From Schizochytrium sp. TIO01 (Eukaryota; Sar; Bigyra; Thraustochytrida; Thraustochytriidae): a stretch of DNA of 64,000 nucleotides. The notes below the pieces were generated by a model. That model made no database searches, was not told where the DNA came from, and saw only the letters and a list, made by a program, of their open reading frames with translations. This document shows, piece after piece, positions 1 through 64,000 of this stretch. Each line of letters opens with the position of its first letter. Position 1 is the stretch's first letter. The position numbers and the translations under genes were made by a program. The stretch covers positions 3,353,040 through 3,417,039 of the forward strand of contig SMSO01000035.1 in NCBI GenBank assembly GCA_004764695.1. Direction: 5' to 3'.

Positions 1-142
1 ACATCGTCTCCAAAGCTGTGCACAGCAGTCAAAATGAATTGCGGTACAAGCAATAAGCAAACAAATAAATGAATAAATACACAAATCGCCTTTGCAGGGA
101 ACAAAGTTTGCACATCCATCTCAAGTTCCCTCCTCTTACTTT

Positions 143-176
<34 letters not shown>

Positions 177-2982
177 CCCCCTTTTTTTTAAAGTAATGTT
201 TTAAAATAAATAAATAACAAACTATATTACGAATAATTTTAAATATATAACAAAAACTTTAGAAAGTGATAATCATTACCATGATCAATCGGATCAGTAG
301 ATGTAATGCGGGTGGCGGGATACCTCTGCAAATGTGATACTACCTTTGGCAAAATCAGCACCACACCAAAGCATCGCTGCCGATCTATGGGTACATGACG
401 GCTAGTCAGCCATCCATCAGGTAAGTATTTTAATAGAACTCCAAACTCAAGTGGATGTCTTGAACCTGAAACTCCAAGTCGGCGGTCGTATCATGAATGT
501 CATGCTCCCCAAACGTGTGTACCAGGATAAGACCCGTTCGTTTAATACTATGGTTCGCCGTCCATTCTATACGGCGCGGACTTATCCCTTTTTTGTTTCT
601 TTTTTTCTTTCTCTTCGGTATATTTCCTCTTTTAGTTATTACTTGTCAAAGAACAAAAATGGTTTAACACTAGTGCTCCTCAAGTTGAAGAAACCTGAAG
701 ACTAGGGGATGAGGCAGAGAAGATGCTAGATGATGAGAGCTGCCGCTACTAAGTAAGTAGGTAGGTGTTCACCTACAGAGTTGACTTTTCCATTTGCTCC
801 AGACTGGTTCTCTGGTTGAATTCTTCGAAAGAGAGGTCGAAAAGTAGACGATCATCTTGATTGTCCCTTTTTCTTTCTTCTCCACTTTTTTTTTTCCGAA
901 AGTTAAGAAAAAAGAACGCCACAAATGGAAGAAAAGTTTTGAAGAGACTTAAAACCAGTCGGAGACGAAAAATTGCCTGCGCAAATATTTCGTACCTACA
1001 CCTCTGTTGCACCGTAGCCCCAGAGCACGACGTGCATTTCACAGACACCCTGGGGAGCAGTGTGCAACGTAACATTCACGATGGAAACGTGGGAATCATG
1101 TTTCTGTCAACTTTCGTCCTTCAGGAACAGTCTAAGGTGCCACAGCGCAACATGCAACATGCCATTACTAATAAAACCTCCAATGGAGCACTAGTCCATG
1201 AAGAAATATGCCTAGATTCCAACTCTCAGTTTCTCATTGATGTAAACATATACGAATATATTACAAATATAAATAAAAAGCCTCCATCTTGTGTACTAAA
1301 TGAAGAGGAAAGAACACAAAAATGGACTCTGCCGCACTCGAGAAGGCCAAGAAAGGGGCAACCAAAGAGGATTCTCTCTCCTTGCGTCTACTTGACCGGG
1401 CACTGACGTACATCCCCCTCGAGCTAGACGACCATCAGACTGCCTAGTCAGCAAGGTTTCATAAATACACAACACGCTACAGAAGATCGTGGTCTCTTAT
1501 TAGCAATACAGGAATACACATACTTTCACATATTTATTCATTCATTTATTTATTTGTTTATTTATTTGTTTATTTGTTTATTTATTTATTTATTTGTTTA
1601 TTTGTTTATTATATTCATTGGGCCATCGTCCTTTCAAGTAGGTAACTCACCGTCGCAGTCAATTGTCAATCGCGCAACACAAGAGCTTGGCGCGACCCGG
1701 CCTGCGAGCTCGCGCTCCCGCAAGCTGCCAGCCAAGCAACCGACGGGGCCACGTCAGAAGGCAAGGTCTCCCTGGTCGCGAGGGAACAGCGCCCTGCGGC
1801 CTCTGTCTGCATCGTCTCTGTCGGGGTCTTCGCTCGCGAGGAGCGCCCATTCTTTGCCTTTCTGCCAGCCTCCATCCAAGTCTCTGCCCACCAAACCCTC
1901 AACAGGCGAGCGAGCCTCGGCTGGAGACAGTCTGCCGGCAGACCGACCGACTGCATCCCTGCCTGCCTGCGGTCGCTTTGTAGACAGAAGGCCTCGAAGC
2001 CCGAGAGCGAAACGGAGCGAGGAGGTTTCGTGATTCTCTGCGAGGAGACAGCTCCGCACAGAACATCAAAAAGAGCGACGAAGGAAAAGTTTTCTCGCTC
2101 ATTCCAAGAGAAAAGAAAGAGAAAAGAAAGAGAAAAGAAAGACAGAGAAAAGAGCGACGAAAGAAAGAAAGAGAGAGAGAGAGAGAGAAAGAGGTCTTTC
2201 ATTGGATTTGCAGTGACGATCAGTCAACTGCTACGATCGCAAGAGAAGAGCTGCGAGCACAGCGCAGCACAGCACGCTGTAAAGACATAGAGAAGGCAAG
2301 CAAGCAAGCAAGCAAGCTAGATAGATAGCTAGCTAGCTAGCTCGCTGCGATTGGCGTGGTTCTACTCGTGCTTGGTTCTGGTGACTTCCGAAGAATCTGT
2401 GGCCGAGCACAGCTCGCGGCAGAGTACACGGTCAGCGAGGCAGAGAAAGTGGAACTGCGAAAGCGGAGTCCGACAAACTGAAAAGGATTCAAGGCCGGCA
2501 CACAGTGAGCAATCTTGTTTCGTAGCTTCGTTGGTCTGCCTGGCGAGCTGACTGCTTTGCTTGATTGGAATCTGATTTGGCCGGGCGGTGGTTTCATCGA
2601 CGGTGAGGCTTGAAACGACCGGCAGCGGAGCTTCTGCGAGCGAGGGAGCTATACGTGGACTGGTGTAACCACCTCTCTGAAGTCCACTTCTTCTTAGCCG
2701 TGGACGAGTAACTCCTCCTCCTCCCTTGCACTTTACCATTTAGTGCAGTCAGGTTAAGGTATCAAGACTGAAGGAGATCTTCAGTTCACCGCGTTTGCTG
2801 TTTCTTTTTGTTACTTCCCCTTCTTCTTCTTCTTCTTCTTCATAGGCTTCTCCTACAGCTTGCAAGGCATTCCGACAGCGCGACTTTCTGAGGTCTTTGC
2901 TAGTTGTGCATGCAACTGAGATAAGTAGCGAATTGAGCCAGCGTACATCGGAAGCATTACAAAGACTTAGGAGATTGACAAG
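1..2982. other. Intergenic region, low-complexity rich
   Basis: I see no supportable gene here. The stretch holds a 29-nt T tract (148-176), TTTATTTG-type repeats (about 1531-1612), a purine-rich GAAA/GA tract (about 2107-2193), a GCAA/CTAG short-repeat block (about 2294-2343) and a CTT run (about 2819-2841). Open frames in it, including one of 181 codons at 861-1406, lack a good ATG start or recognisable domains. The last several hundred bases before 2983 are probably the promoter and 5' leader of the bHLH gene. Confidence 0.6.
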
Positions 2983-4530
2983 ATGAAGAATCCAGCTTCA
3001 GCATACCATTATCCCGGAGACAGATCTCTAACGGGTGTAACACCGTTAGCGTACCCCGGCAATATGGGTGCCGAGGGCGCGTCTGCGGCATCTATGCGGA
3101 CTCACAGTGGCCGCGTCTCGCGCCCCACTCAGAGGTTGATTTCTCAGCACAATTCTGACATGTCCATGACTAGCGAAGGCAGCAGTGCACCACCACCTAC
3201 ACGACCCAAGCTAATGGTTAGCACTGCATCATATGACAGCATGGATAGCCGGGAAAGTGGCAGTGCCAAGCGCAAGAAGGAACCATCAGCGCCAACCCTA
3301 CATTCGCCACGAACCCGGGCAAATAGCAACAATAATGAGCCTCGAAAACGAATGCCCGGAGCGCCAGATTCCGCCTCGGTCTCTTCTGGAGCCATGGGAT
3401 CGCCCTCTTCTATTCCATCCCCTGCGCCATCTTCAGTGTCTTCCCAAGCTGCGTCTCGAGCCCCGCCAAAGGATTCAACAATGAACCGAAAAATGATCAA
3501 ATCGGAGCGTGAGCGTGAGCGCCGCGCAGCTGTGCGTAATTTATTTCTTGCTATTTCGGTAGAGCTGAATCTTCGCGAGGAGGGAGACAACTCTGCTTTG
3601 GACCAGACCCAAGTCCTTGCCGCTGCTATTTCGAAACTTAAGGAGCCTGATAATCTTGCCTCTGCCCCACAAGGGCATGCTCCGCTTCACCAGGGAATCA
3701 GCAATATTGAGCCTATTCCTGCAGCTGGCAAGCTCATGACACCTCCCAGCCGCGTCCAAGTCCGTCAAGAAATGCCCAGGCGGGGTAGCGAAAAGACCGA
3801 GATGATGGGATCTCCCATTACGCCACAGTCTACAACAATTGAAGAATCGAAAAACTACCCGGCGGGACAGTCGCATCTCCAGCAACAACTGCAGGCATCT
3901 GGAAGTGGAAAGAACAAACCTGCTGCTCTAGGAAAGCCAACCAAGGACCCAGTACACGCTGGCATGATCTCGCCTGTTGTTATGCCGATGCAAACTGCCT
4001 ATGATGGCTCATTCGGCAACGAGATGGGCAAATATGCAGTACCACCGCAAATGTCACACCAGCATTCCCAGCAGCAACAGCAACAAGAACAACATCTCTT
4101 GCATGAAGGTAGCTCCGTAAGACGTCACTCGCTTTTCAGCCAGCGCGACTCATTGTCGCAGTACCCAATTTTCTCAACAGACTCAAGACGCGGTAGCACG
4201 TACTCAACAGGGGAATTCTTGACCATGCAGAACCTCGATTTCGATGCTATGGCTTTTGAGGATGAAGCGAACCTTGCACTTCCGTTTCCTGACAAGAGCG
4301 ACAGTGCCTTCATGAGACGAGATGCTGTCGAAAGCTATGACTTTGTTTCGCCGAGTAGCCTTGACCATAGCCTTCCTACCAAACATCGTCCCCGCGCAAA
4401 TTCCCGAATTTCTCAAGGGGCTGCATATGCACAAATGATGGGTCCTTCGCTTTATGGAAGCGCTACTGCTGGGGGCGATTGGGGCAGGGCAGCACACGGT
4501 GGAGGTGTTTACCCTCACTATTCGGACTGA
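2983..4530 (+). CDS. bHLH-domain putative transcription factor
   Basis: An intronless 515-residue protein, long, Ser/Pro-rich and mostly disordered. At about residues 174-218 there is a basic region with the core ERERRAAVR, a first helix (NLFLAISVELNL), a short charged loop and a second helix (DQTQVLAAAISKLKE). This is the pattern of a basic helix-loop-helix DNA-binding and dimerisation domain; the Glu and Arg of the ERxRR core are the residues that read E-box DNA in known bHLH proteins. A Q/H-rich run lies near residue 360 and a Tyr/Gly-rich tail closes the protein. Many SP/TP and RRxS sites in the flanks could be phosphorylated. I infer a nuclear DNA-binding regulator. There is no leucine zipper or PAS domain after the second helix. 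The start is the first ATG of the frame. No orthologue is recognised. Confidence 0.7.
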   Translation: MKNPASAYHYPGDRSLTGVTPLAYPGNMGAEGASAASMRTHSGRVSRPTQRLISQHNSDMSMTSEGSSAPPPTRPKLMVSTASYDSMDSRESGSAKRKKEPSAPTLHSPRTRANSNNNEPRKRMPGAPDSASVSSGAMGSPSSIPSPAPSSVSSQAASRAPPKDSTMNRKMIKSERERERRAAVRNLFLAISVELNLREEGDNSALDQTQVLAAAISKLKEPDNLASAPQGHAPLHQGISNIEPIPAAGKLMTPPSRVQVRQEMPRRGSEKTEMMGSPITPQSTTIEESKNYPAGQSHLQQQLQASGSGKNKPAALGKPTKDPVHAGMISPVVMPMQTAYDGSFGNEMGKYAVPPQMSHQHSQQQQQQEQHLLHEGSSVRRHSLFSQRDSLSQYPIFSTDSRRGSTYSTGEFLTMQNLDFDAMAFEDEANLALPFPDKSDSAFMRRDAVESYDFVSPSSLDHSLPTKHRPRANSRISQGAAYAQMMGPSLYGSATAGGDWGRAAHGGGVYPHYSD

Positions 4531-5783
4531 TCATACAACCATTTGACCCTTTTTTACTTTAGGGAGTCTTCGAGGCTCTGGCGAACGAACTCATTCCTGT
4601 ACATGTCGCTATCCCTCCCATGTGCCTTACCTTTGCCGGCTTGAATATGTGCTGCACCAACCTTCGACCTATACATACGTAATTCGCAATTTTTTTCTAC
4701 TTTATTTCTTTGTTACATGCTCTGGGCGAGTGCGGGCGCAGTATGCCAGCACACGTTGTTTGTCCAAGGTTACATGCGTTAGGGGTTAAGCGTCATGGCT
4801 ATAAGCTCTTAAAGAATTAAGTTGTTCCACTGTTTCAATAAGAACACGGCACCTTTCACGATATTCATCGCTTTCGGTACGTGTTATTTGAATAAAGTTG
4901 ATTGTCCTTATATGTACAAACAATTGCCCCTATTTTGTACAAGTTGTCTTCGTTTTAGCTTAAAGTCTCATACTTTGAGGGCTGACGGAAATTGCACAGA
5001 AATGAACATCGTTTCGTCTCGGACTTTGGTTAACCTCTCCTTGTAAGAACAAGTACAACTATTGTCTCATGGTTACTTTGGCAATACTTCGATCTTCGTG
5101 AGATTTCTGAAACCGTTAGTCAGCGGGCAGTCACCGCAAGCACAGAGCCTATGGCTTGTCAGAGTAGCAGACTTGCACACAATCTCCACATTTAGCTTTG
5201 AAATACCTTCATTAGTTAGTATTCTGAAAAGAAACTCTAACATGACCAATTTTATTCAAAGTTTCTCTACCTCCCTCGTCTCGAGTTTCGAAACCATTTG
5301 GCCAGAACAACCCAACTAAGGAAAACCTCCAGTGACTTTCGATTATGGGGAGCCTTTTGCAACATTTCTCCCGCAAGTTTTTAATGTTCATAACCCCAAG
5401 GTTGTGCGGTCTATGCCAACTTTTGCTTTACACACTTGCCAATACCTTATATATGCCTGTATTTTACGTTATTACTGTGTTCCATGAAGCCAGCCAGGTC
5501 TTCAAGAATCATGCCCTTTGTGATCGAGGCTTCGACAGCAATAAGCAATTGAATATAGCGTTCTATTGAATACCTACCCCTTCGCCTAGTACTAATACAT
5601 GTGATCTATGAAGCTCTGTGCTTCACAGCAATCTCGAGTCTTAGTGACCACTTAATGTAAACTATAGTACTCTATCTTGAAGATGCCACTATAAAACGTG
5701 AGTGTGACCAAGAGGAGAAGACAAGACCAGTATCCAAATCGAATCAGCTCGAGGCTTCGTTGACGCTCCCGAGCAACAAGACC
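4531..5783. other. Intergenic region between bHLH and HINT genes
   Basis: AT-rich DNA with only short, unrelated open frames (70-85 codons, no domains). It should contain the 3' untranslated region of the bHLH gene and the HINT promoter. No RNA gene or repeat array was seen. Confidence 0.5.
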
Positions 5784-6182
5784 ATGTCTGACGAGCAGTC
5801 CAAGGCCGCTGAGGCCGCCAAGGAAGAGATTCCCGAGTCGACGATCTTTGATAAGATCGTCGCCAAGGAGATCCCTTCCGACATTGTGTACGAGGATGAT
5901 GAGTGCATGGCCTTTAAGGACATCAGCCCCCAGGCGCCTACGCACATTGTGCTTATTCCCAAGAAGCGCGGCAACCTTGCTAAGCTTTCCCTTGCTCAGG
6001 AGTCCGACAAGGCCATCCTCGGCCACCTCATGTACACCGCCAAGATTGTTGCTGAGAAGGCCGGTATTGCGGAGTCTGGATACCGTGTTGTGGTGAACGA
6101 TGGCAAGGAGGGATGCCAGAGCGTCTATCATCTTCACTTGCACATCATCGGAGGTCGTCAGCTCACCTGGCCCCCTGGCTAA
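5784..6182 (+). CDS. HIT-family purine nucleoside phosphoramidase (HINT)
   Basis: A complete 132-residue HINT-family protein. These enzymes hydrolyse AMP-lysine and other purine nucleoside phosphoramidates as cytosolic or nuclear homodimers. The hallmark HxHxH triad is at residues 116-120 (HLHLHIIGG), followed by the family's usual C-terminal ending RQLTWPPG. The N-terminal core (TIFDKIVAKEIP, then YEDDECMAFKDISPQAPTH) is also canonical, so every expected block is present. I place the start at the ATG at 5784 (context ACCATGT). The frame runs 8 codons further upstream only through a TTG. Codon use is richer in G/C-ending codons than in the large neighbouring genes, as expected for a well-expressed gene. 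No intron is needed. Confidence 0.95.
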   Translation: MSDEQSKAAEAAKEEIPESTIFDKIVAKEIPSDIVYEDDECMAFKDISPQAPTHIVLIPKKRGNLAKLSLAQESDKAILGHLMYTAKIVAEKAGIAESGYRVVVNDGKEGCQSVYHLHLHIIGGRQLTWPPG

Positions 6183-7012
6183 ACACCCCCTTGCGAGTCT
6201 GCACCTGTACGCAATTGCCTGGCGGTTGATATCACATCTGGCTTTGCTTGCCAAGAAAAATCTCTGCCTCGTTTACACTGAAAAGCTGCCACTTCTTCTG
6301 ACTAAGTTTGATTTTATGTTGGCTAATTATTCTCTGTTATTTACTTGCGTATCTTAAATTTCTGAGCTAAACTGCTACGTGTTTCTTTCACGTAATGTCT
6401 CATGGAACAGGCAGGAATGATTGCTATGATGGCTCTTGTACTAGTATAGTTTCTAGAGCAAAGAAGGATCAGCAAATATAGGAACCTCCTTCTCATTGGA
6501 ATTGATAAGTTTGATTTACCTGGAGTTCCTTATAAAAGGAACCCAGGGGGCTTCGCAACCTTGTGAGGACTCTTTCCGTGGAGCTCAAACATTTATGCTA
6601 TTCGCTGCAACGGTGATTCTTCTATTTTCCTAGAATCTAGTAGCTCCTTGTCCTTGAATTCCTTCCATTTCAGTTCTGGTATTGTTTCCTGAGCTCAGTT
6701 TCGCCATCTTTGCTTGTGGTCCACAAAAAAACTCTTCTTCTTGCGTGTCATTTACTTCCTTTAGCGCGAACCTCAGTCTCTCTTCGCATTGGCATAGTCT
6801 CCTAGGTCTCAGTGACTTATTGTGATACCTGTTCGTATCATTTAACCAGGAGGTACTTACTTCTTATACTGATAATCAAAGAAAAATATGGAAAGTTAGC
6901 CAAAAGGAGGGGACGACTGTAATTCCCGAACTCGCCTCCGCTCGTCTCAGCCGAGGCCAGAACCCGTAGTCTGCGCACATTTCATCTTTGAAGCCTCTGC
7001 AGCGTTGTCCCA
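6183..7012. other. Intergenic region between HINT and histidine phosphatase
   Basis: No gene seen. It should contain the HINT 3' end and the promoter of the downstream phosphatase. A pyrimidine-rich stretch lies at about 6600-6800. Confidence 0.5.
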
Positions 7013-7714
7013 ATGAACTCTGACCTCACTTCCTCGTCCCCTCGTCGTCACGGCGACATCCTACTTGTGCGTCATGGTGAAACTAATGGCAATCGAACCA
7101 AGGTGCTGCAACAGCCGACTATTCCCTTAAACGAAAACGGCCACCGCCAGGCCCGAAAGGCTGGCGAGCGTATTGCCAGCACCTTCAAGGTGGCCAAGAT
7201 TCTCTGCAGTGATCTCCAGCGTACCCAAGACACCGCTGCCCCAATTAAAGAGCTCACAGGCGCTCCTTTGGAGCTCACTCCGCTCCTTCAAGAGCGCAAT
7301 TTTGGAGATCTTCGCGGAAGGCCTTTTTCTGAGCTGCATGCTGAAGGGGTTGAGGTTTTTCACCACGCCTACCAGCCTCCGAATGGCGAGTCCGTTTTGA
7401 CATTTGCAGATCGTGTTTCTCAGGCGTGGCAACAGATTTTGCAGGCTGTTCGCGAAGTGCCTCCAGGGCAAGTTCTGGTTGTGGTGACGCACGGCCTTGT
7501 CCTCAATCAGATTGCCAAGACCCAGCTAGAGCTAGCCAAAGAGGACCTCAGTGCATCGATCATTGCCTTCCGTAATACAAGTATCAGTCTAGTGGATGCT
7601 AACTGCGACGCATGCCGCAAGAAAATCATTCACATCTTCAATGATGACTCTCACCTTTCTGAGGAGGACCGTGATCCGACTTTTGGCCAGATCCTCGGCA
7701 AGGCCAAAATCTAA
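7013..7714 (+). CDS. Histidine phosphatase superfamily protein (phosphoglycerate mutase-like)
   Basis: A 233-residue protein of the histidine phosphatase superfamily (clan of phosphoglycerate mutase, fructose-2,6-bisphosphatase and TIGAR). The phospho-acceptor motif LVRHGE is at residues 18-23 (His21). The conserved SDLQRTQDTA block and a LQERNFGDLRG block carrying the acidic general acid follow, and the second catalytic histidine is His160 in VVTHGLVLN. This is the broad-specificity branch; the substrate cannot be fixed from sequence. It is not a cofactor-dependent PGAM by its spacing. A CDAC pair near residue 197 is unusual for the family. The start is the first ATG (7013). No intron is needed. 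Confidence 0.88.
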   Translation: MNSDLTSSSPRRHGDILLVRHGETNGNRTKVLQQPTIPLNENGHRQARKAGERIASTFKVAKILCSDLQRTQDTAAPIKELTGAPLELTPLLQERNFGDLRGRPFSELHAEGVEVFHHAYQPPNGESVLTFADRVSQAWQQILQAVREVPPGQVLVVVTHGLVLNQIAKTQLELAKEDLSASIIAFRNTSISLVDANCDACRKKIIHIFNDDSHLSEEDRDPTFGQILGKAKI

Positions 7715-8397
7715 TTTATTTCATATATCTTTTGCTTTCTTCTTGACTTGGCATTCTTTCTTAGCTTCATACGAGCTGCGGCAACAATCACTCTAAGAAA
7801 CATCGCGTTCAGCATCTCTTCTTTATGTTGATTGTTTGCATAGTGCAGGTACGATCCCAAAGTCACGAATGCAGAGAACTCTACAATGAACCTTCTTACA
7901 TAACAGACAGCTTGGGTGCTTTTCACACCCCGAGTGGGCCGCTCGCTCAGTTGGACGAGGGTTTCGCGGATCTCTTCAGTGAACGATCGCTGAGCATATT
8001 TTTTGCGGAAGGTGTGTGAGTGTGTGTCTCTCTCTGTGAAGAGTACGAGCGATACCATGATATCATGTTCCTTCGGCAGGCTAAAAAACGGCATTGTCAT
8101 TCGCAGCTGCAGTAACAGAGGCAACAAGCCATTCGAATAATTGCTCGGGGGGCAAGACAACATTAATAAATAAGACAGAATATGCATGCCTTGATTGTGG
8201 TTATGCAAGGGTGAGGTTCAAGGGGGAAAAGGGGGAGGAGGCCAAAAGCAGAGATAGTTGAGCATCAAACAAAAAAACAAAAAAGCTAGCATTTCTCATT
8301 CAAGACTCTACCCTACAAGGGATCCAAGACAATGACTGTGTGTGTATAGCTCGAAAGAGCACGCCAGACGGGCACGCCTATGCACGCTACACAATGA
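7715..8397. other. Convergent 3' region
   Basis: It lies between the 3' ends of the histidine phosphatase (+) and the CHCH gene (-). A 165-codon open frame on the minus strand (7711-8208) has no recognisable domain and overlaps likely 3' untranslated sequence, so I do not call it. Confidence 0.5.
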
Positions 8398-9512
8398 TTA
8401 CTGGTACTGCTGGTTCTCCTGGCAAGCGCGGAGAGCCTGGAAGTAAAACTCGCAGGCAGCAGCGTTGTTGTTCTGCTCCTGGAGGCACTGGTAGAGCTGC
8501 TTCTGGTCAACAGCGCAGGCATCACCGGCCTGGATGTTGTTGTAGCTCGAGGAGGGGACCTGGGGGAGGGCCTGCTGGGGGGCAGAGTGCTGCTGGGGGG
8601 CCTCAGCCGGCTTGTCGTCGGAGCCGGAGAACATGCCCATGACACCGTTGACGGCGGCGTGACCCATGGAGCTACCGACACCAAGGGCCATACCCTGGGC
8701 GACCATGCCACCACTATATTATCCAAGAATATTTCGAAGGTCACCAATCGCAGTTTATTACACAAGATCATAATCGCAGGTGTTGCAAAAACATTCGCAT
8801 GACATTTTCACAGCAATATCGTCAGTCTTCACATTCCTTTTAAACAAAACCATACATGCACGCTTCACAATCGTCCTTGAAACACCACCATCAAAAAGAT
8901 ACCATTCAAGAAGAGAACCAGTCAACACTCGTGATCACCAGCTTGCATGTGAAAGAGCAAGCTCGGTATATCTCTCGTTTCGCATCTTCTCTGGTCCTAG
9001 ATTCCTTCCATGCTACGGCCACGAAAACTGCCAAAGAAGAGCAAACGAAAAACAAGCTCGGCTCTCCAAGACGTTTCTGTCTCCGTCTGGGATCTCCCTT
9101 CGCGAGCCATATATCATCATCGGCGTCGAAGAGCTCCCGAGCAAGTTGAGAGGGTCTCGTGAATTTCGAGGTCGCTGGTTTTCTCCATATTCTCGATAGA
9201 TACTGACTGTACTCTGTGTTTGGACGAGGGTGAAAACGCAATAGAACAAAAGAAAACTTACAGGCCAGACATCATGCCGCCGGAAGCCGGGGCTGCGGCG
9301 GGGGCAGCGGCGGGCATGGGGGCGGGGGGAGGGGCGTGGTGCTGGGCAGGGGGCGGTGCGTGGTGCTGGGCGGCGGGAGCGTGGTGCTGGGCCGGGGGCG
9401 GGGCCGGGGCGGCCTGCGCCTTGGAGGGGGCGGGGGCAGCCTTGCGGCCAAACATGCCGCCGCCGCCGCCGGAGGAGCTGCTGGAGCTGGCGCCGCCACG
9501 TCGTCTGCCCAT
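8398..9512 (-). CDS. Twin CX9C mitochondrial protein, CHCHD2/CHCHD10/Mix17-like (two exons)
   Basis: Two exons: 9512-9262 and 8713-8398. The 548-nt intron (9261-8714) starts GTAAGT and ends ATATAG, and the join gives codon CTT (phase 2). The product is 188 residues. It has a basic, low-complexity Ala/Pro/His N-terminus (MGRRRGG, several QHHAP units), a Gly/Met-rich hydrophobic middle segment typical of CHCHD2/10 (GSSMGHAAVNGVMGMFSG), and a C-terminal CHCH domain with two perfect CX9C motifs (C-AVDQKQLYQ-C and C-EFYFQALRA-C). Family members are imported into the mitochondrial intermembrane space by the Mia40/Erv1 disulfide relay and act at cristae and in respiratory-chain regulation. The central segment spans the splice junction, which supports the intron. 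Exon 1 is very GC-rich. Confidence 0.9.
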
Positions 9513-9794
9513 TGTCTTAGCTTAAAGTAGTTGCTACGCTACTGCTCAACTGTCTGTCTCTGCTGTGCCGCGCAAACTTTGCTTGCGCTTGGACGTTCAC
9601 GAGTTGCAAGTTTGCTGTCGATTGATCTCTTTTCTCTCTTTCTCTCATCAATCAATTTCATTCATTCGTATTGTCCAGTTTACGCTATGTAAACATAGGA
9701 CTGCCCTAGGCGCCAGTACTTGTTTATCCTTAATCGCCCTTTCTCATTGAAATGTAATGTTATCATATCATACATAATCACTTTTTTGGTTTTC

Positions 9795-9821
9795 TTTTTT
9801 CTTTCTTTCTTTCTTTCTTTT
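9795..9821. repeat. (CTTT)n microsatellite
   Basis: A short CTTT array followed directly by three imperfect copies of an AGTCCTGAA unit (about 9822-9848). Confidence 0.8.
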
Positions 9822-10100
9822 AGTCCTGAAAGTCCTGAAAGTCCTAAAGCTGAGAAGACGATGGATTTCTGCGCATCGAAAGCCGTCGAAGATCGCGAAT
9901 TCGCAGTTCCGCACATTCGCAGCGGCGTCGAAGAGGAGGCTCTCACTCTCCCGCGACGCCACCATGCACCACTGCACAATCCGCGGCTGTTTCCATTCTT
10001 CGTGAATAAACGATGGTCAACGAATCATCTGCAAATGAACGAAAGCGCTGTTTGGGCTTTTTAATTCTATTTGTACCATTGTTTTCTTTTCTTTATTTAG

Positions 10101-10130
10101 TTTTATTTTATTTTATTTTATTTTATTTTA
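10101..10130. repeat. (TTTTA)n microsatellite
   Basis: Six TTTTA units followed by an AT/CA-rich alternating stretch (10131-10180). Confidence 0.85.
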
Positions 10131-10447
10131 AAATAACATATATATACACATATATGTATACACATATGTATGTACATATAAGATTTTCCTCTTCCTCTCT
10201 AAGCAAAAAAGAGAAGTTCTGTAAAAGAGAGTCCCCTTGCTACATGCAGGTAGGCGACTCCTACGCCACTCTCTCACGGTTCAACTTCGTTCTGCTTTTC
10301 TTTCGGTTCTTTCTCTTTCCGCGGGGCGGCTAGCTAGGACCTCCCTATCCCCACATAGGCTTTTCTGCGGAGGGCAGGCGGCTAGCTCTTTTTGGCTCTG
10401 CTAAGGCGCATATAGCTAATTCATTAAGGTGCGCAGCTTTAAAGGCC

Positions 10448-10490
<43 letters not shown>

Positions 10491-10505
10491 CTCTTCTTTC
10501 TTTCT
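10448..10505. repeat. (CTTT)n microsatellite
   Basis: A CTTT array of about 14 units with one imperfection near its right end. Confidence 0.85.
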
Positions 10506-11025
10506 CATCTTAATCCTTTTAAAACAAGCTTTATGCTGCTTTTAAAAACTATAAAAAGCACAAAGAAGAAAGAAAAGGTCCTTTAGAGAGAGAGAGAGAG
10601 AGTTGTGGAGGCGTCGGGGAAACTGGCCGCCCCACACTATAGGGAGGTACATGGGTCGGGGAAACCAGCCGGTCCTGCGTTTTTGAGGGTCCCTGGCTTC
10701 GGCCCATGCGCTCGATCGATACTCTGCCTGGAAAGCCGTGACTCCGTTGGAGCCTGCATAGCGAAGGCGCGTCCCTCACCTTCGCTGCCTCTGAGAGCGC
10801 TTATCTGGCCAAGGCCACGGCCTTCTGCTCAGATGCACGGCAGTCGGAGCCGCATTTGCCGCCTTCTGCTCATGCCGATTGGGCCTCGTTCCGCGCGGGT
10901 CTTCATTAGCCTCAAGCAGAGGGTTTCCAGAAACTCTGCTGAGGCGGCCCCTCTCGGAGAAACCTCCGACTGCTAGCAGCACTCCTACTGCCACTAACGG
11001 CTTGCTTTCTTTCTATCTTTTTTTC

Positions 11026-11083
<58 letters not shown>
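11026..11083. repeat. (CTTT)n microsatellite
   Basis: A second long CTTT array, same strand orientation as the arrays at 9.8 and 10.4 kb. Confidence 0.85.
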
Positions 11084-11475
11084 CTGTCGCGTTCTTCTTT
11101 TGTGTGGTACTTTGGTTTCTTTATGGTCAGAATATGTTTTACTTTAGTTTATTTCTTTCTTTCTTTCTGCAAAGATTGGGATAAGGGGCTTTGAGAGGCT
11201 TAAAGGCGGTTTGCAATGGAAAGAAAAAGGCACTGCTTACTTGCTTGCTTTTATTTACTTACTTACTTCACTCATGGTTGGCCATCTTTGCGAAGAAGTT
11301 GGCGAGTTCTGCGGCCGAGTTGGAGATCCTGAGAGTATCGATCGAAAGACCTCCTCGATGCTGGACTTTCTCTAGCCAGAGGCTCAATTGATATTGATTG
11401 ATTTTGGTAAACCCCGGTACGTTTTCTGGATTTTAGTTACCTTTAGCAGTTCTGCATTTGCACTACATTGCATAT

Positions 11476-11541
11476 CATTCATTGCATTGCATTGCATTGC
11501 ATTGCATTGCATTGCATTCATTACATTACATTACATTACAT
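11476..11541. repeat. Pentanucleotide array CATTG then CATTA
   Basis: About eight CATTG units that switch to about four CATTA units with no gap, so the two variants were spread by local expansion. Confidence 0.85.
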
Positions 11542-11716
11542 TTCATCGCATATCGTCTCAATCCCCGGCGCCGACGCGAGTGATTAAACGCCGACCGCCG
11601 ACCACCGAAGCCTGTACAACCTGCTCACTACCAGGGATCACGCAGCGGGACTGCGCCTGGTCGACCTCTGCAGAAAAGCCTCGAAGAAACAAACGATCGA
11701 ATGACTGAGTGAGTGA

Positions 11717-11751
11717 TTCGTTCATTCATTCATTCATTCATTCATTCATTC
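11717..11751. repeat. (ATTC)n microsatellite, left arm of an inverted pair
   Basis: About eight ATTC units. The reverse-complement array GAAT lies about 260 bp to the right (12010-12058), so the two can pair. Confidence 0.85.
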
Positions 11752-11859
11752 ATGCGTCGATTTCCCCAGAGATCAGCGATCGATCGATTGTTAGTGCTTT
11801 CCTTCCCACCAAGTGCTAGTAGTTTCGGTAGCGCACGGTGCTCGACGAGCGGCTCCGCG

Positions 11860-11907
11860 AACCTAACCTAACCTAACCTAACCTAACCCGACCCGTACCC
11901 GTACCCT
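11860..11907. repeat. (CCTAA)n and CCCGA/CCCGT pentamers
   Basis: Five CCTAA units followed by degenerate CCCGA and CCCGT pentamers. It resembles a TTAGG-type telomeric repeat in sequence but is short and internal. Confidence 0.75.
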
Positions 11908-12009
11908 AGGCAAGCCTAACCCATCAAAGAGCGATGTCGCTGCGCTCAATCGCTCGCTTCGCTCTGAGTCCGTGAAGGAACTGAGCACGTGGCCCATGAA
12001 CAAATAAGA

Positions 12010-12058
12010 TGAATGAACGAATGAATGAATGAATGAATGAATGAATGAATGAATGAAT
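12010..12058. repeat. (GAAT)n microsatellite, right arm of an inverted pair
   Basis: About eleven GAAT units, complementary to the ATTC array at 11717-11751. Confidence 0.85.
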
Positions 12059-12146
12059 TTATCAATGCGGAGCTGAGAATGTCGTGCAATGCGGGCTCTC
12101 TAAGGCGCAGAGAAGTGCTTCTTTGGTAAAGAAAGAATAGAATGGG

Positions 12147-12196
12147 ATTGTATTGTATTGTATTGTATTGTATTGTATTGTATTGTATTGTATTGT
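12147..12196. repeat. (GTATT)n pentanucleotide array
   Basis: About ten GTATT units. Confidence 0.85.
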
Positions 12197-13811
12197 AATT
12201 GTAATTGATTGTAATTTGTGTGAGAGGAAAGGGTGCACTATGGGTGCCCGAAAAGCACGTACCGAGGGCTTTCGGAACGTGCGAGTGGACCGAAGCGAGA
12301 GCCGCGTCAATGACAATCCTCGCGTTGCGAGTCTTCTCTGTTCTCCGTACGCCACAGGAAGTTTTCCGCGTCGTTATCATCCTGGACCTGACCAAGAGCA
12401 CAGTTGAACTTCAATTTTTGTAAACTGTGGCCAAGTTCTTCAGCAAGAGCCGCTAAATGGTCGTCCTAAGCCATCTTCGGAGTTCGGTATTCGCAACTGG
12501 GCACGAATTGAAAAACGACACAGCAGAGATCATGATGAGACAACTTACAGACTCCAGTTCTTTGGGTAACGTCGTGGAACAAGAAGCAACATCAGTTCTA
12601 GTCGATGCCGGAAATCGCAAGGGACACTTTGATGTTCATTCGGTCTGTGACAAATCAAGCAAACGAGAAGCCAGCTTTTCGTTAACCTTGGCGAGTTCTA
12701 AAACTTGGGCTTACAACCACGGGGTCCCGAATAACCTGGTCAAGTCGATCAAGGCGGCCATAATAACTAACCCTCGTGATGCTCGCCAAAACTACGATCG
12801 CTGTTGTCTTCATCGCGTATCCTTACAAGACGCTGGCCAGGAACTTTAGACAAAGTCCGTCGCAGGGAAGAATTGAATTGACAAATTGATAACTTGCATT
12901 TCACGGGCGGCCACTTTCTTTTGATCTGATCACGAGTCCTGGACTCGGAAAAGTGAGACTTCTTCGTAGCGCGGGAGTCCAAGTGACCTCTATAAGTAAG
13001 GTAAGGCTAATTCGGAATTAAGTTGTATTATTTCTGCAAATCGCTCACCTAAGCTTCCAGCCATAGTAATTTCGTGCCTTGTCATCCAAACTCTCCCGCT
13101 CAAGGCCAGATCTCCAAGTCATGAAAGCGAAACCTACTGACGAGGATCCTTAGTAGTCTATCTCGGCTCGAGACGACCTTGATATATCCAAGTTCCGCTT
13201 TTTTTTTGTTGCTTTTTTTTTTTAACTTTCAAAGTCAACAAACTACTTTTCAAAGAGAACAGAGAATGATTCATATTAGGGCACCTACTAGTAGCAATGC
13301 TATTCACGAGGGGTAGTAGTCGTACTATGTTTTTTTTCGAGAGTCTTCTTCCATTCTTTTGATCAAATAATGTGATGATGATAACATATGTAAATCGAGG
13401 GCTCTGATATCGCAAGAAATTCCGCAGCTATTCTTCTAAAGCCGTTGCGGAGGAATATTCCAAAAGCTACCTGAGCGCCGCTTCTGATCTTGGTCTGTCC
13501 AGAGCAAGCAGATATCTACGAACGGATATTTCAATTGAAATTAGAGCACCAAGAAATTGCAACCCAAGAAAGCCACGAGACGACAATCGCCTTGTTGTTA
13601 ATAATCAGTACCTAGTACCTACAGTGGCCACAATATGGGACCTTTGGGTTTGTTATGTTACGTTTGCCCCAGATGAACATGGACAGGGAAAGATTGCCAA
13701 CTTGGTGATTTGTTGAGGTGAGTCGAAGTCGTCGCGTAATACTGCTTGGATCGACTTGACCGAAGCCCAGCAGGAGGCTTTGAAGATCTTGGGAAATACC
13801 TGAGAGGTTCA

Positions 13812-14651
13812 ATGCGTGATGTTGTGAACGCAAGGCGCCTCGCTCGCTCGTGTGGAGCGATTGTTGCCACCGAGAGTCCGACGAGGCGGGATGTCAAACG
13901 GCTGCAAAACTACGTGTCAGTTCTGAGGCAGTATGTGGACAACTTGCAGCGCATGCAGATGGACGGTGAGCGCATTTTAGAAATGGAGAACCATGAACTC
14001 GTAGAACTATCGCAGAAACTGGTCATCTTTGAGACATTCGTTAAAGAACACCAGTACGCTCTCCAAAAAGGAGAGGCAAGACCTGAAGCACCTCCTTTGA
14101 CACGGCAGGCGTCTGAACAGCGCCTGCGGGAAAGAGTATCCTCGATGAACAATGACACAGGCAGCCCAAAACCCATTGAAAATGCTGATTTGACCTCACA
14201 TTTGCGCAATGAATACACAGAACAGACTGCACCTGCACAATACCATGAGCAACGAGAAGAACTTCTTGGGCGAACGGAGGCGCCACCATCATCCTTTGCC
14301 GATTTCATGGCAGGCCACGGAACTAGCGCAAATGCGGTGGAAGACCAATTGCGCCAAATGGAGGAAGAGCAAGAACTTCTTAAGGATGATGTCAGCAAAA
14401 TGGTCGGTAACTTGCGTCATCGCCTGCTTGGCATCAACGATAACCTCCAAACTGATAAACGTAATATTGACATGGTCAGTGATCGTGCTGATAAGAGTCT
14501 TGACACTTTAAGTGCAATGACACAGCGACTCAATATCACATTAGCAACCTCATCGTACAACTGTAAAATGTGCACAGTAGGCGTTTTCATTGTGTTGGCG
14601 CTTTGGGTTTTTGCGTACCTTGTTATGCGTATATTCCCCAAGGTTAAGTAG
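13812..14651 (+). CDS. USE1: USE1-like ER Qc-SNARE
   Basis: A 279-residue tail-anchored protein. It ends in one hydrophobic helix (about residues 254-275) followed by MRIFPKVK, closely matching the C-terminus I know for animal USE1 (RIMPKLK). Other shared landmarks are an N-terminal RRDVKRLQNYV helix, a central REELLGR element, and a coiled SNARE motif starting near EDQLRQMEEEQELLKDD. USE1 is the SNARE of the ER that works with Sec20, syntaxin-18/Ufe1 and Sec22 to fuse COPI vesicles arriving from the Golgi. The frame opens upstream only through TTG, so I use the ATG at 13812. An additional 5' exon cannot be excluded, since a GTGAGT donor-like site lies at about 13719. The stop is TAG, so TAG serves as a stop codon in this genome. 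A putative AATAAA lies near 14856. Confidence 0.85.
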   Translation: MRDVVNARRLARSCGAIVATESPTRRDVKRLQNYVSVLRQYVDNLQRMQMDGERILEMENHELVELSQKLVIFETFVKEHQYALQKGEARPEAPPLTRQASEQRLRERVSSMNNDTGSPKPIENADLTSHLRNEYTEQTAPAQYHEQREELLGRTEAPPSSFADFMAGHGTSANAVEDQLRQMEEEQELLKDDVSKMVGNLRHRLLGINDNLQTDKRNIDMVSDRADKSLDTLSAMTQRLNITLATSSYNCKMCTVGVFIVLALWVFAYLVMRIFPKVK

Positions 14652-14980
14652 GATAATTCCAAGCCTGTTGCGGCCTTAGCATATATGTGTTCCACTTTAC
14701 CACGCTAGATTATATCGTCAACTCAGTATTTGGAGAAGTTGGCATATTGAAACCAATTATAAGTGACCAAGGAAAGCCTGTAGGATTGAATAAGATCAAT
14801 GATTGCATTAGTTAAGTCATTGCAAAAAGGCAAACATCTATGTATTATGTAGCAAAATAAAGCATTCAAAAGTTTGCCTATCTGTGTGCATTTTATGTAT
14901 ATTGCAGGGACGCACTTGAAGATAATGAATATGTCACCACCAATCGTGCTTTTGACAATCGGCCTTTCAAAGACTTCTCT
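14652..14980. other. Convergent 3' region
   Basis: Short AT-rich spacer between the USE1 (+) and SAP-repeat (-) stop codons. It contains an AATAAA in USE1 orientation and no gene. Confidence 0.5.
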
Positions 14981-17900
14981 TTAGCGCCGTGAATGCTTGT
15001 GCTTGCCATTGCCGTGTTTAGATTGGTTCTGATGGCGAAGTCGTGCCTTCTCGGCCTTCTTCTGTCGCTTTACAAAAGCACCGACCCGAGTTTTTGTACC
15101 CGGAATAAGGTTCTCCTTCTCCATAAACAGGTTTGCAGAGAGAGCTTCTTCGAAAACAGCACGCTCACGGGCAATGCGAGCATCCAAAGACTGTCTACGC
15201 TTAGCTCGGAAAGCTTGCTCAAACGCTGAGGCTTCCTCGTACAGCTCGGATTGCTCGCGCTTGCGCTTGTTGCGTGCACTCTGCAATTTTGCCATGAGCT
15301 CCTTCTGTTTATCAAGTGCCTCTTGGGCCTTGGACACTGCTGCGCGAGCAGGGGTAGAAAGTTTCTTCTCCGTCGGATCAGCTGCAGTGGCATCGGAAGA
15401 GGAAGAAGAAGAAGCTTTGACGGGCGAAATATATGTTGTCTTCGTCACTACCTCGCCCTCAACCTCGTCTCCTGAGTCCTCTCCGTGATCCCCGTCGTAG
15501 GAGGAGTCATCTTCAGATGAATCAGCATCGTCTTCGACTTTTGTCTCAGCGACAGTGGCAATCTTTGAGGAATCAATCGCAACTGCTCTCACGACACTCT
15601 GTACCGAGGTAGATAAGTTAACCTTAGCTTCTGATTTCCGCCGCTTAGACTTTGAATCCTTCCCAGCAAGGTACGCAAAGTACTCTTCATCCAATTCATC
15701 ATGCGACGAATCGTCCTCTGAGGATTCAACATAATCGTCATCATTTGCTTTAGGCGCACCTTTGGGAAGTACGATCTCGGAAGTAGATTCTTCCTCGGGA
15801 GCTTTCCCCGCTGTTTCAGATTGCACTTTTTCGTCAAGGTCGCCATTCTTGCGATCTCCCTTTGTCTCTCCTAGCTCTTCAGGAGCATGAATGACCTCGT
15901 CTATTTCCATTGAATCAGATTCCAAGTCAACGTTTTCTACAATAGAAGAGGGTATTGATGTGTTGCTCTGAGGCTCGGTAATGGCGGTGCACTCCAAGCT
16001 GTTCTCGATCGAGCTCGTTTCAGCTTGCACGGGCTCTGGGAAAGTAAAACTCTTCTCTGCCATGCCTTTCTCTAGGGTTGAGGTAATTTCATCAGGATTA
16101 GGAGCAACATCCTCCGCCTTGGCTGAACTCATGGCAACAGTATCTTTCTGATCTACAGTTTCAGAACATGCACTCTCATCCTTTGCGCAGTCAGGGACAA
16201 GAATTTCATCGGCACTGCTAGCATCATTGTCCCGTTGCTCATCAGCGGTTTCCATGGATGGTACAAATTCCGCCAAGTTCTTCTCAACGTCATTTTTGTC
16301 CTCCACTTCTACTTCCGTACACTGGATATCTTGTTGACGCAACCCAGTGATACTTTCAACAACTTCATGTGTGCTTTCTTGCACATCCTCCTCTTCAATT
16401 TCATTAGAAATCTGACAGTTGTCTCCAGCGGGAGTTGGATCCTCGCATACTTCGTCTTTCAAAGATACATGGCTGTTGTTATCAAAATCCTCGTCAATAG
16501 TGGGGATTCTGGCGATAGAACTCACTCTCTGTTCTACGTTTTCGTCAGAGGAAATCTCTTTAGATTCTGCAGAAATGCTTTCTGTGTAGCATTCGTTGAC
16601 ACCCGGTGCGACTTCATCGGTTTCTGACTTTTCTTCACCAACAAAGTTCTTTCCATCATTGTCCTCAAGCTCGCCAGATTTATCTTCAAGACCACAAGCA
16701 ATGGACTCAGCTTCATCATTTGTTTGGATAATGACGCATGTTTGCTTCTCTTCAGTAGTCAAAGTAGTACTGCACAAGGCATCTTTAGTAGTGTTGGCTA
16801 TCTCAAGGTCTTCCGTAGACTCAACGACTACTTCAGATTCTAAAAACTCTTTAGTAGCGGAGGTGCCTGCCTCGTTAACTGCAAGGGCTTCACAGGATGT
16901 TGCCTCAGGGGATGTTTTCACAACAATAGCTTCTGCTGGATCAGCATGAGCATTTTCAGACTCAGTGCGCAACTGTGCCTGAGATAGTTGGATTTCGCAG
17001 AAGATGTTCCTTTCGGCTTCCTTGGCATCATCATTGTTCTGTTGCATATCATCATCGGCGTTGTGGCTATCTGCTAGGCTTTCATCGTCTCTCTCCATAG
17101 CATCACACTCTGCTTCGCAATCTTTAAGCGCAACCTCGGGGTTGTCGTGAGTTTTCAATGGGGTATCCTGATTATCCTGTCCATTAATTTTGACCTCGCC
17201 CTCAGCCTGGGAATCCTGCACGAGGGAACCTACAATTTCAGGTAGAGCAGGGTTCACTTTTTCAGTATTGGAGCCAGTTTCTGAGGAAGATTGCGATTCC
17301 GTGGTAGTAGTGACAGGCTCCACAAGGAAACTTTCTTCTTGCTTTGTCTCCTCGGGGCCGTGCTGTTCGACCTCAAGTTGCATTCCTTCCTGGGAATTCA
17401 CGTTATAAGCTGTATGTTGCACCTCAACAGCAACGAAGTTATGTTGAGAATCAGTAGTTTCTTCCATGTGTGATTCCGTAGGCTCGACCTCCATCGCGCT
17501 GTCTTCGATGTTCTCGCCATCTTCGATAACAGCATCTTTCATTGTCGTAAGATCGGCTTCAATTTCTTCACTTGACTTCGCGACTTCCCCCATATTACGG
17601 GCAGGCACACCTGTCTCAAGTTCCATGCCACAGTCTTCAGCGGTAGCGGTAGTATCTTGCATAGCTGAGTCATCATGTCCCGCAATAGCCTGCTCGGTCT
17701 CGCTTTTCGTGTTCACTTCATTTGTTACTTTCGCAGCATCAATAGCAGTGTCACTTAAGGTAGCCTCCGCATCCTCATATTGGTTGCTTGAAACCCCAGA
17801 TTCATCTCCCTCTAGCACAATGTCGGTGCTACCCATGTCTAGCTGCATCTCGTCTGAATCACTGGCAGGGATGGCAATTTGGTCTTTCTTCATTCCCGGG

Positions 17901-19936
17901 ACAGGATCCACTGCTGCCTTGAATTCCTGCTCTTCTCTCATCTCCTTGCATGTCTCCTTAGTCTCTTCGGCATCCAAAACACCATCAGTGACAACCTTTT
18001 CAACCAGACTGGCCTTGTTTTCTTCAACCATCTCAGTGACATCATGGTCATTGGCTTCAGTCAGAGCTCCAGTCTTAACCAAACTATCAGTTTCTTCTTC
18101 ATCTACAACGCAGATAGTTTCCACTTCTTCGGAGGGCTGACCCTGCAGGGTTTCAATTTGGTCACAGCCTGTACTCTCAGAGGCTCCTTCGCTCTTGTTC
18201 TCACTACTTTCCTGCTCTTCTTCGAGACCTTCAAAGTCAGCAAGCGAGCCAAGATCCCCCTTTTGTACATAAGAGACAGTGTCAGCATCATCATCAACAC
18301 TGGCTTCCTCCAGAACAACGATCTTTCTCTTGCTTCGCTTTTTGGTACGAGCCTCTGACATGGCCTTTGCAGCCTTTTTCTCGGCATTTTCTTGCGCAAC
18401 GCAAGCAGCTTCTTCCGCACATTTGACTCCATGGAGACGAGTAGCGCGAATCTTTGAGGCATTTTGAGCGGCTGATGCTGCTTCTTCAGCACACTTCACG
18501 CCTGCACGCCGAGCAGCCCGAGTTGCGGCGGCATTTTTGGCTATAAGCGCTGCTTCTTTAGCGCATCCTGTGCCAGCACGACGGGTAGCACGTGCCATAG
18601 TGGCGGTTTGAGCTGCATCAGCTGCCTCTTGCGCACATTTGACTCCAATGTTGCGAGTCATACGAGCTTGAGCTGCAGATTGGGCTACATCAGCTGCTTC
18701 TTGCGCACATTTGACTCCAATGTTGCGTGTGATACGAGCTTGAGCTGCAGATTGGGCTACATCAGCTGCTTCTTGCGCACATTTGACTCCAATGTTGCGT
18801 GTGATACGAGCTTGAGCTGCAGATTGGGCTACATCAGCTGCTTCTTGCGCACATTTGACTCCAATGTTGCGTGTAATACGAGCTTGAGCTGCAGTCTGAG
18901 CTACATCAGCTGCTTCCTTGGCACACTCGATACCAGTACGGCGTGTGGAACAAACTTTGGCATCATTATCTAATTTGATAATCGCCTTTCTGGCTGCTTG
19001 TTGAGCTGCAGCTTGAACAACCTCGCGCTGCTGCGAGACCTTGGCTGCAGCTTTAGCCTCGGCCTCTTCAGTAAGACGGCGTGATCGCTCTTCTTGGCGT
19101 TTCTGCTCTCTCACGAATGAAAGTACTGCGCCTTTATCGGCGGCTTCTTGAATCACAATTTTGCTGAGGTTACGAAGTCGCGTCAGTTGCAAGGATTGCT
19201 GCGCAAGCTGTGCAGCAGAGAGCACTTTTGCCGGCTTTGGAGCCTCAGAGATGGTTGTTTCCTCCTTCTTGCTCTTGCGCTTACGCTGCTCCTTTGCTGG
19301 GGTGTCCTCGCTTATGTCCATAGCATGTTCTGGTTGGATGTTTACTTCCTTCTGCTCCTGCTGCTGCTTCTGCTGTGACTCCTCTTCATGCATGACCTTC
19401 TTCTTCTTCTTCTTGATAATGGAGGTTTCCTCAAATGCAGTACGCTTCTTTGTGGACTTAGACTCCTTTGAAGATTGCAAGGTGTTCGTTGCTTCTCTGA
19501 GACGGGACTTGGTCTTGCTCTTGTCAGGTTTGCCTGCACGAGGATCAACATTCTCGCCGTCGTGAACCTTCCACGTCTTGCTTGCAGTGGCAGTAACTGT
19601 GGAGGTTGATTTGGTGCGAGGTCTCCGACGTGAGCTCGAATGTGTTGATGACGCGGCAGCATCTTCATCCAACATGAAATCTGCGTCAAGGTCTGCAGGA
19701 GCCAGCTTGCGAAGCTCCTCAATGATGGCCATTGTCTTGAGATTGGCCTTGACGCCATGGACCTTGGCCAGAGCTTGGAGGTCCCTCCGGTTCATGTCTT
19801 CGAGACCTTGTAAGACATGCGTGGTGAGCATAGTGTCTTCAACCCTTGAGGCTATCCTCTTGGCTTGCGTAGACACACCTCCTGCGTTTTCGTTGCTGGC
19901 AACGTTAGTATCGCAGTATACAAGGAAGCTTGGCAT
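14981..19936 (-). CDS. Giant acidic SAP-domain protein with 24-residue tandem repeats
   Basis: About 1651 residues in one exon. A SAP-like DNA-binding motif lies near residues 43-79 (DMNRRDLQALAKVHGV...IIEELRKLAP). It is followed by basic, Lys-rich NLS-like stretches and a helical region with eight tandem 24-residue units (consensus CAQEAADVAQSAAQARITRNIGVK, each with one Cys). Next come about 900 very acidic residues, rich in Glu/Asp/Ser/Thr with no fold I recognise. Two SSEDDSS(H/Y)D motifs follow, then a basic coiled C-terminus ending in a Lys/Arg/His tail. The build suggests a chromatin or nucleolar scaffold; this is inference from composition. The frame opens at a TTG (19957). The first ATG is at 19936, and the ATG at 19831, just before the SAP motif, is an alternative. 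No family name can be given. Confidence 0.75.
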   Translation of the reverse strand: MPSFLVYCDTNVASNENAGGVSTQAKRIASRVEDTMLTTHVLQGLEDMNRRDLQALAKVHGVKANLKTMAIIEELRKLAPADLDADFMLDEDAAASSTHSSSRRRPRTKSTSTVTATASKTWKVHDGENVDPRAGKPDKSKTKSRLREATNTLQSSKESKSTKKRTAFEETSIIKKKKKKVMHEEESQQKQQQEQKEVNIQPEHAMDISEDTPAKEQRKRKSKKEETTISEAPKPAKVLSAAQLAQQSLQLTRLRNLSKIVIQEAADKGAVLSFVREQKRQEERSRRLTEEAEAKAAAKVSQQREVVQAAAQQAARKAIIKLDNDAKVCSTRRTGIECAKEAADVAQTAAQARITRNIGVKCAQEAADVAQSAAQARITRNIGVKCAQEAADVAQSAAQARITRNIGVKCAQEAADVAQSAAQARMTRNIGVKCAQEAADAAQTATMARATRRAGTGCAKEAALIAKNAAATRAARRAGVKCAEEAASAAQNASKIRATRLHGVKCAEEAACVAQENAEKKAAKAMSEARTKKRSKRKIVVLEEASVDDDADTVSYVQKGDLGSLADFEGLEEEQESSENKSEGASESTGCDQIETLQGQPSEEVETICVVDEEETDSLVKTGALTEANDHDVTEMVEENKASLVEKVVTDGVLDAEETKETCKEMREEQEFKAAVDPVPGMKKDQIAIPASDSDEMQLDMGSTDIVLEGDESGVSSNQYEDAEATLSDTAIDAAKVTNEVNTKSETEQAIAGHDDSAMQDTTATAEDCGMELETGVPARNMGEVAKSSEEIEADLTTMKDAVIEDGENIEDSAMEVEPTESHMEETTDSQHNFVAVEVQHTAYNVNSQEGMQLEVEQHGPEETKQEESFLVEPVTTTTESQSSSETGSNTEKVNPALPEIVGSLVQDSQAEGEVKINGQDNQDTPLKTHDNPEVALKDCEAECDAMERDDESLADSHNADDDMQQNNDDAKEAERNIFCEIQLSQAQLRTESENAHADPAEAIVVKTSPEATSCEALAVNEAGTSATKEFLESEVVVESTEDLEIANTTKDALCSTTLTTEEKQTCVIIQTNDEAESIACGLEDKSGELEDNDGKNFVGEEKSETDEVAPGVNECYTESISAESKEISSDENVEQRVSSIARIPTIDEDFDNNSHVSLKDEVCEDPTPAGDNCQISNEIEEEDVQESTHEVVESITGLRQQDIQCTEVEVEDKNDVEKNLAEFVPSMETADEQRDNDASSADEILVPDCAKDESACSETVDQKDTVAMSSAKAEDVAPNPDEITSTLEKGMAEKSFTFPEPVQAETSSIENSLECTAITEPQSNTSIPSSIVENVDLESDSMEIDEVIHAPEELGETKGDRKNGDLDEKVQSETAGKAPEEESTSEIVLPKGAPKANDDDYVESSEDDSSHDELDEEYFAYLAGKDSKSKRRKSEAKVNLSTSVQSVVRAVAIDSSKIATVAETKVEDDADSSEDDSSYDGDHGEDSGDEVEGEVVTKTTYISPVKASSSSSSDATAADPTEKKLSTPARAAVSKAQEALDKQKELMAKLQSARNKRKREQSELYEEASAFEQAFRAKRRQSLDARIARERAVFEEALSANLFMEKENLIPGTKTRVGAFVKRQKKAEKARLRHQNQSKHGNGKHKHSRR
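18396..18940. repeat. 72-bp coding minisatellite
   Basis: Eight in-frame 72-bp units encoding 24-residue repeats within the SAP protein. The middle copies are nearly identical at DNA level (for example around 18697-18840), while the outer ones have diverged. The reverse strand is also open through the array, a by-product of the repeat. Confidence 0.9.
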
Positions 19937-21696
19937 TGATTTGGGTTCTGCCTCCAAATACCAATCCCGGCCTGGCCGATCGCCCCCAACGTCAAAGCGT
20001 TACTTCTGCACCTCCTCAGGGCACCTTGGCCCCTCTGCACCAGCTTGCTTTAAAGTTTTGCACGTTTATGATCCCCCAGTCACTTCTTCAGTGGCGCTAG
20101 AAACACAACGCGATAGTTTGGCAGTTCTTGCAAGCTGCTTCACTGTAGTCCCTCAGTTCGCACCACAACGAATGAGCAGTCCAACCAAGTCAAGACAGCG
20201 CAGGCGAGCCAAGCCAGAAAACCTGCAACAGCACCCTCGCACTACGCAAGACCAACCACCGTGCGCTGGGGCGCCCCAGGAAGTCCTCGCTAACCTTTTC
20301 TCGTCTTGGAAATGCTCGCCAGGCCCACTTCTGCGCTTTATAGTTTCCCCATCCAAAACCGTTTTCCATTTGGCATTGATCTTCTTTTCTCCTTTTCCGC
20401 TTCAAAGACGCGCAGGCATAGGACTCAACTACGCCCCAATAGCAACCCAGTGTGCAACCGCCACAGGACGCATGAGCTGTGTCCCCAATTTTTTTTGTTA
20501 GAAGTCAGATATTGGAAACATTAGATAACTATGATGGGTGGTGCAGACTTTAGGGGACTTCGTAAAAGTGGGCTCTTTTAAAAGGGTGTGAGAAAGAGGA
20601 GAATAATGGAGAAGGATTTGTGAAATAAATCAAGTCTGGAAAGAGATGAATTGAGGAAAGGATTATGTAGTTTTCTTTGAAGGGATTAACGAATGAATGA
20701 ATGAATGAATGAATGAATGAATGAATGAATGAATGAATGAATGAATGAACGAATAAAGTACTAGTTCAACTTGCTGGTTTACCTGAGTACACTCGTTCTT
20801 ATTATCATAGAATCAGGTAGGTACCTAGGTATTATCGAAATGAGGATGAAGATTGGGCTGAGGCAGAGCGTCGTGAAGAATTTTCGGCGGTTGCACGGGC
20901 GTACAGTTTTGTATTTTGATTATTTTGACTTTTTTCCGCGCTTCGGTTTGGCTCATTTTGCAAGGGCTCAAGCTGGCTGGAGAGGGTGAATATGTGACAA
21001 AGTGAAACAAATGGACGAGACGAACTCAGCAGCGAGACCATTTGGTAAATGGCGCGTGCAGTGAATGTACTTAAGTAAATACAACAGAACAAGTACAGTG
21101 ATGATTAGACCCGGCTTTCTCATGAAATTTGAGGTGTACTAATCGGAAGCAATTGTAACGTTTGCAATTCCAGACTTGGCAACCGATTCAATCAACTCTC
21201 CCACAAGCTCACCTTCATTTTTAATCTTTAGATTAAAGTGCGAAACTAATTGAGAAAATTGAGTCCAAGATCATCAGAGACGCTGCTTGATCGAATTTGG
21301 GGTTTGTGATGTGGCCAATTCTCCTATTGCACTCGCCGTCATCAGAATCGACTAATACTTCGTCAAGACATCTCTGCACTGAACGTATAATTCAGATTTT
21401 CTAGCAGTGCTTATCTGTGCGTACACAATGAAAGAGCCTCACTGTGAGTCGAAAGCTAATCACTCTATATATACACTGACACAAGAGTGCCAAACCTCAA
21501 TACATATTTAAGTATAACTAACATAGTTTTCATGTTTAAAGCTTTTGAATCTGAACTCTCTTTCTTAGAGAAGCTACTACTTTCCAAATGTCTTTGTGAT
21601 ATTTTCAGGTCTCTCAGGTTACGGTTCACTGAGTCTTGTTCTTGGGGCATTCAAAAGTGATCTTTGCAAAGCAAAATTGTCTCCGCACACTGATAA
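19937..21696. other. Intergenic region
   Basis: Promoter side of the SAP gene and 3' side of the seven-helix gene. No gene is seen. It contains a GAAT array (20692-20758) and a GGTAGGTACCTAGGTA short repeat (about 20816). Confidence 0.5.
20692..20758. repeat. (GAAT)n microsatellite
   Basis: About sixteen GAAT units, the same motif as at 12.0 kb. Confidence 0.9.
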
Positions 21697-22716
21697 TTAA
21701 TGAAGATTTGAAGATGAAGCCGTCGTTCCACCAATAACTAATGTAGAAGCATTGATGGAAGCTTTGGCTTGCATTTCTTGTAGTTTAACCAAGGTTGCTG
21801 AGTTGACCCTCTCGGTTACCCGGACTTTTTTGCTGTCTGAAGAAGGCGTCAAAAGTTTTTTGAAAAGAAGTAAACTAACAATAGTGTTTACCAACTGGTC
21901 AATTGAACCGAAGAAAAAAAATCCCAGTCGAAGATACTGATCATTAACATCTTCGAGTGACTGCCCTGGCCAGTCAGAAGTAATGCATAGAGAGCAGATC
22001 AAAGTTGTAAAGTTTCCTAACGAAGAGAGCAGGAGGTTGCGCCTTGCAAGATGCTTGAGTTTCGCTCTAGTACCAGACAGGTCTCCTCTTGCCTCTATGT
22101 TATTAGCTTGCAATATAACTGGGACAACGAATAAGAATGCAAAATTCAGTGAAACTGCTATGTACAGATATGAAAAAACAGCAATCACCAAAGGTGTGTA
22201 GGAAATACTACACTGGCGTATAGTAAACACTTGTTTGCCGCTAAAGATAAAAAGACAAATTATTCCTGATGGAGGTATTATCCACAGAGAGTAGAAGTTA
22301 ATGCGAAGTAAACGACCAAACCAGAGTGGCATATATCCTTCAACAGTTTTTGCCCTCTTTAATAGAATCTTCGTGCTAAACCCCATCGCCGCAGTGAAGA
22401 ATAATAGTCCACCTCGCGCAATAAAATCGCAAGCCTCCCAGGATGTTGGAATAAGTAGCAATATAAGCATCCAAAGTTGGATGCAAAGCATGAAAAATGT
22501 TTGCAAGAGCATATCACGTAATATTAACCTTTTTTTCATAATATTTGCCTCTCGCCAACGTGGGTAAAGCATCCTCCCGATGAATAGTAAGACAATCACT
22601 GCTACGGAGTTCATTGCAACGCTGGCCCATTTAGCTTTGATAAAGTTTGATGGTGGACCTAAGTCAGGAAAGAGAACAACATTGCTTTCTTCGTGCTTCG
22701 CTAATAATGCGCCCAT
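21697..22716 (-). CDS. Seven-helix integral membrane protein, family unknown
   Basis: A 339-residue protein with seven hydrophobic segments at about residues 31-52, 66-90, 98-118, 138-159, 175-201, 226-246 and 263-288. They are joined by short basic loops (RWREANIMKKR, KRAKTVEG, RAKLKHLARR). The N-terminus is short and carries no signal peptide. The C-terminus is a Ser/Thr-rich tail of about 50 residues. The topology fits a seven-transmembrane receptor, but I find no DRY, NPxxY or other class-defining motif, so a GPCR assignment would be a guess. A transporter-like or TMEM-type protein is equally possible. The start is the only early ATG of the frame. No intron is needed. Confidence 0.75.
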   Translation of the reverse strand: MGALLAKHEESNVVLFPDLGPPSNFIKAKWASVAMNSVAVIVLLFIGRMLYPRWREANIMKKRLILRDMLLQTFFMLCIQLWMLILLLIPTSWEACDFIARGGLLFFTAAMGFSTKILLKRAKTVEGYMPLWFGRLLRINFYSLWIIPPSGIICLFIFSGKQVFTIRQCSISYTPLVIAVFSYLYIAVSLNFAFLFVVPVILQANNIEARGDLSGTRAKLKHLARRNLLLSSLGNFTTLICSLCITSDWPGQSLEDVNDQYLRLGFFFFGSIDQLVNTIVSLLLFKKLLTPSSDSKKVRVTERVNSATLVKLQEMQAKASINASTLVIGGTTASSSNLH

Positions 22717-24466
22717 CGCAAAGCTCTGTTGTCATACTTTGACCCCAGACCACGAGAATAGATGTGGCCAAGCCCCAGATGTGCTATAGATTACTGCTGA
22801 CAATGCCCCCACTTCGTACAGTGTTTAGGTTTACGAATTGAAGTTTGTGGTTTTGCTGGACTGCTCCTACATTTTCATCAGCAGAATAGAGCAAAGGCAT
22901 AAATGAATTGCATTTCAGTAGTAACAAGACAGAAGAATCAACTCAGGTGTCTTATCAATCTTTTAACTTTTTCTTTATTAAACTTTTTTTTTCTCTCTTT
23001 CTAGCTATCAGACTTAAATACTGTAACTCCTGAAGAGTTCAGAAAATGTCTCCTGGTAGAATGGGGCAATTTTAACGGATTTTCTCAGCAAGCCTCTGTA
23101 TAGCAATTGAGTGAGTCAAACGTGGTATTCATCTATCGAATGTAGAAAGTACTGTAAACGTTGGCGCTACAGTCATTGAAAAACCCTGACCCTGCAAGTC
23201 TTTTGGACAAGCGTGTTTTCAGGTTGAGTGTAACAGGTAACAATAAACAACGGATCTCTTGAATGTAAGTGAGCGTACTCAGTGCATCTGCCAACATTCC
23301 AAGATCTTTGACCCGGCCACGATTTAGGAAGAGGTATGGGGGGTGCGGGAATGCGAATTTTCGGTGTAGCCTGATGTGATGGCTCATGATGATTTCTCTT
23401 GTGCATTTGTGATGGAATTAGGATTGTTGGTGTTATCCCTATACAATACACACTTGGGGAACCCTCCCACCTCCTTTCTTTCACTCTTTCTCTAGAGCTA
23501 GAGCGAAATTTATCGGAGCGTTTTTGGTAGATTGATTTCATGAAATACTTCCTCATGGCTCTCACAGCAACAACAACATCTTTGAAGCATTCTATGACGA
23601 GATAGTTTAGCTACCATCGTAAGAGACAAGTCAACGAAAAAGGACAATAATAAATTCTTGAAAATACAATGTTAGAAAACTTCCCAAAAAAGATTGGACG
23701 GCTCATACTATTCAAAACCTGAGGGGTGTAAATATTGTATCATGAACGACGATCGTTTTTCTCTATAGATCACTTTGTCCAGTCGGAAAAAATGCATCCT
23801 CAGCTCGTCCCGTCCCCACACACCCACCAAGTAGCGCTCATTCTTCGAAGGCCCCTTCCTACATAATTGTCTTGCAAATACAATATGATGAAGGGTTCGC
23901 TAAATAAATTCTATCCAAGCATGGCAGCTTTCTTGCAGGTTACTTAGTTCTTCTGGTCAGACTTTTTTTAATGGCGCCTTTCAGTTTAGCATTTTCAATA
24001 AGAGAAACGTCGCAAGGCTAAATTTACGCAGAATTTCTCAAACTATTCCTGGCAATGTTTCTGGAAGCCTATCTACTTTGCTTTGCAAGTAGCTCAACTT
24101 GAACCCACCCCCACATATACTATGGGAGAAGAGGTACAAGACTCAAAAACACATAACATACGTGGGGCTCTGGAAAGAATTTGAATATCAGTATGAGTGC
24201 TCTACTAATAAAAAACAGCACGAAAGCGCCGGCTTGGTGCTTGACACTACATGGGAAACTAGGATTTTCTAGCAAGCAATCAGAAGTAAAGGATTGACAA
24301 GAAAGGCAAAGGAGCAACTTGCACTGTTTCAAAGATGATGCGCAAAGTTGAAAGTTGACAATCTGACTCAAGACAATCACCAGAAAGTGCAAGGGAACTA
24401 AAATAGAAAGGAAAAGGAAAAGTGAGCAGAAGCAAACTACGAATAGAAGTCCAAACAGGTTTATGA
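22717..24466. other. Intergenic region
   Basis: 1.75 kb upstream of the seven-helix gene and downstream of RPS18. No coding signal is seen. A run of T with CTTT elements lies at about 22970-23000. Confidence 0.5.
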
Positions 24467-25707
24467 TTAGGCACCAACACGGCGACCGCGGCGGCCGGTG
24501 GTCTTGGTGTGCTGGCCACGGACCTTGATGCCCCAGTAGTGGCTGTTGTTTCGTAATGTCCAGGTCAAAAGTTAGTATAGTCTGCTTTAAATTACCAAAT
24601 CTGATAGCATAGCTCATATCACTACTAATGCTACGTGAAAAGTCAATATATACGTACCGAATACCACGGTGGTTGCGCATCTTCTTCAGGCGCTCGATGT
24701 CCTCACGGAGCTTCTGCTCGAGCTGGTTAGCAACAACCTGGGAGTACTTGCCGGTCTTGTAGTCGTGCTGACGGTTAAGAAACCACTTGGGCACACGGAA
24801 GTGGAGGGGGTTGCTGATGAGGGCGACGAGGCGCTCGATCTCATCCGGCTTGAGCTCACCAGCGCGCTTGTCGAGGCTGATTTCTGCCTTCTTGCAGATC
24901 AAGTTGGCAAAGCGGCGGCCGATACCCTTGATGGAGGTAAGGGAGTGCATCACCTTGACGCGACCATCGATGTTGGTGTTACTGTATTTATCAACAAATC
25001 AAACAATTCACAAAGTCAGTATATCCAGAAATGCATAGAACACCTGAGTGACAACTTGCGAAATCTCAAGAGCATCCAGCCAACTTTCATTGCTAAGATA
25101 CCATTGAAATATCTTCATTGCCACTGCTTGCTGTACCGGAGGCCCATTTCTGAGAAGAAGAGAAGTAGATTAAGATAGCAATAAACGGAGTGAACATAAA
25201 TGGTGATACGAATGACTGGCGCTGACTCGAATCAGGATTCTGGAAGCCAACACAAGTGTAATACTCTGCAAGGAGATGAGCTGCCTGGGTCCCTTTAGAG
25301 CCAAACTCAGTGTGAGTCAGAGTTTGAGACCCATGGAACAAAAGCGCAAGAGAAGACTTCATAAAATATTGATCCTCTCTTGCCCACATAATCCTAGCTG
25401 AGGTGAGTGATGCCGGAGCGCCACACTCGGCAGCTCTGTTCACCTCTAGAGGCTCCTATGCACTATGTTCGTCCACGCCCAGCCTATTAAGCCACTCTGT
25501 CTCATCGAGCAGCTTGGCTTGGCTTAAGCGCTGTGCCCTGCCATACATATTCGCCATGGGGTCCATCCCCATGATGCCATCATCCACATCTCATCCACCA
25601 GAACAGACCGCGTAGCCAGCAAGCCCGCCGCGAGGGCCAACGTAGGAAAGCACGTACAGAATACGGAGGATGTGCTGGAAGTCGGAGCCCGCGATGAGAG
25701 CGCTCAT
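24467..25707 (-). CDS. RPS18: Cytosolic 40S ribosomal protein S18 (uS13), three exons
   Basis: Exons 25707-25658, 24981-24658 and 24542-24467 join to a 149-residue protein that follows uS13 from end to end. Landmarks are the N-terminus with FQHILRIL, the NTNIDGR segment across the first junction, [28 protein letters not shown], the [10 protein letters not shown] helix, and the C-terminal [17 protein letters not shown]. Intron 1 is 676 nt (GTACGT...ACAG) and intron 2 is 115 nt (GTACGT...ACAG). Both interrupt codons in phase 2, and the codons they restore (Leu and Arg) agree with the family. uS13 sits in the small-subunit head and contacts the large subunit and tRNA. The usual Lys-rich tail after the last glycines is short here. 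The reading is firm because each splice choice restores a conserved residue. Confidence 0.96.
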
Positions 25708-25840
25708 GGTGCCGTCCGTATCGAAGTATCGACGTCAACTGTTTGTCTGCAGCGCTCCGTCTCTGCCGCCTCCAAAGTCCTCTCCGCTCCGCCGTTCCCC
25801 CCGTTCCCCGGTTTCTCCGGCGAATGGCCACGAGGAGGCT

Positions 25841-25853
25841 ACCCTAACCCTAG
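25841..25853 (-). promoter_or_regulatory. Telobox-like element upstream of RPS18
   Basis: The minus strand reads CTAGGGTTAGGGT, about 135 bp upstream of the RPS18 ATG. TTAGGG/AAACCCTAA boxes are known in ribosomal protein promoters of plants and in many yeasts, where Tbf1 binds them. A role here is inference from position and sequence. Confidence 0.45.
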
Positions 25854-26361
25854 TTTGATGGCTACTGACTGGTTATGCTAAACACTACAGTGAACAACTC
25901 AAATATGGTTGAAAATGGGTTGCGGTCACCGTGGCGGCTAATAAGGAGTCTGTGCTTTGCTTGTAGCGATTTAATTTAGTTTGGCTTACTTTGCTCTGGT
26001 TTCTTTCTCCTTTGCAATATTTGGAATTTTGGAATGTTGTGGCGATTTCGAGGTAGCATGATACTTGCCTGGGTTGATTCGGGTTGCAGCGCTCGTTAGG
26101 TTAGAGTGCACTAGGTTCTTTTGATTTAGTGACCGAGGTGCGAGGAATTCTTGCGTTGGTGTCATTCGCGTTGCATTCATTACCTTAAAACTCAACATTC
26201 ACTCACTCACTGCATTGTAGAAATCTTGAGATCGAGCGCATGAAAACCTGCGTTTATTCCAAGCCTAAAGTATGATGTGCATAAATTGCAGGAGAATGGA
26301 GCAACAAGCAAATGCCAGTCAAGCAGGTACATGAACATTGGCGTATCTTTGCAGAGCACAC

Positions 26362-26454
26362 GCATATCATTGCATATCATTGCATATCATCGCATATCAT
26401 TGCATATCATTGCATTCATTGCATTCATTGCATACCATTGCATTCATTGCATTG
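26362..26454. repeat. GCATATCATT / GCATTCATT tandem repeat
   Basis: About five 10-bp GCATATCATT units that grade into 9-bp GCATTCATT units. Confidence 0.8.
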
Positions 26455-27243
26455 TAAGCGTTGAGAGGAAATGAGAGACTTAGTCGCGGTGATAACAGTG
26501 CGTAGATCCAGATGGGTGGAGCCCCTGCTTTTCTCTTTGGGTGGAGCAAGGCGGGAGTACTAGGAGCCATTTATGCTATACTGTAGCAGTGACCAGGAGG
26601 GCGGCCGACGATTGGACATCACTGTCGCCTTACTGAGAAGGCATCGGTGGAAGGAGTAGGATAATTAGCAGCTTTGAGGTGCCGCAAGTTTAGATAAGAA
26701 AAGCTCTACAGGTGGAGTGTAGTCTGGGTAGGTAGAACAGATTGTAATAATAGTTGATGGTACACTGAGGGACTAGTTTTTGTTAATTAATTAAGGTTAC
26801 CTCGAGAGCTAGGCTCGAAAGGAAGTGCGGCGAGCACGGGGAAATTGTATGCAAATTTGGCCTCAACATGATTGAGAATGATGTGCAAATGTGCACGCAA
26901 GCGGCTGAAAGAAATATTTCGAAGACACATTTAATGGGAAGACAAAACGCGATGCATGATAATATATGTTTGAGTTCTTTCAAACATCTGAATGCGAAGC
27001 AGCCCTCGCAAGATAATACGCAGAAGAACTAGAAATGTACGGCGTACCGAATATGACATGTAACCAGTGGTAGATTTCTTGAAACAGAACGAGGTAGCTT
27101 CTATTGAATATTGAGAGTGCCTTTCTTGTCGACGTGAAAATCTAAGTTATCGTAAAATAGATTTATTCAAAATCCTCTTTGAAAATACAATGAAGGTGCT
27201 GAGACAGCACGTTCAATCCTTTTAAGACTCCTCTTGATTTCAA

Positions 27244-28557
27244 TTATCGAAATGCTGATTGAGGGCGTCGTTTTCGACTCGCCAATGAAGAAGAGCCACT
27301 GGATGGCCGCTTCGATTTGGCTTCCGGATTATAAGGTTTACGAAGTCCTAGCCCTGCTGACACAAAATGAGAGCCTCGAGGTTGCACTGCAGAGCGTGGT
27401 CGAACCCTTTCAGCAGCAGACAAGATTGTTGTAAACCTTGGGGAGATTGGCTCGAAATACCTTGGAAGTTGGGAAACATCTTCCGTGAGGGCATTATCCA
27501 CTTCTCGAGTTTCTGGGTATTCCAAAACTTTAATTCCTTTCTTTCCACCACCAAGAACATTGTAATGCAGTAGCTCCTGCTCTGTGGACACGCTATTGTG
27601 TTTTGATCTTGAAGTGACTCGGCTACGAGGTCGGCTCAGTCGCCTGAAGAACTCGACACGATCTTCTCCAAGATCCCGAGCTGGACTCACAGGCTGACGC
27701 TGTGATGGTGCTGTTTGTGGCCGCTTTGACGAACTTGCTGAAGCCATTTTCTTCGAGATAGGAGCTGCACTATCGGGCCGAGCTTTCCTTATTGATTGAG
27801 TGTCTTTAATACCTGATTTTTCGTGTGTGACACTTTGCGGCAATGATAGACCTCTTGTTTGTGTGCCAACTGATATACCTTCAACAGCTTGACGCCGACA
27901 CTCTTGAACAAAAGTCTGATTGGAGGCAGCCTTCCAGCACACCAAATCTTCTTTAAGTTGATGAATGGCCTCATTTTGTTTGATAATGGTTCGTTCGTCC
28001 TCAAGCTGGCGTCTTGCATATTCTTCAAGCTCTTGTGATGCACGCTTCTGCTCTGCAGTGAGCTTTTCCTCCGCCTCAAATCGACGTGACCGCTCAGCCA
28101 CCTCTACTTGGTTGGATATTTGAGCGTTAAGAATCAGATGCTCACATTCGTGCTGCGCATGTTCAAACCTATGTAAAAAGATGCCAGATTCGCGAAGGTC
28201 CTCGTGAAGCTTTACATTTTCTTTCTCAAGAATTTGTACGCGTGCTTGCGCAGCTGCGAGACCCGATCTTAAACGAATTAATAAAACATCAAGAGCACGA
28301 CGTTTTGTTTGGAAACTTGACTTCTCCTTGTCAACTGTATAAAGTGCTTGAGCCAAGGCCTCAAAGAGCGCCTCAAGACCCCCTGCCTCAAGAAATCTGT
28401 CTTTGTACAAGGGAAAGTTTTGCTTGTTCTTACGTTCACGTAGGATCGCAACCTTGTCCTTCAGTGTAGCGCGTTTGCTACGAAGTATTTCGATATCACC
28501 GTACGGGTCAATGCCTAAACTTTTGCGTAACTCATCATCACAAGCATGCTGCAACAT
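27244..28557 (-). CDS. Coiled-coil protein with RPxSA/RPxTA motifs, probable ciliary or centriolar
   Basis: A 437-residue protein. Residues 1-230 are mostly charged alpha-helix with coiled-coil heptads (around QARVQILEKENVKLHEDL and EEKLTAEQKRASQELEEYARRQLEDE). The second half is disordered, basic and Ser-rich. It carries repeated Arg-Pro motifs: RPDSAAP, RPQTAPS, RPRSAVQ, RPSSGSS and, at the very C-terminus, RPQSAFR. Clusters of such RPxSA/RPxTA motifs are common in ciliary and microtubule-associated proteins, so I infer a flagellar or basal-body role. No orthologue is named. It is divergently arranged with the CCDC17-like gene, about 0.84 kb between start codons. The start is the first ATG; the frame needs no intron. 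Confidence 0.75.
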   Translation of the reverse strand: MLQHACDDELRKSLGIDPYGDIEILRSKRATLKDKVAILRERKNKQNFPLYKDRFLEAGGLEALFEALAQALYTVDKEKSSFQTKRRALDVLLIRLRSGLAAAQARVQILEKENVKLHEDLRESGIFLHRFEHAQHECEHLILNAQISNQVEVAERSRRFEAEEKLTAEQKRASQELEEYARRQLEDERTIIKQNEAIHQLKEDLVCWKAASNQTFVQECRRQAVEGISVGTQTRGLSLPQSVTHEKSGIKDTQSIRKARPDSAAPISKKMASASSSKRPQTAPSQRQPVSPARDLGEDRVEFFRRLSRPRSRVTSRSKHNSVSTEQELLHYNVLGGGKKGIKVLEYPETREVDNALTEDVSQLPRYFEPISPRFTTILSAAERVRPRSAVQPRGSHFVSAGLGLRKPYNPEAKSKRPSSGSSSLASRKRRPQSAFR

Positions 28558-29397
28558 TTCCCTCAGCTCAAATATCTCGCCTCTCCTACCAAAACTATTG
28601 ATACTCTACAACCATGCCGAATGATTCAAAACCTGGCCTTAGCGACGCTAGGATACAATTGTCTTGTCTCACTTTGTCCATGTGAAGAACTCAATCGATA
28701 AATAACAATAATGCAAATATAAATTTGGTTAAGATTGACCAAGTTCGGAGTACACACTTAATATCGTGCACGATAAGAGTTATAACGGCTAGTCAATAAA
28801 TATTTGGGCTCACAACGCTTGTACATCATGAGAGAGTAGGCTAGTATTCCTCAATTCTGAACTCTAAACAAGACTCTTGAGAATAGAGGCCTCTTATTTA
28901 CACGAATGGTCTTTGCCAGGAGGACAACGCGTGTGCACCATAAGTTAACCTTGTGAAATACGTGCAAAACATTTTAATCAAAGAAGGAATAAGAAAGAGG
29001 GAAATTGAGATATACTGGGTAAACGCTATTCTACATTGAACGCTGTTAAGCTATAAATCACACATAGCTAGTCACCGTGAATTCCAAGTTGCTTTGCTCT
29101 AGCCCAGTTAGTCATTGCGAGTGGCACGGTTTATTGGGGGAAACAGTGGCACCAAGGGCACACGGATCGCATTGAGGAGAAGAGGACACAAGCAGGCTCA
29201 CGAAAGGTCACGTAGGGCAGCAAGGGAGGTGACCAATAAGTAACTAAATACTTTAGAAGACGAAGGCTGTGACAGTACTCTGCTTAGCTCGCTCATGACT
29301 CCAACTCAATCTCCTTGACAACCTTTATTTTCTCACTAGTTTCTTCTCAGCCTGAATTGCGAAACAGGCTTAATTAACAAGTACTCCCGGCAGCGGA
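28558..29397. promoter_or_regulatory. Divergent intergenic region, candidate shared promoter
   Basis: 840 bp between the start codons of two divergent genes with inferred ciliary roles. I recognise no RFX X-box or other specific site by eye. Confidence 0.4.
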
Positions 29398-32300
29398 ATG
29401 GACGATAACGAGGAGAAGTTTTCCTTTGCCACAGTACAGAAATATGTCCGGGATTCTTCAAAGAAAACCAACAACAAAAATGGAAACAAGGTCGGCGACA
29501 AGGATGAAATCATCGGAGGGATGAACTTAACGCAGCTGCGCGAGCAGCTCACACAGGCTGCCAAAGAGCGTGTGAGTGCTGATGACACGAATTCCCTTTT
29601 AGATTTAGTCAAACAGAAACGAGAGCGGGAGAAGCTTGAGGAGCTTCGTCAAATGAAGATTAAACACCAGCAAGTTCGCGCACGAAAACGTCAAGAGTCC
29701 ACGGAAATATCCAAAGTAATGATGGAACTCGAGAAACGCAAGCAGCAAGAGCTCGAGCTGCGTCTACAGAAAGAAAGACTTCAACAAGGTCTTGAACGCG
29801 TCGACAGGACTCATCTGGGCCAGATGGAAGAGAAAAAACGAAGGGAACTTGATAAATTAACGCAGGAACGCAAAGTCTTGCAAGCAAAGGAGGAAGCTAT
29901 TTTGGCTCAAGTTGAAGAACTTGAGAAAAAAATTATTGAGCAAGAAGAGATGAATGCAAAACGTAAACAAGAAGTTGAGGATGCTCTTGTACGAAAAAAG
30001 GGTTCCCGACTTGAACTCAAAAATGCAGAACTATTACACCTTGCAAAAGCTCATGGCCAACGAACTTCGACTCTACTTCAAGAGCGTGAAAAACTGGAGC
30101 AAGAGAGACAAAAGATCGAAGCTCAGCTCTTAGACTTGAGCGGTGACAACAAAACCCTACCAAGCAGGGATCAAGAAGCCTTGGATGATTTTGTTGAGTC
30201 TGTACAGCAACGAATTGCTGAACAGCAGGAACGAGTGACAATTATGAGATTAGAGCACGAACAAGAGCAAAAGGATTGGACAATGGCAAAGATTGTTGAT
30301 GAAAACGAGACCAAACGGCTTCGACCATTGGGATTGGGTACATCATTACCATTTTCTGTCGAAGCAGAATCATTTTTAAATGAATGGCTAAACGAAGACC
30401 CTCAACATGCGTCTACAATGCAAGAAGCACGCCGTATACTTGATGCCTCAGCAAATTCGCCTCTGCCTGCGGCGCCAACTCAGGGAAGATTCTCATCAAC
30501 TGGGAGCCCGAATAATCAAAACGAAGGGGTTCAGTTCACATTTGATGTTGCTTCTCCACGAAGCGCAAAACATCACAAGCAGTTGAAACGTGGAATGTCC
30601 CGTGCAAATCTGAAAAGCAAATCCAACATGTTACGGTCTCCAAAAGGAGAATCTATCTCTGAAGAGTCTCGACGATTACTTGAAGAAGAAGTGGATGCTC
30701 TCAAGGCGGAATACGCAGAAATTGGTGTTGATAATCCAAGCTTGTGGGGAGAAATCCAAGCATTAGAGAAACAGCTAGGATACCGCCCTTCCAAACGACC
30801 TCAGCCATTACGTATTCAAGTGAATGATCCTGACTCAGCATGGGTGACACCCGCAATAGCCTCGCCATTTAGCTCACCATCACCACGGAGTGTGATTGGA
30901 GCAAATGCGATTGGAAGTCCCTTTGTAGAATATCAAATAGAAAAACAGCAACGCCTACTAGATAGACAAGCTAAAACTTTGCGTAAAATTGAGCTTAAGC
31001 AGAAGGAAGCAAAAATCAAGGCTAGCTTGGAGAAAAAGGTCCAAAAAAAGGAACAGAAACGTCGAAAACGTAAGTCTAGATATGGTCGCAAAACTCGGAG
31101 GGGTAATTCAGATACAAGTTCTATGGAGTCCTCAGATTCATCAAACTCCTACTCCTCGGAGTCTTCGAAGTCTTTCCGAGAATCTATATCGTCTCCATCA
31201 ACTAGCTCAAGCCCTTCTACACAATCCTCTGTCTCTAGTAATCATCGACATCACTCTCCTCGACACCGGAGAGGTGGTCGTCGTCATCGCAGACAACGAT
31301 TTCAGGGTCGCGCTCGAGGATATGACAGTAACTACTTCCCGCAGAACCCTGTCAGTCAGTATCAAGATTTTATATCAAATGCCCAGGCAGATACTGCAGG
31401 GCAAGCAATGTCCTCCATACCTGTGTATGGGGGTCCACAAGGTCTGGCTGGTCTTCCTCCTGCAGAAATGCAACAACTTGAGCAGCAACAGAAAGTTTTT
31501 TCGCGCACTTTGGAGGCTCTTACCCGCAAGCTTCAAATACTTGGACACCCAAATGGTGGGATTGCATCGATGCCTGGAACTGGACTTGCAGGAGTACAGG
31601 GATCTAATGGTGCATTTTCTAGTGCAAGTGCTACTAATAATTCTGGTGGCGTTGATGAAAAATCACAATTTCTTGAAGAGCTCTCAACGCTGGATATGAT
31701 TCCACGAGATTCTGAATTATACACATTGCAAGTAGAACACTTGAAAATGATCACTCGGATGCGATCACAATTCGAAGAACTCAAACAAGAACAACGGATG
31801 ACCAATGTAAAAGAAGGTATCGAAAGAAAACAACGGGAAGACCAAAAACGTGTTGCTTTTGAAGAACTTAAGATAGAACATGAAAGACAGCTTGAACTCG
31901 CTAAATTAAGACGAGCCATAGCAAAGGAGGGAACTGATAGCGGCTGGAGTAGCAAGCCAGGGGCATCAAGTAAGCCATACGATCCACAGGAAGGCTTCGC
32001 AATATATTTCGATTACCTCAAAGGTATCCCAAAGCGCTTTGGCATGGTACGTTTAGTTTATTGTATTTATGAAGGAGAAACTGTACGCTCTAGTGTGAAA
32101 GCACTTCACAATTGTGAGACTGAATCGGAAACACCAACACGATCAGTAGCAATGTTCGTTGCAAGGAAAAAATTTCAAAGGATTCCAGCAAATGCAAATT
32201 TGCGGATTGTACTTGAACTTCAATGTGTTATAGACGGTCCAGAAGGACAAGGTTTCCAGAGTATTGGGTGGAGCGTCCTTGGATTATTCCTGGGGTCATC

Positions 32301-35202
32301 TTCTTCTGGAGTGATTTTAAATGAAGGTGCACATTTGCTAACAATGCAACGCCCACCTTTCAAAGTTGAGGACATTGCTGCTGCCACCAAGCCTGCTGGC
32401 CCAGATGATAAAAGCGCTGCAGAAAGTATGCAATTATTCCTGAGACTCGTTCACATGAAAGATTTGAACGAAGCTTCAGAGTTTGTTATTGATCCCGTCG
32501 TTACCCAACATATGTACAAGTGCTGGCCCCCGATTGAAGAAAAGCGAGTATCGTCCACTGCACGTAAGAAAGAACGGGCATCGACAAAACGGGGCAAAAC
32601 AAAGACCAAAAAATCAAAGCATGCCAGCGATAGTGCTTCTGACACGGTGTCCGTTGCCGGTGGATCTGTGCTCTCTGGAGAGACTATTGGTGGTCAGACA
32701 GTAGCTAGTTCTGCCTCACAGTCTGGAAGTGGTGCCAAACACCCAAAGAGTAAAAAGAAACGACGCTTAGAATTTCATCTTGATCATCTAGCGTTTGCCG
32801 ATACCAACCCAGCTCACCCTGTTTATGTGAGAGCAACATTGCTTCCCGGCAAATCAAATATATCTTCTTGGGTGAACGAAGAAGCGCAAGCACTTCATAA
32901 GCTACCAGACACTTCTATCACAATTGACTACTCAAGTTTGAGTAGTGATGTGCATGTGTGGGAATCTGAACCACGCGATGTAAGAGTTAGCACTGGTCAA
33001 GTTGCTTGGAATCGAGCGGCAACAAATTCGACATTCTTTGATGGAATAGAATTCGACAAGCACGGGGTCTTGCTCATCAAAATTTTTGAGCGAATCCCTG
33101 AAGGGCTTGCAGACACCTCCTCACAAGTGAATAATTCCAAGGAAGAGCCTCACACAAAGCTTATTGGCTGGGTTGCACAGTCTCTTCACGAAGTCGAGCT
33201 TGCACTCAGTGAAAAAAGCGCTGAGGACTTTGTGCTAGAGTTATATCAACCTTCTGTAGAGCTTCCCGTCGATAAAGACAAGGTTGAATATCTGGGAGCG
33301 CGCATTCAATTTATAGTGAAACGGATGGCTACCCGACGAAAAAGTGTCAGCTCTGTATCTTCTAATGCCTCTATAATTTCCCGTCGTGGGCAACGCCGTG
33401 CAGGAAGCGTAGCTCGCAGTATCATTTCGATCGCTGAAGAGGATGATGAAGATCTGCACAGCATTAGCGAAGGGGAGGAGGAAGATTCTGAAGATGACGC
33501 TGCAGCTGAAAAACACAAAGCAAGCAATGCAGCTGCTAATGAAGATCACGATGTAAGTAAAGATCCTTGGATTGAGCACCGGGCCAGAATTCCTGGCGAC
33601 CAGCCTCTGTTTGAGCGTGGTGAAGACGGTTTTGATGTATATATCGATGCAGCCCGTTTTTTACCAGACTATACAACCATAACTGCAGTGCATGTGAAGC
33701 TACTAGCCCCTAATTTCGAGCAAATCGGCGAAGAGAGTCAAGCCTATCCCCGATTAGGTGACAGTGCATACAATCCTAGTTTTCGCTTGCGCTGCGAATT
33801 TCGCGGAGAGGCTATCGCAAACCCAGCCAGCACCCTTCTTATTAGGATTGATACCGTAGATCGCTTTACAAAATCAACGAAAGCACTGGGGTACACATGT
33901 CTGCACCCGTTTTGTCTTCGAGGTGGAGGTGGGGAACAACCAGCAAAGGCTACAACCCAGGAGTTTAGTTTGAATGCAGGTGCTTTCCAGCTTCCTCTCT
34001 ATCAGGTAAGGCCTGACACAGCAGAGCTATTCACGGCTAAGCATTTTGACTCAAAGAGTCGAGTTCCGTGTGCAACCTTGCTTGTTCGCATCCTTCCTGC
34101 TAAAAAGGGTAAAGACAATGTTCATATTCTGCGTCTTGATGAGTTTCCTGAAGACGAATGGGAAAAACGTGGCCTCGTCGTCCCAGCACCTCATTATGGT
34201 AGCTCTCGCCAAAAGTATGACTCGTCTCGATGTGTTCCATTACCTTGTGAGAACAAACTGTACAAAGTTCTAGCCGATCGTGAAGAGGTTTTAGTTGGCG
34301 AAATGTGCACTCTTGCTCGACGCCCTGGTGTTACGGAAGACAAGCATGTCGATGTGATGGAGGACGACGAAGTTCATGAGTGGATTCATAAGCGCTTGAG
34401 TCAGCCACAAGGTATGATGCCAATTGATCATGCAACTCAGTACCAGCCGGAAGTTGGCTTCGGTGTAGCCATTGAAGCATTACTCAATCTGCGCTCTGCG
34501 GATGTAGGCAAGAACAAAATGCACAAGGTCATTTTCTCATTTAGTCCACCTGGAGCATATTATGGGGAGCCGCGACTTACTGATGATGTTGCATTCACAA
34601 CAAGTCATAACTTTGAGGCTTCTACCACGTTTCCCAAATTTTCTGACGACTTGCACTCCTTCCGTGATGCTCCTTATGACCCAAAGCTTGTTCTAGTAAT
34701 TGACGTGCGCTTGGTCAGAACAGACAAAATGCAGCAGGAACCATATGCTTGGGGTATTGTACCCTTATTTAGTCTACACGGTCCCTATATTAACAACGGG
34801 CGTCTGCACGCAATCTTATTCACTGGTCCTGTGAATGTGAGCGTATTAACTGATTTACAAAGCTCTGATAAAGATCCTGCTGCATTTGTCATTGAAGAGC
34901 TTGGTCGAGGCAAGCACGCACGACTTAAACCTTTAAAAACACCTTCCTCAGTTATGGTGCGTGTTATCGATAACTTGGTCATTGATTGCATGAACTTCGA
35001 TGAAGTTCGTGCTCTGGGGGTTCCAGATTCTATGGCCTCCAAGGTAACCTCACAGATAAACATATTGAGTGCTCCTGTTCGAAAGGGTCACAATCTTGGC
35101 GCCGTTCTTCCCAAACAAGACCGTGCTCAGCCTGAAGCATTTGAGCGTAGTGTGAACGAAGCATTTGCAAAGCTCACTGGTATTTCAAACTATACATTCT
35201 AA
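29398..35202 (+). CDS. CCDC17-like long coiled-coil protein with repeated C2-like modules
   Basis: One 1934-residue exon. Residues about 45-310 are a continuous highly charged coiled coil. A short conserved unit (VDALKAEYAEIGVDNPSLWGEI) falls near residue 435 and matches the LREAYI...DPGVLGQIW element of animal CCDC17. A Ser/Arg/His-rich linker follows at about 590-660. The CCDC17 signature YDPQEGFAIYFDYLKG is at about residue 861 and the partner block MQLFLRLVHMKDL at about 1011. Further beta-rich modules start near 1115, 1413 (GFDVYIDAARFLPD) and 1684 (GFGVAIEALLNLR); they look like divergent repeats of a C2-type domain. Animal CCDC17 is poorly studied and, to my knowledge, associated with ciliated cells. 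The long C-terminal extension is not in the human protein as I recall it. Poly-acidic stretches separate the modules. Confidence 0.75.
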   Translation: MDDNEEKFSFATVQKYVRDSSKKTNNKNGNKVGDKDEIIGGMNLTQLREQLTQAAKERVSADDTNSLLDLVKQKREREKLEELRQMKIKHQQVRARKRQESTEISKVMMELEKRKQQELELRLQKERLQQGLERVDRTHLGQMEEKKRRELDKLTQERKVLQAKEEAILAQVEELEKKIIEQEEMNAKRKQEVEDALVRKKGSRLELKNAELLHLAKAHGQRTSTLLQEREKLEQERQKIEAQLLDLSGDNKTLPSRDQEALDDFVESVQQRIAEQQERVTIMRLEHEQEQKDWTMAKIVDENETKRLRPLGLGTSLPFSVEAESFLNEWLNEDPQHASTMQEARRILDASANSPLPAAPTQGRFSSTGSPNNQNEGVQFTFDVASPRSAKHHKQLKRGMSRANLKSKSNMLRSPKGESISEESRRLLEEEVDALKAEYAEIGVDNPSLWGEIQALEKQLGYRPSKRPQPLRIQVNDPDSAWVTPAIASPFSSPSPRSVIGANAIGSPFVEYQIEKQQRLLDRQAKTLRKIELKQKEAKIKASLEKKVQKKEQKRRKRKSRYGRKTRRGNSDTSSMESSDSSNSYSSESSKSFRESISSPSTSSSPSTQSSVSSNHRHHSPRHRRGGRRHRRQRFQGRARGYDSNYFPQNPVSQYQDFISNAQADTAGQAMSSIPVYGGPQGLAGLPPAEMQQLEQQQKVFSRTLEALTRKLQILGHPNGGIASMPGTGLAGVQGSNGAFSSASATNNSGGVDEKSQFLEELSTLDMIPRDSELYTLQVEHLKMITRMRSQFEELKQEQRMTNVKEGIERKQREDQKRVAFEELKIEHERQLELAKLRRAIAKEGTDSGWSSKPGASSKPYDPQEGFAIYFDYLKGIPKRFGMVRLVYCIYEGETVRSSVKALHNCETESETPTRSVAMFVARKKFQRIPANANLRIVLELQCVIDGPEGQGFQSIGWSVLGLFLGSSSSGVILNEGAHLLTMQRPPFKVEDIAAATKPAGPDDKSAAESMQLFLRLVHMKDLNEASEFVIDPVVTQHMYKCWPPIEEKRVSSTARKKERASTKRGKTKTKKSKHASDSASDTVSVAGGSVLSGETIGGQTVASSASQSGSGAKHPKSKKKRRLEFHLDHLAFADTNPAHPVYVRATLLPGKSNISSWVNEEAQALHKLPDTSITIDYSSLSSDVHVWESEPRDVRVSTGQVAWNRAATNSTFFDGIEFDKHGVLLIKIFERIPEGLADTSSQVNNSKEEPHTKLIGWVAQSLHEVELALSEKSAEDFVLELYQPSVELPVDKDKVEYLGARIQFIVKRMATRRKSVSSVSSNASIISRRGQRRAGSVARSIISIAEEDDEDLHSISEGEEEDSEDDAAAEKHKASNAAANEDHDVSKDPWIEHRARIPGDQPLFERGEDGFDVYIDAARFLPDYTTITAVHVKLLAPNFEQIGEESQAYPRLGDSAYNPSFRLRCEFRGEAIANPASTLLIRIDTVDRFTKSTKALGYTCLHPFCLRGGGGEQPAKATTQEFSLNAGAFQLPLYQVRPDTAELFTAKHFDSKSRVPCATLLVRILPAKKGKDNVHILRLDEFPEDEWEKRGLVVPAPHYGSSRQKYDSSRCVPLPCENKLYKVLADREEVLVGEMCTLARRPGVTEDKHVDVMEDDEVHEWIHKRLSQPQGMMPIDHATQYQPEVGFGVAIEALLNLRSADVGKNKMHKVIFSFSPPGAYYGEPRLTDDVAFTTSHNFEASTTFPKFSDDLHSFRDAPYDPKLVLVIDVRLVRTDKMQQEPYAWGIVPLFSLHGPYINNGRLHAILFTGPVNVSVLTDLQSSDKDPAAFVIEELGRGKHARLKPLKTPSSVMVRVIDNLVIDCMNFDEVRALGVPDSMASKVTSQINILSAPVRKGHNLGAVLPKQDRAQPEAFERSVNEAFAKLTGISNYTF

Positions 35203-35615
35203 ATTTTAAAGTATAGGTTATTCTATTGTTTGTGTAAGTTATAACTGTGCGTCAAAGTATAGGTAACTTTTTTCTTCTTTTCTGCACAGGCAAAGTCATT
35301 GCAGCTTTTCTTTTCTTTTCAGCAGGTTGTGTTATCAAATGCAGGTTAGTATTCGTAGAAGCATGTGACGTTGAGGAGTCAGCTCTGTGAGGTACCTTCA
35401 CTTGACTAGTTGGTCTGTTTTTTGGTATCAGAACGACAATTAGAATAGAACAAGCGTGCATCAAAGAAGGGGGTTTCTCCTTTTCTTGCAGATATGATTG
35501 TCACTACAAGGAGAAAAATAGCCTTTAAAAAGGATGGGCATGATGCAACAACAATTTCGATAGTCTCAGAGCAAAGGGTAAACAAAGTTAATAAGGGGTT
35601 CAGGATGTCTTCAAA
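35203..35615. other. Convergent 3' region
   Basis: Spacer between the CCDC17-like (+) and RIO1 (-) stop codons. No gene or repeat is seen. Confidence 0.5.
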
Positions 35616-37352
35616 TCAAGCCTTGCCTGCTTTTTTGAAACGTTTCTTCACATGTTTGGGGACCTTTGTCTTGCGTCGCTCCTGTTTGCTAGCCTTAACT
35701 TGCTTCTTGTGTGCCTTGCGGGCCTCCTTGTCAGAGTTCTTCAGAGTGAATGCAGATTCGTCATCATCATCATCTCCTTCACCATCCTCGTCGCCAGTCT
35801 CACCATCTTCATCACCAGTCTCACCGTCTTCTTCGATTTCCCCATCTTCGTGAGCATCATCTTGGTCTTGAGATGATGGTCCTTGGACCTCACTACTTTG
35901 TTCAGCATTTGAACTATCTGCAACTCCACCCTCTGCGTTTGACTCGCTAAGGACGGGAATCTGAAAAACGGCACCCTCAGCGTTGATCTCATCGAGACTA
36001 GCCTTATCAAGACCTGTCATGATGTGCATTAGAAGACGATCAGTGTCAGAACCAGCCACAACAACTTCTTGTTCTTTCTCAATATCGTGAACCTGGGAGA
36101 GGCTTGTGGGGATAAAACTCTTGAGGAACACGCGCTGCGAAACTTCTAGTTCTGCAGACTCTTCCTGTGTGAGGCCTTCGCTACCACTCATGGTTTCCTG
36201 GATTTTGTCAAGGGCAGCATCCATTTGCTCCTCACTACAATCAAAACTGCGGTCCACAACGAACTGGAAGGCGTGGATCAAATGCATAACCTGCAGGCCC
36301 TTCTTACCGAAGAAGGAGTTTGTGTTTTCGATATCGAGGCGCAAGAATTCAAGTGCACGCGGGTGGTTCATCTCCACAGACTGTGAGACATCGATGACGT
36401 AGATCGTGCGGTCGAGGTACAAAAGGTTGTATTCACTGAAATCACCGTGGACGAGTTTAGCGAGCTGAAAAAGACGCCGCAAAATTTTGAGGCACTGCAC
36501 GTAGGCACTTTGCACGCGGCGCATACTCAGCGTCGCGTCTTTCAGACGGGGTGCAGGCCAGCCATCGACACCAATGAAGTCCATAACCAGAACATGTGCG
36601 CGGAGCATGAGAGGCTCGGGACAAGGGATGCCGCATAGATGAAGACGCTTAAGGTTACGCATTTCCTTTTCTGCCCAGAGCTTGACCATTTTACGAGGGT
36701 TGCTCTTTCCGTAACCACCCTTGAAACGATGCTCACCACTGACATACTTATCACGGTCCTTAAAAACCAGAATCGAGGTCTTGAACACCTTCACAGCAAG
36801 GTCCTTGCCCTCCTTGGTGCGCGCATGATACACGTTGGCTTCCTTACCAGTACTGATGCAGCCGTTGATCTCATCAAATGTGCCACGACTGAGCATCTTG
36901 AACAAAATCAATCTCGTACGAGGGTCCATGACCTGCTCTGTGGTACTGCGATCATCGCGACCTTGGTGCCGGTTCTGACCTTGTTGTTTGCGTTCTCCGC
37001 GACGCACATCATTCATCGCAGATTGCGAAAGGTTCACGCGTTTGTCAAAATTCACATGCCGATCAATGGTCGCAAGTCGATGTTCACGAGGCTGTAGTGT
37101 AGTTTGTGAGACACCACTAAAATCGTTCGAGGCCTCAAAGGCATAGTAGGTGTCATCATCCTCCTCTTCGTCATCGTCATCATCAAATTCACCACTGTAC
37201 TCGAAGCCATCTCCACCAGCCACGCCAGATTTGTTCCACTTGTCGTTGCGCTGATCATCCTGATCTCCAGCTGATTTGCTCGTGAACAGGGCAGCATGCA
37301 AGTCCTGAGCCAAGGCGCGTTTTGCGGCCTCGCCACGGGTGCTAGATGACAT
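35616..37352 (-). CDS. RIOK1: RIO1 atypical protein kinase, 40S maturation factor
   Basis: A 578-residue RIO1 family kinase/ATPase that acts in the last cytoplasmic steps of pre-40S (20S pre-rRNA) maturation. The RIO domain starts at DPRTRLILFKML (about residue 143). The nucleotide loop is STGKEANVY (167-175) and the catalytic lysine is in LAVKVFKTSI (about 188). The RIO1-specific flexible loop (DRDKYVSGEHRFKGGYGKSN) follows, then the catalytic loop HGDFSEYN (302-309) and the metal site IDVSQS (about 320), all intact. The N-terminus has an acidic run typical of the family. The C-terminus has an acidic DDDDDE tract followed by the conserved basic tail containing KVPKHVKKR. It is intronless, and the first ATG is the start. 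Confidence 0.96.
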   Translation of the reverse strand: MSSSTRGEAAKRALAQDLHAALFTSKSAGDQDDQRNDKWNKSGVAGGDGFEYSGEFDDDDDEEEDDDTYYAFEASNDFSGVSQTTLQPREHRLATIDRHVNFDKRVNLSQSAMNDVRRGERKQQGQNRHQGRDDRSTTEQVMDPRTRLILFKMLSRGTFDEINGCISTGKEANVYHARTKEGKDLAVKVFKTSILVFKDRDKYVSGEHRFKGGYGKSNPRKMVKLWAEKEMRNLKRLHLCGIPCPEPLMLRAHVLVMDFIGVDGWPAPRLKDATLSMRRVQSAYVQCLKILRRLFQLAKLVHGDFSEYNLLYLDRTIYVIDVSQSVEMNHPRALEFLRLDIENTNSFFGKKGLQVMHLIHAFQFVVDRSFDCSEEQMDAALDKIQETMSGSEGLTQEESAELEVSQRVFLKSFIPTSLSQVHDIEKEQEVVVAGSDTDRLLMHIMTGLDKASLDEINAEGAVFQIPVLSESNAEGGVADSSNAEQSSEVQGPSSQDQDDAHEDGEIEEDGETGDEDGETGDEDGEGDDDDDESAFTLKNSDKEARKAHKKQVKASKQERRKTKVPKHVKKRFKKAGKA

Positions 37353-40102
37353 CTCCTCGGTCAGAACTCACTGACTCGGAACGCCCCCAGGCCAGCTATC
37401 TATAAGGTTGTAATTCTAATGAAACACCTGGTGTTGCCGCTCCTCCAGCGACAGGCAGTTCTGGTCCTCCTCCGAGACCCAGGCCACACAGAACCTCACT
37501 CGGGCAAGGTCAAGCGTTGTTTTGTTTGCCTTGATTGCTTGCCCAGCGCTTCCTGCCTCCTTGCTAGTTCTTTCTTGCCTTTCCTGCTTCTGCTATTGCT
37601 CAATGACTGGTTGGCCTCGAGAGGTCTTTGGAGACTGGCTCTTGTGGAACATTAGGAATAGTAGGAACTTATGGAACTTATGGAACGAAGGTAGGTAGAC
37701 GTGTTTGCTGGGATAACAGAACCTTATTTTTAAAGTTTGAAGATCAACTATGATGGTAGTGCTAAAGATATACGGGCTGAAGATAAACATAGATTAAAAT
37801 GCAAGAAGGACAGCAGTGTTTCTGGCTTACTTAAGGTGCAAGATTTTGCTTGCTCAAGCTGTAATGTGTGTGAGAAGATCCATCATGATATGTTGTTATT
37901 AGAGTTTAGTGAAAAGACACCATTCCGATGAGACCCTATAAATCTCTGTTCGAGGTTTGTGTGTTTACTGACCTGGAGTTGAATGTGGTTGTGCAGAGTT
38001 TTATTGCCTTTACAAGGTAGGTTGCGTACGAAGTGAGGAGGATCTGAGTCAAATCAATGTAGTTATGACACAGCATTTTCAGTAGCTCAAGAATATGAGT
38101 GTCAAACTTTGATAGGTCGCCCTGAGTAATTTGGGGTAGGTAGCACGCACAATTATCAAAATTTACTCTGGAAGCTAAAGATTAAAGGGAACATAGATTT
38201 GTCTACTTTTGGCCAAATAAATCTTCAACACATTAATAGGACATCATTTGGTACGTACCTACTTAGGTTCTACAACTGATACATCATTGCCGTTGTCAAA
38301 TGGTTCTTCACCTTTACTATGACTACTTTGCAAGAAGACTTGGGTTGTGCCTAGCTAGTCAGCAAGAGCTTCCGCACTAAGAAAGACTTTGCACAACTTG
38401 GGATTATAGCAAATTTATATAAAGCTTTTGCTAGAACGCCTTTTGACAAATGACTCCACCATGGTACTAAACTTGAAGGTAGTGCTGAGGAACTCCAAAA
38501 CGGCGTCATCAATCGATCAAGCCGCGGGCAACTCAGAACTATTTCTTCCAAGCCTTTTTAAACAGACACTGCGATAGTCAGCTCAGGGAGCACGCGTAGG
38601 TGTTGGAGACTACTCTTCGTGCAGTTTCATTCTATAAGAAGTTTCTTGCGCAAGTCCTTGGAGTAGTCCTTGACCGTGAAGATTGAAGTTGAGGAGTGAA
38701 GCCAAGCAATATCCCATTCACCAGAACCTTTCACGTACAGTTAAGGATTCTGGCTTTGCTGATTCAGAAACGCCAAGCTCTACACATTGAGCCGCAGCGG
38801 CAGTTTCGTCTTGTCATAACCACTCACACACGCTCCCTGAGTCACAACGCCTCTCGTACGAAGAAGAAGAAGAAGAAGAAGAAGAAGAAGAAGAAGAAGA
38901 AGAAGAACTCAAGACAAACGAGAAACCAAAGGTAGAACAAGAGAACAAAAAGAACACCGTCCTAGTTTGAGTTCCCCGCGTTATCCGTTCTAACGTTGCT
39001 GTTCTTTTCGTTCTCTTTCGTTTACTTCACTTCATAGTTTCCTTTTCTTTCGAACATTCGTTCAAAATCTCTAAAAGCTTTCTTGCGTAGTTTTGAGCCA
39101 AGTTTTGAGAAGCAAAGACGCTGCAAGGTTTAACTAAAAATACAAAAGCTCCTTTGAGCCTGACTAGCAAATTTGAGGGGTACGAATTTCAACTTCTTCC
39201 TTTACAGTGAGGTGCGCAGTGAGCTGTGGTTCTCGACGGAGCAACGATTTGGGCTGAGTTCCTCAACGTTGGTTTGGTTCCATTGGCAGGTCTATCAACC
39301 GGGTTTGGTCCTGGACGCCGATTTGGAGTAGGCGCTTACCTAGAGGATTGCTTCAAAGTCCTCATCAGCGCGTGCAGGTGTAGCCTACCATTACTTTTGG
39401 TCTCGGTGGGCTGGCGAAGGAGGCCGGGGTTAAAACGACTTATTATAACCCTCTGTGCCGGCACGTGCGCGCAAGTCCAGTTTAGTATATTCTTTTATAT
39501 ATTTAAATTGTAGTGTGTGGTCCCAGCGTGGCACACACGGGGGTAGAGGACGAACTATTTATGCTCTTTGGCGCCCGTGCATTTGTTTCTCAGTAGTACC
39601 TACTAAATCACATCACGGCCACAACCTCTGTTGCACAGCTATACGCTTTTCTGTCTCTCGCATAGGTGTCTGTTGCTGCGAGGAACTCATCTTTGCGCGC
39701 CTTGTGCTGGCACTGTGTTATCCTTTAATAGCTTCGTGAAGGCCGGAGAAGACTGCGGCAACGGAGATCGGTGAAGGCGCTCTTTTGGTTTAACCAACTT
39801 GCTGGTGCTATTTGATCATCTCCCTTCAGGTTTGTCCTTTTCGTTACTTACGTAGATACTATTCTAAACTAGTGCTACTCGGGACAAGACTTGCAAACAG
39901 AGCGAGAGGACGCGGAGGAGATCTACAGTCGCCTTCACAGGCTTTCAGGCGTTACAATCCCTTTTATAAGCAGTTTGCTGGTACTCTGCTGACCAGTTTG
40001 ATTTTTCGCAGAAAGCAGCACGTGCAGGTGGGAAAACCAAAGTCAAGCATACCAGTACTCATTGTTTGCCTATAGTTTGGTGTGCAGAATTCAAGCGAAG
40101 GA
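37353..40102. other. Intergenic region between RIO1 and amine oxidase genes
   Basis: 2.75 kb bounded by two start codons (RIO1 on minus, oxidase on plus), so it holds two promoters. It contains a GAA array (38860-38907). Open frames of 60-95 codons are without domain or good starts. Confidence 0.5.
38860..38907. repeat. (GAA)n trinucleotide array
   Basis: About sixteen uninterrupted GAA/AAG units, purine-only on this strand. Confidence 0.9.
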
Positions 40103-41833
40103 ATGACGACACCAGAGGAGTTTGAGCGCAAGCGGAAAGAGCAGCAGCAGCGGGAGAGGGAGCAAAGCTCTGGCGCGTGGAAAGCCAAAGCAGAATCGAA
40201 ATTTTCCCCATCACTAAGGTGGAGCTATCGAGCTCGCAAAGAAGCCGCAGAAAAAGAAAAAGCTGCTCGCGAAGACGCTCTGCGCACAATGCGCTCACCA
40301 AGATATTCGAGGATTGCACATGGTACAGAGAACAAAACCACCACGGCACGGAAACAGAAGCGTGAGAGCCTCTTGAAGAGAATATCTGCTGCGATGCGGG
40401 GCCACAAAGCATTGGCACACGTTCCTCCCAAGGTTCCGCTCAGTGATGACGACTATGATGTCCTTGTGATTGGAGGCGGATTTTCTGGTGCATACTGTGC
40501 TTACGAGCTCAACAAGGCCAACTCCGGTTTGAAGATCGGTATTCTCGAAAAGGACAGCGATGTTGGTGGTCGCCTATTTAGCGATGACAACGATCACAAT
40601 TCGCATAATAAGGATGAGCTTGGTGGCATGCGCATATTCCCTTCTGTACAGCCTCATGTGGCCCAGGTTGTTCAAGAAGTTGGTTGTGAACTGGTCCCTG
40701 TGAAACTAGCGGACGAGGATAACATTTTCTTCTACGAAGGTGAACGCCATCGTAAAGGGGATTTTCGCCTTTCCGACTGCGGTCTGCGTCCCAAGGAAAT
40801 GATTGCAGATTGCATTGCTAATTACCGAGAAGCTATGCCTAAGGATTCCAAGCTTTCACCCTATGAGAGTAAGGAACTTCGAAACTTGAGTCTGCCCGCC
40901 TTTTTGGAAAAGTACGGAGCATCGCGTGGAGATATTCAAGAATATTTTAGTTTCAGTGGCTACGACATCTTTTCTGATGATCATGTTGCAGCTTCAGTTT
41001 TCGTGCAAGAGGGCCAGCTTTACGGCGCCGACCTTGATGAAGATCAGCATTACGTTCGCGAAGGTTTCGAGGAGGTTGTCCATCGCTTGGCAAAGAATAG
41101 TGGTGCAGAGATTCGCCTTGAGACCAGAGTTACTGGCGTTGATGAAGTTGACCCGGATGGTTTCTGCCCTGTTACCTGCAGACATGATGGTGAAACCCTG
41201 ACCCTTCGCGCCAGAAGAGTCATCATTGGCCTTCCGCAAGATGCTGCTGCCCGACTCGCCAAGCGCTGTCCTATCTTGCAAGGCGAGCGTCTGGACTTAA
41301 TGCGCAATGCGGTCAAAATTATCCCATTGTTCAAGGTTTTTTTGGAGTTCGAAAAGCCTGAAGATGCAGATATGTGGTGGCGTGAGAGTGGATTTCAGCA
41401 GGGCAAATCTACCACGGATCTTGAAGTACGCCAAGTCCACTATTATGACCATGAGGACATTCTATGCTACTGTTCTGGTCGCTATGCTGAGTATTGGGAC
41501 CGCGAGTTCCGCGCCAACTGGCGTGCTGCTGCAAGAGAGGTGTTTCACCAGATGCAACTCATGCACGGAGAGACAAGTGGTAAATTACCTGAGCCGATGT
41601 GGGATTCAACAATCTTTCACTTCTGGAATAACGGAAGCCACAAGTGGTGCAAAGGTGTGAACGTTTCCGCAGCTATGCACACAATTTGCCATGGCGGTCA
41701 AGCTGATAGTAAGATTTCTGCAACACCGATCTTGGTTGTTGGCGATGCTTATTCTTCGCAGCAAGGCTGGGTCGCAGGAGCACTTGAAACAAGTGAGATT
41801 GCTCTTCGTCATCTCAAGGCAGCTTTGGCATAA
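40103..41833 (+). CDS. FAD-dependent amine oxidase / NAD(P)-binding Rossmann oxidoreductase
   Basis: 576 residues from the ATG at 40103; the frame opens 7 codons earlier with GTG only. The first about 115 residues are basic, low in hydrophobics and not part of the enzyme core. The dinucleotide-binding motif DVLVIGGGFSGAYCAYEL begins near residue 116, followed by an acidic beta-strand end and GG motif (GILEKDSDVGGRL). The typical DELGGMRIF substrate-side segment comes next. The C-terminal FAD motif is VVGDAYSSQQGWVAGALETSEIAL. This is the flavin amine oxidase fold (monoamine, polyamine and L-amino-acid oxidases). The substrate cannot be assigned. The N-terminal extension has no clear signal or mitochondrial presequence, so the location is unknown. 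Confidence 0.85.
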   Translation: MTTPEEFERKRKEQQQREREQSSGAWKAKAESKFSPSLRWSYRARKEAAEKEKAAREDALRTMRSPRYSRIAHGTENKTTTARKQKRESLLKRISAAMRGHKALAHVPPKVPLSDDDYDVLVIGGGFSGAYCAYELNKANSGLKIGILEKDSDVGGRLFSDDNDHNSHNKDELGGMRIFPSVQPHVAQVVQEVGCELVPVKLADEDNIFFYEGERHRKGDFRLSDCGLRPKEMIADCIANYREAMPKDSKLSPYESKELRNLSLPAFLEKYGASRGDIQEYFSFSGYDIFSDDHVAASVFVQEGQLYGADLDEDQHYVREGFEEVVHRLAKNSGAEIRLETRVTGVDEVDPDGFCPVTCRHDGETLTLRARRVIIGLPQDAAARLAKRCPILQGERLDLMRNAVKIIPLFKVFLEFEKPEDADMWWRESGFQQGKSTTDLEVRQVHYYDHEDILCYCSGRYAEYWDREFRANWRAAAREVFHQMQLMHGETSGKLPEPMWDSTIFHFWNNGSHKWCKGVNVSAAMHTICHGGQADSKISATPILVVGDAYSSQQGWVAGALETSEIALRHLKAALA

Positions 41834-44800
41834 TCCTTCAGTAGCATTCTAAGTGAAGGAATGTTGCAACCAAAATGGCCACAATATATATGCAATCCTA
41901 CTGGACCTCAAAAGCTCACAAACGTCTTTTTAAGCTATAACATACTTTGACCTTTATCTTTGCCAATATGTAGACAAATAAAATTGAACTTGAGCACACG
42001 TATAGCTTGATCTCACGGGGAAATTCCACACGGTGTTGAGGATCAGTCTACTGCCATTCGATTCGCTTGTAAAGCTGAAGTTATTCAACTTTAGCATTGT
42101 AATTAAATATAATGTATTAATGTTACCCTCCAGATCCCCTCTAGCCCTACTGCTAGAGCTAAAAACCTTGCCCTCTACACCTTGAACACTAAGTGCTTTC
42201 TTATAGGAAACAACTTGACATCAAGCTCCTCATTGCGTAGTTTCTAGGGCCATGTCTACATTAAGGAATGGACTCCATAAACCTGAGTAACCTTTTCTGG
42301 TATAGAGTATTTGTACAGTATAGGAGATAAATGAGCTAAACCGAATATTGAGGTCCTGAAAGGTTTTCGAACGCAAATGAGCAGCTTCCAAAAGTTCTCC
42401 CATTTTTTAATTAAGCTGTACCTATGAACCCTTACTTTATTTTTTTCAATTCTAGGATTGTGAAATTCCTTTCGTATAGGCTAACACCTGAGAAACAGTA
42501 AGTGTGGCACTTGAAGATACGAGGCAAACATTCTGCTTTGGCGTGACCCAAGCGATAGTGATGGCCTCTGAGGAGCAAGTTTTACGGTACTTTCGTTTCA
42601 AGCAATATCTTCTACTTGACCACGCGTGATCCATATTGAGTCATTGCTGTCAGGGGTTTGTGCGTACACCAAAATAAATGCTGTTTGCCGAGTGTATTCA
42701 GCAAAGCTCTATGTACTTACATTTTTATTTTATTTTATTCACTAAATAAAAAAGCATTAAGATGAAAAAAACTAACTTTTAAAAATGTTCGCGAGGCCCC
42801 TTTTCAGATGTTAGGTGCCTTTTCACTGACAGAGACTCACAAGCAAAGACAATACTAGTACTGTCAGGTGCTGAATGGCTTTGGGAGTAAAGAGCCGTAA
42901 TGCAAACACGTCTGCACAAGATGCATCCAAAGCCCTATCTATTAGGCTTTATGTTCTTCTTCTACTGTCACGATGTTCTACCAAGAAGACCATTTTGGGG
43001 CTGCTTTCGGAATCTGCGCTCTTCTTCTCCACAGAAGATTACTCTAGATAAATTTAGACCTGATCTGACCTCTTAGTCTACAGGTTCTTCTTCCTTGTCA
43101 ATTCAATGTACTCAATTAATTTTTTAAAGTGTATTAACCTGCTGTCTGTAGGTTCTAGCTTATAACAGAAGTACCGACTAGGTTTTCCGCAAACTGTAAA
43201 TTATTTGTTCTTCCAATGACATTTTCTCAAAAAAAATACTCTAGTAGAAATTCTCGTATCAAGAAAAAAAACTTTTAGGACTTTTGTTGTCAAGTCTTCC
43301 ATGCGTAGGTAGGTAGGTACCTACTAGCTTAAGTGGCTTGGTAAAGTCAATTGACGCCGGCGTAGGATCGCGTACCTCTTTTGTGCGGACCCCATCCACT
43401 ACGAAGAGTAAAACTTTCAAAGAATTTAGGAATCAGGTTAAGTGACTTGGTAAAGTCAACCATAGCAGTTTGACACTGACGTAGGATCGCGTACCTCTTT
43501 TGTGCGGACCCCAGCCACTAGGAAGAGGAAAACTTTCAGAGAATTTAGGAATCAGGTTAAGTGACTTGGTAAAGTCAACCATAGCAGCTTGACACCAACG
43601 TAGGATCGCGTACCTCTTTTGTGCGGACCCCACCCACTACGAAGAGTAAAAATTTCAGAGAGTGTAGGAAAAAGGCTCTTTTTATTTTTGTTTCATCAGC
43701 GTTTCTAAAATAAAATAGATTTTCAGATAGGCCATGTCCTTAGTGATGAGGTGATCCTACTCCTGTGCGAGGCAATTCTAGTAGCGCGTGAATAATTTGA
43801 GTACAAAGTAAATTTTATGTTGAGTTTTCAGTCGCAGACGGACTCTGTCCAGAATCTTTCAGCCGAGTCACGAAGAAACAGAATTTGCATGAGCTGCTTC
43901 TACTTGTACCATAAGGGATGTCCCGGAGTCATATGTGGTACGTGCGTACCTGGAGAATCCGAATTAATTTCTGTTCCTGGATAACTCCCTCAAATGTGCA
44001 AGCAATATCATCATACAACATTCTGCTATGTTCCAAGTTATCTATTTATTTATTTTAGAATTCCAGTATCAAAATGTTTTTCTCGTCGTAGGCAAATAGG
44101 TGTATGATATTTTGCAATTGGGCTGTCAGACATGGTTTGGGAGAGCCTGTTCTGCCTGAGCAAACAAGTTGGTAGGAATAGGAATGGCCTCTAGCTACTT
44201 TTGTCGAAATCCTGGTGGACCTGTAAGGGATTTAGAGTTTCTTACGTTTTAAGTTCTCTATAGAAGCTAATTTTATTTTCAAGAACCAGGAATATAGAAA
44301 AGGCAATGCCTTAGGAATATCTCGGTCAAAACATTCCTTATCATGAGCTACAGGGTAAAAAGCAATATCCGAAGAACACATATGTTCAAGTCTACAACTC
44401 TACGTGCTGGGAGAAAGAAAAGAGCAACTTTTCGGCTCAATGAAGACGTATTTTTCACACTACTATCCCAGGTTCAGGTTTTGTAAAAAAGTAAAGAGTT
44501 GAATTTTACCTATGTTTGCAGAATAAGCTATCTGCTAGTGGAATTTCAATGGAAGCGATTGGTTGTTTAGCTCATGCTTGTAGTATTGCGGAAACGTCCT
44601 CATTTTCTTGTAAATGATCTCAGACTCCCTAAATGAACTGATCCTGGAAGAACCTCATTTGGAAATATACGATTAATAAATGCAAGGCGTAGTTTATGCG
44701 ACACACCAGAAAATATAAACTATTTGGAGGATTTAAAGGGGAAAAGCTTATCACTAAGATCTTTTGCATAAAGAGATCTTATTATGTTTATTTAGAAGCT

Positions 44801-45548
44801 CGAGAGGCTATAAGCTGGATGGTGTAGCAATTGCAAGCGGTCAAGCGGTCGCGAGTTAATGCATTTTTGACACTGCTTCCCTTTGCTTATCAAGTTTACT
44901 CTAGCACAAGTCGTTTCAAGTGTCGGCTCTGAACGTTCCTAGAGAACCAAAAATTAATAAATAATGCGCATTTATTGCTATATCTATTCTTAACAACGAG
45001 ATATTTTTTTGTATTTACGCAGATCAATATTTTAGTAACTTTAAATGCATGAATGAATGAGAGAGTGGGTGAGTGCGAACAAAACTTAGGTATTGAATCA
45101 CAAACAAAGAAGGAGCAAAGATAGTTTGTATAATTTCAATTAGATTTCAGAAGACAAGATTAAACGCAGTTTTCTTCTCAGAGAAGAAGCACCTAGGCCT
45201 ATTGTTATCTAATTTAACAACTCATAAATGATCAAAATTTAAATATCTCTTGGTTCGACACCATTGGCGGATATGGATGGCCATATGTTAGTCAAGGACA
45301 AAGGAGCTCAGTCTTTCCTGCTGGTTCCTGTCAAATAATACTATGATTCCTTTTACTTAGAGTAAAACTCAATTCCGAAAATTTTACCCATATCATTTGT
45401 ACGAAGTCATTTTTTTGACTGAGGTACTAATAAGTGGCTGATACTTCGAACTGGGCTTCCATAAAACAGAAACAATTCCCAAACAGCGAAGTGCCGAGAA
45501 ACACTGTCGTAACGAAGTACAACGAGAATCATACAGAAGTGAATTACA
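41834..45548. other. 3.7-kb gene-free AT-rich region
   Basis: The longest gene-poor stretch of unique sequence in the window. Apart from a triplicated repeat at 43.3-43.7 kb I see nothing: no long ORF, tRNA or known RNA motif. It could hold non-coding RNA or regulatory DNA of the secreted-protein gene downstream. Confidence 0.5.
43331..43671. repeat. Three tandem copies of an about 119-bp unit
   Basis: Copies begin at about 43331, 43440 and 43559, each starting with an (A)AGTGACTTGG-type sequence. All contain the blocks GTAGGATCGCGTACCTCTTT and TGTGCGGACCCCA. The first copy lacks about 10 bp (CATAGCAG-type segment) that the other two share. There is no coding potential. The block GCGTACCTCTTTTGTGCGGA is nearly invariant. 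Confidence 0.9.
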
Positions 45549-46909
45549 ATGCAGTTTTTTCATAATATAGTTCTTTTGGCAACTTTGCTCGAACTGGTGC
45601 AGAGTACTTCTCTGCGTGAATCAGTACAGCTCGCGCTTGACGAGGCAAATGACAATACTCTCCGTGGATCCCTGCAGCAAGCTCTCCAAGAAGCTGGGAC
45701 GGGATCAATGGCAACAACTTGTACGAAAAAGAGCGATCCAGTCTGCTATGAAATTCTTGATACTTGGTGGGAAGATCGCGAAGCACAGAAAAACCGTGCC
45801 GCATTGAGCTTGTTGGATGAGCAGTGTGCTACTTTTACTGATTTTGCAGATGCTTGCAATGATGTGTCTCAGCGCACACTTGAGAAAACCAACAAAACTA
45901 TTTACGACAAGATTCTGGCTGACGAAGAACTCCAAACGATAGCGTGTACCATGATTGGAGCACACAACAAGTCTTGCATTGGCAATCCATGCAACCATTA
46001 CAGTAGGTTTTGAGTAATGAAGGTACTGAGTACCCGATTGAAATGATACTAACTAAATCTTTCACACAAATGTCACACGCAGATGTAAGTAAAGGAATGA
46101 GGAACAACCCGTGCCAGAGAAGGAATCTTTATATGCAAAGATAGCACAAGCTAACAAGTTGTGGCATGTTTAATGTAAGCAGTTGGGCACCTGCACGATT
46201 CAAGAGACTCAAGGACAGTGTTTCTGGTACACGAAAGCTATGGTGAATCAAGTCAATAGATATTATGATGATCACCCCGAAATTGATGCATCTAAAATTC
46301 CTGGCCATGGATGCTACCGCAACCCTTGTAATCTTCCTGGCGAAGGTAAGTTTTCAAGAAATTGAAATAGTCTCTCTTAATTGTTTGACATTGTATGACT
46401 TACTATAGGTTGCAATACAGGATCAACAATTGACAAGTGTTCAGGGCTGAGTACGGACATATTCACTTGCACCTATTGCAAAGGCCCTGGTGACAGGTGT
46501 CTTAAGAAAAAGGGCATGGGTTGTCAGTTGACTACGCCAACAACCTCAGCAGAATGTGCTTACGTAAACGATAACGATGTGGCAAAGTTGAGTATTTGGC
46601 AAAGGCTTGACCGGTAAGTCAATATCCTGTGGAAGGGTAGGTTGTTGATTTATAAAGTTGATACTAACTCTGACGGGTTTCGTTACAAAATTTAGACCGG
46701 AATGCCAGTGCTCGGACTTATTCACTCAATGCAATAGCACTGTTTATGTAAGTTGCGTGCAACGCTATGAAATTCTTGGATATTATCGCAAGCTAACTCT
46801 TGGTAATTGATCTTAAAATGGATCGAACTTAAATTTTCTCTGGAATTGTCGTGCGCAGGCTGAAAATAGGACTTATGAATATCAGCTGCGTTACGATCCG
46901 ACGAGTTAA
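45549..46909 (+). CDS. Secreted cysteine-rich protein, six exons including a 2-nt microexon
   Basis: Predicted exons: 45549-46002, 46083-46084, 46183-46345, 46409-46613, 46696-46747 and 46859-46909, giving 308 residues. The N-terminus is a signal peptide (MQFFHNIVLLATLLELVQS). The rest is Cys-rich with N-glycosylation sites (NKT, NKS, NST, NRT), so it is probably secreted. A motif xNPCN closes exon 1 and again the third exon, each just before a phase-1 intron, which suggests duplicated modules. All introns are GT-AG with good donors (GTAGGT, GTAAGT); TACTAAC branch sites precede the acceptors at 46082 and 46695. The third exon begins in phase 0 while the first ends in phase 1. Only a 2-nt exon AT at 46083-46084, flanked by GCAG and GTAAGT, restores the frame. 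The family is not recognised. Confidence 0.75.
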
Positions 46910-47614
46910 GCCTAGAATAGCATTATCAGAAAGTGCTGTCAGTTGGAGACGACCTCCTACATGGTAAGGACAACTATACTCCAAACTACTCTCAAACCAG
47001 TTTCTCAACTTTGGTATTCTCAAATGCATAAATTAAGCTTTCTCTTATTTGCTATCTTGACGCTCCTTCAGCTTCCGGTCATTTACTAGCCTACTTTTAT
47101 CAGCTATATACGTTTTATACGCTAACCTGTAAAGAAGCGAAGTGAAAATAATATCACTTCTGCTACCATCTTAGAGTCTTACTTTTCCTTTGGGCACTAG
47201 CTCTTTTGAAAAACACGTGTACCCGATATATCGCACTGGCGAATATCATGGTCGACAAAATATCTAAAGAATTTACAGTCATACATTTTGCGAGCAATTT
47301 TTTAGAAATATATTCCAAAGCTTTCCTCGTCACAGTGCATTGAAGACATGAAGATAAAACACAAAACGCATTATTCTGATCATTTTAAATTCGAGAAGTG
47401 AGTAGGTCGGCGAACTGAGATGAGTTGCGATGCTCTAGCAATCCTATTAAAGATACTTTGTGAAGGAGACAGTGTTGAAGATTGGAGCAGCAAGATTTGC
47501 GAAATAGCACCTAAACAAGGTTAAATAGATTTATACGGGGAATAGAGACTCAATACGCTGCATTGCTTTTGGTGTCGTTTTGGAAAACTGAGCTTTAAAA
47601 AAGCTTAATACACC
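46910..47614. other. Convergent 3' region
   Basis: AT-rich spacer between the secreted-protein gene (+) and the nitrile hydratase gene (-). No gene is seen. Confidence 0.5.
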
Positions 47615-48271
47615 TCAGAAGGTAGCTTTAGCGCCAAGAAGATGCTCACGAGTAATTAGCTTAAGAATCTGAGCCTCTTCCTCGGGTGTTTCAGGGACCT
47701 TGAAGTCCTTGGGCTTCTGAGGAACCACCATGTAGCCTGCATCGGCGGTAAAATCATGTACACGAACCTGCTAGTTATCAGGAATGTGTGTGCCAAACTC
47801 CTCAAGGAGCTTGCGAGGTTCACGCACAACGCGTGCACGGTAAGAGCGAGCCTTGTACCAAGAAGGAGCAGGTCCCACAGGACCGCCCGGGTGGCAGCTA
47901 CAGAGAGTACATACAAGAAGGTTGTGCGCATTGTCATCATTGGCAACGACAATTAGGCGGGTAGGTGCGTTCGGGTTCCCACCATCGAAACCGAGCTCGG
48001 CAACGGCTGCGTTACCATCCTTAAGGAGGCGTTCGAGGAAACCTTCGTCCTGCCATGCCTTGAGTACAACCTTGGCACCGTTCCTGAGGCTACCTTTGGT
48101 CTCACCGCCTTCGACGACCTTTTGGAGGTCTTCCATGGTATAAACACCCTTTGCAGCAAGATCATCGATGAGGCCATTGCCGAATTGCTCGTCAGCAGCG
48201 ACCGGGCCTTCCATATCTCCTTCGCGTTCGAGAGCGACCTTCTCAACGGTGGTGCTGGTCCTCTGACACAT
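47615..48271 (-). CDS. Nitrile hydratase alpha subunit (cobalt type), interrupted by an in-frame TAG
   Basis: Frame from ATG 48271 to TAG at 47773-47771 (166 residues), then still open in the same frame for 51 codons to TGA at 47617-47615. The alpha-subunit metal claw CTLCSC is at residues 121-126 (VANDDNAHNLLVCTLCSC), followed by the family's GPAPSWYKARSYRARVVREPR. Thr in CTLCSC marks the cobalt type; two of these cysteines are oxidised in known enzymes. After the TAG, VRVHDFTADAGYMVVPQKP and a C-terminal LITREHLLG match the usual alpha-subunit C-terminal domain, so the stop falls inside the conserved protein. Nitrile hydratase converts nitriles to amides and needs a beta subunit and a metallochaperone, neither in this window. 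M20 is an alternative start. It may be a pseudogene, a readthrough gene or a sequence error. Confidence 0.8.
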
Positions 48272-49337
48272 GTCTTGTTGAAGAATATCGGATTATCAGA
48301 GAATTTCCTCTCAATAGATGGGTGCCTAGTGCATCCCTCGAATAGAAACAACGCCGCAGATCTGATCATGCTTCGAAGATCCGTTCGAAAGATAAGCCAA
48401 GCGAGTTCTTAGGAATGTCCACCCTTCTCTCGAGTTCTGATTCCCTCACTTTCTTTTGCGACTTTCATCCATACAATGTATGTAATAGGTAGTCAGGAGA
48501 AGCTCCACTCCCCTAAACTCTGCAGTGTTCATTGAGCTTTGAGAGCTTTTGCTTCGCTGAAAACGCATTCCAGCTCTGCTGCTCCCTTGGCTCCGCATGC
48601 TCCGCAGCGCCTTGGAGATCTCAGCATGGCCACCTCCTTCTGCAAGCACATGTTGTGCTATTCCGAGTCTACGTCGCCAACGCAGAACTGGCGCTTCGTT
48701 TTTTCCCTCGCTGCGCCTCTACTGCGGCGCCCCTCTATTCCCCACTTGCGGGTTCTATAACTCACTTTCCCCTTCTCAAACTACTATGCAACAAACCCTC
48801 TACTATGGGTTATACGACCCCCTCTGCAATGGGCTACTACAGCATAACAGCAGCAGCGGCAAATCCCTCCTCGACGAAGTTTCGTAGACCCCTGAGGCTG
48901 GAGACACACAAACCCCTTCAGAGATCCAACCTGGGTCTGGTCTCCTCGCAAAGCTCGATCTCCGGAAATGCCCACCACGGAGCTGGCTGCGCTTGGAGCT
49001 CCAGGCCTTGCTTGCATTTCCATTTCACGCGCTGGAAAGGAATTGTGGAGAATGAATAGCGAGACAAAGAGAGAGGGACCCAAAACAAAAGAGAAGCGCA
49101 GTTAAAGAGGGATTTAAAGAGAGAGAGTAATTAATCATTAATCATTAATCATTAATCATTAATCATTAATCATTAATCATTAATCATTGATCATTGATCA
49201 TTAATCATTAATCATTAATCATTAATCGCTAAGAAAGAGAGAGAACGCTTTGAGAGAGAAAAGAACGGGAAAGCAAAGCAGAGCAAAGCAGAGCAGAGCA
49301 GAGCAAAGCGAGATCTCGTCGGCGCGGCGCCAGCTGG
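48272..49337. other. Divergent intergenic region with heptamer array
   Basis: Lies between the starts of nitrile hydratase (-) and the Fused-type kinase (+). It contains the TAATCAT array listed separately and a GAGCAAAGCAGA-rich run (49270-49310). Overlapping open frames at 48532-49083 show no domain. Confidence 0.5.
49131..49227. repeat. (TAATCAT)n heptanucleotide array
   Basis: About fourteen 7-bp units of TAATCAT, two carrying a T-to-G change (TTGATCA). It ends about 110 bp upstream of the first ATG of the Fused-type kinase frame. Confidence 0.9.
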
Positions 49338-52300
49338 ATGGCGCGGCGGCGCGACGCGGCAGCAGAAGGAGGCGGAGGCGACTCAGCGCAGCCGCCCTCC
49401 CCCTCTCCGTCCTTCCGCGCTGATCCCGCGGTCCCCGGCGGCGCTCCGGATGGCGCCGGCGGATATGCTGCTGGAAAAAATCAAACTTCGCAGGCCGCCG
49501 GCAACGGCGCCTCTTCTTCTGCGGCACAGATGCGCACAGGCGAGGGGCCTGGCGCAGGGGACGCAGTGATGCGGACACCAACGAGGTCAAGGAGACCCCT
49601 ACGAGTACTGACAGCGTCGGCGGCAGCGGACTCGAGCCTGAGCTCGAATCCGAGTTCAAATCTTCAATCAAATCCTAATCCAAATTCAAGTGCAAACCTG
49701 CCTTCCAATTCACTTTCCGGCTCGAAATCAAACGCACATCGAAATCCGACCTTGGAGTCGAATTTTAATTCAAAGGCGACCGGTGATCAAGACAATGCAA
49801 CATCGAAGATGAACGCAAAAGTAATGGCAAAAAAAGGTAGCCTGAGCTTGAACGCAAGCCTAAACACAAACCCAAACTTAAACTCAAACCCGATGGAGAA
49901 CTACGTTGTGCTGGACATGATTGGAGAGGGCTCTTTTGGAAAGGTCCACAAAGGGCGGCGGAGATATACGGGCCATATTGTGGCGCTCAAATTCATCAGT
50001 AAGCACGGAAAATCAGAGGCTGAACTGGCGAAGCTGCGGAGCGAGATCGAGATTCTACGTACGCTGGATCATAATAACATTGTTCTTCTACTTGACTCCT
50101 TTGAAACACGTCGTGAGTTTTGCGTAGTGACAGAATTTGCGCAGGGGGACCTTTTTCAGCTGCTAGAGGATGACCGTCGCGTGCCGGAGCCTCAGGTACA
50201 AAATATTGCGAAACAGCTTGTGCAGGCGCTCTACTACCTGCATTCTCACCGAATTATTCATAGGGACATGAAACCTCAAAACATCCTCATTAGCAGCGAT
50301 GGCCGCGTCAAGTTGTGCGACTTTGGGTTCGCACGCGCGTTATCGGCCAAAACCATCATGGTGACCTCTATTAAGGGCACACCTTTGTATATGGCCCCCG
50401 AACTTGTTCGAGAGCAACCTTACAACCACACTGCCGACCTTTGGTCTCTTGGTGTTATTCTTTATGAGCTCTTTGTGGGCCAACCTCCTTTTTTCACAAA
50501 CAACATTTACACGTAAGTTTACTTGGGGCTAGCGACGTATATACTGGTGTTGGATGTTGAAACCAAGTTGACTTTGGTTTCAATAAGACTACACTATCTG
50601 TGCGTTTTGATTGCTTTGGATCCCAATTGACTTTGCAACTGATCCACTAACTGAACAACCTAATGTCTCTTTGCACGTTCTGTCTTCTGCCTATTCATTG
50701 TCTTATCAAATGAATGACCTATATTCTGCTTGTGGAACGAGATTGCCCGCTTACCCAAAACAATGTTGAACACCACAGACTGATCAATCTCATTGTTAAA
50801 AATGAAGTTCGTTATCCATCAGAAATGTCACAGCTTTTTCGATCCTTTTTACAAGGATTGTTGACCAAAGATAGTCGCCAACGTCTCCAATGGCCTAAAC
50901 TTTTTGACCATCCATTTGTACGCGAATCATCAGAGGAGACACAGGCTAGAGAAATTGCAGAGGCGAATTATCTTAACAACCCTCGATATCGTCTCGACCA
51001 GTTTCTTGGCGTTAAACATCTTGCTGTGCCCCCAACACCGTCGTTGTCTTCTCCTGTTCGGATGAGTGAACCACGCAGCCCGCGTTGGCCTAATTCGCAC
51101 GAAAAACATCAGCAAAGGTATGAAACACAGCATCATCAGCAGAGTCCGCGACAATATCAGGACTACCAGCATCATCAACAACGCAAACAACATTCACAAC
51201 AAGGATCCCCTCAACAACACAATCACCACTTTGAACCTTTGGAAAACATCGAAGTTCTTTCACATCCATCGGCACCACCAGACGACCCTGCTTCTCCGCG
51301 TCTCCGCCGCCGAAATTCTATTGCCAATGTTGACCAGGACTCTCGAACCGCACCGGAACGCCTGCCCGTAGACGGCGAGCTTATCCCGTACGATCAGAAC
51401 GCTGGGATCTCTAAGTTCTCAAGAAGATTAAACAATAAAGGGCGGAGTACGAGGGGGGCTGCGCTGAGTTCTCCGCGCAACATTGCCCACGGAGGCGACA
51501 ACTTGGCTAATGTCAACCCGTCGCCTACTAGCAAACTTATAGGCACAGTCAATGCAAATACTAATACCACACCAAAGCTCGCTGAAGTGGCCACGGCTAC
51601 ACCAACAATGACTATTCTGCCCAACAATGTTGGAGTAAATGGTCATCATCACCAACATTACACACATGCAGTACCGACTGCGGATGATATGGTGCTTCTT
51701 GTTACACGGGCAGCAGGTACTGGGGAAGCGTCTTTTGCCATGCGTTACGATAATGGAGTTCTCAAGCAACTCTGTGCCAAATTAGCAGATGAACGAGCAA
51801 GTGCAGAGGGCGTACGAAATGCTCTCAAAGTTATTGTTCATCTTGCTGGGAAATCTGTGGAGCGCCTTGGTGTCTCAGCAAGGAGCGACGTCCTTTTAGA
51901 TTGCGATCTCTTTGACATTATTGTTCGTCTTTGTAAACAAGAACTTCGGAGACGCTCGCGCCGAACTGCGCCTGTTCTTGCCGATTCTTTGCACGCTTTG
52001 CGATGCCTTTTAAGAGAACACATGAGGGAGCAAGAACCCCTGCGCGTTGACAAACGAGTTGGAGATTTATGTATTCGTGCTCTAACGCCTTCAGTGGAGG
52101 CGTTTCAGTCTGTACAGGGAGCGCAGCTCGATGCCATCAAGTGTGTACTCCTCATTTGTAGCTTTTGTACCGCATACACCCCTAGACTATGGATTAGTGT
52201 ACAGCAAGAAGTAGCCACGGATGACTTTTGCAACGCTCTAGCGGTTGTCCTACAGCATAGCAACGTCAAGCGCCGGCGCTCTGTTGACCAACGGAGCAAA

Positions 52301-54995
52301 GAGGCTCGATTGGCTTTGCGTGCCATGGCCCTCCTTGTTCACCCTACCGCTACAAATGGAGAAACCGCCTTGGAACAGTTCCCACTCTTTGCTCCTTTCG
52401 ACGAGCGCGATGAGTTTGAAGTTGACCCTTCGGACTGGTATGGGGGCCTCTTTCAAACAGATCGACCCGCCAAGCTAGAGGACCGTGCCCGGCAGGCGGA
52501 TGCGATTCTTGCAACAGGAGAATCCCTTCGTAAGAAAATTGTCACCGCAGTCGAATCTGCAGGTGCAGTGTTTGATACCCTTGTAGCTGCCGCGGTGTCA
52601 TATGATGGCGCAGTGCCCAGTGAAATAGGCGGTGTTGCGAGTGTACTTAACGCAAAAGATGCGCTCCGTGTTCTTGTACATGCATGCTTACACTCTGTGG
52701 ACGTGGCTTATCGTCTGGCCAAGGATGCACAAGCCCTACAAAGCATCCTTGAACTAGCCCGGGTTGCAAAAGAAGAAGGGCAATTGGCCTGTGTTCTTCT
52801 CTCTGTCTTGAGTCAACGTCGTCTTCTTACTGTCCCATTGAGCTCAGCAAGTATCGAATTATGTATCCGGGTCCTCTCAGACCCCAATGCCCCACGTGAA
52901 GCGTTGCCCGCAAAGGCTTCTCTCTTCGCAGCAGTGCTTAATCGATTCTCTTTGGAGTTCAAAGCTTTTGAAGGGTCCAGGCGAGTGCGAGAAAGCAGCC
53001 TTGCCAAACTTCAACATGTTACTGGGAAACTTCTTGAGCATTTGATCCGATCTCATGATTTGCGTCGGGGCATTCATGCTCTCATGGCCACGTGCGAAGT
53101 GTCTGGTCGGGTGTCACACCCTATGCAAGGCGTTGGCTTTGTGTTCCAGGAATTTAGTGCACATGATTTACCTTCGACATTATTGTTGGCATTCTTAAAA
53201 CTTGCTCGACGATCGGCACTTCCCGGAATATGCGGCTCGAGTCTCTCAAGCGATTCTCGAATCTGGTCTTTGGCACCACCTTATGGAGCTAGTCATCCCC
53301 CAGTCCAGCGTCGCTGATCGTGAGTTTGGCACAGCAACTAATTCACGTGCTGCTGCGAATCTGTCTATGCGTGGCGTCTTGTCAGTTCTTCAGCTCACCA
53401 CAGAGCTCGTAAGCGCAGATCCTCGCTCTAATGCAACAATTCTGTTTGGTAGCGACGGAGCATTGTACTGGGTAGTGGACCTTTTGCATAGTACGCATTT
53501 GCAGCGACTCCTTGTTTGGCCTGCGACTCTTGGTGGTGGCGCTCATGGAATTGTTGCTGTACTTGATCATGTTTTTGATGTTTTGGCATTAGTTTTTGCA
53601 TGCGAGCTTCAAACAGCAGAGCAGCGTCAGCTTCAGATGGTGTTATACAATTGCGGTTTCATGCGCAAATCCATGCGCGCTCTTGCTCTTGTAGAAAAGC
53701 TTGGTCTTGCTGCAGATCGCCCTGAATTTTGCCTTGCGCCATTGAAACTCCATGCAATTCTCGTATCTGAGTCTGAACTTTTTGCAAGACAATTTGTTGA
53801 ATTTGGAGGTCTACAACAGGTTAAGGAGTTGAAACTTCTTAATCTCGAACGGTATGTGCGAATTCACAATCAGCGTCTTGAGACTCATAAGAAGTTGTCC
53901 AAGGCATCTGCCGTGGTCACAGAAAGCAACCATGAAGCTGATAAGCCCGGCAAAGAAGTAACTGATAAACCTTCAGATCTACCCTCGACAGACCCTGCCT
54001 CTAATGCAGTAGGTGCAGAAGTTTCTTCGCAAGAAGGCACAGTTGCATCCATAGAGGTAAAAGCAGTTGAGAGTACTCCCGCTGGTGCTAGTGATGCTGC
54101 AGAATCGTCTCACGTTTCTGCAGAGCTCAATCCAACGGAGGTCCTTCTGCAGGTGCGCATGGATATGACTGTGCATGCGCTTCTTCTTTTGAATCAGCTT
54201 GCTAGTCAAGGTGACTCTTATCACAAAGCTATTCTGGCAGCAGATTTCAGTGCTGATCTGTACTATCTTTTAGGCTACCCAAATGCAATAGTCCGTTCTG
54301 AGACGTGTAGACTTTTCGGCAAGCTTTGCAAGAACTCAGCTCTTTTTTACCCTGCCCTAGTGTGTGATTTATCACCATATGTAATCGAAAGCTCCAAATC
54401 ACATCTCCCCGCTGATGTTGATGGCCATAGAAAGTTGGTGGAATCTGTCACCCATTCTCACAGGCTAAATCTGCTCGAACGCCTCATTGGCTGTTGTCAA
54501 GACAGCGACCCGGAAACCCGTAAGCTTGCATGTTTCGCAGTTGGAAATGCGGCATATCACTCCGATTATCTGTACGAATTTCTAGCTTCCGCCGTCCCGG
54601 TTCTTGTTGACCTACTAAGTGATAGGGAAAAAAAGACAAGGGCTAATGCGGCAGGCGCCCTAGGGAACCTTGTAAGGAACTCAGGTATTCTTTGTGCTGC
54701 CCTTCTTGACGCAGGTGCCCATGCACATCTTTTGCGACTTATTTCTACTGATCCTGCTATCCAACCTCAACGAATGGCACTCTTTTCGTTAGGCAATCTA
54801 CTAATTTATCAGGACTGTCGAGAAGCTCTGGTCTCTGCACGTCAGGAGGAGAGCGAAACTCTTCAAGACTGGCTCGAGGGTCTCGAAGTCAATGCCTCCG
54901 ACCAGGTATTACGATCCTATGCAACACGCGCACTCGCGAAACTTCGTGCTGTGCCTCGCTCACCCAAAGTGCCGGACCATAGCATCGGCACGTGA
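49338..54995 (+). CDS. STK36: Fused/STK36-family Ser/Thr kinase with ARM-repeat C-terminus; frame broken once
   Basis: Exon 1 is 49338-50512 and exon 2 starts at 50779. The 266-nt intron (GTAAGT...ACAG) splits the kinase domain and restores NNIYTLINLI. The kinase starts [18 protein letters not shown] (Met186 of the long frame), with HRDMKPQN (His308-Arg309-Asp310), DFG (Asp328) and the family ending [25 protein letters not shown] Gln/His/Pro-rich linker and helical repeats follow. The C-terminus has clear ARM repeats ([18 protein letters not shown]), as in animal STK36. STK36/Fused acts in Hedgehog signalling in animals and, more anciently, in building the central pair of motile cilia. At 53197-53201 the frame shifts by one base: FLK in the first frame must continue as [10 protein letters not shown] in the next. 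The total is about 1796 residues if the frames are joined. The 185-residue Asn/Ser-rich N-terminal extension is doubtful. Confidence 0.88.
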
Positions 54996-55704
54996 AAGCC
55001 TGCCTCAATAGTTGTGAATGTCCTCTCTAGGAAAAATTTGACATTATCTACCGCACTTAATCTTTCTTGGATTTGCCAGAGGCAATATATACCATTTACA
55101 ACTCGTATCCTAATTCTCATCGCAATTTGCAATACATCTTGTATGTTTGTTTCACTTCATTTAACAGAATCTTCCCCTTTATACCCAATGATTGAAATCT
55201 ATAACTGGGTGCAACGAACCGTTTTAGATTAATCAAACACACATGGAACAATAGTTGAAATACACGACATAAAACTTCTAATAGTCAATCAGTCTTGTCT
55301 GTAATATCTTCTTCGAACAACTAGGTATAACGCACAAACAGGAAGGAACAATCATTTTGTCCCTCTTCCGAGCTAGTTTCGGAAACTTTTGTCGTTAATT
55401 TTTTTGTTGCTTGCATGTTTGTGCTCTATGAATATAGATATGATTATAAGAAGCAAAATGGAGAAAGCTAAAGGTGTATCATAGCTAGCATGCACACAGT
55501 CATTCAGGTTTTTACTATCTTTGTGTTACTTTTTATTATTTCTCTTGTTCTCAGGCTCGTCACCTTTTCGTGGTCATTCTGATATCATTGTAACTTGAAT
55601 AACCTGAGCAATAGGTGCGCTTTATTGCCAATTACTTATTATAGCACTTAGCTACCTAGCTACTTAGCATCTTTCCAAGAACGTTTGTGTTCTGTTCTGG
55701 TTCC
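54996..55704. other. Intergenic region
   Basis: AT-rich spacer between the STK36 3' end and the EEP-family gene. Several GCTAGC/TAGCTA short repeats lie near 55650. No gene is seen. Confidence 0.5.
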
Positions 55705-57207
55705 ATGGGGATACCTTGCTTTCGTTCGATAGACTGCAGAAGTCCAAGCAGAATGCTTTGGCCCCAAATCGGGTCAATATATTGGACAATCTTGAAGCAA
55801 GGCCGATTGCACCCTGGATTACGGTTGCAGCTGCCTCGTGGATACTTTTACTCCACTGCAGCCTTTATCGACGAAATAAGGAGTAGCTTGGAAAAACACC
55901 AGAACGCCATGGCTGCCATTCAGCAAGAGGTTCAACAACAGCAGCAGCAAGAAGAAAATGCAACAATGACGCACCGGTTCGACCGTCACGAAATGGCCGA
56001 TCACGTTTCGCAACTTCGTATGCAGCATGGAGAAAGCAAAGATCTTGTTTCAATCTTTTCTTGGAATATACTTGCTAACTCTATGGCTCTTACAAGGCAT
56101 GCTCAAGTCCTTTATGCAGATTGCGCGCAAGAAACTGTAAAATGGAGCTGGCGAGGCCCAAGAATCCTAGAAGCACTAGCCACGTGCGGTGCAGATATCA
56201 TATATCTGCAGGAGGTGGAGCCGCATACGTTTACCGGTGAACTTGAGCCTCTTCTCCAAGCTTGTGGATATCAAGGAGCGTACGAGACGAGAAATAAGAT
56301 CACCCGAGGGGAGGTGGTGGAGAATATTCCTTCATGCGCAATCTTCTACAAACACGACTTGTTTGAGATGGCGTGGCTAGATACTCCCTATCGAGGTCTT
56401 ATGCTTGGACTTCGAATCTTGCAAGGTCGATTTACTGGCTCCATCTTAGCCGTCGCAAATAGTCACCTGGAAGGTCACCCCGAACGAACAGACCATCGCC
56501 AAGCACAAATCAAATCAGTATGGAGACGAATTGATAAGCATAAACCTAATTTCGTCATAATTGGCGGAGATTTCAACGATGGTGCTAACAGCATTTTGTG
56601 CCAGCATCACATGAGATCCCTTACGAATGCTTATGACAACTCTGATGCGCGAGACGGAACCTGTATACTTGGAGTAAATCCATTTGTCCATAAGGACAAC
56701 ACACGTGTTGATCACTTGTTCTTTGATGATCGTTCGATGAGCTTAAAAAGCGTTCAAAATGTTTTGGATTCAGCTTGGGATCGTGAAGCTGTGCTAATGG
56801 CAGGTCTCCCAGGATATGTATGTCCATCAGATCATCTTAGTATTGGCGCTGTTTTCAAGTTCTTGGCGCATACCGAGATGCACCAAGAGAAAAATTCTCT
56901 GCCAATTGAGGATGATGAGACTTCAGAAGTAATGCTTGAGAATTCACCTCTTTCCGTAGAACAGATGGAAGTGTGGAGAAGATTGCAAGCTTCTCAAAAG
57001 GATGATGCGAATGCTATTGCAAATCTAAAGGGAGCAGCTAAAGGCAAAGAGGCCAAACGGCTGGGCTTGCTTAGACAACAGAAGAAACAAGAGTTCATGG
57101 ACGGTCTTGCAACTGATAGTCATCGTGAATTTATAAGTAAACTGGAGCAAAGATTGAAAAAAGAAGCAAAGAATCGCGGGAGGAATGCCAACGTGAATTC
57201 TTCATGA
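55705..57207 (+). CDS. Endonuclease/exonuclease/phosphatase (EEP) family protein, CCR4/ANGEL/PDE12-like
   Basis: 500 residues from the ATG at 55705; six codons upstream the frame opens with GTG. The EEP catalytic series is complete: SWNILA (119-124), LQEVEP (metal-binding Glu), the NSHLEGHP block, GGDFND (287-292) and SDHLSIG (375-381). SWNILA and LQEVE favour the CCR4/nocturnin/ANGEL/2',5'-phosphodiesterase branch, so RNA 3'-end or oligoadenylate hydrolysis is likely; the exact substrate is not certain. The N-terminal about 90 residues are basic and Ser/Arg-rich and could be a mitochondrial presequence (GYFYSTAAF), followed by a Gln run (QQEVQQQQQQEE). A charged helical tail of about 100 residues (LKGAAKGKEAKRLGLLRQQKKQ) follows the catalytic domain and is not part of the fold. 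Confidence 0.85.
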   Translation: MGIPCFRSIDCRSPSRMLWPQIGSIYWTILKQGRLHPGLRLQLPRGYFYSTAAFIDEIRSSLEKHQNAMAAIQQEVQQQQQQEENATMTHRFDRHEMADHVSQLRMQHGESKDLVSIFSWNILANSMALTRHAQVLYADCAQETVKWSWRGPRILEALATCGADIIYLQEVEPHTFTGELEPLLQACGYQGAYETRNKITRGEVVENIPSCAIFYKHDLFEMAWLDTPYRGLMLGLRILQGRFTGSILAVANSHLEGHPERTDHRQAQIKSVWRRIDKHKPNFVIIGGDFNDGANSILCQHHMRSLTNAYDNSDARDGTCILGVNPFVHKDNTRVDHLFFDDRSMSLKSVQNVLDSAWDREAVLMAGLPGYVCPSDHLSIGAVFKFLAHTEMHQEKNSLPIEDDETSEVMLENSPLSVEQMEVWRRLQASQKDDANAIANLKGAAKGKEAKRLGLLRQQKKQEFMDGLATDSHREFISKLEQRLKKEAKNRGRNANVNSS

Positions 57208-57480
57208 AAGAGTCAACTAAATGTATTTTGCATTCTAGTTGTCTTTGCATACATACAAATCGATCTTTCAATCAAAAGTAAACGTTAATTTAGAAGAAGC
57301 ACGAGTGAACATCAGGCAAAAAGGAGAAACATATATGTGATTATGTTTTATTTTCATAAGTTTCATGTTGGGCCTGTTTTGCAACACAAGCAGAGACTGC
57401 TGGAGGTACCTTCCTTTTCTAATCAGGCGTATGCTTTTAAATCATATGCAGCTTCTTAGAGAAGATTTTTGGAATATATG

Positions 57481-58383
57481 TCAGGGTTCTGTGTTCACTG
57501 ATATGCGCTGTTGCACAAGGCTACGTTGCAGCTCAAGGTTGAGATCGTATTGTTTTTTCAATTTGTCTTCAAGTTTATCTTGTTCTCGAAGCCATATCTT
57601 CTTATCTTCCTCTCGGCGAGCCCTCTCAGTCTCCAGCATCCTCTTGAGCCTAGAGTTCTCATAATCTAACCTTTTAGTTTCTTGTTGTAAAGAATAATAG
57701 TCCTTGAGCTTCTCCTCATTATTCTGTGCTTGTTGAGTCTCTCGAACGAGATCTTTTTGCAGGCAATCTACCGCTTGGCGAAGACGATAGATTTCATCCT
57801 CCTTCTGGGACATTTCAGCCTCCAAACTCACAACGGATGCCCGGCGTTGTTTATCAGAGCGACAGACCATGCGGTACTTCCGTTCTAGTAAACGCACCTC
57901 CGTAAGTTCATTTTTGGTTTCTTCATCTTCTTCATCCGTCGCAAAAGTTGCTTCGCTTTCCTCGAGCGCATCAGCAACGCGGTACTGCCCTCTTGCTCGA
58001 GCTCGATTTGCATTAGAGTCAGTGAGAAGATCAATGGTTAATCTGTCCCCGCTATTCTGTGCCAAGTCAGAGGCCCGTTGACCACGACGATTGAATTTGC
58101 CCTGGTCTGCGTTTACAGTGACGAGCATTTGAACTACTCTTGCTAGACCTCTTGCCGCAGCTTTGTGCAGCGCTGTCTCGCCAAGAACCGCATCTGCAAT
58201 ATCCGGGTCAGCACCTTTTCGCAAGAGCAGGCCCACAATATCTTCCTTGTGTTGCGCACAGGCCAAGTGGAGCACAGTTTGGCCGGTTACAGGATGGAGC
58301 TCGTCTAAACTATGAAGATCAAGCCGCAAAAGCTCCTCAAGCCGGGCTGCATCTCCTCGAAGTGTTGCGGACCACGCGTCCAT
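57481..58383 (-). CDS. Ankyrin-repeat plus coiled-coil protein
   Basis: 300 residues, no intron. Residues about 1-115 hold three to four ankyrin repeats, with GQTVLHLACAQHKEDIVGLLLRKGADP and GETALHKAAARGLARVVQMLV the clearest. From about 165 to the end there is an unbroken charged coiled coil (EAEMSQKEDEIYRLRQAVDCL onward). Ankyrin heads on coiled-coil tails are common in cytoskeletal and ciliary adaptor proteins. The specific role is unknown. It is convergent with the EEP gene upstream, with 273 bp between the two stop codons. Confidence 0.8.
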   Translation of the reverse strand: MDAWSATLRGDAARLEELLRLDLHSLDELHPVTGQTVLHLACAQHKEDIVGLLLRKGADPDIADAVLGETALHKAAARGLARVVQMLVTVNADQGKFNRRGQRASDLAQNSGDRLTIDLLTDSNANRARARGQYRVADALEESEATFATDEEDEETKNELTEVRLLERKYRMVCRSDKQRRASVVSLEAEMSQKEDEIYRLRQAVDCLQKDLVRETQQAQNNEEKLKDYYSLQQETKRLDYENSRLKRMLETERARREEDKKIWLREQDKLEDKLKKQYDLNLELQRSLVQQRISVNTEP

Positions 58384-59531
58384 CCGCGTTGCTCGTGTTC
58401 TTCTGTTTGCTTCTGACCCAAACGCGATTCCGGAAATGTTCAGACTTTCTCCAGATCAAAGTATAACATCAGAAGGCCCCTGCCGAGGCTTAAACAAGCT
58501 GTTGATGGCACGCCCGCGCATGCAGTAGGGAACTAGGAATTACAATGTAATTCTTCTCCTTAAATTAGTGTCCACTTCCTGGTACACACCTTACATAGCG
58601 CGGAGGTACTTGTGGTCGCGAGCGACTTTGTGCCAGTCTTTTTTTCATTTTTTGGTACTAGATCTTCGGGTGCCCTGTCTGCAAGATTGCCCTCAACCCC
58701 ATCCCTTAGACGCGGGAGTTGCTTGGATAATACTTTGAATATAAAGTTCATGATCAAAGATACGTTTTTGACGCTAAAATGGTTCTAAATGTCCATCATG
58801 ATCCAGTACAGACTGTGACAGTTTACTAATTAATTAAACGAGTGCTTCAAAATTTATTATTCTTATTGTTACCTACATACTTGTCATTGTAGCAAATTGT
58901 GCACAAGAGTGGGATGCTTGACTCTGACTTCTCAAAAACGAGTATTCTATGTCCAGAAGCACAGTCATTCCGTACGGGCAAACCGATCGACTTGGAGACT
59001 TTTTCGTCTAGTGATTCGATAATGAACACGTGATCACACAGCAGCAATTGACGACATTTAGAGAATCTGATTTCCTTTAAAAAGGGAATCGAATAGTCTG
59101 AAGTTTCAAAGGCGCATAAGAAACAACTCTGATGTTGCTAATCGGGAACAATTTCCTCTCTCTACCACGATTGGCCAGTTGATCAGAATGACCGAATCTC
59201 TAGTACATATTGTCCCCTCGAGTTATGATGCACTGTGCGGTCCGCCAGCGAGCGCGACAGGAGGTTCAATAATACTCTACTTAAGGCATCCCGAGTGACT
59301 AAGGGAGACCTTAAGATTTCTTCTAGCAGCTCTTGCCCTTGCTCCTGACGTTAGATATGAACATAAATCAATAAATTAAGTTATGAAAGTTATCAACAGC
59401 GACCCCTAGAAAAAACTCAATTTGCATTTTTCGAACTTTGGCCAAAAAAACAGAAAGCAAAACCTTAACTGGGCGTCGCCGAGCCAACTCAAGAAATAGT
59501 CCGCGCACCTATTCCTAACCTTCGAAAAAAA
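58384..59531. other. Intergenic region
   Basis: AT-rich DNA with no supported gene; promoter side of the ankyrin gene. Confidence 0.5.
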
Positions 59532-60240
59532 ATGATGCCAACAAATCCTACCGTAGATGTGGCTGAGCTCTCCGCCAACCTAGCGCGCCTTACGGAGGAG
59601 CAGCACCAGCAGCTTGCTGCCAGGTTCACAAACAAGATGGACCTCTTCACCGCCTACATGTACATCGAGAGCTTCCAGCGAAACCCAGAGACCGCCAACA
59701 CCTTCTGCAGCCCTGCAATGCTCGTCAGGCATTGCGGGTAGAGTCTATCAAACCATCGACAATCAAAAGGACATGGTGGGACATTGTTTGGTTATTCATG
59801 GACGTGAGGGGTTAGACTGGACATTTCTGAAGCGTAAAGACCTATTCGTGGATTTAACAATTCAAGAGGAAGACCGACCCGACCTTTAAAATTTACCAGC
59901 TTGCGGCCCTTTCACACGGCCCGATCAAGTATCGGTCAAACTGTCACGGAGAGACCAAGTTTCCTTATGCGACCCCCATGTTTGCGATGAAGCTTCTGAT
60001 GTTGATGCAAAGTCCTTGTCGCGATGATTTCGTGAGCCTGGGCATGGCTGCGCTGAATGCGGTGGGTTTGATGCTTCGCGGGGAAACGGTTGAAGTGCTG
60101 GGTACTGCTGGGAACGTCGTACATTCTTTGGGCAAAGGACCGTGGCCGCAAGCGTAAGACCATTACCGAGGCAGAGGCTCGGCATGCCTTGCGTCGTGTG
60201 GAGGGCATTGACACTTACAAGTTTAAAAAGTTAAATAAAT
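59532..60240 (+). pseudogene. Broken ORF in three frames, family unknown
   Basis: Coding-looking pieces follow one another in different frames. Frame 1 runs from the ATG at 59532 to TAG at 59741 (69 codons, including LARLTEEQHQQLAARFTNKM). A second frame covers about 59742-59889 (HCLVIHGREGLDWTFLKRKD). A third runs from about 59873 to TAA near 60159 (TFKIYQLAALSHGPIKYRSN), and a basic stretch (RKRKTITEAEARHAL) precedes TAA near 60237. Each piece reads like protein, with low-complexity-free composition, so decay of one gene of about 235 codons is more likely than chance. Missed introns are possible but I found no convincing donor/acceptor set. No homologue is recognised. Confidence 0.4.
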
Positions 60241-60392
60241 AAATGTAAAGGAAATGCACATTTTGTCGTACGATGAGCCTTCACAAGCACATTTGTAAAT
60301 TTTATTATTTTTTTATTTTTTTTAAAACCTTAGCAAGCACATTAAAAAAAAACATATCTTTGAAACAACAAAAAAAAACATTTTTAAATCTT

Positions 60393-62578
60393 TTAAGACT
60401 GCTTTGCTCTTACTGTCTCCAACTCACGCCGAAGTTCATCAATCTCCCAATCTGCAGATTGACCGAAGGCTTCCTCAGTCATGTCTGTCTTAGTCTTTGC
60501 CATGCCAAAGTCGATAATAACAGGACTCTGGGTTTCCTTATTGCATAGGACATTGCGAGCAGCAACATCACCGTGCAACACACCGAGGGAGTGGATCGCA
60601 TCGAGAGCATTCAATGCCTTTTCCACAAAGTCATCCGTGATGTCTTCAGGTGACAAAGACCCACCAGCATACTTTGTTCCAAAACCGTACATAACATGAT
60701 CATCAAATCTTCCATGATCGATGAACTCGGGGATATTTTCGCCTTGTAGCGATTCTAATTGCTTGTAAATTTCAGCTTCATGTATAAATGCGGGAATCTC
60801 AGCTTGCTGTTTAAACATGTCCAGTACCTTCACCACATTGTCGCTCTTTTCTTCTCCTAGTTGGGGGAAATGAAAGCGAAATACCGGTCCCGTGCGGCCT
60901 TCTGGGAGCTGACTAAACTCCTTACAACGTATTGCCTCGAGCATGTCAACCGCTTTCCCATCATTTGTATAACCGCTACCATAGTTACGCATAATATTGT
61001 TTATCATTTGATTTCGTTTCATGCTTCACGTCCCGATCACTCCTACATTCATCTGGTAGTGTCATACGACGTCGGTCCTTGGGTCCTTCTTCTTCATCAC
61101 CACAGGGAACCATTTCCATATCTCCGATAGATCCAATATCTATCCCCCTTTTATCACCAGCGATAAGAATAGCAAGTGAAATAAGCTGCATCGTACTGAT
61201 TTTTCCATTCTCCATGTCTCCTACCATATCATATGTAACGGGTTCAGTGATGAGCAGGTGGCCATCACAATCCCTAATGAAAACATGGGTATGTAGGTAG
61301 TTCGAGTAAATGCCAACCAAGAGACCATTCAAGTACATATAGTTATAAAGTTGTCGAATGACCGAATTATCTTTGTGTCGTTGGGAAGTGCAGCCCACAC
61401 CGTCACATCCGTATTCACAATATTCCTTACCGAGATCAATGGTTGGGAAAACCAGGACCTCTGAATTCGCCCGCGATCATCGGTTCCTGACGTTTAAGAA
61501 GCGGCGAACTAAACTGCGAATCATTTCCTTGGACACCACGACTAATCAAAAAGCTCATTTGACCTCGTGGCGCAGGTTCCCTTACAGATGAGGCGAACAG
61601 ACTCATTGATTCAGGTACCTTCTCATGGCCAGATTCTCTCATGGCCGACAATACATTCATCATGAAATATCCAAAAGGGCTTTCGACTGATCCCTCAGTA
61701 CTTAACCTATACCCATCAGCCATGGCTTGAGATGCCCTCTTGAAGTCGAGTGTAGAAAATAGTTGATCCAGGGTGTCAATGTATTCTCGACGGCAGCAAT
61801 AACTCAAGAAGTGATCGATAGACATCGTTTTTACTTGCATGGGCGATAAAGGATAGTTTTTGAGGTTCGCAAGACTTGTAGGGTTCGCGAGAAATTCATT
61901 GGTCTCCAACAAAGTTGGCAAAGCTTGTTGAAACACCGTGCTGAGACCTTTCAGTCTTGCACCGCGGGACAGATCAGTTCTCGCTAGCTCCTCGATTGCT
62001 GCTTCAGATTTCTGGATATATCCATCAAGACTGACAAGGCGTTGTATTTTGGCAAGAAGTAGTTGCTCGTTCAGTTCTAAGGATTTTTCCGCTTCGAGAA
62101 GGTCGCCCATCTGACTCTTGTAAAGTTCCATGTACAAAGGTTTATACGAACCTTTTAAGCGATCATAGAAATCACTTTCATCGATGGAGCCCTTTGAAAA
62201 GGCATGCAGAAACACGTAATCGTCATCTCCTAAGGCACCAATGAGTTTCTGTTCCAGTCTCTCAATTTCTTGCGACAACTCGACTTTTTCAGCCTCGAGG
62301 TTCACAATTCCTCTATCCACACGCACATACTCCTCCTTTTTTTTCTTGAGCTCAGCTCTACCCGCCTCTAGGCTAGATTGAACAATGGTTCCCGGATTTA
62401 CACTGCTCAACACTCTGGTACCTTCTCGGGTCGGTCCAATCATCCGAAATACCGAAGAGGTATCTCCTTGACGTGGACCTAGTATACCAATGGTACTGGC
62501 AGCTCTCCTTAAACCCTTGAACATGGTGTTCAAACGATTGTTGGATCCTCGAACGATTGGGGTCTGCTGCTGCTGCAA
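60393..62578 (-). CDS. Nuclease-like plus kinase protein, Crinkler/REase-kinase type, in three frames
   Basis: Three successive minus-strand frames appear to belong to one gene. Frame A (62578-61436) is 380 residues with a coiled coil and ends in GEFRGPG, which resembles the ExK half of a PD-(D/E)XK nuclease. Frame B (about 61480-60985) continues with NSVIRQLYNYMYLNG, YSNYLHTHVFIRDCDG and a helix, the usual second half of REase domains that precede kinases in Crinkler-like proteins. Frame C (61022-60393) is a small protein kinase with VKVL, HEAEIYKQL, LHGDVAARNVL (HGD instead of HRD) and IIDFGMA. Two introns would join them: 61452-61371 (GT...AAG, weak donor) and 61029-60921 (GT...AAG), both restoring frame. 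Frameshift decay is the alternative. In other eukaryotes such proteins are effectors or resident nucleases; the role here is unknown. Confidence 0.55.
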
Positions 62579-63337
62579 ACTAGTTTGTGATGTTTGGTGT
62601 GAAGCTTCGTCTAATGTTTATGCATTATTTACTAACGAAACCCTAGATGATTTTTTTTGTTTCACACACACTCCGCATCATCTATCTAGTATAAATCCTA
62701 AGCTATTAAAAAAAAGAAAACAAAAAAAGAGAAACTTCCTGGTGAAAGTACGTACTATTACGAATAAACTTAAAAACTCCGCGAATCAAGGAACCCTCGC
62801 TCGCCAACTAACTGAAGGAATATCATCATTTGGATGGCCAGAAAAAAAAACTAAGAGAAGGCTACCCTACTGCTCATCATTACAATGATAAATTAAAAAC
62901 ATATCTTTTAAAAATGTTAAATTATTAAAAAAAGCTAGTCTATATATTTACTTCATTAGTGTACTCACTATGATGATTTTATGTTAATTTTTAGATCATG
63001 TCCTTGGGTACTTGGCCGAGCTTGTAGGCACCTTAAACCAATAACAAAATCATATGGTTTCTTTCTTCCTTCTAGTTAGTAGCTTAACTAATGCTCAGTG
63101 TTCAATATGAAAAAAAGAATCCTTATATTTGATCCAATTGGAAGCTTCGCCAGCGCTTGCCAAGCATGGTGTTCAACGGCACCAATATGCGAGATTTATT
63201 TTAATAGGTAGAATTTAACTCTTCTGAGGTAATTGAATCTCAGGCCCACTGCCCTCCTTGTTCTTGTTGTTGTTAAAATTCTAAGCACCCATATATATAT
63301 ATATTTCTTCAGTGATCAATCAAGTGTAACCCTTTCC
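62579..63337. other. Intergenic region
   Basis: AT-rich spacer with A-rich runs and a short TA repeat near 63292-63303. It contains the presumed divergent promoters of the nuclease-kinase gene and the edge gene. No gene is seen. Confidence 0.5.
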
Positions 63338-64000
63338 ATGTTTGGCTGGTCCATCAGAACAAGCGGTGCTGCGTCGCAGAGTGGTCGCGTTGCTCCCGGA
63401 GACGGTGGCGGAAAGTACTCTGTCGTGCCCCAGGACCATGAAACGGGCCACATCATGAACCGGCCGAAGCATAAATTGCACCACTTCGGCCTTTGTGGAT
63501 GGAGTAGATGACACGCGCCTCACCCGATCGATGCGCATCCACCGCATCCTGTTGCTCTTCGTTTACCCTGTTTTACTGGCTGTGCTTGTGATTGCCGGAT
63601 TCTGTGTATCAATCTACGAACACACAACATGTCTTCCAGTTTCACACTACTCTGTTGTCCAAACGAACTTTAGCAGTCGTTTGGGTGAAGCGCTGGGACA
63701 GACAGTGCCAACACCTTCTTCGGCTCCCACGCCGTCGCCCGTCTGTGGCGGAAGCACCACCCGCACCGAGTCCCGTGTCATCATAATCTTCATCTTCATC
63801 TTCATCTTCTGCTGGGGCCATGGCTGACGAGTCCTATGGAGACGATTCTACCAGCAGCAGCAGCGGCAGTTCAATTGATGGCAGTCTCTCAAGCTCTGCG
63901 CTGGGGACTGAATATTCAGAGGAATACTCCCTCAAACCAGGCCAGGTTATTTTAGGCTCGGAGACTGTTCCGGACTACTACGAAAGCTTGGAGGGCAAGC
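63338..64000 (+). CDS. Membrane protein gene cut by the right edge (partial, structure uncertain)
   Basis: Coding-looking pieces in three frames run off the window. The first opens at ATG 63338 (MFGWSIRTSG, ending after HHFGLC). A second frame holds one clear transmembrane helix (about 63555-63620, LLLFVYPVLLAVLVIAGFCVSIY). A third frame from about 63790 holds a Ser run then acidic Ser-rich sequence (MADESYGDDS, at 63820) open to the end of the window. An exon-intron structure or indels must connect them; I could not choose splice sites with confidence. It looks like a single-pass or N-terminally anchored membrane protein with a disordered acidic domain. The family is unknown. Confidence 0.4.

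Follow-up and report, generated by a model that had tools for sequence, protein, structure and literature searches.

A candidate two-nucleotide exon in a gene for a cysteine-rich protein of Schizochytrium sp. TIO01

Layout of the gene and its splice sites

The window analysed here is a stretch of 64,000 nt (C34:3353040-3417039) from a genome of 64 Mb in 37 contigs. Its forward strand carries a gene for a predicted cysteine-rich protein in which two larger coding exons are separated by a pair of introns, 1a and 1b, with a candidate exon of two bases, AT, between them. The features of the gene are as follows; C13 refers to a duplicate on another contig, and C30 and C34:2649 refer to uninterrupted relatives.

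45549..46002, + strand: exon 1, 454 nt, an open reading frame that aligns with the C13 copy without indels
46003..46082, + strand: intron 1a, 80 nt, GTAGGT...GCAG; the donor in the C13 copy is GTAAGT
46047..46053, + strand: TACTAAC in intron 1a, a candidate branch site whose A lies 30 nt before the 3' splice site
46083..46084, + strand: candidate 2-nt microexon AT, completing the Asn codon A-AT; first among 161 open models and the same in C13
46085..46182, + strand: intron 1b, 98 nt, GTAAGT...GCAG, with AGCTAAC, its A 28 nt from the 3' splice site
46171..46173, + strand: in-frame TAA, read directly and kept in C13, which excludes earlier acceptors for exon 2
46183..46345, + strand: exon 2, 163 nt, from LGTCTIQETQGQC... 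to NPCNLPGE+G, placed by homology to the C30 and C34:2649 genes
46346..46420, + strand: intron 2, its CAG acceptor slightly favoured by homology; alternative TAG at 46408
46421..46613, + strand: exon 3, placed by homology; it would start at 46409 with the TAG acceptor
46614..46695, + strand: intron 3, 82 nt, with a GTAAGT donor and TACTAAC, its A 28 nt from the 3' splice site
46696..46747, + strand: exon 4, placed by homology to C30 (ECQCSD / RCQCSD)
46748..46858, + strand: intron 4, 111 nt
46859..46909, + strand: exon 5, ending in a TAA stop; the gene model is least certain here, at the C-terminus

Exon 1 begins with ATG at 45549, and its translation has what we read as a signal-peptide-like start and ends in ...GNPCNHY plus a single A. 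As the preliminary description of this DNA had it, the exon ends in phase 1 (at 46002) with a GTAGGT donor directly 3' of it, and the arrangement GCAG-AT-GTAAGT, which occupies positions 46079-46090, is preceded by TACTAAC at the distance then given. Both splice sites adjoining AT, an acceptor and a donor, are canonical, and each flanking intron is complete. Of the 16 introns in the family, with one intron 2 per gene in the count, 15 have GTAAGT as donor. The GTAGGT of intron 1a in the window is weaker than its GTAAGT counterpart in the C13 copy, which has TACTGAC in this intron where the window has TACTAAC.

The bare pattern AG-NN-GT is frequent, occurring in 38% of shuffles. When the intron was shuffled 20,000 times by dinucleotide, the fuller pattern YAG-NN-GTRAGT, with both introns at least 45 nt long, turned up in 66 shuffles; YAG-A[TC]-GTRAGT, in which the two bases make Asn, turned up in 13 under the same length limit. 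The window, both strands counted (128 kb), contains YAG-NN-GTRAGT once, at the AT microexon; in 19 regions elsewhere, one of them all N, it is found four times, and none of the four has CTRAC 15-50 nt upstream. A CTAAC whose A lies 28-30 nt before the acceptor is present in each of introns 1a, 1b and 3. CTRAC at 26-33 nt, a range picked after the sites were seen, occurs in 3.8% and 0.55% of shuffles, giving a joint value for introns 1a and 1b of about 2e-4. A branch spacing of 28-31 nt is not family-wide: among 16 introns, three (w2, c2 and y3) are without CTRAY, and in seven others (w4, c4, x1, x2, x3, y1 and y2) it lies 34-81 nt away.

Other features were noted elsewhere in the window. A frame of 166 aa on the minus strand (47771-48271) matches the nitrile hydratase alpha chain (Pfam PF02979). 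Its duplicate on C13 has 468 aa, with a histidine-rich linker ahead of the alpha part, and looks like a beta-alpha fusion; relative to it, the frame in the window is without the first part and ends earlier. Also on the minus strand (60393-61022) is a 209-aa frame in which residues 60-180 match the protein kinase domain (PF00069); it may belong to a larger gene. A large open frame at 49338, which on reading resembles a protein kinase, has a tandem repeat of ATTAATC-like heptamers (49130-49230) upstream of it.

Relatives and splice models across the joint

In accord with the preliminary description, exon 2 opens in phase 0 at 46183 or 46180, and the TAA at 46171-46173 blocks earlier acceptors. 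Exon 1 joined directly to either position runs into a stop 25-26 codons past the joint. Spliceosomal twin introns (stwintrons) and zero-length recursive sites retain no base between the excised introns; keeping zero bases between introns 1a and 1b shifts the frame at both 46183 and 46180, which fits neither arrangement.

A genome search identified one duplicate, on C13, at 92% identity, and at least eight more distant paralogues. In six of eight distant paralogues the joint is uninterrupted (C30:5067, C34:2649, C36:3758, C31:4239, C13:2797 and C13:6498). Where A plus AT would form a codon, Asn stands in all six, and in all eight relatives outside the window/C13 pair when the two that are split otherwise are included. 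Two of the uninterrupted genes, C30:5067426-5068046 and C34:2649567-2650268, each span exons 1, 2 and 3 with one continuous open frame (297 and 285 aa, respectively); the exon 2 stretch of C34:2649 was found in the frame itself and was also matched by search. The nearest relative, C30:5067, aligns without a gap through the joint (CTMLGSSNRTCVGNPCNQYNTGECTLQETAGRC versus CTMIGAHNKSCIGNPCNHYNLGTCTIQETQGQC), and C34:2649 likewise aligns gapless across it. In Pfam, exon 1, exon 2, C30:5067 and C31 fell into no family, and for C34:2649, C36 and C13:2797 the matches were all below the curated cut-off. A PDB search with C30:5067 returned no matching chain.

Splice models were enumerated in a narrow and a wide form. 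The narrow enumeration used GT donors, an exon 1 donor fixed at 46003, acceptors opening 46180 and 46183 alone, a first AG at 46033 or beyond, and a second intron of at least 40 nt; under these limits AT is the sole internal exon that leaves the frame open. The wide enumeration admitted GC donors, acceptors to 46260 and, for direct joins, other exon 1 donors, with a minimum intron of 20 nt for internal exons and 40 nt for direct joins. It yielded 161 open models, made up of 116 with an internal exon and 45 direct joins. Models were scored against the two nearest uninterrupted relatives, C30:5067 and C34:2649, and scores are given here in that order. AT joined to 46183 ranks first of the 161 on both relatives (407 and 312). 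The same exon joined to 46180, which the preliminary description had offered as an alternative acceptor, fits less well (396 and 304). A TT exon at 46159-46160, whose donor is poor and whose second intron would measure 22 nt, scores 398 and 303. At the end of intron 2, use of CAG (46420) gives 411/318 and use of TAG (46408) gives 407/312.

The top direct join of the 45 leads to an acceptor opening 46205 (354 and 264). Exon 1 spliced directly to this position would give a protein of 300 aa with K replacing NLGTCTIQE, and all later exons would stay open. This join nevertheless scores 53 and 48 lower than AT with 46183, loses four residues shared by all six uninterrupted relatives (Asn, Gly, Cys and Gln), and leaves the near-perfect signals of the AT exon unused; we regard it as very unlikely. 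Its open frame qualifies the earlier statement that a 2-nt exon is needed, which is right for acceptors 46183 and 46180 and too strong as a bare claim about frame. The complete flanking coding exons can be joined in frame only with the microexon, whereas cutting 22 nt off exon 2 also produces an in-frame join. The microexon is the best-fitting way of keeping the frame, though other ways exist.

Skipping of AT, always or as a switch, would join 46002 to 46183 or 46180 and produce a frame-shifted protein or an mRNA bound for decay. The outer splice sites are canonical, and a joint intron of 180 nt is plausible beside one of 140 nt in a relative. Against this, each half of the 180 nt has a separate candidate branch site, and the conserved part of the protein would be lost, with scores dropping to 128/108 (46183) and 140/111 (46180), which makes skipping of this kind extremely improbable in our judgement. 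A model that retains the intron scores 132/117.

Conservation in the duplicate and origin of the split

The C13 duplicate, about 92% identical, keeps AT, GCAG and GTAAGT exactly and shows the same frame gap. At this level of identity, conservation of the 12-base signal would by itself be weak evidence. It does bear on the idea that two bases were dropped through an assembly or sequencing error and that the microexon is illusory: because the same error would be needed twice, in the window and on the other contig, where the frame gap, AT and splice sites recur, the probability of this is practically negligible.

The window and C13 copies differ by no indels in exons 1-4, by two in intron 1a and by one in intron 1b; the absence of indels in the exons says little, because introns 2-4 have none either. 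Exon 5 is more divergent, with 15 substitutions and two indels across 51 compared positions. Across 292 codons the copies have a dN/dS ratio of 0.56 (with rounded counts, Fisher p=0.018); by exon it is 0.59 (exon 1), 0.62 (exon 2) and 0.50 (exons 3-4). Divergence in exon 1 (11.9%) and exon 3 (9.3%) is above that of the introns (3.2-8.7%). Constraint on the coding exons thus appears modest. A run of 98 bases at 46272-46369, spanning the end of exon 2 and the start of intron 2, is identical in the two copies and its surroundings differ by several percent; gene conversion is perhaps behind it.

Divergence of this kind could also be reconciled with exon 1 as the whole product, read into intron 1a to a stop at 46013 (154 aa), with the downstream exons as relics. 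The open frame 45549-46013 is present, the C13 copy likewise has one, ending ...NHYSKF, and between the copies the exons are no less divergent than the introns. Exons 2-4, however, are open and in register with the uninterrupted relatives in both copies, their dN/dS values (0.62 for exon 2, 0.50 for exons 3-4) fit poorly with relics, and full-length relatives exist. This makes an exon 1 product highly improbable.

The reading we favour, with considerable confidence, is that the window gene encodes a cysteine-rich protein of about 304-308 residues, probably secreted, and that its mRNA includes the 2-nt exon AT. The frame gap, the top score among the enumerated models, Asn in the uninterrupted relatives and the conserved duplicate all argue for it. 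That A plus AT makes Asn and restores the frame, as first proposed, is supported by the uninterrupted paralogues, the duplicate and the scored enumeration alike. Other elements of the preliminary description survive in part. The microexon and exon 2 together do measure 165 nt (2+163) and run from phase 1 to phase 1, but the notion of a symmetric 1-1 module gains no further support, because relatives carry the region uninterrupted. Exon 2 was said to end in xNPCN; NPCN is indeed near the end, but the actual end is NPCNLPGE+G, so that NPCN is not last.

Two neighbouring paralogues on C30 have predicted microexons of a different size near the same joint.

C30:6851506-6851520, - strand: 15-nt microexon NPCYR with phase-2 introns on both sides, predicted from sequence
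C30:6853725-6853739, - strand: 15-nt microexon NPCYR in the neighbouring paralogue, with phase-2 introns on both sides, likewise predicted

The 15-nt sequence is CAACCCGTGCTATCG or AAACCCATGCTATCG, and the intron positions of these genes differ from those of the 2-nt pair. A tree built from ten members on 222 columns, in which branches are long and one of seven is starred (C13:6498 entered as part of a longer frame), requires two changes between unsplit and split states. With the forks drawn open, the 2-nt pair groups with the unsplit C30:5067 and C34:2649, and the 15-nt pair groups with the unsplit C36, C31 and C13:2797. Separate intron gains would be the simplest reading, with losses in the unsplit members as the alternative, and we infer that the introns of the 2-nt pair were gained inside an ancestral uninterrupted exon. 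An intron gain inside an old exon had already been suggested; the six relatives that are uninterrupted at the joint agree with it. It is possible, if rather doubtful, that the NPC-NxGxCTIQ joint is a hot spot at which intron pairs were gained at least twice, leaving a 15-nt exon once and a 2-nt exon once. If so, the paralogues would form a series showing one coding joint reduced to near-minimal exons.

Several sources for the introns themselves were considered and rejected. Intron 1 does not behave as a repeated element: its 180 bases matched this locus and the C13 copy only, in a search that skips very common words. As mutual duplicates introns 1a and 1b do no better than chance (459 of 1000 shuffles as high), and in a comparison of 11 family introns for introner-like copies none of the 55 pairs reached 2 or fewer of 200 shuffles. 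Another possibility considered was that intron 1b derives from the coding joint by duplication and decay. Read in the microexon's frame, 46085-46145 gives SKGMRNNPCQRRNL, which aligns to NKSCIGNPCNHYNL at the intron site with 7 of 500 shuffles as high, and NPC in this frame, a pattern picked after it was seen, occurs in 3 of 5000 shuffles. The protein likeness is matched by 33 of 500 shuffles for the whole of intron 1 and by 157 of 500 for the C13 intron, and at the DNA level 277 of 500 are as high; the resemblance is probably chance.

Proposed splicing and known ultra-short exons

Each of the two introns, of 80 and 98 nt, is complete, with a separate donor, candidate branch site and acceptor, and could be recognised across itself. 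Introns 1a and 1b would most likely be removed one after the other through intron definition; sequential removal would be expected because a 2-nt exon gives hardly any room for two spliceosomes at once. Once either intron is gone, AT would lie within an exon of normal size and the remaining intron could be spliced normally. We infer both this order and constitutive inclusion of AT, and skipping may occur as a minor or regulated event.

What is unusual here is that a single family within one genome shows nearly the same joint in three forms, uninterrupted and with a predicted 15-nt or 2-nt exon. AT is a candidate for a kind of exon that automated annotation would probably overlook or cut short, with a control within the same genome. 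If RNA confirms it, it would be a natural 2-nt exon beyond the plants and the fungus with 1-nt exons, and the paralogue series could be used to study the origin of ultra-short exons and the order of intron removal.

Our literature search found no paper on a named two-nucleotide exon or 2-nt microexon. Titles and abstract openings of the papers found for microexons in oomycetes or Phytophthora name no 2-nt exon, and in PMC3274533 the single mention of a microexon is an aligner setting. AT would nevertheless be a near-minimal exon in an ultra-short class that is already known in a few other organisms.

The closest parallel is the 1-nt exon of Fusarium CYP621A, which according to the abstract is confirmed by RNA reads (PMC12940212). 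The argument described there is alike: the phases of the exons are incompatible, the base that is lacking can be read from an intronless homologue, and it comes from a conserved AG-N-GT site. The Fusarium exon has 1 nt, lies in a fungal P450 and is backed by RNA, whereas the exon described here has 2 nt, lies in a gene for a cysteine-rich protein and is read from sequence. The introduction of the same paper cites exons of 2-5 bp in Arabidopsis, Drosophila and human; these are of the same size class. The case in the window rests on paralogues.

In plants, two reports describe experimentally shown 1-nt exons in APC11 and VPS55 (PMC4674806, PMC8831610). These also are ultra-short exons between two introns, and APC11 also has intronless copies; they differ in having 1 nt and in their experimental proof, where the window has a 2-nt exon predicted from sequence. 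For APC11 the introns were proposed to be removed one after the other, and when the single base was replaced by TT, TT was recovered in cDNA (PMC4674806), so that, on that account, the splicing machinery of living plant cells can handle a 2-nt exon.

Recursive splicing (PMC4674806, PMC13149111) likewise removes sequence stepwise through an internal acceptor-donor pair. The proposed arrangement differs from it in that two coding bases are kept and the introns, at 80 and 98 nt, are not very long. Within the family, the NPCYR exons resemble AT as microexons near the same joint of related proteins, and differ from it in their length of 15 nt, their phase-2 introns and their other intron positions.
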